From Symbiodinium sp. CCMP2592 (lineage: Eukaryota > Sar > Dinophyceae > Suessiales > Symbiodiniaceae), in assembly GCA_905221615.1 (NCBI GenBank), contig CAJNDT010004668.1, positions 509,001 to 573,000 on the forward strand: a stretch of DNA of 64,000 nt, written 5' to 3'. Below, one piece after another: positions 1 to 64,000 of this stretch (position 1 is its first letter; the number at the start of each line of letters is the position of its first letter). The translations under genes and the position numbers were made by a program. The notes beneath the pieces were generated by a model that was not told the DNA's origin, did not search any database, and saw nothing but the letters and a program-made list of their open reading frames with translations.

Positions 1-724
1 GACCCAGCCCATCAAAGTATCCTTTATGGTAGCCCGTATGGACACCTTTAAAGGAACCCCTAGACTAAAGTATTCAGCCCATAAGGATTGCCACTGCAGC
101 CGAATCCACGGCATTTGCTACTCAGCGGCGCTCGCTGCATTTGAGGCCTGTGATATTCGTCCGTTCCTGTGAGCGGTTTGCGGTTTAGAGTGGTTCAAGA
201 GCCAGGCATGATGGCTGTTGCCGAACTCGTTTTTCGTTTTTGTCTGGCACAGCGGAGTAGATGGACAAGACAGATCACTTAGTGCGAGCCGTGGCTGAAG
301 TGTGCAGCTCGAGGAGTCGAGTGTACTTGATCCAGCCGTCTTGCTTGGAGATCGGCTGTCCTGTTCTGAAGCTTCAAGCCTTGGACCCAACTTCCAGCCG
401 TCTCATGGCGCAGTTTGCATGCATTAGGGTGCAGGGAAGCCTTAATAATGTCCCATACTGATACTTTCATGTACCCGAGACCCTATTCTAATTGTCAAAG
501 CCCGCGTCTAAGCCTTGTCATGGTGCAGGATGCCAGCCGGACGCTAACCCGGCTTATGCACACAAAGTGTCGTAAATCTCTTACAGAACAGTCAAACAAG
601 ACGTTAGATTTTAAAGGCCGTGGCCATCCCGCAACCCATCTCCTGCTGGCAGGAACAAACCGAAGGCGAGAAGGTTACCGATCCAAGCCACTGGGCCCTT
701 GGTTGGGTTGTAGCAATTAATAAA

Positions 725-823
725 GCGGCCTTAATAATTAGAATAGGGTTTTCGGGCCCATTATACTATTATTAGTTATAATAAGGAACCACCAAAATAG
801 TACTGGTGATTATTTAGGCCCCT
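725..823. mobile_element. MITE family F copy
   Basis: Ends are inverted: GGCCTTAATAATTA on the left, and TGATTATTTAGGCCCCT on the right. The inside carries the family's internal motif ending in GGGCCCATTATA. Related copies lie at 10061-10160, 17620-17719, 21711-21783, 42011-42108 and 60345-60440. No coding capacity. Confidence 0.6.
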
Positions 824-1610
824 CTAGTAAAGGGTATGCAGCATAGGGCGTTTATGGGGCTGAAAGGGGCGAAAAGGGGCTCGGAAGGATTTCAAGGAGG
901 TATGGGGTTTTGGGGTCCCCACATATATAGCAGGCGTTCAGGGGTTTGGATGAGGATGCTTGGGTTTCGGAAGCTGCGAAAGCTAGATAGTCGCGGGATC
1001 TGGCAGGATACAGGACGAAATGCTTCGCCCATCTACTCGCCCCCGAGTGGCTCGAGCGTGTAAGCCCTACACACCCAGGTGAAGTGTGGTCTCGAAGCCC
1101 CAACAGGAGCGCTAACTCCCAAAAGGCTAAGCTACAATATAGCACCGAAACCGGGGGCTGTGTGCGGGAGTTACAGATTTGAGAAATGCGTGAACTTTAA
1201 GGTCAGCAGTCCGAACATGCAAGTCAAACTATGAATCCCTGCTTCTCATCTCAGACCAGGAGGCAAACATGTGGGAGCTGCCGGGATTCCGTCTAAAGGA
1301 TCTTCTTATGACGGCCCTTTTAAGATACCAATAATTAACAATGTTAGTTTGGGGGCGCTTTACTATCATTATAGGGTCTTTTTTCAGGGGGGGGGGGTCC
1401 CAAAACCCTATTCCGATTATTAAGGCCCCGATATTATCTTCTGCAAGCCCGATGTCCTGGCCATGATGTGATAGCTTACCCGAGGATACGGCGCCTTTCT
1501 CGTCCTCACCCTGATACCTGTGGCTTGGCTGAAATAATGTGGGTGCCTTGATAAACAGGTGGCTCGCAGGACGCAGTAGGGATGCTGCTCATGATTAAGT
1601 CATGACACTA

Positions 1611-1709
1611 CCTACAGTCTCCATTGTAGTTCCTTTTTTTGGTTTAACCAAATATAAATTAGGATCCTATAAGGTAACCCCCAAAAGGAACTGCAATGGA
1701 GACTGGAGG
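1611..1709. mobile_element. MITE family A copy
   Basis: A 99-bp element with inverted ends CCTACAGTCTCCATTGTAG and its diverged complement, flanked by TA on both sides. The TA target duplication suggests mobilisation by a Tc1/mariner-type transposase supplied in trans (inference). It has no ORF of its own. Confidence 0.75.
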
Positions 1710-2204
1710 TACGTATAAGCCTCGGCATGATTTGCAAGCTCGTCGAGCTTCACAGTCGGCACTGCTATTCCTTTGCAGCCCCTCTCTGGCCGTCATCATC
1801 TGGAGCACCCGTCGACCCAAGTGTAATCATCGTGGGTCGTCGCGTTTAGGGGTTCAGGGTTCAGAGCTCCCTGTAGGGAGTAGGAGCAGTTATGTTTTAT
1901 GGCCGAAAGCAGGGATGAGGGACAATACTATAGCTGCCTCTATTATAATTACCCATGCTATTTTTGGCGGGGGCTCCTTATTCTAATTACCGTATAGTCA
2001 GGGTATAGTCGTGTACAGAAGCACCAGCAGTACCACTAGCATCGCACCTCTGGATTAAGGCAAAGGGGTTGAAAATTGAGGGCTAGGGGTTGGGGTTAGG
2101 GTTGAAGGTTCGGACCCTAAAGCCCGAAAACCAGATCCCCATGCAGCTTGCCAAGGTTGCTGCAAACTCATCAGTACCCCAGCACATGAGGCGCGCTTGG
2201 AGTG

Positions 2205-2250
2205 TTTTACAGGAGAGGACCAGTAGTGTTTTACAGGAGAGGACCAGTAG
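2205..2250. repeat. 25-bp tandem duplication
   Basis: The unit TGTTTTACAGGAGAGGACCA plus AGTAG occurs twice in tandem. Confidence 0.8.
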
Positions 2251-4554
2251 TACATAGTAGTACATGTAGGAATGTCTCCTCACAGTCCGCACAGAAGTTC
2301 ATAGCGTATTTTGCCCAAAGCCCGCCGGACCTCATTTATAGAGTTGAGGCCCTTTTTTGCGAACTTTCCGCTTGTTCTTGAGGCTTTTTCAGCTTTGGGG
2401 CTTTTTAAGGTTTAGGGCTTTGTCGCTTTGGGGGTTTGGGGTTGAGAGTTTTCCGTTAACATAATCACAATGTCCGAATAACGGTGGCATTCGACACCCA
2501 TCCTGCGGCCCAGGAATACATCCCCACTGCGAAGCGGAAGTTTCGGAAAATGAGAGGCTCCCAAAACAGATTTGGCCATAAATCCTGATATCCTGAGCAC
2601 CAGGAGCCCTAAATGCACTCATGATCCCACAAGCTTCCCCAAACTTAAGCCCCAATCCTGCCCGTCCCTGCAACAGGCCTCCCGACGAGGAACTCAAGGT
2701 CGAAAAAGCCAATGCCACAGGCCCATAGTTGAGTGTAGGGTTTGAGGCTTAATTACGGGTTTTACGGCTCAGGGTCCGGGATGCACAAAGGGTTCAGGGG
2801 GATCAGGTCTGGGATGTAAGGGTGCAGGGTTCGGGTTGAGGTTCCACATCCCTGTTGTTGGGTTTTACGTTGCGGCGCTGTTTGCTTTTACGTTAAGGCG
2901 TTGAGGACTCAGCTTTTGGGGTTTTGGAGCGAGATTCCGTTTGAAGATGGTTGCGTTTTGCGGGTTTGTCTTGCGGGTTATAGGAGTTTAGGATACTTCA
3001 GGATTGCTGCGCTGTTGAGGTATGAACTGCTAGTTCCACTGGGAAGGGTTGCTTCGGAGTCGTAGCTGGGCAAGAGTGACTGAGTCTCCAGACAACTGCT
3101 GTCAGTTCTTCGTATCTAGGTACACAGCACCTGCACCGATACACACAAATGCATGTGTGTTGCAAGTCTGTGTGCTGATGTTTCTACACCTACACACAAC
3201 CTGAGACATGAATCCTGCACAGCTGTAAGTACGCAAACGTGTCTTCGCGTTGGCGGGTTGTGTACATCACCTTTTTCACGTGCGACGTTGAGAAGTCTGG
3301 CGCCAGGGGCTGCAGCTTCAGGAACTGAACAAAGCCTGACTGGCAGAGCTGGTAATCCTAAACTTCAAAGCCCAAAGCTTATGATTAAGTTTTTTTGGCC
3401 CTGACCTTACAAGCAGTTACGGGCCGCTTAGAGCTTAAATCTTACGAACCCTGAACCTCAGTCCCGGAAAAAAAGGTGTTCCGTGGCTTCTGCAGGGGAA
3501 AACTCAATTCCTACAATTAAAGACAATTAAGGACCATAGAAGGACATAGCCATACAACAACCTACCCTTCTCATGGGGATAGTATTTCAAAAGACCGCAT
3601 ACTATGTATTACCGAATAATGATAGCTTAATGCATTGTTTATATCTTACAATGCTCTACTATGCCAGATTTTGCTTAGGTGCCCCTGTAGAGCTCCTAGA
3701 CAAACTTCTCTTTCCGAGGCGCCCTCCGGTAACAACTTGACAACGGCGCCCTAAAATCCTGCAAAGTCGGGTTAGGTTTATACCAAAGTGGGGCCACTAC
3801 AACGTTATAAGCAATTGACATGCACCTGTACCCCCAAAGTTTTGACCCCTTTGTGCGAGGTGGTAACCCCTTAAGACAGTAGGTTTTTGGACGTATGCTA
3901 ATGAGGTGCTACAGTCTAGGGTCTAGGTCTAGGTAGATGTCCACTTCTCAAGTAGGGTCTTGATTTTCACGATGAAGCCGACATCCTGGCCACAAGTGGT
4001 ATAAGATGAGGACCTTATAGTAGCTAGAAGAGGGTTTTGCTGTATACTGTATACTCGATCATAATTACGATGAGAACCTCCCAAGTAGTATGGTACTTAG
4101 CTGGTTATTCCCAAAACTCGGAACCCGACCCCACAGCCATATAAAGAGCCTTATGCGAAGGCCTTGGCTGCAGTTGCCCAAAGAAGACGGCAACCTGCAG
4201 GCAAAGGCCGCCGTTTCCGTGTCTCGGCCTTCGTTGTAGTCTTGCGGGTTTCAAACGCAGATAACTTAATTCAGCTCGACAGGAGAGGGAGTCCTTAGGT
4301 GTTTGGTTTTCGACCCCTTGTTGTGTGATCCGGAAATGAAACTGCACTTTGCTGGACAAGGGGAAGACAGCAAACGATTCAAGGATTATGGAGAAGTCTA
4401 GGAGAAATGGAGATGAGCCGACATTGGGTCCACCAGCATGCTGTTGTACAGAGTATGTGGTGTGGGGAACATGGGTTTCATGTCCGGCCCATCAGATTCT
4501 GCTATTGTGCCACACATGTCCGAGCCGACACGCCTGCATAATTCATCAATGTAT

Positions 4555-4649
4555 ATACCTTAACCCTGAAGAACCTACCTTTTTAGGGCTCCTTATTATG
4601 ACTTCCTTACATAAGTCCTTAAAATGTTAGGTTCTTCCGGGTTAAGGTA
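4555..4649. mobile_element. MITE family I copy
   Basis: Inverted ends ACCTTAACCCTGAAGAACC and GGTTCTTCCGGGTTAAGGT. Further copies at 42342-42433 and 62656-62751. No ORF. Confidence 0.7.
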
Positions 4650-4771
4650 ATCCCCGAGGCTGCCGATCCTCTTGTGCTATACCAGGCCCGAAGCACTTGC
4701 TTCAACTATTAAGGCCCCGTTATTATGTAGGTGGTTGGAGCGCTTGCAGTTGTAGACAGCTCCTCGAAGCC

Positions 4772-6308
4772 ATGTGGCTTGTTGGTGTGGGCCTCGTTCT
4801 GGCTGGGCTTGTGGTGGGCACATGCGGAATGCATTTGATCCGCAAGTCGGAGCTCAAGAACCAGTCAGGACACGTTGCGGAAGGCTGGCATGTCATGTCA
4901 AAATCAGGGCCTGGTAGTCAGGGCTGGTTCCACGAGCTGTTCTAGGGTTTAAGGTTTAGGGCTGGCAAGGGGTTCACGATTCGGTTCTTGTCGGATGTGT
5001 GTTGCAGCTTTCCGTGTGTGGTCGCATTGCACAACCCTCCCAGATTGGCACAGGCAAAATTTGCTTTGCTGCCGGAATCTTTCTCAACCTCATCATTGGA
5101 CCAGTTCTTGACGTCTCGGGCTATGCCTTTGCGCCAGCCTCTATTATCTCTCCATTTACCGGCTTTAACATCATTGCCAATTCCTTGCTGCTTGGCCATT
5201 ATTCATAGATGCATCTGCCCCCAGGACATGTCTAAATTTTCTAAATTCCGTCCCCACTCTTTTCTGCGAGCCCAAGCCCCAAGCAGCTTCTTGTCAGGGT
5301 GGCTCCGATCACGCTCGGCGAACAGGTGACGCGATGTCGATGCATTGGGATAGTCATCGTCTTTGTGACCGCAACTCTGTCGGTCTTTTTCAACAAAGAG
5401 ACGCAGACGGAGGAATGGACCCTGGAGCGTGCTCAGGATGTGCTGCTTCAGTGGCGCGTTGCGGTATACGGTATCCTATTCAGTTCGTGGCTAGCTATGA
5501 ATGTGCGAGTGCTTGCACGCTGTCCACATGGCTCCGTGATTCGAGGCTTTTGCCTCGGAGCGATTTCTGGATCGCTTGCAGGCAACATGTGGTGCACCCG
5601 CACCTTGCAGCCAAGTTAACACAGCAGATCTGCTAGCATGCCCTCGGCTCGCGCCCTTAAGTAGCGATGTTCTGAGTTAAGTTTCCGAACACCCCTACTT
5701 GAATTGTTAAGGCCGCCACAGTAGCACCTGAGCAGGCCCCTGAGATGGAGGGAGAGAGCAAAAGCAAAACTAGGAAACACCCCAAAGCATTTCACTCAGG
5801 TTTGGTTGCAGTCTTCGTGAAAGACTGTTTCAATGGCTCCTGTGGCAAAACTTGGAGCAACTGGCTCCCTTGGTTAATTTCCGCTGGCGCAGCCTTCTTC
5901 GCCATTACAAATGTACCTTACATGCAAAGGGCCATGCGGAAATACGAGGCTTTGTTTGTCGTCACAGTCTTCCAAGGCTCAAGCATACTGACAAACAGCT
6001 TGTCGGCCGTGATCGTGCTGCGGGAAATGGATGGTGAGCCCTGGTGGACATTCGTGGGGTACTTCTTATGCATCGGTGGTATGATCGTGGGAATGTTGGT
6101 GCTGACCCGTGGAGAGGAAGACGACGGTGTCAAAGCTTCCCACGGCCAGAGTCCCACTGCCAGCCGTGTCAGCAGCGGCGACAGCCTGCCTCCAGCGTTC
6201 GTGGAATTTGTGCATGCAGGGACAAAGATCCTAGGAACCCTCTACTATGCCGGTGCAGGCCGTCGTTTCCACAGCCGGAACAGAAGCACAGGAATTAAGG
6301 CAACCTAG
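4772..6308 (+). CDS. NIPA-type (DUF803) magnesium transporter-like membrane protein, at least 4 exons
   Basis: The predicted protein resembles the NIPA family (drug/metabolite transporter superfamily), multipass proteins linked to Mg2+ transport. Exons: 4772 to about 4890, about 5051-5189, 5298-5599 and 5800-6308. In order they give a first membrane helix starting MWLVGVGLVLAGLVVG followed by an RKSELKNQ loop; the family block GYAFAPASIISPFTGFN; APITLGEQ; a helix with a GSLAGNM turn; and a final block with NVPYMQRAMRKYEALFV followed by two more helices and a hydrophilic tail. The phase works at the 2/3 junction (donor GC after 5189, acceptor AG at 5296-5297) and at the 3/4 junction (donor GC after 5599, acceptor AG at 5798-5799). 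The border of exons 1 and 2 is uncertain. Start chosen as the first Met before helix 1. Family known, substrate inferred. Confidence 0.72.
5298..5599 (+). CDS. NIPA-like gene, exon 3
   Basis: Begins after TTGTCAG with VAPITLGEQVTR, contains two hydrophobic helices, and ends at a GC donor. The next exon joins in phase. Confidence 0.7.
5800..6308 (+). CDS. NIPA-like gene, last exon
   Basis: Starts after TTTCACTCAG, codes LVAVFVKDCFNG, three hydrophobic segments and a charged tail (GEEDDG), and ends at TAG. The tail after about 6130 is low-complexity and could include read-through of an unrecognised intron. Confidence 0.7.
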
Positions 6309-6459
6309 ATAAGCTTTATTCCTAGCTATTTCATTCAGAAGCCAAGCTGACCTAAACCCCTAAACCCTTAACCCTTAAACCCCTAACCCCTAAACCCTAA
6401 AACCCTAAACCCAGATAATGCTGGCCTCGGAATCCAACATGCTCCATGCTTCCTTACCC

Positions 6460-6562
6460 AGAGGGTCCATATACACTACTATTTTGGAATCAGTTCCCAA
6501 AAGACCATCCTTATCATGGCTTTAGGGACTTATTTCCATAATTCTAGTATATGGACCCTCTT
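6460..6562. mobile_element. MITE-like inverted-repeat element (family M)
   Basis: Ends AGAGGGTCCATATAC and GTATATGGACCCTCT are perfect inverted repeats about 100 bp apart. No ORF. Confidence 0.65.
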
Positions 6563-6667
6563 GGTTAGCTTCGACACCCTGATTTCGGAGCTCAAAGACG
6601 GGGTACGCAGGTGCCCCGGGCCAGCCTGAAATCAGGAGATGCGAATCTGTTCAAAAGCACCAGCCTG

Positions 6668-6784
6668 GGTTGTGAGGGCGTCAGAAATTAGGGGGGTACC
6701 TTATTTTGGGGTCCTTATAGTTTTGAATAAGGATCCTACTATTTAGGGTACTATATTAGGGTCGCCTATTTTCGGAAACTCCCA
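6668..6784. mobile_element. MITE family C copy, left end eroded
   Basis: The right end is intact (TTTTCGGAAACTCCCA). The interior carries the family's GGGGTCCTTATA and AATAAGGATCCTACTATT blocks. The left terminal repeat is degenerate. Confidence 0.6.
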
Positions 6785-6873
6785 TGTAGGCTTTAGGGGG
6801 CATTTAAGGTTTGGTGGGGTGTCGCTTCGGGAGATCATAAGCTCCAGGGCTTAAGGTAGGAGCCTGAGTGATA

Positions 6874-6982
6874 CCTAGAGTCTCCATTGTAGTTCCTTGT
6901 TTTGGTAAACAAGTTTTATGGTTAGGACCCTATAATAGAGATTTTGGTTAACCAAAAAAAGAACTACAATGGAAACTATAGG
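6874..6982. mobile_element. MITE family A copy (long-interior variant)
   Basis: Ends CCTAGAGTCTCCATTGTAG and its complement, TA on both sides. The interior includes an AACAAG...GGTTAACC block shared with the copy at 25303-25412, so these two form a subfamily. Confidence 0.75.
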
Positions 6983-8499
6983 TAGTTCTCAATCATGGAG
7001 AGCCCTTAGCCGGACGAATCCCGGAAGACGTATAACCCCGATGAGAAGCGATGCAGGTTCGTTAGGTAGTACGGCTTAGGCTGTCGAGTCACTCCCGAAA
7101 TTCGGGTCTCATTTTGGTTCGGTTTAGGGTTAGGGTTAGGGCGAGGCACCAGGGCTTAAGAGGCGTCTTGCTTTCGTGAACGGTGTTCCGGTGTCGGCTG
7201 TCACTGTGACTGTGCGCTGGATTCCATGCTCAATAGCAACCCTTGAGTGTAGCGCAATTCTTTACTTGTTCTTGAGAAGTTAAGCCTTTAGACTCTCTAA
7301 GCAGGGTTTTGCTGATCTGCGTTTCTCATGACAACGGCGGTGTAAACACTAAACCCCCAACCCTGAGGGTTGATTTTGGTTGCAAGCCCCGCCTTTAAAA
7401 ATGGCCGTATAGCGCCGCTTGAATAGGAAGCATGGAGTTTTGGGGTGTATCATGGTGTAGCTTTGAGTACATGGTTATACTTGTATCGAATATTTATTTA
7501 CTAGCCCCCCCTACACCCTAATCCGAACCCTGGCCCTAAACCGTGACTCCGAAACTGTTCAGACCGATATATGTCGTGGACACGCATGGACCCTCAGGGA
7601 GATAATACTACATGGTCATATGTAGAGACGTAGGACACCTAGGAAGGCTGAGGGCTTCAGAGATTTCGAGGGTTCATCCAGCCTCAGGCTGGACGAGTGG
7701 CCACGCTCGTACCGCGCAGCTCCTGCAGCTCTCCGAAGGCCATCCAGATAGGTAGACTAGAGTACCATACTATACTGATGGTGTGTATGTGTGTCTATGT
7801 ATATGTATCTTATTCATATACATATACTTATAGGTACAGGTCTATGTCCATTCCTACGTGTAGGTGTGGGTGTATGTGTACGTGTATATAGTGTATGTAT
7901 ATATATATGCTACACCTGGAGCGCTATACCCTAGCCTCTTTCCTTTAGGGTACCTAATTACGTTTCTGTATAGCCATAGAGCCACTGAGCCACTTACCTT
8001 GAAAAGGGGTGGGGAATGACCCTCTACATAGTATACAGCACCTGTAGAAGCCTGAATAAATGAATAGTGTCACTGTAGTCCCTGGGTTCAGCCATATCAC
8101 GTTTGTTTTGACTGGTGACCTGACTTTAGCAGGAGAGCTGCAGAATGCGATGGCTCAGACGTACTTCTCGGAGCCTCGTCTTGGAGGGACGAGGGCCGTC
8201 ACTTCTTTATTGTTTAAGGGGTTCATGTCTTCTGACAAGCATGCGTGTAACAAACGAAATGATCCGTACACAACATTGAAGGAGCAAAGGGCTGAGGTGC
8301 CCGCCACTGTACGCACCCAAAGGACTGTGTTCACAGTCTTGTTTCTAGAACCCGCACAGTGCTGGTTTCCGCATGTTTTAATTACACTCTAGCTTGCTCA
8401 GGCAGTTGACTCGTCGTCTCAGAAAACAGCAAGTGGTACGCATTCTTTTGGTCCCTTTGTCGTGCACGAACGAGATGCTCAAGCTCTGAACCGCCGAGG

Positions 8500-8640
8500 A
8501 GGGACCTTTAAGACCAGAAGCCCAGGCATTTCGGTGTCTCTTCCTCTTTGTCTTCAGCTCTGTCGCGAAGTGCCTGAGTGCCAATTCGTCGCCTATGGGG
8601 TCGCTCCGCTGCAATGGAGACTACCCCAAGGCCCCATAGT
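8500..8640 (+). CDS. possible exon, unassigned (cysteine-containing)
   Basis: After a pyrimidine-rich TTTGTCTTCAG acceptor the frame reads LCREVPECQFVAYG, a spacing of cysteines and aromatics faintly like PAN/apple modules. There is too little sequence to assign a family, and no neighbouring exon was found. It abuts a B-type MITE that starts at 8624. Confidence 0.2.
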
Positions 8641-8713
8641 AGTTCCCTTTGAGGATTACTTTATAGGATTCTAAATACTAACCCCAAACAGGAACTACTG
8701 TGGGGCCTTAGGG
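8624..8713. mobile_element. MITE family B copy
   Basis: Inverted ends CCCCAAGGCCCCATAGTAG and CTACTGTGGGGCCTTAGGG, TA on both sides. Family B shares the inner GTAGTTCC/GGAACTAC block and TA targets with family A but has different outermost 14 bp. Confidence 0.75.
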
Positions 8714-8798
8714 TACTTACACAGCCCGGACCCACAGCATCTTTTGCCAATCTAGTGCATGAGGACGAGATATAGCCGCGTCTGACAGGATCTCTGAG

Positions 8799-8825
8799 TA
8801 CACACACACACACACACACACACAC
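8799..8825. repeat. (CA)n microsatellite
   Basis: Uninterrupted CA dinucleotides, followed by GA-rich and CAA/CCA-rich simple sequence to about 8970. Confidence 0.95.
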
Positions 8826-9591
8826 CAGAGGGAGAGGGAGAGAGAGAGCGAAAGAATACAAAGAGCGAGCGAGTTAGACAGAGTGAGGGAGGGAGAGAGA
8901 AAGAGAGAGAACAAAAAAACAAAACCAAGAAACAGCACCACCACCACAACAGCAGCAACAACAACAACACGGCACAGGGGATAGTTGACAGAATAATTCA
9001 TTCATCGTCGAGGGCATGTTGAACCGGGGACGTAAGGCACTTCGGTACACTCGATGCAAGACGCTACCAACTTTCAACGCAGACCGGTTTAGCAGCTTCG
9101 TGCCTCCTAGGAACTCAGACTGGCAAAGGGCGGGAACAGAAGTTGATCCTGTAGTGTAGGGGCCGTAAATGTTGCCACGAGTGGCTTCGATAATAGCGAA
9201 GACAAGGGCTCCAGCGTGAAACTCAAGCTCTTTCAATTTTAATGTTAGGTGCAGAAAGATTTTTTCAGATGAGTTCAGTCGTCAGCCGACTTTGTCTGAT
9301 GACCCTTGTCGTTGACAAGACCTCAACCGTAAACCGCTTATTGAGTTCTACGGTGGTTTGGCCTACCCTAATTTTCGGAAACCCTAAACCCCTTATAGAA
9401 CCCTTATAGATCCCTTTAAGGAACCCCTTAAAGGATCCCTTTAAAAGTACTACCCACTCGAATGTCAGTCTACAGGGCCAAGCCAGCTAACAACAATACA
9501 CGGACACGCTAGAAAGCGGTTTAGGGTTTAGGGAAAGCAATCCTTGTTCTACACAGTAGTCCTCTGAACGTAGGACCCTTTTGGTGTCTTC

Positions 9592-9702
9592 ATCATAGGG
9601 GTGGTTGTCAAAAAATGGTCCATTTTTGGGTCCCTATTATAATACGGCACCTAATATCTAGGGTAAGCAGAAAGGGACCCTAATTTTGACAACCACCCAT
9701 AG
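9592..9702. mobile_element. MITE family G copy
   Basis: Inverted ends GGGTGGTTGTCAAAA and TTTTGACAACCACCC. The second copy at 43755-43858 is nested in another element. Confidence 0.7.
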
Positions 9703-9828
9703 AGCTGTAGGAAAAACCACAGCCATGCAATCTCCCAGATTGGCAAGAAGAGAGGGCAATGCCACTGGGAAATCAACGAATGCCTGGACTTCGAGGACGA
9801 TTCTTACCTGGCTTTTTGGCTCAATTAC

Positions 9829-9963
9829 GGACCCCAAGAGCACATAAGCATATATAAGCATAAGCCATTTTATAGGGATATCCCTAGCTTTTTGGGCTTC
9901 ATTACGAGGGGCATATATGGGATATCCCTATCCTCATATTTGGCTTATGTGCTATTTTGGGGC
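9829..9963. mobile_element. MITE-like inverted-repeat element (family K)
   Basis: Outer ends GAGCACATAAGC and GCTTATGTGCT, with internal repeats of the palindromic block TAGGGATATCCCTA. Only one copy seen. Confidence 0.55.
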
Positions 9964-10060
9964 CCTACTCAAGTTCTGTCGTCTTCTGATTTCTTTGCTG
10001 TAGGTAAACCCTGCGGAACATTGATTGAAACGACCTAGAACCCTAAGCCGCAAGGCCCAA

Positions 10061-10160
10061 TATAGGGCCATAACAATTCGAATAGAGATTTGGGGCCCAT
10101 TATGCTATACATTCAACACGGAACACCCAAAATAGTATAGGTAGTTCTTGAGGCCCCTAT
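10061..10160. mobile_element. MITE family F copy
   Basis: TATAGGGCCATAACAATT on the left and TTCTTGAGGCCCCTATA on the right, with the family's internal TTTGGGGCCCATTAT block. Confidence 0.55.
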
Positions 10161-11159
10161 ATTACAGCCCTGAACCGCTGAGAATTGCATCGCACTTCCA
10201 TCCGCAGGTCTTCGCGCCTTGTCCGCACCAACGAAGAGGTGCACTGAGATGGTGGTTTCGAAATCAGGGGTTCCTTTCGGGGGGTCCTTCTTGGAAGGAT
10301 CATCCTACTATGAAGGGGTTATATACAGAAGGGCAGCTCATAGCTTGAAAACCCCAAATAGCGGAATCAGCACACATTCAAAGAGATAGCGGCAAGCTGT
10401 TCGGAGTTTCGGGTCTAGAGGCAGAGATGTCAGAACCACGAAGTCAAGATCGATCTTGCCAGTAGTAGTGTGCCTTGTTCAGGCGTGTTTTTCTCATGAT
10501 CCTATTGTTTAGGTTGTCCGAAATTCTGGCATTCAAAGGACGTCACCCCGACGCTTCATGCGGGTCACGTGACAGCAGCGGCTCGCCATGGATGCTCGCC
10601 GCTTGCCTCAGAGCCTTCCGGGGTCGGCTGAGGGATTTTGGATTTGAGGCTTTAGGGTTCCAAGTCTTAGCCAGAAAAAGTAACTCGTAAACCCCAAACC
10701 CTAAAAGGGGACAGTCTGAACACCAGATACCGTGGCTGTAGTCCAACTGTTCAACTGAGACACCCTGCAATGCGGGCTTCGTCCTTGCTAGGTAGGAGGG
10801 AAAAAAGAAGGGGTCCGGGACAGTTGGCAGACGTGAGTTCGACGTCTGACTTGACTCTTCGCGAGCTCGAAATAAGTAGCTTCCATCAACAGCAGGGAAG
10901 AGGCCATTCCGCAACAACTCGGAATCCGAACGCCGGCGCCCTTTCAGAATGGCAAGACTAAATCCCAAGTAAGAGCTTTGTGATGCCTTTCCCCTGAACC
11001 CTAAACCTTAAAACCCTAAACCCCTGAAGCCCTAAACCCACGTCATCCCAGGTTGCAGTGCGCTCTCGCGGGGGAGGCCTCGGTCACTTGTGGCGTCCTT
11101 TGGGGGTTTTAGGATTCTTTAGGTTTGGGGTGTTTGCCTTAAGCTCCGGGTTCACGGGG

Positions 11160-11282
11160 GCCCTCGAGTTGGTGAGACCTGATTTGTCTGTGGACTTGGC
11201 CACGAAATCGGTGCCTAAGCATGACTTACCTCAGAGTTTTGCTAGGCTTGCTTTTCTTCGCCAGTTTCTGCATCAAGTCTGA
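11160..11282 (+). CDS. possible exon, unassigned
   Basis: An open frame of about 40 codons coding ELVRPDLSVDLATKSVPKHD and ending at TGA. Its composition is protein-like, but no family is recognised and no partner exon was found. Confidence 0.2.
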   Translation, partial: ALELVRPDLSVDLATKSVPKHDLPQSFARLAFLRQFLHQV

Positions 11283-11351
11283 GTCTTGTTCGGGCCCGGT
11301 CTTTGTGCACAGCTTTGGCACCCTTCTCCTGTGACTCTCACCCTAATCCTG

Positions 11352-11453
11352 CCCATAGTCTCCATTGTAGTTCCTTTTTTGGTTTAAGCAAACATATAAT
11401 AGTTAGGATCCTATAACATAACCCGGAAAAGGAACTACAATGGAGACTATAGG
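11352..11453. mobile_element. MITE family A copy
   Basis: CCCATAGTCTCCATTGTAG and CTACAATGGAGACTATAGG ends. TA on the right, TG on the left. Confidence 0.75.
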
Positions 11454-11575
11454 TAAACTCCTGCAAATTCCGAACTTCTTGACCCGAAAACCCAAGCCGC
11501 ACCTCCTCCTCCTCCTCCTCCTCGACCCAGGCCTTCGAGCCTTCAACGGGAAGCCCGAAACCCTGAAAGCCTATA

Positions 11576-11680
11576 TGGGAGTTTCCGAAAATTCGGGGTA
11601 CCTTATTTTGGGGTCCTTATAATAAGGATCCTATTATTTCGGGTACTTATATTAGGGTCCCCGATTTACGGAAACTCCCA
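11576..11680. mobile_element. MITE family C copy
   Basis: Ends TGGGAGTTTCCGAAAAT and TACGGAAACTCCCA, flanked by TA on both sides. The interior has the GGGGTCCTTATAATAAGGATCC palindrome-like core. Confidence 0.75.
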
Positions 11681-12161
11681 TATGTGGGTCAGGTTTAGAA
11701 GTTTAGACCTTTTCTGGTTGTCATGGGTTTGAGCCGGGAACCACTTCTCGAGTGTCTGGCTTTCTGGTGAGCCTGGCCTGCCTTGTGCGAGCGTGAGAGT
11801 AGAAACCTTCAACCGAGTGCCTGAACCTCAGAAACCGATTGCTGCGAACCATAAGCAACAGAGAAGCCTGGGTAATAGCTACGAGTAGATTTTTCTCAGT
11901 TTTGCGGCCCCTATCTCATAGCTGCTGCCATGATAGCACGGTTGGACTCCGGGAACGAGATTGCTAGAAGTATTCCTCAGATGCAGGAAAGGATAGCAGC
12001 AACAACGATACCAAGCGATTGACGAACAGTACTTCAACGAATCATTCCCGCAAAAAGAAAGAAACAACAGGAGGGTACATGAAGCATTGTCACCAAGAGA
12101 GAAGATTTCTCATGGCAGGAATTGTTAAAATAGCAGTCGCTGCCATCCTAGCCGCAGAGCA

Positions 12162-12209
12162 GGAGGTGGTGGTGGTGGTGGTGGTGGTGGCGGTAGCAGG
12201 AGTAGTGGC

Positions 12210-12294
<85 letters not shown>

Positions 12295-12363
12295 ATCGTA
12301 GTCGTAGTAGTAGAAGTAGAAGGAGGAGTAGTAGTAGTTGTAGTAGCAGTAGTAGCAGCAGCA
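12162..12363. repeat. (GTA)n/(GTG)n microsatellite, about 200 bp
   Basis: GTG repeats pass into a long GTA run, then into GTC/GAA/GCA variants. All long frames across it (poly-Val, poly-Thr, poly-Leu, poly-Tyr) are repeat artefacts. Confidence 0.95.
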
Positions 12364-13789
12364 GAAGCAAGACTTGCACATGTCCATCCAAAAAGAATCC
12401 AGAAACAGGCGTTCATAACGAAAACGGTTACCTGCCAAGCGTTCTTCGGATCAGCCATGCGGGAGCCCAAATAACGAAAACAGTCACGGAGACAAGAAAC
12501 TGACTTTGGCAACAAGAGCAGCGTCGAGTCCACCACACATCGTGACACCATCGCCTGTGAGCCCTCTAGAATCGATAAAGACAGAGAGCTCTGAACTGGC
12601 AAGACCGGGGAGCACGGTTAGTGCCGAAATCCCAAACCCTTGCCTGGCAGGGCGACGATGATTCCTTGGATGCCGCAGCCTCAAAGAGCTCGTTTGAGGC
12701 CGAGGGGCTTTTCATCCCCTATACCTTGAACCATCCTGAACCCCACATGCAATCCCTCAACCCGAACAGCTGCTCGCATTCTCAGCTGCGCCGCCGAGGA
12801 GCCACAGGAGCCCCGCGAGGGTGTTGACCTGCTGATCACAGAGGAAGGTGCGGATCCTTTCTGCACTGTGAGGGTGCCATGATCAAGGTAGCATAAGGGT
12901 AGCATAAGCGTACGCTAAGGGTGCTACGAAGACTACCAGAAGCATACTATAAGCGTACTAATTATAAGGCACTGGGGTCTTCTTCAACTATTCTACATAG
13001 TCTCATGTGCCCAGCGCCTTCGTTGGTACGGCTTCTGGACACAAGCTGCTTTGGTTTCTTGAGCGTCCTAAACTTAAAGCATCGTCAAGCACATGATGCA
13101 CCTAAGACACTAAAGCCCAAATATTGGATACTGCCGGATTTTGTCTGGGGCTTTTCGCTTTGTGGGTGTTGAAGTCGGGGGTCCTGGTAATCTGCTAAGC
13201 AGGTACCGCTCAAGTTGCTCTGCATACTGTAGAGGTATACGGTTTACGGTAGCCTAGTGTTTTCTGAAACTCCCTTTCTGGACTTTGCATGAGACTGATT
13301 CAGAATTTTCACGGACTGACGTCGAAGCAAAACTGCCCGAACTAGGAAGCAAAGCCCTAAACCCTTAATTACAGCAATGCGGGCTCGTGGTTGCTAGGTA
13401 GGAGGCAAAAACCCTTTACTTTCCCAAACTCAATCCTCGACTCTCAAGAATTTCCCCATGTGCATCCGACAGCTTCCACTATCTGAAACCTTCCGGTTAC
13501 AGGGCGTTGGGACGGGTTGTTATGAGCAACGGATCCTGCAGCTGTTCAGTTCAGTCTTCTCAAGTGACGTTTAGGGTTAGGGTTTGGACTAAAGCCGAAG
13601 CCTAGTCTTAGACCCCTCTGCCCAATCCAGTTGGCCCTCGACCCTTAACCCGAAATCCTAGTGAACCTGAGGCTTTGGGCGTTGACTTCCAAGCAAAGCG
13701 AGAGGGAAGAGAAACCTGAGGCTTTCGGATCAGCGAGACGAAAAAGTTAGGGGCCCTTAAAACAAACAACCTAGACCTTAAACCCTGGA

Positions 13790-13950
13790 CCACTAAGCCC
13801 AAACCCTGGAAACCCTAAACCCTAAGCCCAAACCCTGGAAACCCTAAACAAAGCCCAATCCCTGGAAACCCTAAACCCTAAACCCTAAGCCCAAACCCTG
13901 GAACCCTGGAAACCCTGGAAACCCTAAGCCCAAACCCTGGAACCCTGACC
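13790..13950. repeat. tandem repeat derived from CCCTAAA
   Basis: Units alternate between CCCTAAA and CCCAAACCCTGGAAA, giving an irregular higher-order period of about 22-30 bp. Confidence 0.8.
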
Positions 13951-15049
13951 CTGAGCCCGGCGAAGCCTTGGGACTGTCAGGGTGGGGCCTCAGTTCGGCA
14001 AACTGGTTGATCCGCAGAAGCGAGTGGAGCATTGAGACTCTGTCAGAAGAGGGCTGTGGTGTTTGGGGTGGACATATAAGGGTTTAGGGTTTAAGGTTGA
14101 TTAAATAAGTAGGGTTTTGGGGTTGAGGGTGAAACGAGTTTAGGGTTCAAGGGCTCCGGGTTTGAGGTCTCGGCTTGCAGGTCAAGGTCCAGGGTTTTGA
14201 TTTATGTCGTTGCTTCAAGGGGTCTCGGGGCTTGGGAAAAGCTTGTGAGTAAATTGCAAGGCCTGTAGCTTGCTGAGATAGCGCTTGCTTAAAGCTAATG
14301 TCGCGTGTGGTCGGGAATCCGATTTTCGCGGTAGGTGCATTTTGTTTTGAGTGGTTCCTCGCAAAACGGTCTCATCACATGCTCTTGAAGGCCTGGCAGT
14401 TCTGAAACCTGACACGTCAAGAAACCCTGAAAAGTAAACCGCATCTGTTTTTGCGGAACCCCAAGTAATGGCATCCGCTTCGGGACCGATAAATAACGTG
14501 GCCTCAATTGAACACCGAAGCACTAAACCCTGAGCTCCAAACTCTAAGCTAAAGGCATTCTTGGAGCGGGCCTTCCGACTCTGCCACGATGACATGCCCC
14601 TGTTTGGGGATCAGGTGCCTGGGTTGGATCACGGGCCACGGGGGTTGAAGAGGGTGCTCCAACTCCCAACGAGTGTTGGGTCGAGATGTTGCTGCAGCAG
14701 AAGAGATGGTAGCTAAAGAGAAATATGTTTCCTATGAATCGGACGTGGAGATAGCGTGCAAATACGCTTATGACTTCGATTTGATTCTAAGACAGGCCGA
14801 TCGTGTAAGCGCCTGTTTCCCACGAGCGGCTGCTCCGAAAGCAAAGCAGAGCTCAAAGCGAGGTATACCTCAGGTTTTGCATGTTCAGAAGCCAAGCTCG
14901 CATTGTTTGGGGGGCCTCGGTCGCTCGGAGATCATTTTTCAAGAAAGCTGAAGCTTCGCATATGGTATAGGGCCCGCTCAGCGCTCAGGTCAGTCTTCGG
15001 AGCAACCAAAGATTTTCAAAGCAGGGGAGACGTACGCAGCTTCAGGGTC

Positions 15050-15200
15050 CGATATTTTCGGATCGCAACATGAATGCTGGAATTGGATATCTGCAGCAGT
15101 TTGTCACGTTCTTTCGTATTCCGGATCCTTGTACGCTCATAGTAGATGATATTCCCCCAACGCCTTCGTCTGATTCAGGCCCTACCCCGATAACATACTC
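15050..15200 (+). CDS. possible exon, unassigned
   Basis: An open frame of about 50 codons with protein-like sequence (NMNAGIGYLQQFVTFFRI, then LIVDDI). No family recognised. Confidence 0.2.
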
Positions 15201-15478
15201 CTGTCATCATGGGGCACAAATATGATTACTCCAAACATCACCAAACCCTATTGTGAATATTCGGGCCCTCTACCAACACCCACAGATGAAAAACACCCTA
15301 TCAAAGCCTGTAGAGCCCTGCCCAAACTTGTGCAGCTCGAGTGGGAATCGGCGAGGATGCCATGATGAACTAAAGCCCGAAGCCCTGAACTTTAAACCCA
15401 AAATCAGGATGCCATGATTTCACTAGAGCTTGGATGCTGCCCCCACTCGGTATATAACAGTTGGACAAGATTCATCAT

Positions 15479-15480
<2 letters not shown>

Positions 15481-15514
<34 letters not shown>
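15481..15514. repeat. (AT)n microsatellite
   Basis: Uninterrupted AT dinucleotides. Confidence 0.95.
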
Positions 15515-15517
<3 letters not shown>

Positions 15518-16249
15518 GCCTTTTCTAGAATCCCTATTATGGACTGTTACTGTATGGGGGGCAGTACCCAAACTACAGCACTTAACTCCAAACCTTAAAC
15601 CCGTAGACTATGTGGAGCCTTGCCTGCCTGGTGCGAGTGTGAGCGTCGAAACCCGAAAACACTTTCAACCAGGATGCCATGATTCACTTGCTTCTGAACT
15701 CCCGGGCGTTGTCGTCCCGCACTGGCGATGCCTTGGACCCTCATGCAGTACCTCAGCTCTATAAGGTTTGAGGGGCTGTACGGAATTGCTTTCAAGGTTA
15801 CTTGAAGCGTCTGCTTGGGGTTCGAATGGGTGCATCGGAGGGTTGAGGTTTTTGGGGTAAAGGGTTTGGGTTCATAGGTTTGTCACGTGTACAGTCTGTA
15901 GGGTGTTACGAAGATGTGAGGCTTTAGCTTTGGATGTGTTAGGATTCAACTTTTATAGTTTGGGTCTTTGAGAGGGTTCAGCCTAAGCTCTTATTGTCCG
16001 AAATGGTCGGGTACCCTTTGATGTGACGAGGGGCACGAATCTGTGCCAGCGGGGATGCACCATAGCCAACCACCTTGGTGGGTAGAACAATAAAAAGGCA
16101 TGTATGCCATGGGCCATTGAATCTTTGAATCTTTATCCAGCGATGCAGATGGTGTTTCTGCGCAACAGCGGTTTGTTTCGCAGAGATATGTTTGGTGTCT
16201 GTGAACAATCAGAGCAGGATTTGTGCTACAGGGAGCGTTTGTCAGGTCA

Positions 16250-16510
16250 TCGTGCCTCAGAGGGAACTGAATGCCTACGACGCCACTCAGCTGGACTTGG
16301 CAGATCACTTGGACATTGTGCATTTGATCGCTTTCCCTGTCGGTTATGTTGCAGGAGATTGCTTTCCCTCTTGGTTATAGCAGGCCGCGTGCGACAGTAG
16401 CAGCTGATACTCCTGCTTTAGAGTACTATTCTTATGCGAACAGGATCAAGCAAGCTCTAAACAGTGAAACCGTCAAAAAAGCCTGGACAAGGTATGGTAG
16501 GGCATTTCCC
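16250..16510 (+). CDS. possible exon(s), unassigned
   Basis: Two neighbouring frames look coding: one with ELNAYDATQLDLADHL (from about 16262), and one after GTTATAGCAG (about 16380) with ALEYYSYANRIKQALNSETV followed by KKAWTRYG. They may be consecutive exons of one gene separated by a short intron near 16345-16382. No family recognised. Confidence 0.25.
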
Positions 16511-17619
16511 TTGAAGCTTTTAAACCATTTGCATAATACGGGGTCCTGCATGTGATATGAGACATTCCGAGACCCTGAACCCTCAGTGTTGCTTAGTTGA
16601 GGTGTGTTGGGCTCTCTGGCTTATCTTTACGCTCATTTCACAACCACAAACCAAAACCCCTAATTCCTAAAACGGAATTCCCTACTGTATGGACCTATTG
16701 CCATGCCACGCGTACTCAGCCATGCAGGAGGGTTAGTATTTAAAAAGAACTCTGATAGCAAGGCCTGGTGAGCGCCAAGACCTGATATTCAGAGAGAGCC
16801 CTAGAGTGTACTAAGAAAGAACCACTTTGGTATCAGCTCTCATAGTATGGTACAAGGCAATATTGCACTAGATTATGAAGCCCACACACTCGGCCTACAG
16901 ACCCAGCTGCCGCCTTTCAGAGCCGTGCTTTGCTTTCGTGGCTTTGAGAGCTTGGAAACATGAGTCATCCGACGAAAGGGAGGGAAACAGAGGGCATGGA
17001 GAAGGATCGGGATTCTGCTTGATGTTTCTTATCCGAGCAAGATAGCAACACCAGTCTTTTCCACTCATTTTCCTTCGAGTCTTGTACGATAATTCCTTTG
17101 CTGCCATGGAGCGCTTTCATGGCCTCGGAGTCGTTTCGTGCTTCGGCCTGCATTCGGACAGATCGGAAGGATGGATTCCCTGGCGAGCACCTGGCTTTCC
17201 TTCGGGATCTGTGTTTGACGATTGAGGGTTCGGTTGTGGGTGCAAGGTCTGTGTGTTTGACAAGGGTTTGATCCAAGGCCCAAAGACCGCAACCGACGAT
17301 ATCGCAGAACAGCCTTGCCTTTGTTCGAGACCTTGTTTCGCACTGTGAGGAGTCGATGCAATGCACCAACTATCAGAAATAGTGAGGTGGCTGCTGAGCA
17401 AGTTTTTTCGATATCCCAGTCATTTTTTAGGGGCTCCAACTACAACCCGACAGTGAATGGCCATGATTCACTATAGCGAACAGAAGGTGCTTGAAGAAAT
17501 ATAAAAACACCACCTCATGTATTCCTCAATTTTAAACCTGGATGGTCCTAAAAGCCCCTGAATTCAATTGCACTAGAACATACCACAAGACCCCAGTAAA
17601 ATCGACAAGGCCTACTATA

Positions 17620-17719
17620 GGGGCCTACATAATTACCAACACTACGTTGGTGGTTCCTTCTTATACTTGTAGTAATTATAATGGGCCCCAAATATCCTGT
17701 TCTAATTATTGAGGCCCCT
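17620..17719. mobile_element. MITE family F copy
   Basis: GGGGCCTACATAATTACC on the left and CTAATTATTGAGGCCCC on the right, with the shared internal GGTTCCTTCTTATA and TAATGGGCCCC blocks. Confidence 0.65.
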
Positions 17720-18467
17720 CGATTATATTCGACCGCCCATGCTCAGGCCCCTTCGAGCCACGGCTCCTCCTTGCGCTTTCCCCGAAGTCCGACGCCCGGC
17801 ACTGGCAAAGGGAGCGCCCCGGGCTTCCGCCGCGGCGGTGGCGGCACGCCTGAAGGGAGTTCGGGGGTTAGGAGGCCTGAACCCCAAGTTGTCAAATTGA
17901 GGAACCCTGAATCCTAAACCCTCGTGGAAAAGTAAGGCAAGGACTAGGAGTGAGTGGGTTGGAGGTGTCATGCGCTGTTCTCCTGTAGATGAAGCGAGCC
18001 TGGTTCTGTCAGCCCTAGACTCTGCTAAACATACTCAGCACAGTGAATATAGAGCTCAGACTAGCCAGCCGGATAGATGGAGAGAAGTTCAAAGCTTGCT
18101 TGGTCAAGACACCGACTAACTTCAGTTGTGGTTGATGTCAGTTTGTTGATTGTGTGGTTGTTCGTTTTTGTCGGGCTTGTTGTAATATCTAATTCGAACC
18201 ATTCATATTGGAGGAGCTAAGGAGCCAGGGATGATGATAATCCCCATTAGATAAGGAGCTAAAGAGCCAAGGGAACCCCAAAATCACTGGCTAGTAGTTC
18301 ATCGTTTTAAACGTGGTTGGGCATTTTTTGTTGTTGCGTTCTCGGCCTTTGCCACATCTCGCAGGTCGTAGGTTTTAGGGAGTTTTGGCAAGTGCCATCG
18401 GGTTTATACCGTCACCATCAGGTCTGAGAGTAACTGCTCTCAAGGGGCCCTAAACCCTAATTGTAGT

Positions 18468-18603
18468 ATCCTTAAGGGAGGGGGTCCAAGGGGGGTATAT
18501 AGCCTAGTGATCCCTAATTCTCCCTAGTACTCCCTAAGGTTCCCCTACAGTCCCCTAAGGATTCCTTATACCCTCCCCCCTTGAACCACCCTCCCTTAAG
18601 GAT
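18468..18603. mobile_element. inverted-repeat element (family L)
   Basis: Ends ATCCTTAAGGGAGGG and CCCTCCCTTAAGGAT, extended inward by GGTCCAAGGGGGGTAT against its imperfect complement. Only copy seen. Confidence 0.6.
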
Positions 18604-19007
18604 CCAATAATTTAGGGTCGAGTTCAGGGATGAAGGAACGACTCCCCTCGGGGCTGCGCCCACAAGAACGGGTAACTAGGAGGCTGCGGCTTAGGGATAC
18701 TTACTAACAAATTCCGGTTAGTCCCGGTTGAATCTTGAATGCAACTAATGAAGACCTTAATCTATGGTGTTTGGGATTTGGAGATTCATGCCTCTAAATC
18801 CTTATGAGGTTGCAACGTCCCTTCTCACCGTCGGCAGCTGTGGCAGCAATAGCTCACATGAGCCTTTCTCCTGAAGTCCCTCGAGTTCACACCCAGTAAG
18901 TGTTTGCAGCTATGTACCTTTCTACTCCTCCTTCCATGTCTCCATACAGATGTCTCTCCAACCAACCGTCCATCCGTCGATCGTCAAGTCGATCCCTGTA
19001 TCTGGCG

Positions 19008-19160
19008 AAATAGCTAGCTAGCTAGCTACATGGTAGCTAGTTAACGAACGAACGAACAAGGAACAGCCAAGCAACCACACAAACAAAGACAGAAGCAAAC
19101 AACTAAAGTGACAACATAACAAACGAACAAATAAACAAACAAGCAGACTAACTAATACTA
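19008..19160. repeat. short tetranucleotide repeats (GCTA, CGAA, ACAA types)
   Basis: Runs of GCTAGCTAGCTA, then CGAACGAACGAA, then imperfect AACAAAC-like units. Confidence 0.7.
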
Positions 19161-19754
19161 CCTTCCGACTGCAGATGAGCCCCACACGGGCTCAGCGAGC
19201 TAGGTGGTTGATCCTGTCCGGCCGGGGTTGGCAGAAGGTTTGGGATTGACAGAGTTTAGAGGGGTCGGCTAGCTCGCGGAACTATTCTGTCTATCAGGGT
19301 TTCAGATTTCGTTGTACTCCGTGTGTCCAAGGCTGCAACGGCTGCAGAGTAGGCGACTCATTTGTAGTTCCGTTTTCACATATCAAATTTTCACTATTGG
19401 GGACTGCTTTCTCAAGCGAGACTGCTGTGTTCTGCGTCGCAGCTGACAGGTGACTGAGGCCGAGCAAAGGGGGGAGAGAGAGACAGAGAGGAAGAGAAAA
19501 TAATAGAGAGACTTTAGTGACTAAACCCTTAACCCTACAGCCCTATGCAGGCCTCGTTGTTGCGAAGTAGGAGGGGGAAACAACCCTATAAACTGTGCAC
19601 CCTGCACGCTCGGAGGTTGGCGAAACCGGCAGTGCAGGCTGCGCCGGGCGGCCTTCGTCACGCGAAAGCTGGGATCGAGCTCGACGCTGGCCTGACTTGG
19701 CCTTGCCAGAGACTCCCCCAAAAAACATACTAGTGATTACTAGTGCGGTATATC

Positions 19755-20340
<586 letters not shown>

Positions 20341-20398
20341 TGCTACTAGGACTACTGCTCAGCCGACTCCCGCCTTCTGCTGCTGCAATTCCTACCTG

Positions 20399-20499
20399 CC
20401 TATAGTCTCCGTTGTAGTTCCTTTTTGGGGTGACCTTATAGGATCCTAATTATTATATATTTTGTTAAATCTAAAAAGGAACTACAATGGAGACTTAGG
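20399..20499. mobile_element. MITE family A copy
   Basis: CCTATAGTCTCCGTTGTAG left end and GGAACTACAATGGAGACTTA right end. TG lies on both sides. It sits 65 bp upstream of the first aldo/keto reductase exon found. Confidence 0.75.
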
Positions 20500-20564
20500 T
20501 GGTTTTGCCTGCTTCTAGTGTGACTTCTCCTTTGCCCTCGATTCTTCCTTCTGTTTCCGATAAG

Positions 20565-20607
20565 GCTCACCGTGACGGAGCCATGCCTGGGCACGATGAC
20601 TTGGGGT
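20565..20607 (+). CDS. aldo/keto reductase, first exon located
   Basis: Frame LTVTEPCLGTMTWG after acceptor GATAAG, ending GGT before a GC donor. Upstream N-terminal residues must lie in an exon I could not find. Confidence 0.75.
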
Positions 20608-23600
20608 GCGGCTTGGCTTTGGTATTTCGAAATTGGTAGGGGGCCCGGCCGGCAGGAGGTTGAGTTTTAGAACAGGCTCCAGCGGGAAGGAAGCGTGCGT
20701 GTGTAGACCCAGTGTAGACATATCCGGCTGTGACTGTGACTTCCGCTCGACTGATGCTTGAAGTTCAGGTTCAAAACGACGAAGCTGAAGCCCACGAACA
20801 GCTCGACTACGCGGTGAAAGAGCACCCTGGCACGATGCCCAAGCCACAACGAAGTGGGGTCAAGTCCTGGAGGTTTGAAACGCACCTGGGTGCATAGTTA
20901 AGGTGTGTTCGATGGCTTCGTAAGTACGGGCAGTGGAATGGCATGTCAGTTGTGCCCAGGCGGCTTATTTATGTGCGTATATATATATATATATATGTCT
21001 ATGTCTATATGCGGTAGCTGGGTGCGGACTTCCTGCGTCGTGTCCGAAGCAGGTCCAACGTGTAGACTGCAGATGTGCTGTGGCTGTGACTTTCAACCCT
21101 AGCTGGCTTCCGTCGGCTCTTGACTTATTAGAACTAAAGCCTGAAGATGTAGAGACAGCTCAGATGATTTGGTAGTACTATGTTGGGGGCTTTCTCGTAT
21201 CGATGGCTTGTATGATACACCAGAACTACCATAACCTTATTCCAGTTGCTAAGGCACCTACAGTACTCCGCCCCTAAACCCTAAACCGTGAGGCGAGGCG
21301 TGAACTTCATCGACACGGCAGAGATGTATCCAGTGCCCAACTTCGACCCGCAATGGTGCCCAGGCCGGTTTGCTCCAGGGTACTGCCGTCTCGGGGTTGC
21401 GTACCAGGGTTCCCAGAGATTCCAGTATCCATTAATTACGGAATCTTCCTAAGATCATTTTAGGCATCCTACTCTAATGTATGGCATATTCCTTAATTAA
21501 GGGATATTGGAGTCTCTGAGTTGTGAGGGATCTACAGTCTGTTACATGGTAGTATTCTTCGTTTCCTCGCCCCAGCGATTCGGCAGAAGAGACCTTTCGC
21601 AGCACTGCAAACGAGTTGGACTCGGGGCAATGTGTAACTCAAAACCTCTGAACCTTGGCTCGGAGTGTTAACCCCTTCATGAACATAGGCAGTCCAAAAA
21701 TTGGTAATATAGGGGCCTTAATAATTAGAATAGGGCTTTGGGGCGGAACCCACACAATAGTATTGGTAATTATTTAGGCCCCAAGGGTAGCAGTGCGAGG
21801 CACCACGGAGGAGTACATTGGAAACTGGCTGCACAAGAATCCGGACCTGCGCGACAAGGTTCAAGACTGGGAAGGAAGTTAACCCTAAGCACGGACCTTT
21901 GCACGCCTCAACCCCGAAGCCCGTTGGTGGACTTGGCCTGGGCTTCACCTTCTAAGCTTCCGGTGTCGTAAAACCTCACAAGAAGCCCTTCACTCTGGCG
22001 TCATAGTGGCTTCAGGGTGTAATGCAGCAGAACTCGTGAGAAAATCGGTGTTGTAAGATGTGTGGGGCTTCAGCATCAGCTTTTTTCCACTTATTGAGGT
22101 GGCAGAGCCAGTGCGTTGTATACACTGCAATAAATGCTATACTAGGTTCTCGTGACGGGGCCCAAATCTTGAAAGGAATGCTTACCAAGTTTGCCGGAAA
22201 GAGTAACCATTTCGGCCCTGTACCCAAAGCCCAAAAACTCGAAACTGGATGAAGCAAGTTTTGCGGTGGTAGCATTCTAAATCCCGCGAGGTCCTCCCAG
22301 GCTACAGGATGTAGAAGAAGAATTGACAAAGTGATGGGAAAAAACCTTTAGAGAAGAACCTGAAAGAGCCAGAAGCCCTGCACCCTACTGTAAAGCCTAT
22401 ACTAGCAGATCGGAAAAACATACAACACAAACTATACAAGCAACCCTTGCTATCAGCAGGTGGTGCTCGCCACCAAGGTCGCCACATCCTCGGAGTTTGG
22501 TGGGTTTCAGGGCTTTCGGATTTAGGGCCTATATGGGATTTTTTTGCGAAAACTGGGGGGTGCGTTATTTTGGGGTCCCTATAATAAGGATCCTACTATT
22601 TAGGGTACGATACTAGGATCCCCTATTTGCGGAAACTCCCATAGATGGCTTCAAGGTTTCAAGTTCTAGGTTTCGGGGCTCTAGGGCTTCAGGGCATTGG
22701 GCTAGGCTAGGCTGAGGTGTAGGACGGCTTTATAGGCTCTAGGGCGCTGTGGATTTGCAACTCGTGGAGCAGGGTACGGAGAGTGCAGGCTTTTGGGTGT
22801 AGGGTGCGGCAATCAGCTTAGCGGCATCAGGTCGCAGAGCGGTCTATCGAGCCATTGGTTCCTTGGTCGTGAGCCGTCGTTCGGGGGCTTGCAGCTATCA
22901 GGTGCAAAGGAAGCAGCATAGGTCCCTATAATTACTGTAGACGCTGAAGACCCTAAAATCCCTAAAACCCCAAATCCCTAAACCTAAGACCATTTCTAAT
23001 AGATTAATTACTGGATACTGGTTCTGGTCGCGAGTTCTGCTTGAACCCGAGTTCAAGTCCACTAGGGTGCAGGTGCTGGTAACCTAGTATAGTTTGCAGT
23101 AATGTATTCATATAGGTATATTTCAGTATAAGGTCTCGTGTATCAGGGTATATTATATCATGATATGCTAGTTTCTGTGCACAGTCGAAGGAGCTTGCAA
23201 ACAGCTCCAGTGAAAGCTCGCCGCGCTTGCAGGCTCGAGGATAGAATCACACAAAGCCTTCGCATCAGAGAGCCTGTGGTGCTTCTGGAAACAGAGCTTC
23301 ACAGAGGAGCTCCTTCATGTGCAGGCCATGCCCAAAGTGGCAGGCCATCCTCAAGGTACCTTTATCTTTTCTGCTTCTTTTTTCAGGAGCTTCGGAGTTT
23401 GAGGCTGCGGAGGAGGCGCCCAGGTCCACGGTGACAGCAGAGGCCGTGGAGCGCTACCAAGCTTCCATTCGCGCAAGAATGGCAGGATCAGATGCCCTGC
23501 CGGACAAAGCAGAGGACGAATGGACGAGCTCTGATGCCCTTCGGAAGGACCTGATAGGACTCGTTGCAGGCATCTCCGAGAATTTGACGGTGCTCGAGGT

Positions 23601-26600
23601 GGGCTCCTATTTTGGGTATACAACTCGAGTTCTCAGTCATCTCTTCAAGCGAGTGATCGCACTTGATGCCGTTCCTGAGCTCTTGCAGGCAAACCGGGAC
23701 TACAACTATGATCGAGACAACATCCTGTACATCAGGTTTCACACCACCGACCATGACTGGGGCATCTTCAGCTTGAACACCATCCAGGTTGTATTCCTGG
23801 ATGCATCTCATGATTTTGAAACTGTCATGCAAGATATTGACAACTGTCTTAGAATCCCCACCGTCAGTCTCATCGTTTTCGATGATTATGGAGCAGAAGA
23901 AGGGGTGCGCCGAGCTGTGCAGCAATTCGTCTCGGCTGGCCGACTGCGCCCGGTGGCACTGCTAGGCGAGGGGGCTGAAGGCCCTTGGCGCCTGCGGGAC
24001 GGACGCGAGGTCAAGGAGCGTGAGGCGATAGCCTGTGAGGTGCTCCGGCGATGATGATCTGCAAAGGAGCTGTTCCGGGCGAAGGTCTTATGTGCTGCTT
24101 TAGCATGATGTCGATCTGCAGCCCGGGATTTGAAGTGAGATCCATGGATTGGTGACGGACACCACGCTGGACTCGTGCGGAAGCATCAGCGGCAAGAAAG
24201 AAGCAGGTGCTTCCCCCTCCTCCCCAGCCCTACGTTGGTGACTTACCACAAGTAGTACCTGAAGGCCTGGCAGTGCGAAAGATTGTGTTCTTCTGTTGTT
24301 GGCCGAAACTGTTACGGTTGTCTTTTAACACACATGCGGGGTTTCCGAAAATAGGGGACCCAAATTTAGCAATTACTCTATATAGTAGGATCGTTATGAA
24401 TATACGGATCCAAAATAAGGTACCCCCCTTATTTCGGAAACTCCCATGTGGGCTTGCTGCGGCTCGCTTTGCCGGTTTCAGGGGGGCACGATGCCAAGCC
24501 ACGAAGAACTCCGGATAATTGTTTAAGGTTTGGGGTTTATTGTGGGGTTTCCTTGTTATATAGTTCTAGTATAATATTTCCCAAAACCCTATTCTAATAT
24601 GAAGGCCCCTATATTGGACACATGGCTGATGTTCTTGTTGCTAAGGGCTTCCCGAACACTAAAACCTTTAGGCAAAAAAACCCTTAGCCCTAGACACTAA
24701 GACCCAGAACCCCTTAGGGCAGTGTTGCTTAGTGCAGACGGAAGAGGGTCCACAAGGAAATGCCTGCAAGCTTCCCAGCTGCGAGACCTGTAAAACCTGC
24801 TACCCTCAATGATATTAACAAGATGAATACTGATAATGGCAATGGTAATGATACTGCTGATTGCACTAGTCAACAATGATACTTCTAATGGTACTACTAC
24901 TAACCATCATCCTAACACTACATAATTGCAGTTGTAATAAACAAACTAAAACCGACGCATAACAATATTACTGACTGTGCTATCCTGAGGTCGGCCGCTG
25001 GCCAAAGTCCCGTGTGGCTGCGCGCCGGACGCTGCCCGAAGGGGAGGCTGGTGTCAGTAATGTACGGTGTAATGTTTGGAGTTTGGGGGGTTTAGGGGTT
25101 TAGGGTGTAGAGTAATGCTCACCTTCTTTCAGTTCTTTGTATAGTCTTGGGATTTTCCATACTGCCATAATTGCCATAAATCTAGAGCCATAGTGGTGTA
25201 AGGATCGGTTGTTCTTAATCCTGAGCAACGATACTCCTGACGGGGTGGTTTCTGAACCGGGCCTGCCTACTTTAGCAACTTGAAGTTCGAGTTAAGGATG
25301 TACCTAAAGTCTCCATTGTAGTTTCTTTGTTTTGTTAACCAAAATCTCTATTATAGGCTCCTAAACATAAAACTGGTTAACCAAAAAACGGAACTACATT
25401 GGAGACTCTAGGTAGGGTCATACTGTGGCAGTGTGTCTCCGGCACCGGGTCTGGAAGTATATTGGTTGTAGCATTGTTACAGATGCTGGCAAACGAATCT
25501 TGTCTTGCCGCCTCTAAAAGCCAAGTCAGGCTGTCGATGCCCCGCCTCAACCCGCTCGAGAAAGTTTGGAACACTATAAGTAGTATGACCCTTGTTATAA
25601 AGACCTCTGAAGGGGCATCTCCAAGTTGAACAGCTCCATCGTCTGCCAGGCCGACGACTACCCTGATGGTCGATTGGATGAAAAATCAGTCTTGCCAGTG
25701 CCCCAGTGTCATGCATCATGGGTAGAATAGTCATCATGGGTGTTCGAACGCCTGGTATACATTATCATTGCGCTGGGCTCCTTGCTTTGTATATAAACAG
25801 AAACATGCAGGTAAGCGTGTATATACACAGGTGTATATGTATATATGTATATATACATATATATTTATATGTTTATTTATTTCTGAGCCGCATCAAAGCC
25901 TAGTCCAACTATGTGTGCCTCTTTTCATGTGTTCGATTGGTTGGAATATTGCGGAGAACACAGATGAAGAGTGGCATTAACACGGGATTGCTGCCTGGAT
26001 CGGTTGAAGCGCAATATGGAGGTCTGAATGTTTAGCAATCGTCTGCCCTCGTAATTAGTCCTTACAGAAGCTTGCTATAAGTACTCTGGGTGACTATAGC
26101 AGGTGCTAGCTGTGTGTAAGATGTTGACCCTCCTTGTAACCGCACTTTACCAAGTGGCCCGATCCTCGACGCTAGCCCCAATCAGAAGACACCCTTGAAA
26201 ATCCGGTCCAAATCTAAAAATGCCTGGACAGAAAGTGGAGAAAACCTCGGTTGTAGCTATTTAGGTGAACCCCACAAGCCCTAGTAGAGTGCATCTTGTC
26301 AGCCCCGCAACCGTAAGCATTGACTCTTGGATCTTTCCCCTGCAGGGAGGCCTGCGATGCGTCGCTCCGAAGATTGAAGACCGACTGTATCGACTCTGGG
26401 TCTTTTTTTGTTCAGGGTTGAGGGTTTAGACTCCGGGCCTTTAGTTAGGTTAGTAGGAGCCTGATTAAGGAACCTTGGGCCTTTATTAGGGTCCTGTATA
26501 TATGAATCCTACTATTTTGGGGTTATAGGGCCAGGGTTTCTTAAGTTTTTCTTATACAAGACAGAAAATACGTCCCTCGCGTGAAAGAACAGGGCCGTGT

Positions 26601-29600
26601 ATCTCAAAGAGAGCACCAAGTGGCCTTTACGTGCGATTTAGGACTTGAGGTGCGAGGGCAGGGCTTAAGTTTTGGCACATTTCAGGCTTCGGGTTTGGGG
26701 GTTTGGAATACTGGGCTTGGGGGTTTATGTAGCTGTCCAGGTCTAGAGTGCAAGACGTTTAGGGCCGAGCTTAGGATCAGGCTAGGAGTGTGCGTTGTGT
26801 GTGGCTGCATATTTTATCTCTTTCAATCTTTCTCTCAATTTAACTACCTACCCACCCAACCAGCCAGTTGTCCACCTACCCATCTGCCCTGCCCACCTAC
26901 CGACCTCCCTACCTACCTGCCTGCTTGCCTGCCTACCTACCTGCCTAACTATCTGCGCAATGTCTATCTACCGGTCTATTTATCTATCGATTGAATCGTA
27001 TATTTATAATGTAGACACGCACGCATCTACGCATGTTTGCTGCATACATTTGATTGCATGTGTGCATGTACGCATGAAATTATTCATGTATGTATGTATG
27101 TATCCATGTATCCATGTATGTATGTATGTTCGTATGGTTGGTCACTTGTATGTACGTATGTATGCATGTTTTCACGTACGGATGGACGGACGGATGGGCG
27201 GACGGACGGACGGATGGTCCGATGGGCGGATGGGTGGGTGACTCGGGGGGTGGATCGACGGATGTGTGTTTCTGTACATATGTAATTACTACTGTTTTGT
27301 ATTGTAATGTCGTGGAATTCGAATGCATTGAAATCAACATGCCATGCATAAACATATTTCATGCACTTGCATGCCGTTTTTTTGCTGTTGGCTGGTAGGG
27401 GCTTGCTTTCAACACATCTAGAGCTGTAAGTTTCGCGTTCACCTGTCCACCTATAGAGAAGGTGCAAGCAGGATACATACATGTACACACATCTACACAC
27501 GTACACGTACTCACAAGGAGGTATCGTTAAACAATTTTTTTTGTTGTACTTGTAGCTGGTTGATATGGTGAGGAGGGGGAGAGAGAGAGCGAGAGAGAGA
27601 GGGAGAGGCAGAGAGCGAGAGAAAAATACGGGAGAGAGACAGAGAGAGCAGCGAGAAAGAGAGCAAGACCTTTATCTGCCTGTGCTGCTTCAATGCAGTT
27701 TCTTCGCTTCGCATGAAGCAGATTGGCAAAGCCACGCTGAGCCAAGGACCTTTATCAAGTTCACTGGCCCGATCGATATGTCCCTATCTTCGGCGGCACT
27801 GTGCATCTTGGCCTCCAGCCCCAAAGCCAACTGCTAAGCTTTCACCGAGCGGGCGAGGTTCGGAGGTGAGTTGGTGGTTTCGTAGGTTCGGGTCTGTTAG
27901 GGTACCCCTTCGAGACGGAAGCTTCTAAGGGATACTGTTGCCTTGTATTTGTTTCGAGCACGGAAGGCTCTCCGAAACGAGCCCATCAGCCCCGACCTGT
28001 TGCGTTGTATACTAATCTATAACCTACGAGCAAGATAACAAGGCATCAGGATGCCCGCTTTGCGTTGCTCGTCCTTGGCCACTTCTACTGTTCCCGGGGC
28101 TCAGCTTTGACAATCACTGTACTTCTGTTGTCGTTTGGCTGAGAATTCAGAAAGATGGCCTGGCGTTTTGATCCTTCCACGCGGAAGCATCGAGGTACAA
28201 AGCAGAAAGCGAACGAGAAGCCGTGCGAGTCGAGGCCGGGCTTCGCCGCAATTTGCGTGCTACCAGTCTACCACACCAAGGTTGGAGTTGCAAGAAGATG
28301 GTGATGCTATACTATATAGTGTAACGGGTAAGTTGGGAGTGACGTCCCGGGTACAATCCGCAAGGAAACAGCCGGAGCAATGAAGAAACTGCTGGATGCT
28401 GGCAAGAGCCTGGGCCATTCTTTTGGTTGTCCTCTCATACCCCTACCCCTAAAACCTGCATCCCCAAACATAGTTCTCAGCCATGCGAGAGGGAAAGAAA
28501 ACCTACAACCAAAAAGCCCTAAACCCCAACAACTGAGGATCAAGGCTTACGGCGTGTCGAACGAGACGACTTTTGGCGTCTGTGAATGGGCACGAGCTGC
28601 AGACAAGCTGGGCATTCCAGCCCCTGCAAGTGTCTCATCTGCGGTTGTTTCCCTTGGCCGGTCTTTGGGCCTTTAAGCATCAGAAGTATGGAGATCATGT
28701 AGGTAACAGCAAGACGAGCATCGTAGCTTTGCCACAGCTTCCAGACATCCCACAGTGAGCTGGACGACGTCCCAAACCGAAAGAAGCATGACGCCGTTTT
28801 AAATTGGTGCTGTTATTATCGAATGGCTGCCGTCTTCATTATCAATGTTCACCATTGCCCCATCGCCAGTATCCGTAACGTTAGAGTATTCCCGTTCGCG
28901 ATAGCCCATGCTTGCTCGGGATCTCCTTACCGAAGCTGGGCGGAATAGTGTTGCTCTCTAGCAGGGGCCGCATGACTTCCATCTTAAGTCGAGCACTGCA
29001 GCCTCCAGGTCTAGGGGGTATGTAGGATTTAGGGTTTGTGACGGGTTTTGGGCATAGGGTTCGGGCTTGTGGGGAATTTCTCCTCTATACCTCTGCATGG
29101 CTGTATAGCAGTGCGCATCGCAGCATTGCCTAGGTATCCAAAATGCGCTGTCGATGGTCGTCCGCCTCTTTGAGTATGAGTTGGTCGAGGCCTTAGTGCT
29201 GGCTTTTCTAATTATCGTGGCCTTCATAAGTAATTGGGGAAGGGATTGGCGGTATATGATAGTAGGAACCTCTAGGACTAAGGACTAATGATTTCCGTAG
29301 TAAGCATCATGCCAACTACACGACCTTAAGCTATAGAGCAGAACTGTACCCGGAGTCCTACACCCCCTGGACTCCCTCGCCCCGAACCTTCTTAACATAT
29401 CATCCCCCTAAACCCTAAACCCTAAACCCCTAAACCCTAAACCCCTAAACCCTAAACCCTAAACCCCTAAACCCTAAACCCCTAAACCCTAAACCCTATA
29501 TAAGTTTATGCTATAAGGCCTCCAAAGCTCCCATTCAAGTTTTCAGTTCATCGATATCTAAGCACATAGAATCCTTCACTATTGCCCTCAGAGGGACCCG

Positions 29601-32600
29601 ACTCTAACGCTGGGGCCACTAACCCTAAACCCGGAGACCCTTGAATACTAACCCTAAGCCACTACACTCAGGCCGAGGCCTGTTCAGAACGCAACCTGAA
29701 CATTGGCTTGATGGCGTACTCGATCCTTGCAGGAGGCCTGGGTAGCCCCAGTTCTGAAGCCTGAGTACGTAGCAATACACGTCCTTCCCATCCTTCTGCC
29801 ATCAACATAAATCGGTGAAAATGCACAAGCAAATATATACAACTGTATAATGGATATTTCCAAATCCTATTCTGATGCCCCTACACCAGAGCCTTTGAAA
29901 GCTTATTTTATAAGAGGTTTCAGGATCCCTCAAGGAGTTTCTGGGCTTCTCAAAGCTGTTTGCCTGCAACATGTTGGCCGTTGCATGGCTCAAGGCCTGC
30001 CTCTTCGTAAATAAACCGACATCGATTTGCCAATGTTTCTGCAGGGCCTGTGTAGATATGTTTGGCTGCCTCTTCTCCTGCCAGCTCTCCCACGATCCGA
30101 GGACAGCTGCTCCGAAGGTCCCCGGCGGGTAGGACTTCATGAGCTGAAGGCGATGCATGAGGCACTGGAATCAGATGGTGCCGTGATCGTGACCGGCGTG
30201 CAGCACACGGGCGGTACATGGGAAGAGAAGGCGGCTGCCTTGCCGTCCCTTACTTTTCCCGGCCGTCTGGTCTCGAAGACACCGAAGGTGCAAGGAATCC
30301 ACCTTGAGCATCAGCACTTGAAGCAGAACTTGACGACGAATCCTTTCGAGCTCGTGGGCAAGCCTCTTCTCCCCCACACAGACGGATACATTTATGGCGA
30401 GTTTCTTCCGGACTACATTGCTTTCGTGGTCGAATCCCAAAGCGACGCTGGTGGCCAGAACTTTGTCGTGGACGGAAACAAGGTTCTTGAAAGGTTGTGC
30501 GAGAAAAGCGGCACTGCAGATGCACCGTCGCTTGACGTTTGCTTGCTGGTTAGGACTCAGACGGTCGATTTGACCGAGCGATCTCCGCCAGGTTATGTGA
30601 ATGGTCGGAAGTTTACTGCTCCACTTATGTGGCACCAACATCAGAGACTCCGTTTTCACCGGCAGGTCTCCGTCCTCGCGTGTGAGGATGCAGTAGACGA
30701 AGATGGTGGGCTTCGTTCCACCCTGCGCCCCTACCAGAGCTTGTGGAGCGCCTTGGGATCAGCCGGCGGAGGAGATGCCCATCAGCGCGAAGTGGCTGAA
30801 CTGCTTGAGGCTGCTGATGCTGCTGTTCAGAGGGAGGCTGCTGCGGCTCCGCGATTCATGGTGCGAGAGGGGGAAGCTCTGGTGATCGACAACTATCGGA
30901 TGCTCCATGGCCGGGAAGGCTATCAGGGCGCGACAGAGCGCAAGCTGTGGCGAGTCTGGTTTTGGAGCAACGAAAGTAGCGGTATCCCAGAGGGCATGCC
31001 AGAGCTGGGTTCCGTCCTGGATGCAGAAGAGCTGAGTAGCTGAATAGGAGCGATTAAAAATCCAAGCACAAAAGTTGTTCCAGCGAGGATGCTTGTTCCT
31101 TGCAGTTGTGGAAAATGGTCGATGCATCCTGTCTACTTCGACGAAGGTCACCGGCTTAGATATCCCCCGCTACTTTTTTTACTACGGACCCTACCTATAG
31201 TCTCCATTGTAGTTCATTTTTTGGTTTAACCAACTATATAATTACGATTCTATAAGGTAACCCCAAAAAGGAACTAGAATGGAGACTATATGACTATATG
31301 TATACTGAACCTTCAAAAGAGGCAGACTGCTCTAAGTCTTCAGGCTCCTTGCGGTAGAACAATGCTGAGGAGCCTCGCCCGGCTGCGCAAGCCGAAGAGA
31401 TAATGGACAACATCGACCACAAGAGAGGGTGCAACTTTAGGGTCTAGGGTTTAGGGTTTGTAGGCTAGAGGGCCACAGTATAGAGATGTTTGGGGTTTAG
31501 GTTCGCTTGTTAGCCTCTCAAACCCCAAGCCAAAACACTGATATGCACCTTCTCCACGCAGGCCTTCTCAGCGGGAAGTATTTGCCAGGGAAGCCTGCGC
31601 CCCCGAAGACTGCGCGGCATGTGAAGTATCCGGAATTCATGTCAAGGCCTGGTACAACCTATAGTCTCCATTGTAGTTCCTTTTTTGGTTTATCCAAATA
31701 TATAATTAGGATCCTATAAGGTAACCCCAGAAAGGAACTACAATGGAGACTATAGGTAGGGTTTAGGTCAAGAAACTGTGTGCTAAAGGCCGACAGACTC
31801 CTCTCCTGAAACGAGGTCCCCAAAGCCACAATAACATGGTCGGAACCTTCTTCCAGCAAGGCCTAAACCTATGGGAACTGTACAAAATTACGTTTGAGGA
31901 AGGGTTAGTGAGGATCAATACATCATTTTTCTCCATCAGCCGTGTGGATCCTTAGTCGCGGCAGTCTCCTGGGCATTTTACTGCACAAGCCCTTAGCTCG
32001 ATAGCTGGAAGACCGCTCGGTAAAAGCCGTGCGAAGCAAGTACCCCCATCCAACCCCTTATAGAAACCCTGCTAGTGCCCTGACAGGAACCCTAAGCCCA
32101 AGGCAAGAGAGGCTCTTCTTGACTTTAATAGTGCCGATTAAGGAGAACACCTTGAATAATAGTCGAATCCCTAGTATGATTTGCGGTAAAACCCTTAATC
32201 GAGGGATATTGGAAGGTCTGGGTACTGACATAGTGATGCACTCCTTTCGGGGAAGCGCCAGGTGGACTCCTTCGAAAGGACTTCCTGTGCCATGGATCGC
32301 TTCAGTAACTATTTGCTCGATTGCTAACTGCAAAAGATTTTTAAAGGGTTTAGGAAACCCTAAATCCCTAAACCCTAAACCCTAGACTTCAATTATTATT
32401 CTGAATCATAATTCGTGCGACCAGGAGACTGCAGCCCGGACAGCCTGGTACAGAAACAAGATGGGAGTTTCCGAAAATAAGGGGTACCTGATATTGGGGT
32501 CCTATTAATAAGGATCCTACTATTAGGGGTACTATATAAGGGTCCCCTATTTTCGGAAACCCCCAGATGTAGCACCAGAGCCGGATGTTGTCCCACTCTC

Positions 32601-35176
32601 CATGCAGACATGAGACCTTGAATCCGACCTGCAAGCTGCTCGACCTAAATCTCAAGATATGTCCTCCTTCCAGTCTTTATCCTCCACTCCAAAATTACAC
32701 CCTTTCCGGGTCTAGTGAACGAACTTAGAAATTGGCTTGCAAGAGACAGCTTAGGAACTGAATGAGGCCGTCGAGGCTTATGCCAAGATCGCGGAGGAGG
32801 GTTCGGGATTCATTGAGGCAGTTTCGAGGGCTGTTCAAAGGGCTTAGCGTATACAATGTAGTTCCTTGTTTGGGTGTAGGATCACGTAGGATCTGTGACT
32901 TCGAACACCAGATTCGAACACCAATGATTCGCCAACCCAGAAAGGGTTAAATTCAGGTTCAGCGCTGTGGAAAAGGACAAGGCATCCCTGAACTGCTGAC
33001 CCTGAACCCTAAACCCCTAAACCCCCTAGAAACCCTAAACCCCTAAACCCTAAACCACCATGCTTTCAGCATCTCATGTTCTCGAGGCAAGCACTTCACC
33101 TGAAAAGGTGGCAGTAGGGGGCAATCCCGAAATCCAGAAACCCCAAACTTCCAAACCCCACATCCTGAACTTTCAGAGTCCCACGAAGCAGGAAGCAGGC
33201 ATGTCCCTGACAGATCTCTCCACGCGCTGGTGTCGCACGCGCGCCTCGGTTTAGTGGGTCAGCTGTGCCTTTTTTGTGTTAACTGTCTCGTTTTCCTGTT
33301 TGGTGTCGGTTGTTCTGGTTGTTGTGCGGGCTCCAGTACAGTAATAGTGGGGCCTTCATACGGTGCATAAGTTTTTAAAATAAAACCTGTTCACTTCAGG
33401 GGTTTCGTGCAGGATTTAGCGGCTGTAATTATGTGGTCCCGAAGATGAAAACCCTGAAGAGAGGAATGCAGAACAAGCCCTGATAAAGTCGCCCCGAAGA
33501 TGAAACCCTGATTCAAGGAAGGCAGGCAGGGGAAAGCCGGAAGTCGTCGCAGCAGGCCCGAAACGCGGGGACCCTCACCAGCGAAAAAGAACACTGTTAA
33601 TGTAACCGAAAAGACAGGTATACACCCTGGCAAAACCAAGCCTAAATTAGAAGGCCCTGGGGAACCGGCTGCCGGTGCGACTCGTGTCCGTTGTTTGATC
33701 TGCTTCGTACTCTCATCCCAGCTCAAGCTCCAAGAGACTTAGGTTCCTATTGCAAGCATGGCTCAGCCACCTGGCATGAAGTTAGGGATGGCCGAAGAGC
33801 TCGAAGGTTCGGCATGGCTTTGGGCTGTAGCTTTTGGGTTTGGGGGATGGGCTTAAGTTCGTTTGTGAGTAAAAAAGAAATTTACTCCATGCAATGACGA
33901 GTAAACGTCGTCCCCCGGCTCGCTTTCAATGATTGAGCGGCGGCGTGGGAAAAGGAGCACGGGGACGTCCGGTAGCTGGTGCTTGCGATCGGAGAGGCAG
34001 TTTTGGGACAAAAAAACATGGGAGTTTCCAGTTTCCGAAAATTAGGGGTACCGAATTTTGGGGTCCGTATTATAAAGATCCTATTCTTGAGGGTGCTATA
34101 TTAGGGTCCCCCATTTTTGGAAACCCCCACATAAAAGAGGAACAAGAACGAGAAGCCGATGCAGACGTCAAGGTTTCGTGATTATCTTGGATTGCTCCAT
34201 GCACTTCTGGTGAAGATAATGTGGGGATAGCTGAACACATCCCATGCTGGAGCATACTACGCCGGCTCTAGGCACTACCCCGCGGGTGCCTCGAAACCCT
34301 AACCTATTTTTAGAGCCTCATCTGGATGTGGCTGGTTCGAGCGCGCGAACATAAAAAAGCGAAGAAGTGAGCCGAAGGGATCTGCTCCTGAAAAGGTACA
34401 GTTAAACGCTTTCATTAAACACCCTATCAAGCTCCCTCGACATCCTCACGAGGTGATCATTGGGGCGACCTCTGTCGAACAGCTGAAGGAGAACCTCGAC
34501 GCTTTCGAAGGCCAAGGGTCCAAGAACAATGTACCTATAGTCTCCATTGTAGTTCCTTAATTCTGGGGCTCATAAAAAGAACCTTATAAGGTAATCCCCA
34601 AAAGGAACTACTTTGGGGCCTATGGGTAGGCCCCTGATCAAAACAAGACTGTTTTTCTTTAAAGGCATTCATACTAATAAGCCTTTGAAATGGAAAGGAG
34701 GCTATTCATCGGGGGTTTGCCTTGATGGTATCCCTATTGAACCCTTGCAACACATAAAATGGTGCAACTTTCCCAGCCATGCCTGTTCTTCATGCGCATG
34801 CGTTAGATTTCAGGGCCCCCGGCTCCGAGTCACACATCTCAGTCACCAGATTTTGAACCCGACAGCTGTTCATCCGACGCCCCGAACCCTGAGCTCTCAA
34901 CGCTAAATCCCGAACTACAAACCATAAACCTCTGGATGCAACGGCAGAGAGAGAGAGAGAGAGACCATAAACCTTTAACAGGCAGGTCAAAAATGGACGC
35001 AACGGCAGAGGGAGAGAGAGAGAGAGAGAAACCATAATTAAACCTTTAAGAAGCAGGTCTTAAACGAATCTTTTCACAAAGTCGATGCAGAAGGTGCCGA
35101 GGGCCTCTCTGAGGAGGTGCTGCAGAAGATCGATGATGTCCATCTGAAGCTTCGGAACCCGGGGACCTACCTTTAG
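20565..35176 (+). CDS. aldo/keto reductase gene, 14 exons located over 14.6 kb
   Basis: NADPH-dependent aldo/keto reductase with closest resemblance to the Tas/YajO-like group, by motifs. Exons: 20565-20607, 20769-20821, 21293-21363, 21800-21858, 22176-22206, 27747-27800, 28365-28405, 28538 to about 28640, 29672-29735, 31562-31646, 32755-32800, 33199-33248, 34453-34510, 35094-35176 (TAG). In order they give LGTMTWG, EAEAHEQLDYAVKE, GVNFIDTAEMYPVP (with the catalytic Asp and Tyr), TTEEYIGNWL, LTKFAGKS, LYQVHWPDRYVP, AMKKLLDAGK, AYGVSNETTFGV, NIGLMAYSILAGG, LLSGKYLPGK, AVEAYAKIAEE, TRWCRTRAS, IIGATSVEQLKENLDAFE and LSEEVLQKIDDVHLKLRN. Phases match at most junctions. Donors are mainly GC, with some GT and one GA. 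The first exon(s), the segment before LYQVHW and one after SVS were not located. Two other genes sit inside introns. Motif identity is strong; substrate unknown. Confidence 0.88.
20769..20821 (+). CDS. aldo/keto reductase exon
   Basis: Frame VQNDEAEAHEQLDYAVK after TTCAG, ending in GA before a GC donor. The GA plus the first base of the next exon makes the Glu of ERGVNF. Confidence 0.85.
21293..21363 (+). CDS. aldo/keto reductase exon with catalytic Asp/Tyr motif
   Basis: Frame RGVNFIDTAEMYPVP, then NFDPQWCPG. GC donor at 21364-21365. Confidence 0.88.
21412..21520. mobile_element. MITE family J copy, inside an aldo/keto reductase intron
   Basis: CCCAGAGATTCCAGTATCC left and GGATATTGGAGTCTCTGAG right, with CCTTAATTAAGG-like inner blocks. 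Second copy at 46052-46163. Confidence 0.65.
21711..21783. mobile_element. MITE family F copy, short
   Basis: AGGGGCCTTAATAATTAG and GTAATTATTTAGGCCCC ends, only 73 bp. It ends 16 bp before an aldo/keto reductase exon. Confidence 0.6.
21800..21858 (+). CDS. aldo/keto reductase exon
   Basis: Frame TTEEYIGNWLHKNPDLRDK, bounded by GCGAG acceptor and a canonical AAG|GT donor. Confidence 0.88.
22176..22206 (+). CDS. aldo/keto reductase exon, borders approximate
   Basis: Frame MLTKFAGKSN, matching the family's ATKVAG strand that follows RDK. Confidence 0.55.
22534..22641. mobile_element. MITE family C copy
   Basis: TGGGATTTTTTTGCGAAA left end (diverged) and TTTGCGGAAACTCCCA right end, TA on both sides. 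Confidence 0.7.
23386..24054 (+). CDS. class I SAM-dependent methyltransferase, nested in aldo/keto reductase intron
   Basis: Methyltransferase with a Rossmann-like core. Motif I LEVGSYFGYTTRVL binds SAM, post-I is VIALDAVPE with the acidic residue for the ribose, then VVFLDASHDFETVMQDI and LIVFDDYGAEEGVRRAV, which resemble the Methyltransf_24 type common in bacteria. The target is unknown. The frame is open from 23317, but a pyrimidine tract ending TTTTTTCAG at 23377-23385 suggests the exon begins at 23386; an upstream exon is not identified. It ends at TGA. It lies between the FAGKS and LYQVHW exons of the aldo/keto reductase, on the same strand, so it is either a nested gene or the two genes are interleaved by rearrangement. 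Confidence 0.78.
   Translation, partial: GASEFEAAEEAPRSTVTAEAVERYQASIRARMAGSDALPDKAEDEWTSSDALRKDLIGLVAGISENLTVLEVGSYFGYTTRVLSHLFKRVIALDAVPELLQANRDYNYDRDNILYIRFHTTDHDWGIFSLNTIQVVFLDASHDFETVMQDIDNCLRIPTVSLIVFDDYGAEEGVRRAVQQFVSAGRLRPVALLGEGAEGPWRLRDGREVKEREAIACEVLRR
24335..24446. mobile_element. MITE family C copy
   Basis: TGCGGGGTTTCCGAAAATAG left and TATTTCGGAAACTCCCA right. The interior is in the opposite orientation relative to most copies. Confidence 0.7.
24540..24617. mobile_element. MITE family F fragment
   Basis: Only the CCCAAAACCCTATTCTAAT...AAGGCCCCTATA half is clear. Confidence 0.45.
25303..25412. mobile_element. MITE family A copy (long-interior variant)
   Basis: CCTAAAGTCTCCATTGTAG and CTACATTGGAGACTCTAGG, TA on both sides. 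The interior contains GGTTAACC-type blocks in the reverse orientation to the copy at 6874. Confidence 0.75.
26453..26560. mobile_element. MITE family H copy, right end eroded
   Basis: TAGGAGCCTGATTAAGGAAC on the left, with the inner blocks CCTTGGGCC and GGCCAGGGTTTCTTA inverted. A fuller copy is at 43668-43875. Confidence 0.55.
26840..27250. repeat. tetranucleotide repeat tracts (CCTA/CTGC, ATGT, GGAC types)
   Basis: Three adjoining tracts: CTACCTACC-like, GTATGTATGTATCC-like and GGACGGACGGAT-like. Frames through them are artefacts. Confidence 0.85.
27747..27800 (+). CDS. aldo/keto reductase exon
   Basis: Frame DLYQVHWPDRYVPIFGGT, the family's conserved DLYQVHWPDR strand, ahead of a GT donor. 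Confidence 0.85.
28365..28405 (+). CDS. aldo/keto reductase exon
   Basis: Frame ETAGAMKKLLDAGK. A GA donor after AA and an AG|G acceptor rebuild the Lys codon. Confidence 0.8.
28538..28640 (+). CDS. aldo/keto reductase exon
   Basis: Frame IKAYGVSNETTFGVCEW, then RAADKLGIPAPASVS. GVSNE is the family signature. The right border is approximate. Confidence 0.85.
29404..29500. repeat. telomere-type CCCTAAA array
   Basis: About 13 units of CCCTAAA/CCCCTAAA in tandem, inside an intron. Confidence 0.9.
29672..29735 (+). CDS. aldo/keto reductase exon
   Basis: Frame AEACSERNLNIGLMAYSILA, then GG. GC donor; joins in phase to the exon at 31562, which lies beyond the nested TauD-like gene. Confidence 0.85.
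29978..29994 (+). other. possible relict spliced-leader sequence
   Basis: CCGTTGCATGGCTCAAG matches the 3' part of the dinoflagellate spliced leader (…TTTTGGCTCAAG) over TGGCTCAAG and its CCGT start, with four bases deleted and one changed. It lies 32 bp before the start codon of an intronless gene, as expected if a trans-spliced mRNA was copied back into the genome. Confidence 0.4.
30027..31043 (+). CDS. TauD/TfdA-like Fe(II)/2-oxoglutarate dioxygenase, intronless, nested
   Basis: A 338-residue protein of the taurine-catabolism-dioxygenase fold. These enzymes use Fe(II), O2 and 2-oxoglutarate to hydroxylate small substrates. Iron ligands are His117 and Asp119 (in PHTDGYIYGE) and His294 (in DNYRMLHGRE). 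Arg305 (in GATERKLW) is the expected 2-oxoglutarate-binding residue. Residues 4-22 are hydrophobic (WLPLLLPALP) and could be a signal or anchor sequence. It has a single open frame of 1 kb, in contrast to its 14-exon host gene. It lies wholly in the intron between exons 29672-29735 and 31562-31646 of the aldo/keto reductase, same strand. An intronless structure plus the upstream spliced-leader-like sequence suggest a retroposed gene. Another start at codon 3 is possible. Substrate unknown. Confidence 0.85.
   Translation: MPMFLQGLCRYVWLPLLLPALPRSEDSCSEGPRRVGLHELKAMHEALESDGAVIVTGVQHTGGTWEEKAAALPSLTFPGRLVSKTPKVQGIHLEHQHLKQNLTTNPFELVGKPLLPHTDGYIYGEFLPDYIAFVVESQSDAGGQNFVVDGNKVLERLCEKSGTADAPSLDVCLLVRTQTVDLTERSPPGYVNGRKFTAPLMWHQHQRLRFHRQVSVLACEDAVDEDGGLRSTLRPYQSLWSALGSAGGGDAHQREVAELLEAADAAVQREAAAAPRFMVREGEALVIDNYRMLHGREGYQGATERKLWRVWFWSNESSGIPEGMPELGSVLDAEELSS
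31194..31292. mobile_element. MITE family A copy, right tip mutated
   Basis: CCTATAGTCTCCATTGTAG left, GGAGACTATATG right (expected ...AGG). Confidence 0.75.
31562..31646 (+). CDS. aldo/keto reductase exon
   Basis: Frame LLSGKYLPGKPAPPKTARHV, then KYPEFMS. GC donor at 31647. Family A MITE begins 11 bp later. Confidence 0.85.
31658..31756. mobile_element. MITE family A copy
   Basis: Perfect 19-bp ends CCTATAGTCTCCATTGTAG and complement. Right flank TA. Confidence 0.8.
32462..32575. mobile_element. MITE family C copy
   Basis: TGGGAGTTTCCGAAAATAAG left, TATTTTCGGAAACCCCCA right. Confidence 0.75.
32755..32800 (+). CDS. aldo/keto reductase exon
   Basis: Frame ELNEAVEAYAKIAEE, GT donor. In phase with the next exon. 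Confidence 0.75.
33199..33248 (+). CDS. aldo/keto reductase exon
   Basis: Frame GMSLTDLSTRWCRTRAS, the family's ALAWCRTR helix, GT donor. Confidence 0.82.
34019..34129. mobile_element. MITE family C copy with duplicated tip
   Basis: The left end reads TGGGAGTTTCCAGTTTCCG, i.e. AGTTTCC is duplicated. Right end TTTTTGGAAACCCCCA. Confidence 0.7.
34453..34510 (+). CDS. aldo/keto reductase exon
   Basis: Frame VIIGATSVEQLKENLDAFE, a near-consensus family motif. GC donor. Confidence 0.9.
34534..34626. mobile_element. chimeric MITE: family A left end, family B right end
   Basis: Left CCTATAGTCTCCATTGTAG (A). Right GGAACTACTTTGGGGCCTAT (B). TA on both sides. Confidence 0.75.
34920..35050. repeat. 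about 65-bp tandem duplication containing (GA)n
   Basis: The unit ACCATAAACCT...GCAACGGCAGAG(GA)n is present twice, in the last aldo/keto reductase intron. Confidence 0.7.
35094..35176 (+). CDS. aldo/keto reductase last exon
   Basis: Frame AEGLSEEVLQKIDDVHLKLR, then NPGTYL and TAG. The split Gly codon joins exactly with the previous exon. Confidence 0.88.
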
Positions 35177-35304
35177 GGATTAGAGTCAGCTTGCGCCTGT
35201 GTGCAGTAGATAACCATGTCTATATCAATGGAAATGTTGTGTTCGAAGTGTTGTGTTACAGTACTAGGGCTGTCAGAACGTTCATGGGAGAGCACGAAGG
35301 GTAG

Positions 35305-35518
<214 letters not shown>

Positions 35519-36704
35519 GTAGCAACCAGAGCAGCCTCGTAGCAACCGCCCCAATCAGCGAGATTGATCTGCCTCTCCATAAGCCGTACGTGGCTATACA
35601 ACCATATATATATATATACATATATATGTATGTATACGTGTGTCTGTGTGTGTCTGTATGCAAACATGTACGGTTTCAATGTACATCATGAAGCATCATA
35701 GTTAAACTGAAAACCCTCAAGATGCTCGAAAATTCCCAAAACCTTCTGCCAGTAAATCGGGTTCTTGTGTTGGCTCTGGTCCCTGGGCCTACTCGCAGAA
35801 GAAAGTGCCGACGCGGCAAAAAGGTTTGGGTGACCCGGGCATTTCTGTCGATGCAGCGCAGGTCTTGCCCAAAGGGCATGTCACACATCTTAGGGTCTGC
35901 ATGGGGTTTGAAGGTACGCGCCTGTAAATCGAAAGCTCCCTCCGACTTCAAAGGGAGATTCACGAGATTGGGTTGGGGTTGAGTGGGGCGACAGTTGCAA
36001 GCTCGCACAGCTTCCTTATCTTGTAGCGTGCAGCTGGTTTTCATCCAGCCCTTATGCGACCCGAGAAGAGACTTGACGACCGGCCGTAGACTGCATCATG
36101 GTGCCGTATGTGTACATACATACATATACATGCATATGGTAATATGTATGTGTATAGATATACATATATATATATATACATACGTACATACATGTCCCTG
36201 ACCAGCTTGGTTCAAATCTGGTGCGCTTGATGGAAACACCTTTCTGACCATGTCAGTGCGTCACATGAGCAGCCCACTCCCCTAACAACCTAACTCTCAC
36301 CAGACCATCTGTAGGACGCCAGGATTGGCGACAGTTTTGCGACAAGGCTTCCCCGAACTCATCTATAGCCCGTCATGAAGTCCACGTAGCGTCTCAGAAT
36401 AGACAAGTCCACATGACCCGTTTCGGTTGACAACATCGCCGGGGACGGTGCTCTTTACACTTCAGCAGTGGGTCTGGCATGCGCCGATGGGCTCTAGCGT
36501 GCGCACTTCTGCGCTTGCCGACTGCCTGGGGCGTTGCTCGGTTCTTGCTATTATACGGGGTTTCATTTAAGTCAGTGGAATCTATAGTAAAGGTACTGTT
36601 TCCTGGTTATTGCAGCTTACACTAGAAGAAGCCAGGTGGACGGACAATCGTTCAAAGCTTCGGAGGATGAAGCTGACAGGCCGTGGCTAAAAGAGTCTCT
36701 CTCT

Positions 36705-36705
<1 letters not shown>

Positions 36706-36789
<84 letters not shown>
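36706..36789. repeat. (CT)n microsatellite
   Basis: About 40 uninterrupted CT units followed by (TA)n. Confidence 0.95.
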
Positions 36790-36799
<10 letters not shown>

Positions 36800-37301
36800 T
36801 ATATATATATGTATATATAACATTTTCAAGTGTATATTTTTGATGTAGGTATGTATGTGTATATTTACATGTATATCTAGGTTGATGCGTATGCTGACTT
36901 CTGATCTGAGCCTGCTTTTGGCACTACGTGTCGCCTCATTGTGCATCCGAGTAGAGTTTCGCTACACTGTAGTCGCAGTAAGAGGGCACCACACATCCCG
37001 TCTTATTCCCCACGACCCATATGCAGCCTTGGCGCAGGATTTGGAATGATCCCAACTGCGAAAGGACCGCCAACACCAGTGAGGGAATCGATTGGGATGT
37101 TGTGCGGTGGCTTGGACAAAACCGGCCTTAGAGGTTTGAGGGGATATGGAATTCGATTGTGTTTGTCCTCTTGCCAGCTTACGGTATTGAGCATCGGGAT
37201 GTCGGATGTTCAGCATCCCGGGATTTTCAAGCTGCAGGGCCCAATACCATAATGCGAAGCGCTCTCCTGGCTCCCTGAAACACCAGGGCGAGAGCGTCAG
37301 A

Positions 37302-37530
<229 letters not shown>

Positions 37531-37904
37531 TGTGGGCGAGAGCGGGGCGAGAGGGGGGAAAGAGAGCGGGAGGGAGAGAGGGAGAGAGAAAGATGAGAAG
37601 GGGAGAGGGAGAGCGAGAGTGAGAACGACAGGGCAGAGGAGGGGGGAGGGGGAGAGCGAAAGCGAGAGCGAGAGAAGAAAGGAAGACAATCAGACAGACG
37701 GGCAAATTCGCTACGACATCAAGAGAACTGGCACTGTGCACAGCATCGTTCAAGAAGTCATGGCCAGGGAGGAGTTCTGTCAGTTGCCCAGCCTCATGTC
37801 ACACTCCAAGCCGAAATCTGGGTGCTGCACCCCGAAATCCACGACCCTAGACGTAAACATCCCTAAGCAGGTTCCAGCTGCTCCAGATCCCCTTTCCAGA
37901 GAGC

Positions 37905-37970
37905 ATGGCGGCGATCGGGCCTCTGATGACACGGTTGGAGAATCCGCACGAACTGGATTTTGCTGCTCCT
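37905..37970 (+). CDS. possible first exon of exostosin-like gene
   Basis: Frame MAAIGPLMTRLENPHELDFA, then APELR. Linked to the gene by order, strand and a fitting GA donor only. Confidence 0.35.
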
Positions 37971-38761
37971 GAGCTGCGGAGACGATAGTTGAATGGCAAC
38001 GTGCAAGCCCAAACACATCTCAGAATCCCGCATTCGCTGTCTTAGAGTTGGGGGATCTCAAGATGCAGGGCACCCCGAAAAAGCTTGCTGTGAACATGTA
38101 TTGTAGGGTTCTATGCTAGGTTCACTTGAGGGCACTCCAGCAAGCATCGTTCCGAAGCTGAGGCGACACACTGCGTTTTCGGAGTCGTGGCCGTGTACTT
38201 CTTCTTCGTGAAGCTTGGAGCAAGACTGGATCTTGTGTTGAGAGCCTGTTCATTGATGTACCCTAAGCCCTGAACCCCAAAACCGCGGCTGTTCCGTTAC
38301 TCTTAACTCTGTAGCTATGCTCAGAATTATTCCCACTAGATCGTTTCACTCAACAGACCTCGAACCACATGCCTCGCCCGGATTGTCCGAGTGTGAGCGC
38401 CGAAAACCGCGGCTTACAGGCTCGGCGACCCTTGCTTGTGACGGGATCTGATTGCGAATGCTATCAGGTGTTCCGTGCTCAAATAATTGATTGAGTTATT
38501 CATATAAAGTTAATTAGCCAAGTCGAGTACGGATGTACATATGCACTTTTAAAGACACGTTTATTATGTATACACACACACACACATTTGTCTTCAATCG
38601 TGCCTCCTGCTTTGGCGCTTGCTTATTACCCAGACTCCCACGTTGGGGTGGCCGAGATCCAAGGCCAGAGCTATATAGATATAAGAGTATGTTATAATAC
38701 GGCACAGTATATTTATAGTAACGTCATAGCGTATTCAGAGCTGTATAATAGTATGTTATGT

Positions 38762-38796
<35 letters not shown>

Positions 38797-41700
38797 ATAT
38801 ATATATATGTATAGTATCGCCATAGTTTATTTTCGTAGGATTGTAAGGCTGCTGATTGACTCTAGAGCCCTATGGCTCAAGAGCAGCCGAGCCCAAAGGC
38901 CCTTGCTTGGCTCGTTTGGGGTTAAAAAAGGGGGGTCTAGGGTTTGAGAGGTTTTAGGGGTTTGAGGGTTTAGGGTTTAGGGTCTAGGGTTTAGGGTTTA
39001 GGGTCTAGGGTTTGAGGGGTTTGAGGGTTTAGACGGGTTTAGGGTCTAGGGTTTAGGGTTTAGGGTCTAGGGTTTGAGGGGTTTGAGGGTTTAGACGGGT
39101 TTAGGGTCTAGGGTTTAGGGTTTAGGGTCTGAGGGGTTTTAGGGTTTAGACGGGTTTTAGGGTTTAGACGGGTTTAGGGTTTATAGGGTTTAGGGTTTGA
39201 GGGGTTTTAGGGTTTAGACGGGTTTTAGGGTTTAGACGGGTTTAGGGTTTAGGGTCTAGGGTTTGAGGGGTTTTAGGGTCTAGGGTTTGAGGGGTTTTAG
39301 GTTTAGGGTTTAGGGTCTAGGGTTTGAGGGGTTTTAGGGTTTAGACGGGTTTAGGGGGGTATAGGGTTTTTTGTTTAGGGCTTGGGGTTGTGCTCAAAAA
39401 GGGCAGTTTTAAGGTCAGGGTAGTGTCTGCAAGCGAAGGGTGGATGTCCGCAGATGTTGAAAGAAAGCTTCAGGAAGTACCTCATCGAGTCCACGAAGCC
39501 GCATCTCACTCTAGCGCGGCAGTACTACTCGCAGCTGGATGCTTTCTCCAGCGGCATTCACCCACACCTCCTCGACAGGCGTGGCAAACAAAATGAATAG
39601 ATAAGTAGGAGCCGGAAACATGAGTCGTACGCTGAGCCTTATACTAAACCCTAAACCACCAAGACATGGCACGGTTCTTACAGATGACCTCCTTGTGAAT
39701 TGGGGTATTGGGGGGGGGTATATTCAAGTATACTGACCAGGGACAAGGTGACACTATTGCTGGTTGGGGTCATAGAGCAGCAGGTAACATGACGCCTGCA
39801 GACAGTCAGAACATCGGTAAAAGAGCAGCCCATCGCAATCGGATCTGCTCGTCTACCACTGGGAGTTTCCGAAAACTAGGGCTACCTTATTCTGGGGGCC
39901 TTTTAAAAAGGATCATACTATGTAGGGTACTATATTCGGGTCCCCTACTCTCGGAAACTCCCGAATCGCAATGATGGTGCACATGCGTCGGCATGGTTAA
40001 GATGTTTCGCATGAGCAACGGTCTTTGAATTGAACAGCCACTTGTTCTCGATCTCAGATGGCCCAGAAATGCAGGCGGCTAAGGGGCCTGAGTTCAGCGC
40101 AGAGGTCAATGCATGCATGTTCAGGGCCCTTCGTGCCTGAAGGCTTGAGGTTCGTGACTTGCATGCTGCAGGGATGACAACCGATGTAGAGGATGTTGTG
40201 CCTTGGACCCCAAACCACAAGCAGGAGCCAGAAGAACCCAGTCTATCCTTAATTTTGCATTGCATCAGTGGTGTTACTTCGAGTACTCCTAAACCTTAAT
40301 TTGATGGTCCTTAAGCTGGTGTATCGACTCAAACAGCATGGAATCCTTTGCTAACATTGCCGGGCGCTCGAGCCGAAACCTTTCTTCCCTTGAGTCCTTG
40401 TCGCAGCCATTATAGTCCCCTAAACCCGAAACCCCTCCAGCCCCCTAAATCCTTAACTCCTGTTTTCAATATGGGTGCCCTTGTAGGAAATCCCATGCCG
40501 ATGCCATAAAGCCGACGGCCTTAAACCCTCAAACCGTAAACCCCTAAACCGTACAGAACCGAGTGACCTCGTCCGGCTGTCCGAGTTGCGAGAGCGTAAA
40601 CCCCTGAACCCTCAAACCCTTAAACTGTGCATGCCTAAACCGAAAACAGAAACGGATAGATGCGAAATAGGGGACCCTAATATAGTACCAAAAATGCTCG
40701 GACCCTTAATATAATACCCCAAGTAAGGTACCCCTACTTGGAGGATCATGGGACTTAGTAAGTAAGGTTATAAGCACCTTAATTGGGGTTGTAAGTAGTT
40801 ATAAGTATAGTTACCCTACTTATAACCCTAGTTACTAAGTCCCATGATCCTTTAAGTAGTGTTCGGAATCTCCCAGATAGGTCCGACTGGCTCGTGAAAG
40901 ACGCGCGGCTCTCGGCCCTCCGACGGGCGCTGTTGGGTCGGCTGCGGCCGGGCAAAGGGGACCCCATGGGAGGGTTGGGGTGGTTCAGGGTTTTTTGAAA
41001 AGTTTGGGGATCAGGATTTAAAGTTTGTTTAGGGTTTTAAGTTTAGAGTTCAGGTTTTGAGTTTTGTTTAGGTTCAGGGAAATCTGGGGCGTTTTGGGGT
41101 TCAGGGTTAGGGTTTAGGGAAAAATCTCTGGCTTTTGGGGGTTCAGGGTTGGGGGATTTGGGTTCAGGAAGGGCTTTGCAAAGGGGGGTTTATGGTTTAG
41201 GGTAGGTTGAGAGTCAAGATGATGCAGGGGGAATGACTGACAAAGTTTCGAGTTCGAACTTTGGATTCTGGAGAAAGTCTGCGCAGAATGGTTCTTCGCT
41301 GGATGATCGGCTTTATAATCTTTACATTTTTTTCGATTTGGCTTGTGCTTTTTTGGTGTTGAAGATAGTCCATGAGCACATGCCCTGCAGGACCCAGGCA
41401 GGAGACCGGCGATCTATGTCTACGAACACGACATTGCCTCCTGTCTAACATTCTGAGTCCGCCGCGGATGGATGGTAAACTCTTCTGGGTCCACCTATGG
41501 AGTCTGCCTATGGTCTTTAGGGTTACCTCATAGAATCTTAGATATACAGTGGATTGGGCTTCACCAACAAGGGGGAACTACATTGCATATAGGTATCCCT
41601 ATAACTATGCTCGAAGGACTGCTCGAAGGACTGAGCCCCTAAGAGTCCACATGGCTGGAAGTCTTTCGGGTTACACACACATCACATAAACGCCACCTGT

Positions 41701-44700
41701 TGTGATGCTGCGCATTCTGAAGTTAGCTCTTCTATATGAGGAGATGGTGCGCGAGCTCTCACAGGGTGGCTCCTTCTGTGGCAAGGGCCAGTGGGGGATG
41801 GAGGCGCACCGGCTATGACTGTGGATGTGACCCAGCTAAGAACCAGGTCCGGTGCCCATAGCAACAGCAGGCATGCTTCCAGTCGTCTCTCCCGTGGTTT
41901 TGCCTCACAAGGCGGTCCTTGCTGACTCGTCTGCAAAGGTTTTGATTCAAGCCTCCTTCGCGCATGGCTATTCACATACAGTAATGTCCATTCTTCCATT
42001 GGCATCAATGTAGGGGCCTTAACAATTAGAGTAGGGGTTGGGGGGTATTGCATCCTATAGTCATAACAAGGAAACCCATAAGCCTATTCTTCTTATGAAG
42101 GCCCCTACATGATCCCAATACCCAGAGACCCCAAAGTAGTTCCTTTTTGGGGTTCATATATAGAATCCTTAAGGTAATCCCAAAAAGGAACGACTTAGGG
42201 GCTTCTGGGTAGCCTACCATAAGAGATACGACGACATCCTAGAGGCGGCAATCACGCAAAGTCCCGAAGCCTTGAGAGGGCGAAGTTCCAAACCTCTCAC
42301 CTGAAAGACCCCTAAGGCATAGGATCCTAAATTCTAAACCCTACCTTAATCCTGAAGAACCCACCATTTTAAGGGCTTATATAACGAAATCATAATAAGG
42401 AACCCTAAAAAGGTAGGTTATTCAGTTTTAAGGTCTCTATCCTGGGTCGGTCCGCCCCGAGGTCCACATTCACGAGTGGCTGCTGGCCAGCCCCTACTTG
42501 CTCAGCTCTTAGTTGATTGGGTTCTACATTTAGGGAATTTACCTATAGTCTCCATTGTAGTTCCTTTTTGGGGTCACCTTATTGGATCCTAATTACATAT
42601 TTGGTTCAACCGAAAAAGGAACTACAGTGGAGACTATAGGTAGTTTATTGTAGTACATTACCATAATAAGGAAACCATATTATTTACACTAGATCTCTAT
42701 TCTGGTATCTTTAGGAATGTAGTGCAAGTTACCATAATGAGGAAACCATATTATTTACACTAGATCTCTATTCTGGTATCTTTAGGAATGTAGTGTAAGT
42801 TACCATAATAAGGAAACCGTATTATTTACTCTAGATCTCTAGTCTGGTAACTTAAGTTGAATTCCTTACAAAGAACCCAGTTGATTTTCGGTTTAGGCAG
42901 GAGGATGCAAATCACAGGGTTCGGGGGTTTAGGGTTTAGGGTTGGAGGATATGTAAATTTGAGGGGTTTAGTGTTGGAGGCTGCAAATCTTGGTCTATGT
43001 GCTAGGTACTTGGTTGTGGGTTGGAGTGGCAGGCATAGCTGTAGGGCCCTGCTTCAAAAGCTTACTGAGCCCCAGCTCTCCCTCATGTAAACCCAAAGCT
43101 AGCACAGGCTTATTACCGCAAGGTCCCCTTTCAGGGCCCCCCTCAGGGTCAGAAGACTTCCAAGGACAAAGGACCCCGAGGTTGCGGACTTCTTCTTTGT
43201 CCCAGCCTACAGCATCTGTATGTTCGAAGGCCAGGGCGGGGGGCCTGGCCCGAGGCATTCCAGTTTGAATTTCAGAGCTCTGCAGAAGGTTCTAGCAAAC
43301 CTATGTGTGCACGTGGAAACTACTAAGCTTCCCTGAACCCTAAACCCTAACGCCGAAACCCTAAGCCCGACAGTTTGAAAGGGAAAGAACTCCACCGGGC
43401 TACCCAGAGGCCCCAAAGCAGTTCTTTTTTTGGGATTACCTTATAGGATTCGATATATGACCCCAAAAAGGAACTACGTTGGGGTCTCTGGGTAGTAGGG
43501 CTGAACTGGAAGGTCGAAGAATGGGCTGGAGTGTGGAAGATCTTCAGGGCCACCTTTCTTTAGGCTGCTTTTCGGAGACACGCCAAGAAGTCTTCTAAAC
43601 CCCGAACAAATTTTATAAATCCCGAGAGCGAAACAACTTTTTTGGAACCCAGGCTGAAACCCTAATGTAGGAGCCTGATTCAGAAGCCCTGGGCCTATAA
43701 GCCCAAACTCATAGGGTTCAAAGGAACCCTAATGAAGGCCCAAGGTTTCTTAGATGGGTGGTTGTCGAAATCAGGGTCTCTTTTTGGGTACCCTAAAGAA
43801 ACAGGTGCCGTGCTATAGTAGAGACCCCAAAAGGGGCCATAATATTGACAACCACCCATAAACTCAGGCTCCTACATTAAACCCCCCCAAGCTCTTCAAG
43901 CCTGCAGTCCTTGCTTGCAAAGGCGGCTTCTTTCCGATCCCGGCCTTAGACGACATGACTTTCACCTGCAGTTTATGTTTGGGATTTAGACAGCTTATGA
44001 TTTGGGGCTTGTGTGCAGGTTTAAGATTTGGGATCTGGGTTCACCAGACAAGTCGAATCGAGGTTTTGGAGCCTCAGGGTATGATCGAAGGCTGCGCTCT
44101 GGAATTCCCGTATAACAATGCCTCCTACACACGCAAAAGCCTCAAGAGCTCGTCTTGCTTTGCCCACTTCACACCCCATGCCAAATCCGAAGCCAAGTGC
44201 CAGTCTGATGATTGAAAGCCCCTGTCGCGCTTTTCCTTGGACCATCAGCCATAAATGGACGGAGGATGCTCCCCCCGAGACAGTGCACCATCACGGTCTT
44301 CAAAGAGTGTATCATTACTATAGGGGCCTAAAGAATTACCACTAATCTTTTTGGGCTTCTTGCTGGAATTTTAGTATCATATACCTCAGAGCATTATTTG
44401 AATTATTTGTTCCATACAAGTATCAGTCATAGATCTCTGTGCTCATGCAGCCGGGTGAAAGATTCACATAATCAAACACGTGAGGCCGGTCTCCATGACA
44501 TGGGTAGCAGGTGTAGCTTGGAAACATTGGCCCACAGGAGACGGTGCTTCGTTGTTCTAATCGCTGCAAAGCCGCAAAGTCGGAAAGGTATAAGAAGATG
44601 CTGGATCAGCTGCCCTACTTCCGGCGGAATCGGGGCCGCGATCATATCTTCACCTTTGGCTCCGGCCTTTCCGCCACTCGGCACCATACCCTCCACCCTC

Positions 44701-46894
44701 TACCATAAGCCCTGAGCCGTAGAAGTCTGGAATCTGAAGGGCATGGAATCTCGAGTCGGTTGTCGGCTTTGCACCTGAGCACATGGGCCCCAAGTTAACA
44801 AAGGCGCGATACGTGTATCTGCATGTGCCGTCCCATGATGCATGCTGAACCGTGTCAGCAGCACAGACAGGTGCAGCAGAGTCAAAACATAGAAAGCAAT
44901 TGCTGAAGAGATGCACCTTCTGCCCGTGACTGTCAGGCCAACGTGTTTCCGTCCTGGCGCCAAGAAATTCCCGAGAGCATTCAGTCCCTCGGTGGCGAAG
45001 GTACAGGGACTCCAAGCATCTTGCCCAGTCTGATTAATATAAAGAAACATGAGTACTTGCTGTGCAGACACAAGTGTATGTCTACATCACTCAAAACCCT
45101 CGGTTCAGCCCCCTGAACCTAAAAAGAAACCCTGTCGCCTTTCGTTCAAGCAAAAGGGCCCTGTACAAGCCAAGTCCGTAGACCTAAACCCTCAATATCA
45201 AAGCTATATCCTTGAACCGAATGCCAAAGCACACCGGAAGCTCTACCGTTCTCAAAACTTGGTGTTCTTCTGGTTGGCTCTTTAGACTTTAACTTTTTGG
45301 TTTCTATATGAACTATAATAAGGAGGCTAAAGGTTTAACTTTTAGGAGGGGTTCAGATGTCAGCCAAGAAAAAGCTGATAACATTCCAAACATGTGGCAA
45401 TGAGCCTGAACCTGTGAAAGTCGACGCTTTAAGCCCTTAGCGTCTTAATGCCGAAAACCCCGAACTAAAGCCTTGAGCTCTCACCTAAGTCCAAGCCCCA
45501 AATCCTAAACCTTAAACCCCAAAAACTCAAAAAAGCCTAAAGCCTAAACCCTAAACCTTCAAGCCCTTATGGGAGCTCAGACGATTGGGCAACCGTACAA
45601 AAGGATCTCAAAAACAAGAAACCTCCAAACCCCACCCAAACAGCAACAAGCCGAAACCCAAAACCCTAAACCCCCACACCCTAAACCCTAAACCCCTACC
45701 CTAGAACCCGACCCACAACAACAAAAAGCCGAAAGGCTCAGTCCGGAGACCTGGCTCTTCAACGACGTGCTGGACATGCGCCTCGTTTTCGGACCTTAGG
45801 GCCTGCCTTTAGGTTTAGGATGTAGGATTTGTTATGTGCTTTAGGCCTGTATTTTTGTAGGGGTTAGGGCGATGTCTAGGGTTTAGGGCGAGTTTGAGGC
45901 TTTGGGGCTTTAGGTGTGCCGGGTTGTGTTTTTTCGTTTTTTGAGTGGGGGGCTCAGGCATGTTCCAACCAGTTTATCAGGGTTCTAGAAGGCTAAGGGT
46001 TTTGAGTTTTTTTTTTTATAAGGGCATTTCCCAGGCCTTTTAAGCCCGTAACCTAGAGACTCCAATATCCCTCAATTAAGGAACATACCTTAAGTTATAG
46101 TAGGATGCCTAATATGACTCAGCGAATACTCCTTAATAATCAGGGGGTATTGGAGTCCCTGGGAGAAGGGTTTGATAAGGGCATTGTGGAGCCTGGGATA
46201 GTGGTAATATAGCTTAAAATTTCGGGGAGAGTGTGATGATTGCTTTTTTGGTTTCTTGGGACTGCAGCTTGGACGGTCTTTGTACGGGCTTCCCAAGGTT
46301 GTTCTGCATATTGCCCGTTTAGACTTTGAATGAGTAGTCATCCCTCGCTATTTTTGATATAGTCCCCAGAACAAGGTTGTATGCACCACAACCCGGAACT
46401 GCAAAGCTCCAGATCCTGATCCCTCCGGAAGTGAATCCTAGAACGAAATTCGACCTCAAATCTTGTTTTGAACTGAGGAAGGAGCCCTGCTTCAACACAT
46501 GGCGGGATATCGCCATCCCTGGCTATCTGCACAAGCACGAGATCCTGTCCCTTCACCAGAGGCCATGTCGGGGGGGTTCAGGCGTGAGGTCTGTCCTTTG
46601 AGGATTTGTCCTAAACCAGACATGGGAGTTTCCGAAATTCAGGGGTACCTTTATTTGGGGTCCTTATAATAAGCATCCTACTATTAGGGTACTGTATGAG
46701 GGTCCCCTATTTTCGGAAACCCCCACATCCCAAAAAGAGGTTTCACCGAATTGTCATGACATGTTGATGCATGTTGAATATACCTGGTATCCTGTTGGCA
46801 CCCTACCTAGTGACTCGCTCAGCAATGCAGGAGGCAAAAGCATCATCATGTAGCCATGAAAAACGGAGTAAGGCATTTCTGGCATACACACTAA

Positions 46895-46925
<31 letters not shown>

Positions 46926-49900
46926 GTGCTCACCCCCCCCCCCCGTTGACAGACCGCGGGTCTAAAAAACACCGTGCACGACGATATTCTATGAAGCAAA
47001 ACCTTTACATGAGGTACATAGTATAGCACCAGACGTGCGGCACATGAGTTACGTAACAGTCTTGTGGTAGTATCGGTATTAGGGTGAGTATTTTTATTAA
47101 TATTAGTACTATTGTTTGCTGTAAGTATACGTATCAATATTGCCAACTATAAATTAGTGTTAGTGCTCATGTTCGTGTTAGAGTTAGCGCTAGTGCCAGT
47201 GTCAATGTCAGTAATACAGCACCACTGCTACGAGTAGTATCAGTATCAGTCTTAATGCTGGGTTTAACAGCAGCTTATATTCGCAGAAGTGCTAGTATTA
47301 GTATCAATATTAGAACTAGTTAGTTTGGATATGTTAGTATATTGATAGTCTCGTATATTAGCAGATGAGTATATCAGTACATCAATGTATTCGAACAGTA
47401 AAATATTTGCATACTTGTATACTAGTATATTTTACATGTTAGTACAACTGGTGCATGAATACACTACTATACTGCTGTACTAGCTTACTAGTATATTGAC
47501 ATACCAGTATATTCGAACGTTAGCATATTAGTGTACGAGTATGTGTACTATATGACTGTTTTATCTAATCATTTATAAGTATATCAGTATGTTGGCATAT
47601 TGGTATACGAACTTGTCATGTCGGTATTCTTGCATAGTGCAGTAGCCGTATATGAGTACAGTCACATATTCGTGTAGTATACTCATACAACAACGAGAGG
47701 TATATTGATACATTGGTATATGGGCATATGCCTATGCCAAAGCATTAATACATGAATGCACTGACGTATATATCTGTATCTTAAGATAGTGGTATGTATT
47801 TTATGTACATTAGTATATGCAGGTGTCTATTAGTAATGATATTAGTCATCATATCAATATGAATATACTATTGGTGTTCGTAGCAGTATTAATGTCAATA
47901 TTATTAGAAATAGGACTATTTATACTCGTAATAGCCATAATATGAGTGCTCATGCTGGTAATACTAGTGGCATTCTTGAATATTCAGCAGATTATCAAAG
48001 TCCGTACTAGTGTTGGTGATAGCATCACTGTTAACGCACAAGAGTTTACGTACTCGTATTCGTAGGAGTATCAATAGCTATGTAAATATTGATGTTAGTA
48101 TAAATTTTGTGTGAAGTATTAGCAGTAGTGTTAGCTGTATTTTATGTACATTAGTATAAGCAGGTGTCCATTAGTAATGATATTAGTTTTCATATCAATA
48201 TTGTTGGTTATGAGCACCGGCTCTTGATGTCAATGCCCTTGCATTCTGATCTGGACTCATGGTGTCTGTCACAGGACTATAATGATCAGGCATATTCGTT
48301 AGGGCACGCTGTCCCCTCCGAGGCGTATGATACGGGTTAGTGGCATCTTCATCCACATCGCTCTGCATTATCACACTCACGGCGCTCAAAGGATCACGGA
48401 AGTGAAAGTACCGGCCCGGGCAACACGTGTTGACCTTCCTACCCGCAAATCCTCAAGACTACGAACCCGAGATTAAACCAGAAGGCCCCAGCAGTCTGGC
48501 ACGACTCGAAAGAGTCAAGGCAACACAAGCTTTCAAGGTATTCGCTGTTAAGGGTTTGGGGATGTTATGTTCTGCACGGAGAGGCCGTTGGCCTCTGTGT
48601 CGTCGTCACAACCCCAAACACTCCCAGTCGCAAGAAACCAAAGTTGCCAAACAGCTCTCGGATCCTTTTCGCGTTCTTGAGCCAAATACCATACGAAGTC
48701 TCGCCGTGTAAAAGCGAACTGAGTCATGCTTGCAAGTCAGAGACAAGCATATGACTTCTTGAATCGTGCACTGCGAACTGCACCGACTCTATCCTGCATT
48801 GCACTCATCAAACATGTGCATGCGCAGTTCCTAAAATGGTGTGCTCGCGCCCTCCGTAAGAGAGCATGTTCGCAAAACTAATTATAGCCATACACTAGAG
48901 ATGGGAGCTTCGACCACATCGTGAGCATGGCATACTATCATGGAGCATCTGGCCTATCAACAACACTCCTCCTTCTCGGCATGTGCGATTCCGCACGTGC
49001 TGAGACTCAGACTCAGCCAGATCTCCAAACTGAAAGCTAAAATGGCGCATAGAGGATGAAGCAACAGCGTACTCCCCTGGCCCGTAGGGGTTTGGCGAAC
49101 CAGCCTATGGTCTCTTTTCTTTCTTTTTTCGAGCCTTGACTCTGTTCTTATCCCCAGTGGGAACAACTGCGCCTTCCTACCCTAATCACAGACCCTGGAC
49201 TATTCCTTCGGAGTCTATGTTACAAAAGCACTTACCACTCCTGAGAGTGGCCCTCACGCGAAAAGATTATGAGTAGAACGATTGTCACGACCTACCCATC
49301 ATATTAATCACATGATCCGCAGCTGCACACGCGCCACTGCCAGTTTCGCCTTGCCCAAGACTTTGGTAAGTCCATCGGCCTCAAGCTCATTTGTCCCGCG
49401 ATGCAAAACCTCAATGTCATGTAGCCACACAAGATCTCGGATGTAAGCACAACGGATTGCGAAATGCCGTGTTCTCATTGTCTGCTCGTGAAAGCGCTCC
49501 TTAGTCACCAGCTGGATGGCACCTGAATTGTCACCGAACGCCAAAATGCGCGGCGCACGGCCCGACAGTTCAGCTATGACTGCGTGCAGCTTCAGCCCAT
49601 CTTGGAAAGCAATAGCCATAGCCTCGAGCTCACTTTCGGTAGCCGACCAGGCTACTAAAGCCTGTCTTTGAGACCTCCAGTACAGCAGATGACTTCCTAG
49701 GAATAAAGCCACGCCGCTCCTCGAACGAGCTCCCCCTGGAGCGAGAGAGGCATCTGACACTATCCGGAACACTGATGGATCATTCATCGCGTCGTCTGGA
49801 CCCTTGGGACCTCCGTAATTGTACTGAATCACTTTGTCCCAAGTGCTTCGAAGATAACGCCAGATTCCCTTGCACAATCGCAGACTCTCGGACGGCCTGG

Positions 49901-52900
49901 AAGTGATCAAAGTACTGGCTACACCTAAGCAAGCAGCAATGTCCGGCCTGGATCGGAGTGCAATCCACATCAAGGTTCCAGCTTCCTTTTGGGCCAGTTT
50001 CATGTTAGCTTCGAACGCATTGTCTCGGATCTCAGACGCCGCAAGGCCCTCCGATGGTACCGGTAGTGATTCTGACCCCTTGAGCGTGAGCCACCCTCGA
50101 GCCCGAAGTTCTTGTGCCACATACTTTGCCTGTCCAATCTGCAATCCATCACTCGCCACAGCAATCTCTGCACCGAGGAATCGCATGCACCGAACGAGCT
50201 TCAAGGTCAAGGTTTCACTCACAACGAGGTTTCCGCTAAGTCCTACCCCTGGTTTCTCAAGAATACCCTGACCCTTGATAGACCACAAACTCTGAATGAA
50301 AGCAGTGACTCTTCGGATCACTTCCACATCGCCCACGACCAGACCATCGTCGACATAGCAACAGCACGCTCCAACGACCACACCCTTCTCATCTACCAGC
50401 TTCCACAGGCCAGCGGCAAGGTTGATCGGAATGAAAGTCAGTGCTGAATGATTGTCGCCCTTGGAGCCCTGGATGGTTGCATGATTGATCTTCGTGTCGC
50501 GCTCTTTCTCCCATTCGGTCGGGCCCCGACGGAGCCCGTAGATGTTCTTTCGCGCTATCCACACCGTTTCTGCACCAACGAGCCCTAGGTCTCGCATAAC
50601 TTTGGGTGGAGTAATAATCACAGGATCTCCGGAGGAAATGTCGGCGTTCAGAAAGGCGGCCTCGACATCCAAGCCCCCCAAAGTCCAATTCTCCGTTGAT
50701 GCAGCCAATGACACGAAAGTCCGCACAATCTCAGGTGGGATGTTTGAAGACGTCCAAGGTTCACCATTGTTGTCAGCTCCTGATTCAAAGTTGCCACAAG
50801 CGCATATTCGGCTTTTCTCGGCAAACCCATCCTCGTTGGCCAACGTCGGGTCCTCGCTCGGTTTGAGTGTTGCCACAACCTTAGAAGGGATTTCACGAGG
50901 TAAGCGGGTCCCCGTAGGCAGGCCCAATCTGCCATGTAGTTGATCCCGGGTCGCTTCCTCAAGGACATCTTTCATCTTCCCATACTCCTTCACAAGTGAG
51001 GCTTTCCACTGCTGCTGTCTGTCACCCTTATAGAAACCCTTCAAGTCCACCGTCTCCGCTTGAGCCGGCGCTGTGCTCGCTTCCAGTAGCTTCTCCTCGA
51101 CTTGATTCGCCAACTGCTCCTCCTCATAGGAAAGCAGATGATACTTCTGCCAGTTCACAGCCTTATCGCCATGTTCAGGGGCAGGTTGTTTCATTTGGGA
51201 TGATGACGTAGCAACTGCTGCCAGTGGATACCCGTCTAAGGGACTCTGACCGCTCTGGACCTCCTCAACCGTCAAGATGCCCAGGTCAATGCCCAGATCC
51301 CTGATAGTATCCGCATCTCGCACTTGGCCGTCGCTTGAGATCCAGAGGAGATCACCTGACAGAGACTCATATGTTCTCCATCGTCGTTCTGGCTCCTTGG
51401 TGATAGCAGGGAGTCGAGTAACCACGACAAGGCTCTTGCCGTTCCTTCTGACTTCGACATAAGCACCATTGGTAAACCGGTCAGCCCGACCCAAGAAAAT
51501 ACCTGCTTCAGAACGAACGTCAAGCGGGCCCGGATCGTTGATCTTGACAGCCACGTGGTCACCTGGATATGGTACCTGCCCTTGCCACGATTTTCCCAAT
51601 GTCAAGTCACGTTGTTGCCTCGCTGCTTCCTGAAACAAAATTGGCCAGTATTTTGAAGGCGCTTCGCCCTTGATGATGAACTCACGTACTCGCTGCTTGA
51701 GCAATCCAATGTTTCTCTCCGCAACACCATTAGCAGCTGGATCGTGTCCAACGGTGCTCGTCTGATGGATTCCCGCCTTTTTGATTTCCTCAACCACACG
51801 TCGAGCCAGGAATTCCTTGGCACGGTCTGAATGGATCCGAACAGGCGCTTTCCCACCAGCAATCGCCGAAAGCTCATTCAAGATACCACGTACTCCACTG
51901 AGAACATCTGACCAGAATCTGCGTTGCAGTGGCTGGACAAATTGGAGAGTGGCACCATCTTCAAGTCTGAACACACCTGCAAGGATGTACTTGGAATGAT
52001 CATGTGCACCTTTGTATGGTCCTGCAATATCCAGAGAGAGGACCCCCTTTGCAACATCGGACGGCTGCACTTTGCGGTGCGGCTTCTTGGTTCCTCTAGC
52101 ACGGTAATCGTCAAGTGTGTGACCCGGTTTCGCCTTGACAGGTTCTTTCGGAGCTTCCGGCGCAGCCGCAGGCAACGCAAACTCCCGGGAACTTGCCTCA
52201 CCAGGTTGATCATCGAATTGACTCGCATGGAAAATGTCCTCAGGATCTGCAAGCGAAGGCTCATACTCCGCTAGATCGTCATCCAAAGGCCACATGTCGG
52301 AGCTCGCGGGCGGACCATCGGGATCAGCTAGACCCTGAAACACATCTCCAAACAACCCGCCATCCTGGAATTCATCCGACACATTCTCCCTGAACTGACC
52401 CTCGCCTACCGTCGCGTCCGTCGTCTTGGCTTCAAGGTCCTCAGGAAACTGGTCATCGGCGGGGTTCAGGCTTAGGGGGAATGCGATGTGTTCGGCCGCA
52501 GCAGCAACTGCCTCGCAGGTTGGAAAGTGCAACTCCTTCAATCGCCTCTGTTCATCTGCCGGCAAGGTAAGCACGTTCCTAGTCGTGAAAAATGACAATG
52601 CTACGCGTGTGCCCTTCCAAGGCGTGGTTCCATGCCACTTTGTTGGACTGAACTGCACTGGACGCCTTAGCACCGGCATGACAACACCCCGAAGATTCAG
52701 ATCCGGCTTGATCTGGCGCATTTGATCGCCATCCTCCTGCTCAATCCACAAACTGCCGCCCTTGCACTGGCCCTTGTGGTTTAGCACGACAAGCACGTTT
52801 AGGGAATCAGGTTCATTATGGGTGTCCTTATGCGGGGTAAAGGTAACGTCTTGGGATATGGTAAAAGACGACCAGGATGCAGTGGGCATCTCTTGCTGCA

Positions 52901-55900
52901 TGAAGCGATTGATCAAGGCAACAAGGTTCGGGAATTGATTGGTTCGCGTTGTCACGCCGCAGTGCGGGCCATGACCGTAAGCACCAAACACCCATGACTT
53001 TATGCCCTCTGAACCCTCAAGACCTACAGCACAGGATCTCGACTTGCTCTGAGGTTTCAAACCCGCCTTCATGACAGCCTCCAAAACATGGTCATATGTG
53101 ATGCTCTCAAGCTTCAAGAAGGCTGCTGCGACTTGCTCTCCAATGCATGCCTTGGAATCTGGGGACACACACTCCTTAGCCTCAGCCTCACACTCATGCA
53201 AATCATCCGGTGTTACAAACATGTTCATAAGCTCGCTCTCGTTACTCGCGACGGCACAGCAGCTCCTCTTCTGGTTTCGGAAAGCGGCTGACAGCTGTTT
53301 GCGAAGGTGGGCAAAATCCGACCAGTAAATGTAAGGCAAGCCATTGTCGACGAACATGTGGATGGTTTCACATCCAGCTTCAGTCTCCCGCACTAACCTA
53401 GCACCCAAATCCAGATCCCAGACAAACCTATAGCCTAGCTGCACCAGCCTACCTACAGGGACAATCCAGGAGGTCTCATCACCAGGCATTGCAAGCTCAC
53501 CGTCCCTCGTACGCCATGCACATGTAGTGTTGCCATCGGCTAGCGTGAGGCGAACCTGACTAGACCTTGCGGGTGGTTGGGGACCGACGGGCCTGATAAG
53601 CTCATTTGCACCGGTGTCCGCAAGAACACATCGCTCCTCCTCACACCTACCAGTGCTGCTTGCCTGGGCTGCATGAGGATTCTGGTTGGAATGGTCGTGT
53701 GAAGAGGACGATGATGATGATGTTCGGAGTGCTGGTGGGAGGACCACAGTAGGCGCCTTTGCCGGTGGAGCGCCCCTCACTTGGAGGGTCGGGGGACTTA
53801 GTAACTGCTTATTTTGGGGACTTATAAGTACCATAACCCCAATTAGGGTCCCTTTTAGGGTACTTATAAGTCTACTTACTACCTACTTACTAAGTCCCCC
53901 GACCCTCCAAGCACGTAAGCGGACGCGGCATCGGGAGCTCTTGCTGGAGCCGCCTTGCTGGGTTCCGGGGGCCTACGATACGCAAGTTCAGGTACATGGG
54001 GATCGGGGATCTCGGGCCAGCGTCGCACCCTTGGTCGGTGCTGTATCTGGGCCAAAGCAAGCTGCCTTTCCCGACCTGAACTCTCCTCCTGAATCCAAAC
54101 CACAAAGCAGGGCCTTCCAACCCCATCTTCGCAAAGGACAACTGTGGTATCACACTTGATCATGCACACTCCCTCCGCGATGGGTATGGTGCCCGTTTCA
54201 TCTACATCTAGCTCATCATGAATGATCGTATCCCAGACTGCCCACACAATGGAGTTAGGATTCTCCTCCTCACGAAAATCTCGGTCTGCACACACCTGAA
54301 TCTGCGATGGGCGCGTCCAATGGATGTAATCCCGTAGGGACAAGTCAAGAACCCAGAGCGGGCCACCGGCCTCCGGAATTGATTCTACACCTTCAGACTC
54401 CTCCTCACTCGGTGCTGGCTCGGACGGCTCGGGCGACTCTTCACCCTCACTTGACAGATCTACTGGACCCGGTTCCTCAAGACCACTAATAACCTTCATA
54501 GCCCTAGATCGGGTGATGCATGCTGAGGCCTTTGCTACGGCTCCTACTAAGGGTTCTGATGGACTCGCCGTAGTGGTGGTTGCTCCCTGTGGTTTTGCCG
54601 TGGCTTGCTTAGCCTCTCCATCATGCGAATATTTGCACTTGTCCCCGAACCTACACTTCCCATTCTTTTTCCAAGCAAGACAAGGTTGTTGCGACGGAGC
54701 TACAGCTGGGGCAGCCTTGGGTTTAGGAGTTGGGCTTGCTTTGGGTGGTGGAGCGCCCCCAGGGGCTGGTGGATTACCATGCGTGAATCGGCATCTGTCG
54801 CCAAATCTACACTTTCCCGTAGTTTTCCACGCTATGCACTCCTGCTTCACATCTTTTGAACCTGAATCCTTACCCGTACCCTTGCTACCCTTGCCTTTGC
54901 CTTTTCCGTCCTTGCCTTTGCCCTTCTTTGCCGTTGGATCGAGATCATCCTCCTGGCCGCGACCGCGACTCGTTTTTACCTGCTCATCGGCATGGAGTAG
55001 CTGAAACTGCTGGTCCAAAAGGCTGATCATCATGTCTACTCCCTCGGGGGTTGGCCGGATGATTTCCGGCCTAGTTCGCAGCAGACTAAGCATGGTACGC
55101 AATCGGTCATGACGCTTCTCCAGAGTCTGGGCAAGTGTTCCCAACGCTCCAAGCTCCTCAAATGGGGCAACCTGGGGGAGCGCCAATGCTATGGCCCTAG
55201 ATCTTGCTAGCCGCCACCGTCGGAGCACACTCAGACCCTCCTTTGCAGTGCCAACAGGTCTCAGATTCCGAACGAAAGCTTGTAACGACTGCATTTCTGC
55301 AGCGCCACCTGGTTGCAATGTTTCTAATACCCCTTCAAGGAGTGCAATTGCACGCATCGGTTCTGATTCATCTCCCTTTTCAAGGACATTCTGCTTCAAC
55401 TCAGCGGGCACACAACGGATCAGCAGTAGCACAAGCCGGTTTTCACTCTCCGAGTCCTCCTGTGGGACCCTTGGTGGTGGATCCAACTGGTGCAAACCTG
55501 CCAACCTTTGCTTGTGCCGATCATCTGCTAGCCTAAACTGCTGCTTCACATAAACCCCGAATGATTCGGCAATTGTTCCCGCAATAGTCTCAACCTGCTT
55601 GAACCAGGTCCGAAGCTTCATACCTTGTTCCCAAGGCTCTCCAGCTCCTAACCTCAACGCAGGCACATCCTGAAGTAGCTTCCACCGACCGTGATGGATG
55701 CTCGTGTTACCTCCGTGATCACTTGGTCCTGAAGGTCTGAATTCTGGCATGAACGCAGTTTGCGCCGCCTGTGGCACATTCTGCGTGGGATCTGTGTGGT
55801 CCCCGGTGGGTGCAGGCGTCGAAGCCGGCTGATCCCCGAAGCCAGGCGGCGGACCCTGTGGCATCGCATCTACATCATTATGCTGACCCCACCACCCTGC

Positions 55901-58900
55901 TTCATAATCTTCCATCCCCGGATCACCAACAACAGGTTCCTCATCTGTGTAGACGGCAAAATGCTCGCAAATCTGATGTAAACCCCTGATCTCCTCTCGG
56001 ATGGTCGCGCTGTGACTCTCCAAATGAGACACTGATGATTCTACTTCTGCCACTGAAGCATGCAGATCTGCAACATCCCGGGAAATCACATCGAGGCGCT
56101 GCCCATGATCTGTCATAGTAGCACACAGTTCATCGACCTGAGTGCGGACCTCAGTTGAGTCGCAGCCCTTCTGATCAGCTGAAGCGCGATGCTCCTGCCG
56201 AAAAGTTTGCCACTCCCGCTCCCGCTCTTGATTTGCCTGTTCAAGCACACCAACACGAGATCGCAGGGTCTCATTCTCAGAACTGGCCTTCCGGAGTCCA
56301 GCCTCAAGGTTGTTTTGAATTGTTACAATGTGTGCCTCAACCTGGGCTTGCCATTGTTGCGGGCCCATCATGGCCGTTTCCGCCTTTATCTGGACCGCAC
56401 TCAACTGCTCGCGAACGATTGCAAACTGTTGTCGCATGTCCGTGCTGAGCTGCTCACCGGTGGATTCTATCTCTTGCTTTAAAGACAGGTTTTCATTCAT
56501 GAGAAAGGCCAAAGTACGACTATGGGCCTCCATTCCTTGTTGGAGCCTGTCCAGGTTATCCACTATGGCATTGTATCCAGAGTGGAGCGTTACGCATGCA
56601 TCTCCCAAAACGTTGGATCTATACTGCATACGATCATTCAGTTCAATGACAGCTGCTCTCAGGTCATGGAGCATAGAAGCATCCAGCGAAGCTGCCTGTG
56701 CAAACTGCTGAAGGATTGACGTCGGGATCTCCAGCCGGGTTGCTTGCATGAACTGAATGCCTCCGAACTGTGCTGACGGCCCTGCTGCCGTGGGGAACGG
56801 AGGCACGCTTGGTTGTGCGGAGCCGCTTGGGCTCATAACCTGTTGGTTATGAGCACCGGCTATTGATGTCAATGCCCTTGCATTCTGATCTGGACTCATG
56901 GTGTCTGTCACAGGACTATAATGATCAGGCATATTCGTTAGGGCACGCTGTCCCCTCCGAGGCGTATGATACGGGTTAGTGGCATCTTCATCCACATCGC
57001 TCTGCATTATCACACTCACGGCGCTCAAAGGATCACGGAAGTGAAAGTACCGGCCCGGGCAACACGTGTTGACCTTCCTACCCGCAAATCCTCAAGACTA
57101 CGAACCCGAGATTAAACCAGAAGGCCCCAGCAGTCTCGCACGACTCGAAAGAGTCAAGGCAACACAAGCTTTCAAGGTATTCGCTGTTAAGGGTTTGGGG
57201 ATGTTATGTTCTGCACGGAGAGGCCGTTGGCCTCTGTGTCGGCGTCACAACCCCAAACACTCCCAGTCGCAAGAAACCAAAGTTGCCAAACAGCTCTCGG
57301 ATCCTTTTCGCGTTCTTGAGCCAAATACCATACGAAGTCTCGCCGTGTAAAAGCGAACTGAGTCATGCTTGCAAGTCAGAGACAAGCATATGACTTCTTG
57401 AATCGTGCACTGCGAACTGCACCGACTCTATCCTGCATTGCACTCATCAAACATGTGCATGCGCAGTTCCTAAAATGGTGTGCTCGCGCCCTCCGTAAGA
57501 GAGCATGTTCGCAAAACTAATTATAGCCATACACTAGAGATGGGAGCTTCGACCACATCGTGAGCATGGCATACTATCATGGAGCATCTGGCCTATCAAC
57601 AACAAATATGAATATACTATTGGTATTCGTAGCAGTATTAATGTCAATATTATTAGAAATAGGACTATTTATACTCGTAATAGCCATAATATGGGTGTTC
57701 ATGCTGGTAATACTAGTGGCATTCTTGAATATTCAGCAGATTATCAAAGTCCGTATTAGTGTTGGTGATAGCACTACTGTTAACGCACAAGAGTTTACGT
57801 ATTCGTATTCGTAGGAGTATCAATAGCTATGTAAATATTGATGTTAGTATAAATTTTGTGTTAAGTATTAGCAGTAGTGTTAGCGTTAGTACTATAATAT
57901 TATTGATGATATACATTCGAAAGAATGTTTGTAGTATTATTACTCTTGATCACGTGAAATTCTAACAGTTGAATACATGAGTGAGTTAAAGGATTTGTAT
58001 TTTAATATGGTGGTATGCATGTTTATGTACATTAGTACATACAGGTGTGTGTTAGTATTGGTATTAATATACATTATTATCAATATGAATATGGTTATTG
58101 ATATGCGTAGGAGTAATAAGAGCAATACTAATCAATCTTAGTATTTGTGTTATGCATATTCGTACTAAGCTTTATAGAAGTGTAATATTAGTAGTAATGC
58201 TGGTATTAGCTTGAGCATTCAACAAATGATCACTGTCAGTATTTCCAATGGCAATACTATATGTAGGAGTATCAATACATATATGTATATACAGATAGAC
58301 AGGTAGATTGAGAGATATTCGTTTAAATATGGGCATGAGTATTGACAGCCCTTGCCTTTGCAAGTAAGTCGTGCATGGTCTGTCATCGGATGGGTCACAA
58401 TCAGCCCTCCTGAGAATCAATTCCAAGGTCCAGAGATTCCAAAATTTCCAAAAGTTCCAAAACTTCCAAAATTTCCGAAATTTCCAAAATTTCCAAAATT
58501 TCCAAAATTTCCAAAATTTCCAAAATTTCCAAAATTTCCAAAATTTCCAAAATTTCCGAAATTTCCAAAATTTCCAAAATTTCCAAAAAGTCCGCCCTTA
58601 TGTTTTGGAAAAATCCTGTCCACTAGGTCGGGCCGTTTTGGAAATTTTGGAAATTTTGGAAATTTTGGAAATTTTGGAAATTTCGAAATTTTGGAAATTT
58701 TGGAAATTTTGGAAATTTTGGAAATCCGGAAAGTTAAGGGAGAGAATTTTGGAAATTTTGGAAATTTTGGAATTGAGTTTTTGAAAGCTGAGTACCCCCT
58801 CCCCCGATCACAGACCATGCACTACGACTGAGTTGAAAGGGCATGGTCTGTCAACGAGTCTTTTGGTGGTTCCACAGATACGTTCGGAGGGCTCAAACTC

Positions 58901-59550
58901 GATACCCCGGAAAAAGCACGAACACACCGGTGGGAGCGATGTTTTGAAGGGGATGGTCTGTCAACGGGGGGGGGGTGACCATATATGTATATCTATATAT
59001 ATATATATATATATATACATACTCGACCGCCTTGAAGCCATACCCTACATACTGGCCTCTCTGCCTCAGAGCACGGTTTTCTTGCAGATTGCAGGGCCCA
59101 TGCCTGGAGGGCAGCTTTTGTGATTGAATGGCTTCAGCTCAAAGGCCCTTAGCATTCGTGGCTTCAATTTGAGAGTTTCCGAAATTCAGGGGCACCTCAT
59201 TGTGGGGGTCCTTATAATAAGGATCCTACTATCTGGGGTACTGTATTAGGGTCCCCTATTTTCGGAAACCCCCATTTAAGTGCTGAGAAGTATAGGCCTC
59301 CCCTCCCCTCTCCCACCAACAAGCACTAAAGCCCATCATCCTCAGATTTTTGATCAGCCGTCAACCGCTAGGCATAACATCGTACTTTCAGAGCATAGTA
59401 TAATACTTTTATAGCCTGACATAGCATAACGCAGCATAAGATAAGCCTTACTGGTAGCTTTGTTGTCAGTCACCCTAGCCGAGGTCTCGCCCACTTGCAG
59501 AGCGAAAGCGCTTCGCTGTCTTCCTGGGCCGGATCGATTCTTCTCGCCAG
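37905..59550 (+). CDS. exostosin/GT47-type glycosyltransferase gene, at least 7 secure exons
   Basis: Exostosin-domain proteins are Golgi type II glycosyltransferases. Exons found by family motif: 41402-41442 (RPAIYVYEHD), 42462-42499 (VHIHEWLLASPYL), 43165-43229 (TKDPEVADFFFVPAYSICMF), 44588-44672 (LPYFRRNRGRDHIFTFGSGL), 44937-44991 (ANVFPSWRQEIPESI), 46406-46561 (EPCFNTWRDIAIPGY) and 59501-59550 (KRFAVFLGRIDSSR). Less certain N-terminal exons: 37905-37970 (start Met), about 38158-38244 with one hydrophobic helix VFGVVAVYFFFVKLG that would be the signal anchor, and 39474-39578. Phases match at the joins 39578/41402, 42499/43165 and 44672/44937, with GC donors. The final part of the domain was not located. 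A Copia element fills the largest intron. Specificity unknown. Confidence 0.8.
38158..38244 (+). CDS. possible membrane-anchor exon of exostosin-like gene
   Basis: Frame THCVFGVVAVYFFFVKLGAR, then LDLVLR: one transmembrane helix, as in type II Golgi enzymes. Confidence 0.4.
38763..38807. repeat. (AT)n microsatellite
   Basis: AT dinucleotides with one interruption. Confidence 0.95.
38937..39370. repeat. degenerate TTTAGGG array with a 62-bp higher-order unit
   Basis: Telomere-type TTTAGGG mixed with TCTAGGG, TTTGAGGGG and TTTAGACGGG variants. The variant order repeats with a 62-bp period (AGACGGG at 39031 and 39093), so the array grew by duplication of blocks. Confidence 0.9.
39474..39578 (+). 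CDS. likely exon of exostosin-like gene
   Basis: Frame KYLIESTKPHLTLARQYYSQ, then LDAFSSGIHPHLLD. The GC donor leaves AG, which joins in phase to the RPAIYVYEHD exon. Confidence 0.55.
39860..39963. mobile_element. MITE family C copy
   Basis: TGGGAGTTTCCGAAAACTAG left, CTCTCGGAAACTCCCG right. Confidence 0.7.
40670..40880. mobile_element. MITE family C remnant carrying a nested family D MITE
   Basis: Left part GCGAAATAGGGGACCCTAAT and right part TTCGGAATCTCCCA are C-type. Between them lies a complete D element (40737-40856). Confidence 0.6.
40737..40856. mobile_element. MITE family D copy, nested
   Basis: CTTGGAGGATCATGGGACTT left and complement right (last bases TTTAAG). TA on both sides. 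Same family as the element that splits the Copia polyprotein (53780-53911). Confidence 0.75.
41402..41442 (+). CDS. exostosin-like exon
   Basis: Frame RPAIYVYEHDIAS, matching the IYVYDLP strand that opens the exostosin domain. GT donor. Confidence 0.6.
41506..41592. mobile_element. degenerate MITE related to families A/B
   Basis: GCCTATGGTCTTTAGGGTTA left, GGGAACTACATTGCATATAG right. The ends are weakly inverted. Confidence 0.35.
42011..42108. mobile_element. MITE family F copy
   Basis: TAGGGGCCTTAACAATTAG left and complementary GAAGGCCCCTA right. Confidence 0.65.
42121..42209. mobile_element. MITE family B copy
   Basis: CCCAGAGACCCCAAAGTAG and complement with GGGGCTTCTGGG, TA on both sides. 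It starts 12 bp after an F copy. Confidence 0.75.
42342..42433. mobile_element. MITE family I copy
   Basis: TACCTTAATCCTGAAGAACC left and GGTTATTCAGTTTTAAGGT right. Confidence 0.7.
42462..42499 (+). CDS. exostosin-like exon
   Basis: Frame VHIHEWLLASPY. GC donor after TT, in phase with the next exon (Leu). Confidence 0.7.
42542..42640. mobile_element. MITE family A copy
   Basis: Perfect CCTATAGTCTCCATTGTAG end, complement with one change. TA on both sides. Confidence 0.8.
42645..42860. repeat. three 71-bp tandem units with inverted outer ends (family E)
   Basis: ACCATAATAAGGAAACC starts at 42660, 42731 and 42802 (period 71). The outer ends TTACCATA and TGGTAA are inverted. A single diverged copy lies at 63600-63680. 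Confidence 0.8.
43165..43229 (+). CDS. exostosin-like exon
   Basis: Frame TKDPEVADFFFVPAYSICMF, the family's DP-x-x-AD-FFVP signature. GC donor. Confidence 0.88.
43403..43492. mobile_element. MITE family B copy
   Basis: CCCAGAGGCCCCAAAGCAG and GGGGTCTCTGGG, TA on both sides. Confidence 0.75.
43668..43875. mobile_element. MITE family H copy carrying a nested family G MITE
   Basis: TAGGAGCCTGATTCAGAAG left, ACTCAGGCTCCTA right. The inner CCTGGGCC and GGCCCAAGG blocks are inverted. The right arm is split by the G element. Confidence 0.7.
43755..43858. mobile_element. MITE family G copy, nested in family H
   Basis: TGGGTGGTTGTCGAAAT and ATATTGACAACCACCCA. The host family H continues on both sides. 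Confidence 0.75.
44588..44672 (+). CDS. exostosin-like exon
   Basis: Frame YKKMLDQLPYFRRNRGRDHI, then FTFGSGLS: the family's PYWNR-x-GRDH block. GC donor. Confidence 0.88.
44937..44991 (+). CDS. exostosin-like exon
   Basis: Frame ANVFPSWRQEIPESIQS, after acceptor ACTGTCAG. The right border is approximate. Confidence 0.85.
46052..46163. mobile_element. MITE family J copy
   Basis: CCTAGAGACTCCAATATCC and GGTATTGGAGTCCCTGGG. Confidence 0.7.
46406..46561 (+). CDS. exostosin-like exon
   Basis: Frame includes IPPEVNPRTKFDLKSC, EPCFNTWRDIAIPGYLHKHE. The TWRDIAIPG motif is the family's KDIVIPG. GC donor near 46562; left border approximate. Confidence 0.85.
46623..46725. mobile_element. MITE family C copy
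   Basis: TGGGAGTTTCCGAAATTCAG and TATTTTCGGAAACCCCCA. Confidence 0.75.
46896..46965. repeat. (TA)n-(C)n-GTTGACAGACC block
   Basis: (TA)n, GTGCTCA, a C-run and GTTGACAGACC. The same arrangement occurs inverted at 58943-59015. Confidence 0.8.
47030..48201. repeat. AT-rich degenerate repeat region with a 341-bp tandem duplication
   Basis: Very AT-rich, built from AGTAT/ATTAGT-like words. A block from about 47795 recurs at about 48136 (offset 341: TTTATGTACATTAGTATA at 47800 and 48141). The second copy is cut by the Copia insertion and resumes at 57605. A third diverged start lies near 58021. Intronic to the exostosin-like gene. No coding signal. Confidence 0.8.
48202..48965 (-). repeat. 3' LTR of Copia element (764 bp)
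   Basis: TG...CA ends on the coding strand (minus). It differs from the 5' LTR at three positions that I could find (48223, 48498, 48603). It carries a copy of the first 62 gag codons. Confidence 0.92.
48966..48977 (-). other. polypurine tract of Copia element
   Basis: GAGAAGGAGGAG on the minus strand directly before the TG of the 3' LTR, the expected plus-strand primer site. Confidence 0.75.
49308..53834 (-). CDS. Copia Pol polyprotein with embedded 2OG-Fe(II) oxygenase domain
   Basis: 1508 codons from an ATG inside the inserted MITE. Residues: aspartic protease ADTGA at 72-76; a 2-oxoglutarate/Fe(II) oxygenase core at about 270-425 with His335, Asp337 (PHKDTHN), GG at 359-360, His401 (KWHGTTPW) and Arg410; an acidic linker; integrase core Asp602, Asp670, Glu706 (D-x35-E); reverse transcriptase LDVEAAFLN at 1055-1063 and YVDD at 1160-1163; RNase H with SDAS at 1360-1363, ESELEA near 1400, DNSGA at 1435 and EADGLTK near 1485. 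No frameshift or stop inside. The true N-terminus is Gag: the first 18 residues are MITE-coded. The HHCC zinc finger usual before the integrase core is not evident. Confidence 0.92.
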   Translation of the reverse strand: MVLISPQNKQLLSPPTLQVRGAPPAKAPTVVLPPALRTSSSSSSSHDHSNQNPHAAQASSTGRCEEERCVLADTGANELIRPVGPQPPARSSQVRLTLADGNTTCAWRTRDGELAMPGDETSWIVPVGRLVQLGYRFVWDLDLGARLVRETEAGCETIHMFVDNGLPYIYWSDFAHLRKQLSAAFRNQKRSCCAVASNESELMNMFVTPDDLHECEAEAKECVSPDSKACIGEQVAAAFLKLESITYDHVLEAVMKAGLKPQSKSRSCAVGLEGSEGIKSWVFGAYGHGPHCGVTTRTNQFPNLVALINRFMQQEMPTASWSSFTISQDVTFTPHKDTHNEPDSLNVLVVLNHKGQCKGGSLWIEQEDGDQMRQIKPDLNLRGVVMPVLRRPVQFSPTKWHGTTPWKGTRVALSFFTTRNVLTLPADEQRRLKELHFPTCEAVAAAAEHIAFPLSLNPADDQFPEDLEAKTTDATVGEGQFRENVSDEFQDGGLFGDVFQGLADPDGPPASSDMWPLDDDLAEYEPSLADPEDIFHASQFDDQPGEASSREFALPAAAPEAPKEPVKAKPGHTLDDYRARGTKKPHRKVQPSDVAKGVLSLDIAGPYKGAHDHSKYILAGVFRLEDGATLQFVQPLQRRFWSDVLSGVRGILNELSAIAGGKAPVRIHSDRAKEFLARRVVEEIKKAGIHQTSTVGHDPAANGVAERNIGLLKQRVREFIIKGEAPSKYWPILFQEAARQQRDLTLGKSWQGQVPYPGDHVAVKINDPGPLDVRSEAGIFLGRADRFTNGAYVEVRRNGKSLVVVTRLPAITKEPERRWRTYESLSGDLLWISSDGQVRDADTIRDLGIDLGILTVEEVQSGQSPLDGYPLAAVATSSSQMKQPAPEHGDKAVNWQKYHLLSYEEEQLANQVEEKLLEASTAPAQAETVDLKGFYKGDRQQQWKASLVKEYGKMKDVLEEATRDQLHGRLGLPTGTRLPREIPSKVVATLKPSEDPTLANEDGFAEKSRICACGNFESGADNNGEPWTSSNIPPEIVRTFVSLAASTENWTLGGLDVEAAFLNADISSGDPVIITPPKVMRDLGLVGAETVWIARKNIYGLRRGPTEWEKERDTKINHATIQGSKGDNHSALTFIPINLAAGLWKLVDEKGVVVGACCCYVDDGLVVGDVEVIRRVTAFIQSLWSIKGQGILEKPGVGLSGNLVVSETLTLKLVRCMRFLGAEIAVASDGLQIGQAKYVAQELRARGWLTLKGSESLPVPSEGLAASEIRDNAFEANMKLAQKEAGTLMWIALRSRPDIAACLGVASTLITSRPSESLRLCKGIWRYLRSTWDKVIQYNYGGPKGPDDAMNDPSVFRIVSDASLAPGGARSRSGVALFLGSHLLYWRSQRQALVAWSATESELEAMAIAFQDGLKLHAVIAELSGRAPRILAFGDNSGAIQLVTKERFHEQTMRTRHFAIRCAYIRDLVWLHDIEVLHRGTNELEADGLTKVLGKAKLAVARVQLRIM
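52590..53030 (-). CDS. 2-oxoglutarate/Fe(II) oxygenase domain within Copia Pol (TET/JBP-like)
   Basis: Part of the Pol frame (about residues 270-415). Order of signature residues: H-x-D (335, 337) followed by Asn340, a GGSLWIE strand, then His401 and, nine residues on, Arg410 in GTRVALSFF. This is the full ligand set of a 2OG-Fe(II) dioxygenase. The HKDxxN and GG-LW pattern resembles the TET/JBP group acting on nucleic-acid bases (family knowledge). The actual substrate and activity are unknown. Confidence 0.7.
53780..53911. mobile_element. MITE family D copy inserted at the Gag/Pol junction of Copia
   Basis: 132 bp with 25-bp perfect inverted ends starting CTTGGAGGGTCGGGGGACTT, flanked by a CA duplication. 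It ends the Gag frame with a stop codon and supplies an ATG that opens into Pol. Removing 134 bp (element plus one CA) restores one continuous frame. Confidence 0.88.
53879..57028 (-). CDS. Copia Gag region with two CCCH zinc fingers, truncated by MITE
   Basis: 1049 codons, the last ten MITE-coded; native sequence ends at Val1039. The start Met lies inside the 5' LTR. Residues 1-110 are polar and Pro-rich; about 110-350 heptad-rich and likely coiled coil; about 440-680 helical, a plausible capsid-like region; then a Lys/Gly-rich basic stretch (701-730). Two C-x8-C-x5-C-x3-H fingers follow: C731, C740, C746, H750 and C783, C792, C798, H802. These replace the usual retroviral CCHC knuckle. The region 840-890 is acidic, followed by a conserved-looking globular part (890-990) that I do not recognise, leading to the protease in Pol. 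Confidence 0.88.
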   Translation of the reverse strand: MSAVSVIMQSDVDEDATNPYHTPRRGQRALTNMPDHYSPVTDTMSPDQNARALTSIAGAHNQQVMSPSGSAQPSVPPFPTAAGPSAQFGGIQFMQATRLEIPTSILQQFAQAASLDASMLHDLRAAVIELNDRMQYRSNVLGDACVTLHSGYNAIVDNLDRLQQGMEAHSRTLAFLMNENLSLKQEIESTGEQLSTDMRQQFAIVREQLSAVQIKAETAMMGPQQWQAQVEAHIVTIQNNLEAGLRKASSENETLRSRVGVLEQANQEREREWQTFRQEHRASADQKGCDSTEVRTQVDELCATMTDHGQRLDVISRDVADLHASVAEVESSVSHLESHSATIREEIRGLHQICEHFAVYTDEEPVVGDPGMEDYEAGWWGQHNDVDAMPQGPPPGFGDQPASTPAPTGDHTDPTQNVPQAAQTAFMPEFRPSGPSDHGGNTSIHHGRWKLLQDVPALRLGAGEPWEQGMKLRTWFKQVETIAGTIAESFGVYVKQQFRLADDRHKQRLAGLHQLDPPPRVPQEDSESENRLVLLLIRCVPAELKQNVLEKGDESEPMRAIALLEGVLETLQPGGAAEMQSLQAFVRNLRPVGTAKEGLSVLRRWRLARSRAIALALPQVAPFEELGALGTLAQTLEKRHDRLRTMLSLLRTRPEIIRPTPEGVDMMISLLDQQFQLLHADEQVKTSRGRGQEDDLDPTAKKGKGKDGKGKGKGSKGTGKDSGSKDVKQECIAWKTTGKCRFGDRCRFTHGNPPAPGGAPPPKASPTPKPKAAPAVAPSQQPCLAWKKNGKCRFGDKCKYSHDGEAKQATAKPQGATTTTASPSEPLVGAVAKASACITRSRAMKVISGLEEPGPVDLSSEGEESPEPSEPAPSEEESEGVESIPEAGGPLWVLDLSLRDYIHWTRPSQIQVCADRDFREEENPNSIVWAVWDTIIHDELDVDETGTIPIAEGVCMIKCDTTVVLCEDGVGRPCFVVWIQEESSGRERQLALAQIQHRPRVRRWPEIPDPHVPELAYRRPPEPSKAAPARAPDAASAYVLGGSGDLVSR
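56826..56840 (-). other. primer-binding site of Copia, methionine-tRNA anticodon-arm type
   Basis: Directly after the 5' LTR the minus strand reads GGTTATGAGCCCAAG, the complement of a CTTGGGCTCATAACC anticodon arm with CAT anticodon. Drosophila copia likewise primes from an internal fragment of initiator-Met tRNA. It forms a 10-bp inverted repeat with the LTR end. Confidence 0.65.
56841..57604 (-). repeat. 5' LTR of Copia element (764 bp)
   Basis: Same length and ends as the 3' LTR. It contains the gag start codon (57028), so about 188 bp of the LTR is coding. The region 57029-57604 should hold promoter and leader. Confidence 0.92.
57605..58340. repeat. continuation of AT-rich repeat interrupted by Copia
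   Basis: From 57610 the sequence repeats 47870-48130 closely, with a few changes, which shows that the target was a tandem duplication. It then continues as diverged AT-rich repeats. Confidence 0.85.
58366..58830. repeat. long inverted repeat made of 9-bp TTTTGGAAA units
   Basis: About 16 CCAAAATTT units (58439-58588), a 47-bp spacer, then about 10 TTTTGGAAA units (58636-58725) and 3 more (58747-58772). Outer arms GCATGGTCTGTCATCGG and CCGATCACAGACCATGC are also inverted. Both strands are open in several frames because of the unit length of 9. Confidence 0.9.
58994..59015. repeat. (TA)n microsatellite
   Basis: TA dinucleotides that follow a GGTCTGTCAACG-(G)n block. Confidence 0.9.
59170..59274. 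mobile_element. MITE family C copy
   Basis: TGAGAGTTTCCGAAATTCAG and TATTTTCGGAAACCCCCA. Confidence 0.7.
59501..59550 (+). CDS. exostosin-like exon downstream of the Copia insertion
   Basis: Frame ERKRFAVFLGRIDSSRQ after CCCACTTGCAG. It matches the R-x-x-L-x-x-F-x-G strand that follows KDIVIPG in exostosins. GC or GG border at 59551. Confidence 0.65.
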
Positions 59551-60096
59551 GGCCTTGGTATAGGGTTTAAACGGTTAAAGCTCAGGCATTGCTTGCTTCT
59601 GGATTTGGGGGTTTAAGATTCAGGGTTTTAGGATTTGTAGGGTTATGGGTGCAGGTTTCAGAGCCTAGTTTAGTGGGTAAGGGTGTAGGTTTAGCTTTAA
59701 GGGGAGTTAATATTCTGCGCATAGTTGTAAAACTTTTACGGCATAAGTACTACATTACTACAGACCGTACTGGTTATCATACCGAAGCTCTTTCATGGTA
59801 CTACATGTCTCTGCTCTCATGTACTATGGTGTGCTTTCATGTGAGGCTCCACAACAGTTTACGCAGTCTTCCTTGCATTCATGGGTTAATTGGTTTTATT
59901 GCTATAGGAGGGTGGCTGGAAGCAAGATAGAGCTGATGCGTTACCACCTAAACCCTAAACCCTAAACCCTGAACCCCAAACCCTAAACCCTAAACCCTAG
60001 TGAAATCTACTTGTACAATGCCTGCAATGTCCCCAGGGCTCAAACTAACCCCCCCCCTCCCGCCGCCACCGCACTAAACCAACCCTGTCGCCTATA

Positions 60097-60186
60097 TGGC
60101 CGTTTCCGAAAATTAGGGATACCTTGTTTTGGGGTCCTTATATATAAGGGTTCTAAATTAGGGTCCCCTATTTTCGGAAACTCCCC
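60097..60186. mobile_element. MITE family C copy, short
   Basis: TGGCCGTTTCCGAAAATTAG and TATTTTCGGAAACTCCCC, 90 bp. Confidence 0.7.
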
Positions 60187-60344
60187 TATCGACCCTAAAC
60201 TTCAAACCCTGCATGGGCAAAGGCGCCCGTGGCTGAAGTCATGCCGAGATCGATCGTCTGAGTAGGGTTTCGGCCATGAAGCCACCCATGTAGTATCCCT
60301 TACAGTACCCCTCGTAGTGCCACTTAAAGTCTTTGAAGTACTAT

Positions 60345-60440
60345 AGGGGCCTGAATAATTACCAATACCATTTTGGGGGTTCCTTATTATCACTATCGTA
60401 TAATGGGCCCCAAAACCCTATTCTAATTATTAAAGGCCCT
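60345..60440. mobile_element. MITE family F copy
   Basis: AGGGGCCTGAATAATTACC left and CTAATTATTAAAGGCCCT right. Confidence 0.7.
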
Positions 60441-60658
60441 GATATTATATAGTACCCTTATAGATCCCTTATAGTAGCTCTTATAGACCCGTTTAAAGGA
60501 ACACTAATTATTCTAACTATTAAAGCCCTATTAAATCCCCTTACAGTGACCCTGAGCTGCCCAGGTGGTCCCCACCCGAGCCAAGGGGGTCCGGACGTGC
60601 GAGCCGCATCTCGGATAAGCGGTCACTGAGGGGTTTGAGTCTTAGGGCGGTTAACTTA

Positions 60659-60722
60659 CCCATAGGCCCCAAAGTAGTTCCTTTTTGGGATCACCTTATA
60701 GGATTCATTATATGAGCCCCTT
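60659..60722. mobile_element. MITE family B, right end missing
   Basis: CCCATAGGCCCCAAAGTAG left end with the normal interior up to ATATGAGCCCC; the right terminal repeat is absent. Confidence 0.6.
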
Positions 60723-62655
60723 AGCGTAGTTAACTTTTTAGTTGCAAGGGTTTTGAGGTTTTTGTTTGCAGGTGTATGCGCAGGGAGCTTTATAAGGCAT
60801 GCGGGCCTTTCTTCCGGGTTTCGGGCTCGAATAATTGGAGCCATCACCTATACGGAGTTCCATGAAAGTCTTGGAAGGGTAGAACTGGATTGGGAGGTCG
60901 TAGTGGTTTCCAAAAATCACGCTATCGTTGAACTTAGCACGAGTTTCCTGCAAGTGTCGGTTGAATGGACATGCTCAGCGACCCGAAATCTCACACAATT
61001 GTTATGTCACCATGACCCAAAATAACACATTCCGACTACTGTGATTACTATTATGGAGGATACTTCCCCAAATCATAGTAGTAAAAGTTCTCATATAGAA
61101 ACGCTACATTCTATTATATAGATACTTAGGATCCGTTGGGTTACATGCCTCCTTGTCCCTTTGCGTAAGCCCTCAAAGCCATCGAGTCGACTCAGAAGAG
61201 GCTATACGGAGACTCAAGGAGGAGGGGAAAATCTACGTTGCCTCCTGACGGCAAATCATGAAGAGGGTTAGGGTTTTTAAGGGTTTGGGGTTTAGGGTTT
61301 TAGAGTTTAGAGTTTCCGGATGTAGACTCCGAGCATGAGATGCTGCACGGTGTCGGTGGGGTTCGTCCATTCTGTCGCACGGCCTGGCTTACACCATCTT
61401 ACAATTTTGCGTAGTCATGGAACGAAGATGAACAAAGCCCAATCTGCTTCAAGTAATGTGTTTGATCCTGCCCGACCCCAACTGAGCAAACAGCAGTCTG
61501 CAAGGTCATCATTGCCATGACTGAGCTACTGGTTTCACACGAGGTGCTGAGTAGATTCATTGGTGCATCTGTCTTGAGTTGATTCAGTCAATGCCAGCTC
61601 ATCAGCTAATCCCCCCACATCGCTCTGTCTCTGCCAGAAATCGTTGTATTCCAAAACTGTAGGCTACAAGGCCCCGACCCCAAGGCCCAGACTCTAAAAC
61701 CCTCAACACCCTGACGCATAAACGCCCCGTTAACCTGATCTCAGTCCTTTCAGTTTTAGAATCCCAGGCGCCTCGAGCCGACATGAAATTCCTTAATCCT
61801 GAACCCATGCACCTATAATTTCATAATACATAAACAGACTAATAGGTTGTATAAGCCTATGTTTGTGTATGTATACGTGTCTGTATGTATGTATACCCAG
61901 CATAATTGCAACATGCACTTAGCCGGTGCACTTCCAAGGCACAGAACTTGAGCTTCCCAGAGATGCATGCTGCCATGGGCACGGCGAAGTTCTGCTTCGT
62001 TCCCAAAGGCCTTTGTTCCGGGTTGGGACTTTGGGGGTGATGCCGCCCGTTGGTAAAATGCGATATACCAAGCAGTAAAGACTGCCAGTATTGGGCCCGA
62101 GACTCCAGGGCGATGGAACTCACACGACCGTGTCGGAACAGGTAAATCCGCATGGTCGCTGCGTTTCTTCGAGGCGTTGTCGCATGGCCCGCATGGCTGA
62201 AGAGAAGAGCGGAGGAATTGATAGGCTCCTTTTGGCAAAACCCAAGGGCTTGTGCTTCGCTTGCAGTCTTTGCGTCTTTCCAGGCAAGTGAGACTGAAGC
62301 ACGTGCGCGATGATAAGTCGAACTCGTCTGTGCGGCCCCAATACCTTCTTCCTAAACCCTGAACCCTAAACCCTAAGAGGCCTGGCAAGTCCGAGTTGCC
62401 AGAGCGTAAACCCTAAACTTTAAACCCTAAGCCGTGTAAGCCTGGACGAGGGGCAGACATAAGAAGGAGCTCAAAAAACCCTAAGCCTGAGCCGCCTGAG
62501 GTTTGCAAACTGCATTCCCGTGGTGCTTTCGGATTTCTGGGAGTTGCCTTTCGAGGCTGGCTTGGTGCATCACTCCCAACGGGTGCCAGTATCACTATTA
62601 GGGTTTAGGGTTTAGGGTTTATAACTCTAAACCCTAAACCCTAAACCATTATGGT

Positions 62656-62751
62656 ATACCTTAACCCTGAAGAACCCACCTTTTTAAGGACTTATATGTG
62701 GAAATCATAATAGGGAACCCGAAAAAGATAGGTTATTCAAGGTTAAGGTAT
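62656..62751. mobile_element. MITE family I copy
   Basis: TACCTTAACCCTGAAGAACC left and GGTTATTCAAGGTTAAGGTA right. Confidence 0.75.
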
Positions 62752-63599
62752 ACTTTGGTCCTCAAAATAGCCTATAAGTATAAGCCATAATGATACTTGG
62801 ACCCTTTAGGAATACATGCTCTTGGCCTGTTACATTGCTACCGTAGGGCCGTAAATAATATAATTACCTAGCCTATTTTGGGGGTTCCTTCTTACAGTTG
62901 TAATAGAATGGCTACAAATGTTTCGGCCCAGATGGTTTTACACAAGTTGTTTCATACAGCCATGAACATGAGCATGTCCATGTAAACAGACAGTCCCCTT
63001 GCCCACTAGAGTCGAAACCCTTACAGGGCTTGAGGTCTTCAGGCCTGAAAACACCTCAAAAGACCGAACCCCGAAAAAGGCCTCTTAAAGCCCGAAGGAA
63101 GAAAAGCTAGACCTGAGCTCTTCGCAGCAAAACGCTGAAAGCCGAAAGGGGTCAGGGCTTGTGGAAAGAGCTCCGAGTTCAAAAATGGGCTTGGGGCAAA
63201 AGAGCTTAGGGTGTAGGGCTCAGGGTTTGTGGATTAGGGTTTAGGATTTAGGGGTTTCGGGATTAAGCATGGCCCAGACCATGACTCAACAAAAAGCTAA
63301 GCCCAAACCCTGCCACGCTTCGAAGATCCCGCTGCGCATCTAATCGAAATGTCAGGCTTTCATGGATTTGCCGTCCTTTGTGATCCTTGGATTTGTTTTT
63401 TCCGGCACAGCGTTTCCGTATGAAGCGCTTTGACATATTCGCTGGTTGGACGTCCACCTTCCCTGTTGGGGCCGTTTACATGCAATGCAACTGTCGGACT
63501 CCCCGCTCGCATATACGAACCAGTGTCAAAGAGCTTGTGATACCCTCAAGGACCGAAACCCTTAAGCAACCTGGGTTCTTGTTGAAGGGTTTACTTTAA

Positions 63600-63680
63600 G
63601 TTGCCATAGTAAGGAAACCATATGGTTTACTGTTTACACCTTAGAACTTTAGATCCCTATTATGATAACTTACATTAATT
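63600..63680. mobile_element. MITE family E single copy
   Basis: AAGTTGCCATAGTAAGGAAAC left and ATTATGATAACTTA right, related to the 71-bp units at 42645-42860. Confidence 0.55.
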
Positions 63681-63856
63681 TCCCTGTCAAGACTGTCAAG
63701 AACCCAGTCAACAAACCATGTGCACCTCGAGCCCTTGCACGTCCAAGAGCGTGCGAAGCACCACCCTAAACCCTAAACCCTAAACCCTCAAGCTGTTGAG
63801 CCTTCGAGCGCAGCATCGCATGTACCAAGCAGCTCTGGCTCCGACGCCGTAAACTA

Positions 63857-63956
63857 CCTATAGTCTCCATTGTAGTTCCTTTTTGGGGTTACCTTATAGG
63901 ATCCTGATTATATATTTGGTTAAACCAAACAAAGGAACGACAATGGAGACTATAGG
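63857..63956. mobile_element. MITE family A copy
   Basis: CCTATAGTCTCCATTGTAG end, complement with one change, TA on both sides. Confidence 0.8.
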
Positions 63957-64000
63957 TAGAACCACGGATCTGGGAGCCTTCGACTTCGAGCTTCGGTAAA

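Follow-up and report, generated by a model that had tools for sequence, protein, structure and literature searches.

The 64,000-nucleotide stretch of Symbiodinium sp. CCMP2592 DNA analysed here (the window) contains a recent Copia insertion whose Pol polyprotein has, between its protease and its integrase, what sequence and predicted fold identify as a true 2OG-Fe(II) oxygenase domain. The presence, conservation and type of this domain are indicated by sequence comparison, residue conservation and fold prediction. We regard the domain as an old oxygenase of dinoflagellate Copia elements that is under selection and probably active, and on balance we favour a reading in which a long-standing, apparently competent Pol domain of TET/JBP-like type oxidises a base in the element's own nucleic acid.

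The element occupies positions 48202-57604 on the minus strand and is a full-length LTR retrotransposon of 9403 bp; its assignment to Copia agrees with the initial annotation. Its two LTRs of 764 bp each (5′ LTR, 56841-57604; 3′ LTR, 48202-48965) are identical at 761 of 764 positions (three differences), start with TGTTG and finish with CAACA (TG...CA), and are flanked on either side by AATAT, a 5-bp target-site duplication (48197-48201 and 57605-57609). Because the LTRs are near-identical and AATAT is present at both flanks, we consider the element a complete, young insertion. By eye, a tandem-like neighbouring copy of the target at ∼47850-47890 runs uninterrupted across the insertion site.

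The assignment to Copia is further based on the order protease, integrase, reverse transcriptase and RNase H in Pol, with a match to RVT_2. The Pol ORF (49308-53834, minus strand) encodes 1508 residues with no internal stop. It comprises a protease segment (residues 56-190; 53265-53669) with DTGAN at residues 73-77 (53604-53618); an integrase core (residues 591-800; 51435-52064) with a weak rve match and the D-D-E motifs LDIAGP, HSDRAKE and NGVAERN within residues 601-708; a reverse transcriptase (residues 931-1260; 50055-51044) with YVDDG at 50343-50357 and an RVT_2 match at residues 1006-1186 (38.2 bits on the whole Pol against a cut-off of 31.6); and an RNase H segment (residues 1341-1500; 49335-49814). 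The Gag-side ORF (53879-57028, minus strand) encodes 1049 residues from a TTG codon and includes two CCCH zinc fingers at ∼54611-54838. Comparison with near-identical copies revealed a 132-bp insertion between the Gag and Pol frames (53780-53911, minus strand), which has 25-bp terminal inverted repeats and a TG duplication and is missing from five such copies (L001 and L003-L006). A reading of this insertion as a GC-AG intron was dropped, since removal of the GC...AG segment fails to restore the uninterrupted frame of the sister copies, which simply lack the 132 bp.

The oxygenase domain spans Pol residues 246-440 (52515-53099, minus strand), as delimited by Pfam, alignment and predicted fold; the folded model covers residues 232-446 (52497-53141). 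The HxD pair, GGSLW, His401 and Arg410 are located where the initial annotation had placed them, on the minus strand, which it had left unstated. The putative iron ligands His335 and Asp337 and the invariant Asn340 lie in PHKDTHN (residues 334-340; 52815-52835), and GGSLW corresponds to residues 359-363 (52746-52760). The putative third iron ligand His401, within WHGTTPW (residues 400-406; 52637-52617), and the putative 2OG-binding Arg410, within GTRVALS (residues 408-414), fall in the segment 52593-52637. The single uninterrupted frame with protease and integrase was likewise borne out, with DTGAN before the domain, the integrase motifs after it and no stop between them.

A Pfam scan of the whole 1508-residue Pol returned RVT_2 and a weak rve match only, and no oxygenase family. 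Isolated residues 232-446 matched PF13640 (2OG-FeII_Oxy_3) with an E-value of 1.8e-4 and 22.8 bits, short of the curated cut-off of 27, and a 102-residue core did so with 2.4e-5 and 25.6 bits, also under that cut-off. No 2OG protein was matched significantly in sequence searches of the PDB. A model built from 37 sequences reached a pLDDT of 92.9 and shows the predicted double-stranded beta-helix fold of 2OG-Fe(II) oxygenases; an earlier model from nine sequences was poor (pLDDT 62.3), and all 50 matches listed for it were 2OG oxygenases, none with an E-value of 0.001 or below. The domain measures ∼200 residues and is predicted to fold alone. The proposed 2OG-Fe(II) identity thus withstood both comparisons on which it had been made to depend: a 2OG oxygenase profile and the beta-helix fold were matched, the latter by a predicted model, and the iron triad HxD...H together with the 2OG-binding Arg is present in 45 of 45 related sequences.

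These 45 sequences comprise the window and 44 loci, among them the window's own locus (L002) and several near-duplicates; L018 was omitted for a stop in its piece. Eight residues (H335, D337, N340, G360, F395, H401, G408 and R410) are invariant throughout. The same eight are invariant in the 37-sequence modelling set (the window piece and 36 of 45 loci, L001-L006, L008, L018 and L025 being omitted), in which mean pairwise identity is 30.5%. Among public proteins, 11 long homologues are 64-100% identical and all keep HxD, H and R; four of them (P0003, P0004, P0005 and P0012) are recorded as Symbiodinium sp. CCMP2592. For the eight divergent homologues, mean identity to the window Pol is 0.78, 0.78 and 0.82 over residues 251-400, similar to the protease side (0.80 and 0.77 over residues 101-200) and lower than in the integrase (0.90-0.96 over residues 601-800); it drops to 0.53 at residues 201-250 and to 0.47-0.54 at residues 451-550.

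In the genome search all 150 scored matches, among 5,052 candidates, passed, with identities from 100 to 30%; five of the 150 contain a stop inside the matched stretch. Of the 45 loci taken for comparison, 5 came straight from the search, 20 were read together with their context and 20 were short. At 18 of the 25 longer loci, a protease, domain and integrase resembling those of the window are found together. Iterated profiles detected a Copia reverse transcriptase downstream on the same strand at all 21 loci read in context (the window and L006-L025), and the full series of protease, domain, integrase, reverse transcriptase and RNase H at 14 of them. The other seven belong to a second lineage, in which protease, integrase and RNase H went undetected by these profiles. 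Of the six among these seven that were scanned with Pfam (all but L025), five matched RVT_2 or rve, in part weakly, and L024 matched nothing.

The two lineages are separated in both the domain tree and the reverse transcriptase tree, and the corresponding distances correlate (Mantel r 0.83; 0 of 9999 permutations). Agreement between the trees is incomplete: 8 of 18 splits are common, and five splits with support of at least 0.9 are private to each tree. The elements have therefore probably exchanged segments. The initial annotation had regarded the domain as a captured accessory. Since all 150 scored matches pass, a reverse transcriptase lies downstream at every locus read in context, and the H/D/N/H/R residues are invariant despite ∼30% identity, the domain instead belongs stably to two or more deep Copia lineages of this genome and is no one-off capture. 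Searches for domain-sized proteins yielded five at an E-value of 1 or below in one case and four at 0.01 or below in another; none is named, and thus no standalone relative was identified. Short patterns representing close relatives only matched 58 viral-contig and 48 genome-contig stretches, of which tblastn confirmed none as viral or prokaryotic relatives, and a PHROGs search with the domain gave no match.

Comparison of the window with L007, whose domain is 76% identical, yielded dN/dS values of 0.10 for the domain, 0.06 for the protease, 0.13 for the reverse transcriptase, and 0.18 and 0.39 for the two linkers; dS was close to saturation, at 1.4 for the domain, and in integrase and RNase H it was saturated. 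Values for L008 were nearly the same. Against L006 the domain differs by three synonymous and five replacement changes (ratio 0.50), too few to inform. Judged from its divergence, the domain appears to be long-standing in the Copia elements of this genome. Retrotransposons seldom retain enzymes beyond the core set. Because the catalytic residues are intact across Copia lineages at ∼30% identity, the domain must serve the element, and because it is common to diverse element families, it probably helps them to copy or persist.

The class of the oxygenase was assessed by single-sequence Pfam scans of the 37 copies. At an E-value of 1 or below, Tet_JBP (PF12851) was matched by 15 copies (best 2.3e-5, and below 0.001 in at least three), 2OG-FeII_Oxy_3 by five and Asp_Arg_Hydrox by one; none of these copies reached the curated cut-off of either of the first two families, the best Tet_JBP score being 24.2 bits against 34.9. 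Among ten hand-picked second-lineage copies, five matched Tet_JBP (16.5 to 24.2 bits) and five had no match. VIA-align ranked TET2, NgTET1, a bacterial 2OG oxygenase and CcTet closest to the model, followed by AlkB enzymes; TET2, NgTET1 and CcTet fill eight of the first nine rows. The suggested resemblance to TET/JBP enzymes is therefore supported by the profile matches over copies and by structural alignment, albeit under the Pfam cut-off. Membership is a different matter: the window copy lies nearer PF13640, and the Asn of HxDxxN is not decisive for TET because PHD2, which reads HVDNPN, has it too. From sequence and model we regard the domain as TET/JBP-like in type without filing it as a member of the family.

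These same observations keep a serious, if unlikely, rival in play, namely a protein hydroxylase of the P4H/PHD/PiuC kind that would act on Gag, on integrase, or on a chromatin or translation protein of the host and thereby aid assembly, nuclear entry or integration. The window core matches PF13640 above Tet_JBP (2.4e-5 vs 0.043), and most of its close relatives show the same preference (PF13640 matched in five of six; Tet_JBP in six of six, best 0.019); PiuC is the top Foldseek match, with the EF-Tu prolyl hydroxylase, LH3 and PHD2 within the first 20; and the single Asp_Arg_Hydrox match and the HxDxxN of PHD2 point the same way. Over the 37 copies, however, Tet_JBP is matched threefold more often than 2OG-FeII_Oxy_3, and the leading VIA-align rows belong to TET enzymes, with AlkB enzymes next. 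Another rival is a demethylase of AlkB type that would have the element's genomic RNA as substrate, as in the orchid Gypsy elements discussed below; we consider it improbable. AlkB enzymes are marked by a second Arg six residues after the 2OG-binding Arg. The corresponding position of the 37 sequences holds Tyr in 23, Phe in 12, His in two and Arg in none, and the prevalence of Tyr or Phe (35 of 37) and lack of Arg speak against this type; moreover, none of the 15 Pfam families listed for the 37 members is an AlkB family.

An idle structural domain, for example a substitute for the N-terminal zinc finger of integrase, would fit the position just ahead of integrase and the lack of a CxxC pair in the window Pol, yet a scaffold needs no invariant metal- and 2OG-binding residues, and these are kept in 45 of 45 sequences at ∼30% identity; we hold this explanation to be very unlikely. 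A chance motif in a Pol linker might be suspected from the whole-Pol Pfam listing, from which the domain is absent, and from whole-relative scans, which showed no 2OG family for P0006-P0010, an E-value of 0.034 for P0011 and no family at all for P0014, P0015 and P0017. Residue invariance, the Pfam matches over copies, the dN/dS values and the predicted fold with its structural matches are opposed to it, and we rejected it as refuted by fold and invariance, its probability being next to nil.

Under the favoured reading of a base-oxidising, TET/JBP-like domain, the oxygenase, as a part of Pol, would enter the particle together with integrase and reverse transcriptase and would be released by the protease or remain next to integrase. 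Its action would then be to oxidise a base methyl group in nucleic acid of the element, most likely that of the DNA copy: thymine would become 5-hydroxymethyluracil (5hmU), or 5-methylcytosine would become hydroxymethylcytosine. The new copy may thereby look like host DNA or evade methylation-based silencing. Our best guess for the substrate is a base in the DNA of the element itself. Thymine is the natural candidate, since dinoflagellate DNA is rich in 5hmU and, in the available text on Breviolum, most repeats are enriched for it (PMC11071213); 5-methylcytosine is the other, since fungal TET+ transposons are thought, in the sections available, to counter methylation (PMC12730594). The account of dinoflagellate 5hmU, in its accessible portion, names no responsible enzyme (PMC11071213). 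A bolder proposal, that Copia elements contribute a large part of the thymine hydroxylases behind dinoflagellate 5hmU, strikes us as a long shot; if true, elements would be marking copies of themselves, and the modification across the genome would be partly a by-product of, or domesticated from, a retroelement domain. The host group has a large share of its thymine hydroxymethylated, and a small domain that is predicted to fold by itself can be expressed and assayed directly. The questions of who makes dinoflagellate 5hmU and whether retroelements edit their own DNA thereby become testable.

The Copia domain shares its 2OG-Fe(II) fold with the TET/JBP enzymes (TET2, NgTET1, CcTet and JBP1), which include its best VIA-align structural matches. 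TET2 reads HRDLHN, identical to several copies of the family, whereas the window reads HKDTHN, and CcTet has the same nine-residue spacing from H to R in an aligned stretch that is not significant; PHD2 also has a spacing of nine. The Copia domain differs from TET/JBP enzymes in scoring below the Tet_JBP cut-off, in its fusion to a Copia polyprotein and in its size of ∼200 residues, and its function is a predicted one. Precedents are known in other element types. In the open full-text literature of PMC, as far as its text was accessible, we found no Copia element with such a domain, and the available sections of PMC9289625 report no domain gain for plant Copia elements. As described in the available parts of the respective sources, Symbiodinium retrotransposons with methyltransferases are also dinoflagellate retroelements bearing a DNA-modifying enzyme, but they are LINE and DIRS elements, Copia there being without DNMT (PMC5890265); the fungal TET+ elements (Kyakuja and others) are likewise mobile elements with a TET/JBP-type enzyme, but are DNA transposons and some Helitrons (PMC12730594); and the orchid Ty3/Gypsy element with an AlkB m6A demethylase resembles the present one in being an LTR retrotransposon equipped with a 2OG-Fe(II) domain, there of AlkB type, in a separate ORF and in one Phalaenopsis lineage (PMC9289625). 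In contrast to the orchid Gypsy element, the domain described here resides in Copia, inside Pol, and in diverse lineages.

The placement of three loci matching the oxygenase domain (L009, L010 and L016) differs between the tree of the domain and that of the Copia reverse transcriptase, which suggests an exchange of segments between elements. At another such locus, L020, we found a Copia frame of 3073 aa (L020 2938-8814) with a CCHC Gag finger, in which roughly 900 aa without an assigned domain separate the oxygenase from the integrase match.

An HHCC finger is usual at the N-terminus of Copia integrases. Because inspection of the Pol sequence of the window element (integrase core at 51435-52064) revealed no CxxC pair anywhere, this finger seems to be absent in the element's lineage. 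The insertion of the window element is recent despite this apparent absence.

The Gag-Pol junction carries an insertion of 132 bp (window 53780-53911), which we consider MITE-like: its terminal inverted repeats are perfect over 25 bp, and it is accompanied by a TG duplication. Comparison of the copies showed that it is confined to the window copy; the near-identical copies L001 and L003-L006 are without it. Relatives are found at L017 7639-7764 and 7988-8119, and a related 48-bp piece is present in L023.

Beyond the element, a minisatellite of 9-bp units (TTCCAAAAT-like) occupies window 58430-58800; both of its strands contain open frames of the FPKFPK type. At about 47850-47890, an empty-site analogue was recognized by eye: a tandem-like relative of the target, continuous across the site and without the element.

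Adjoining the 5' LTR, the sequence at about 56823-56840 resembles, by eye, the anticodon arm of initiator tRNA-Met, as if the element were primed by a half tRNA. Drosophila copia uses half-tRNA priming.
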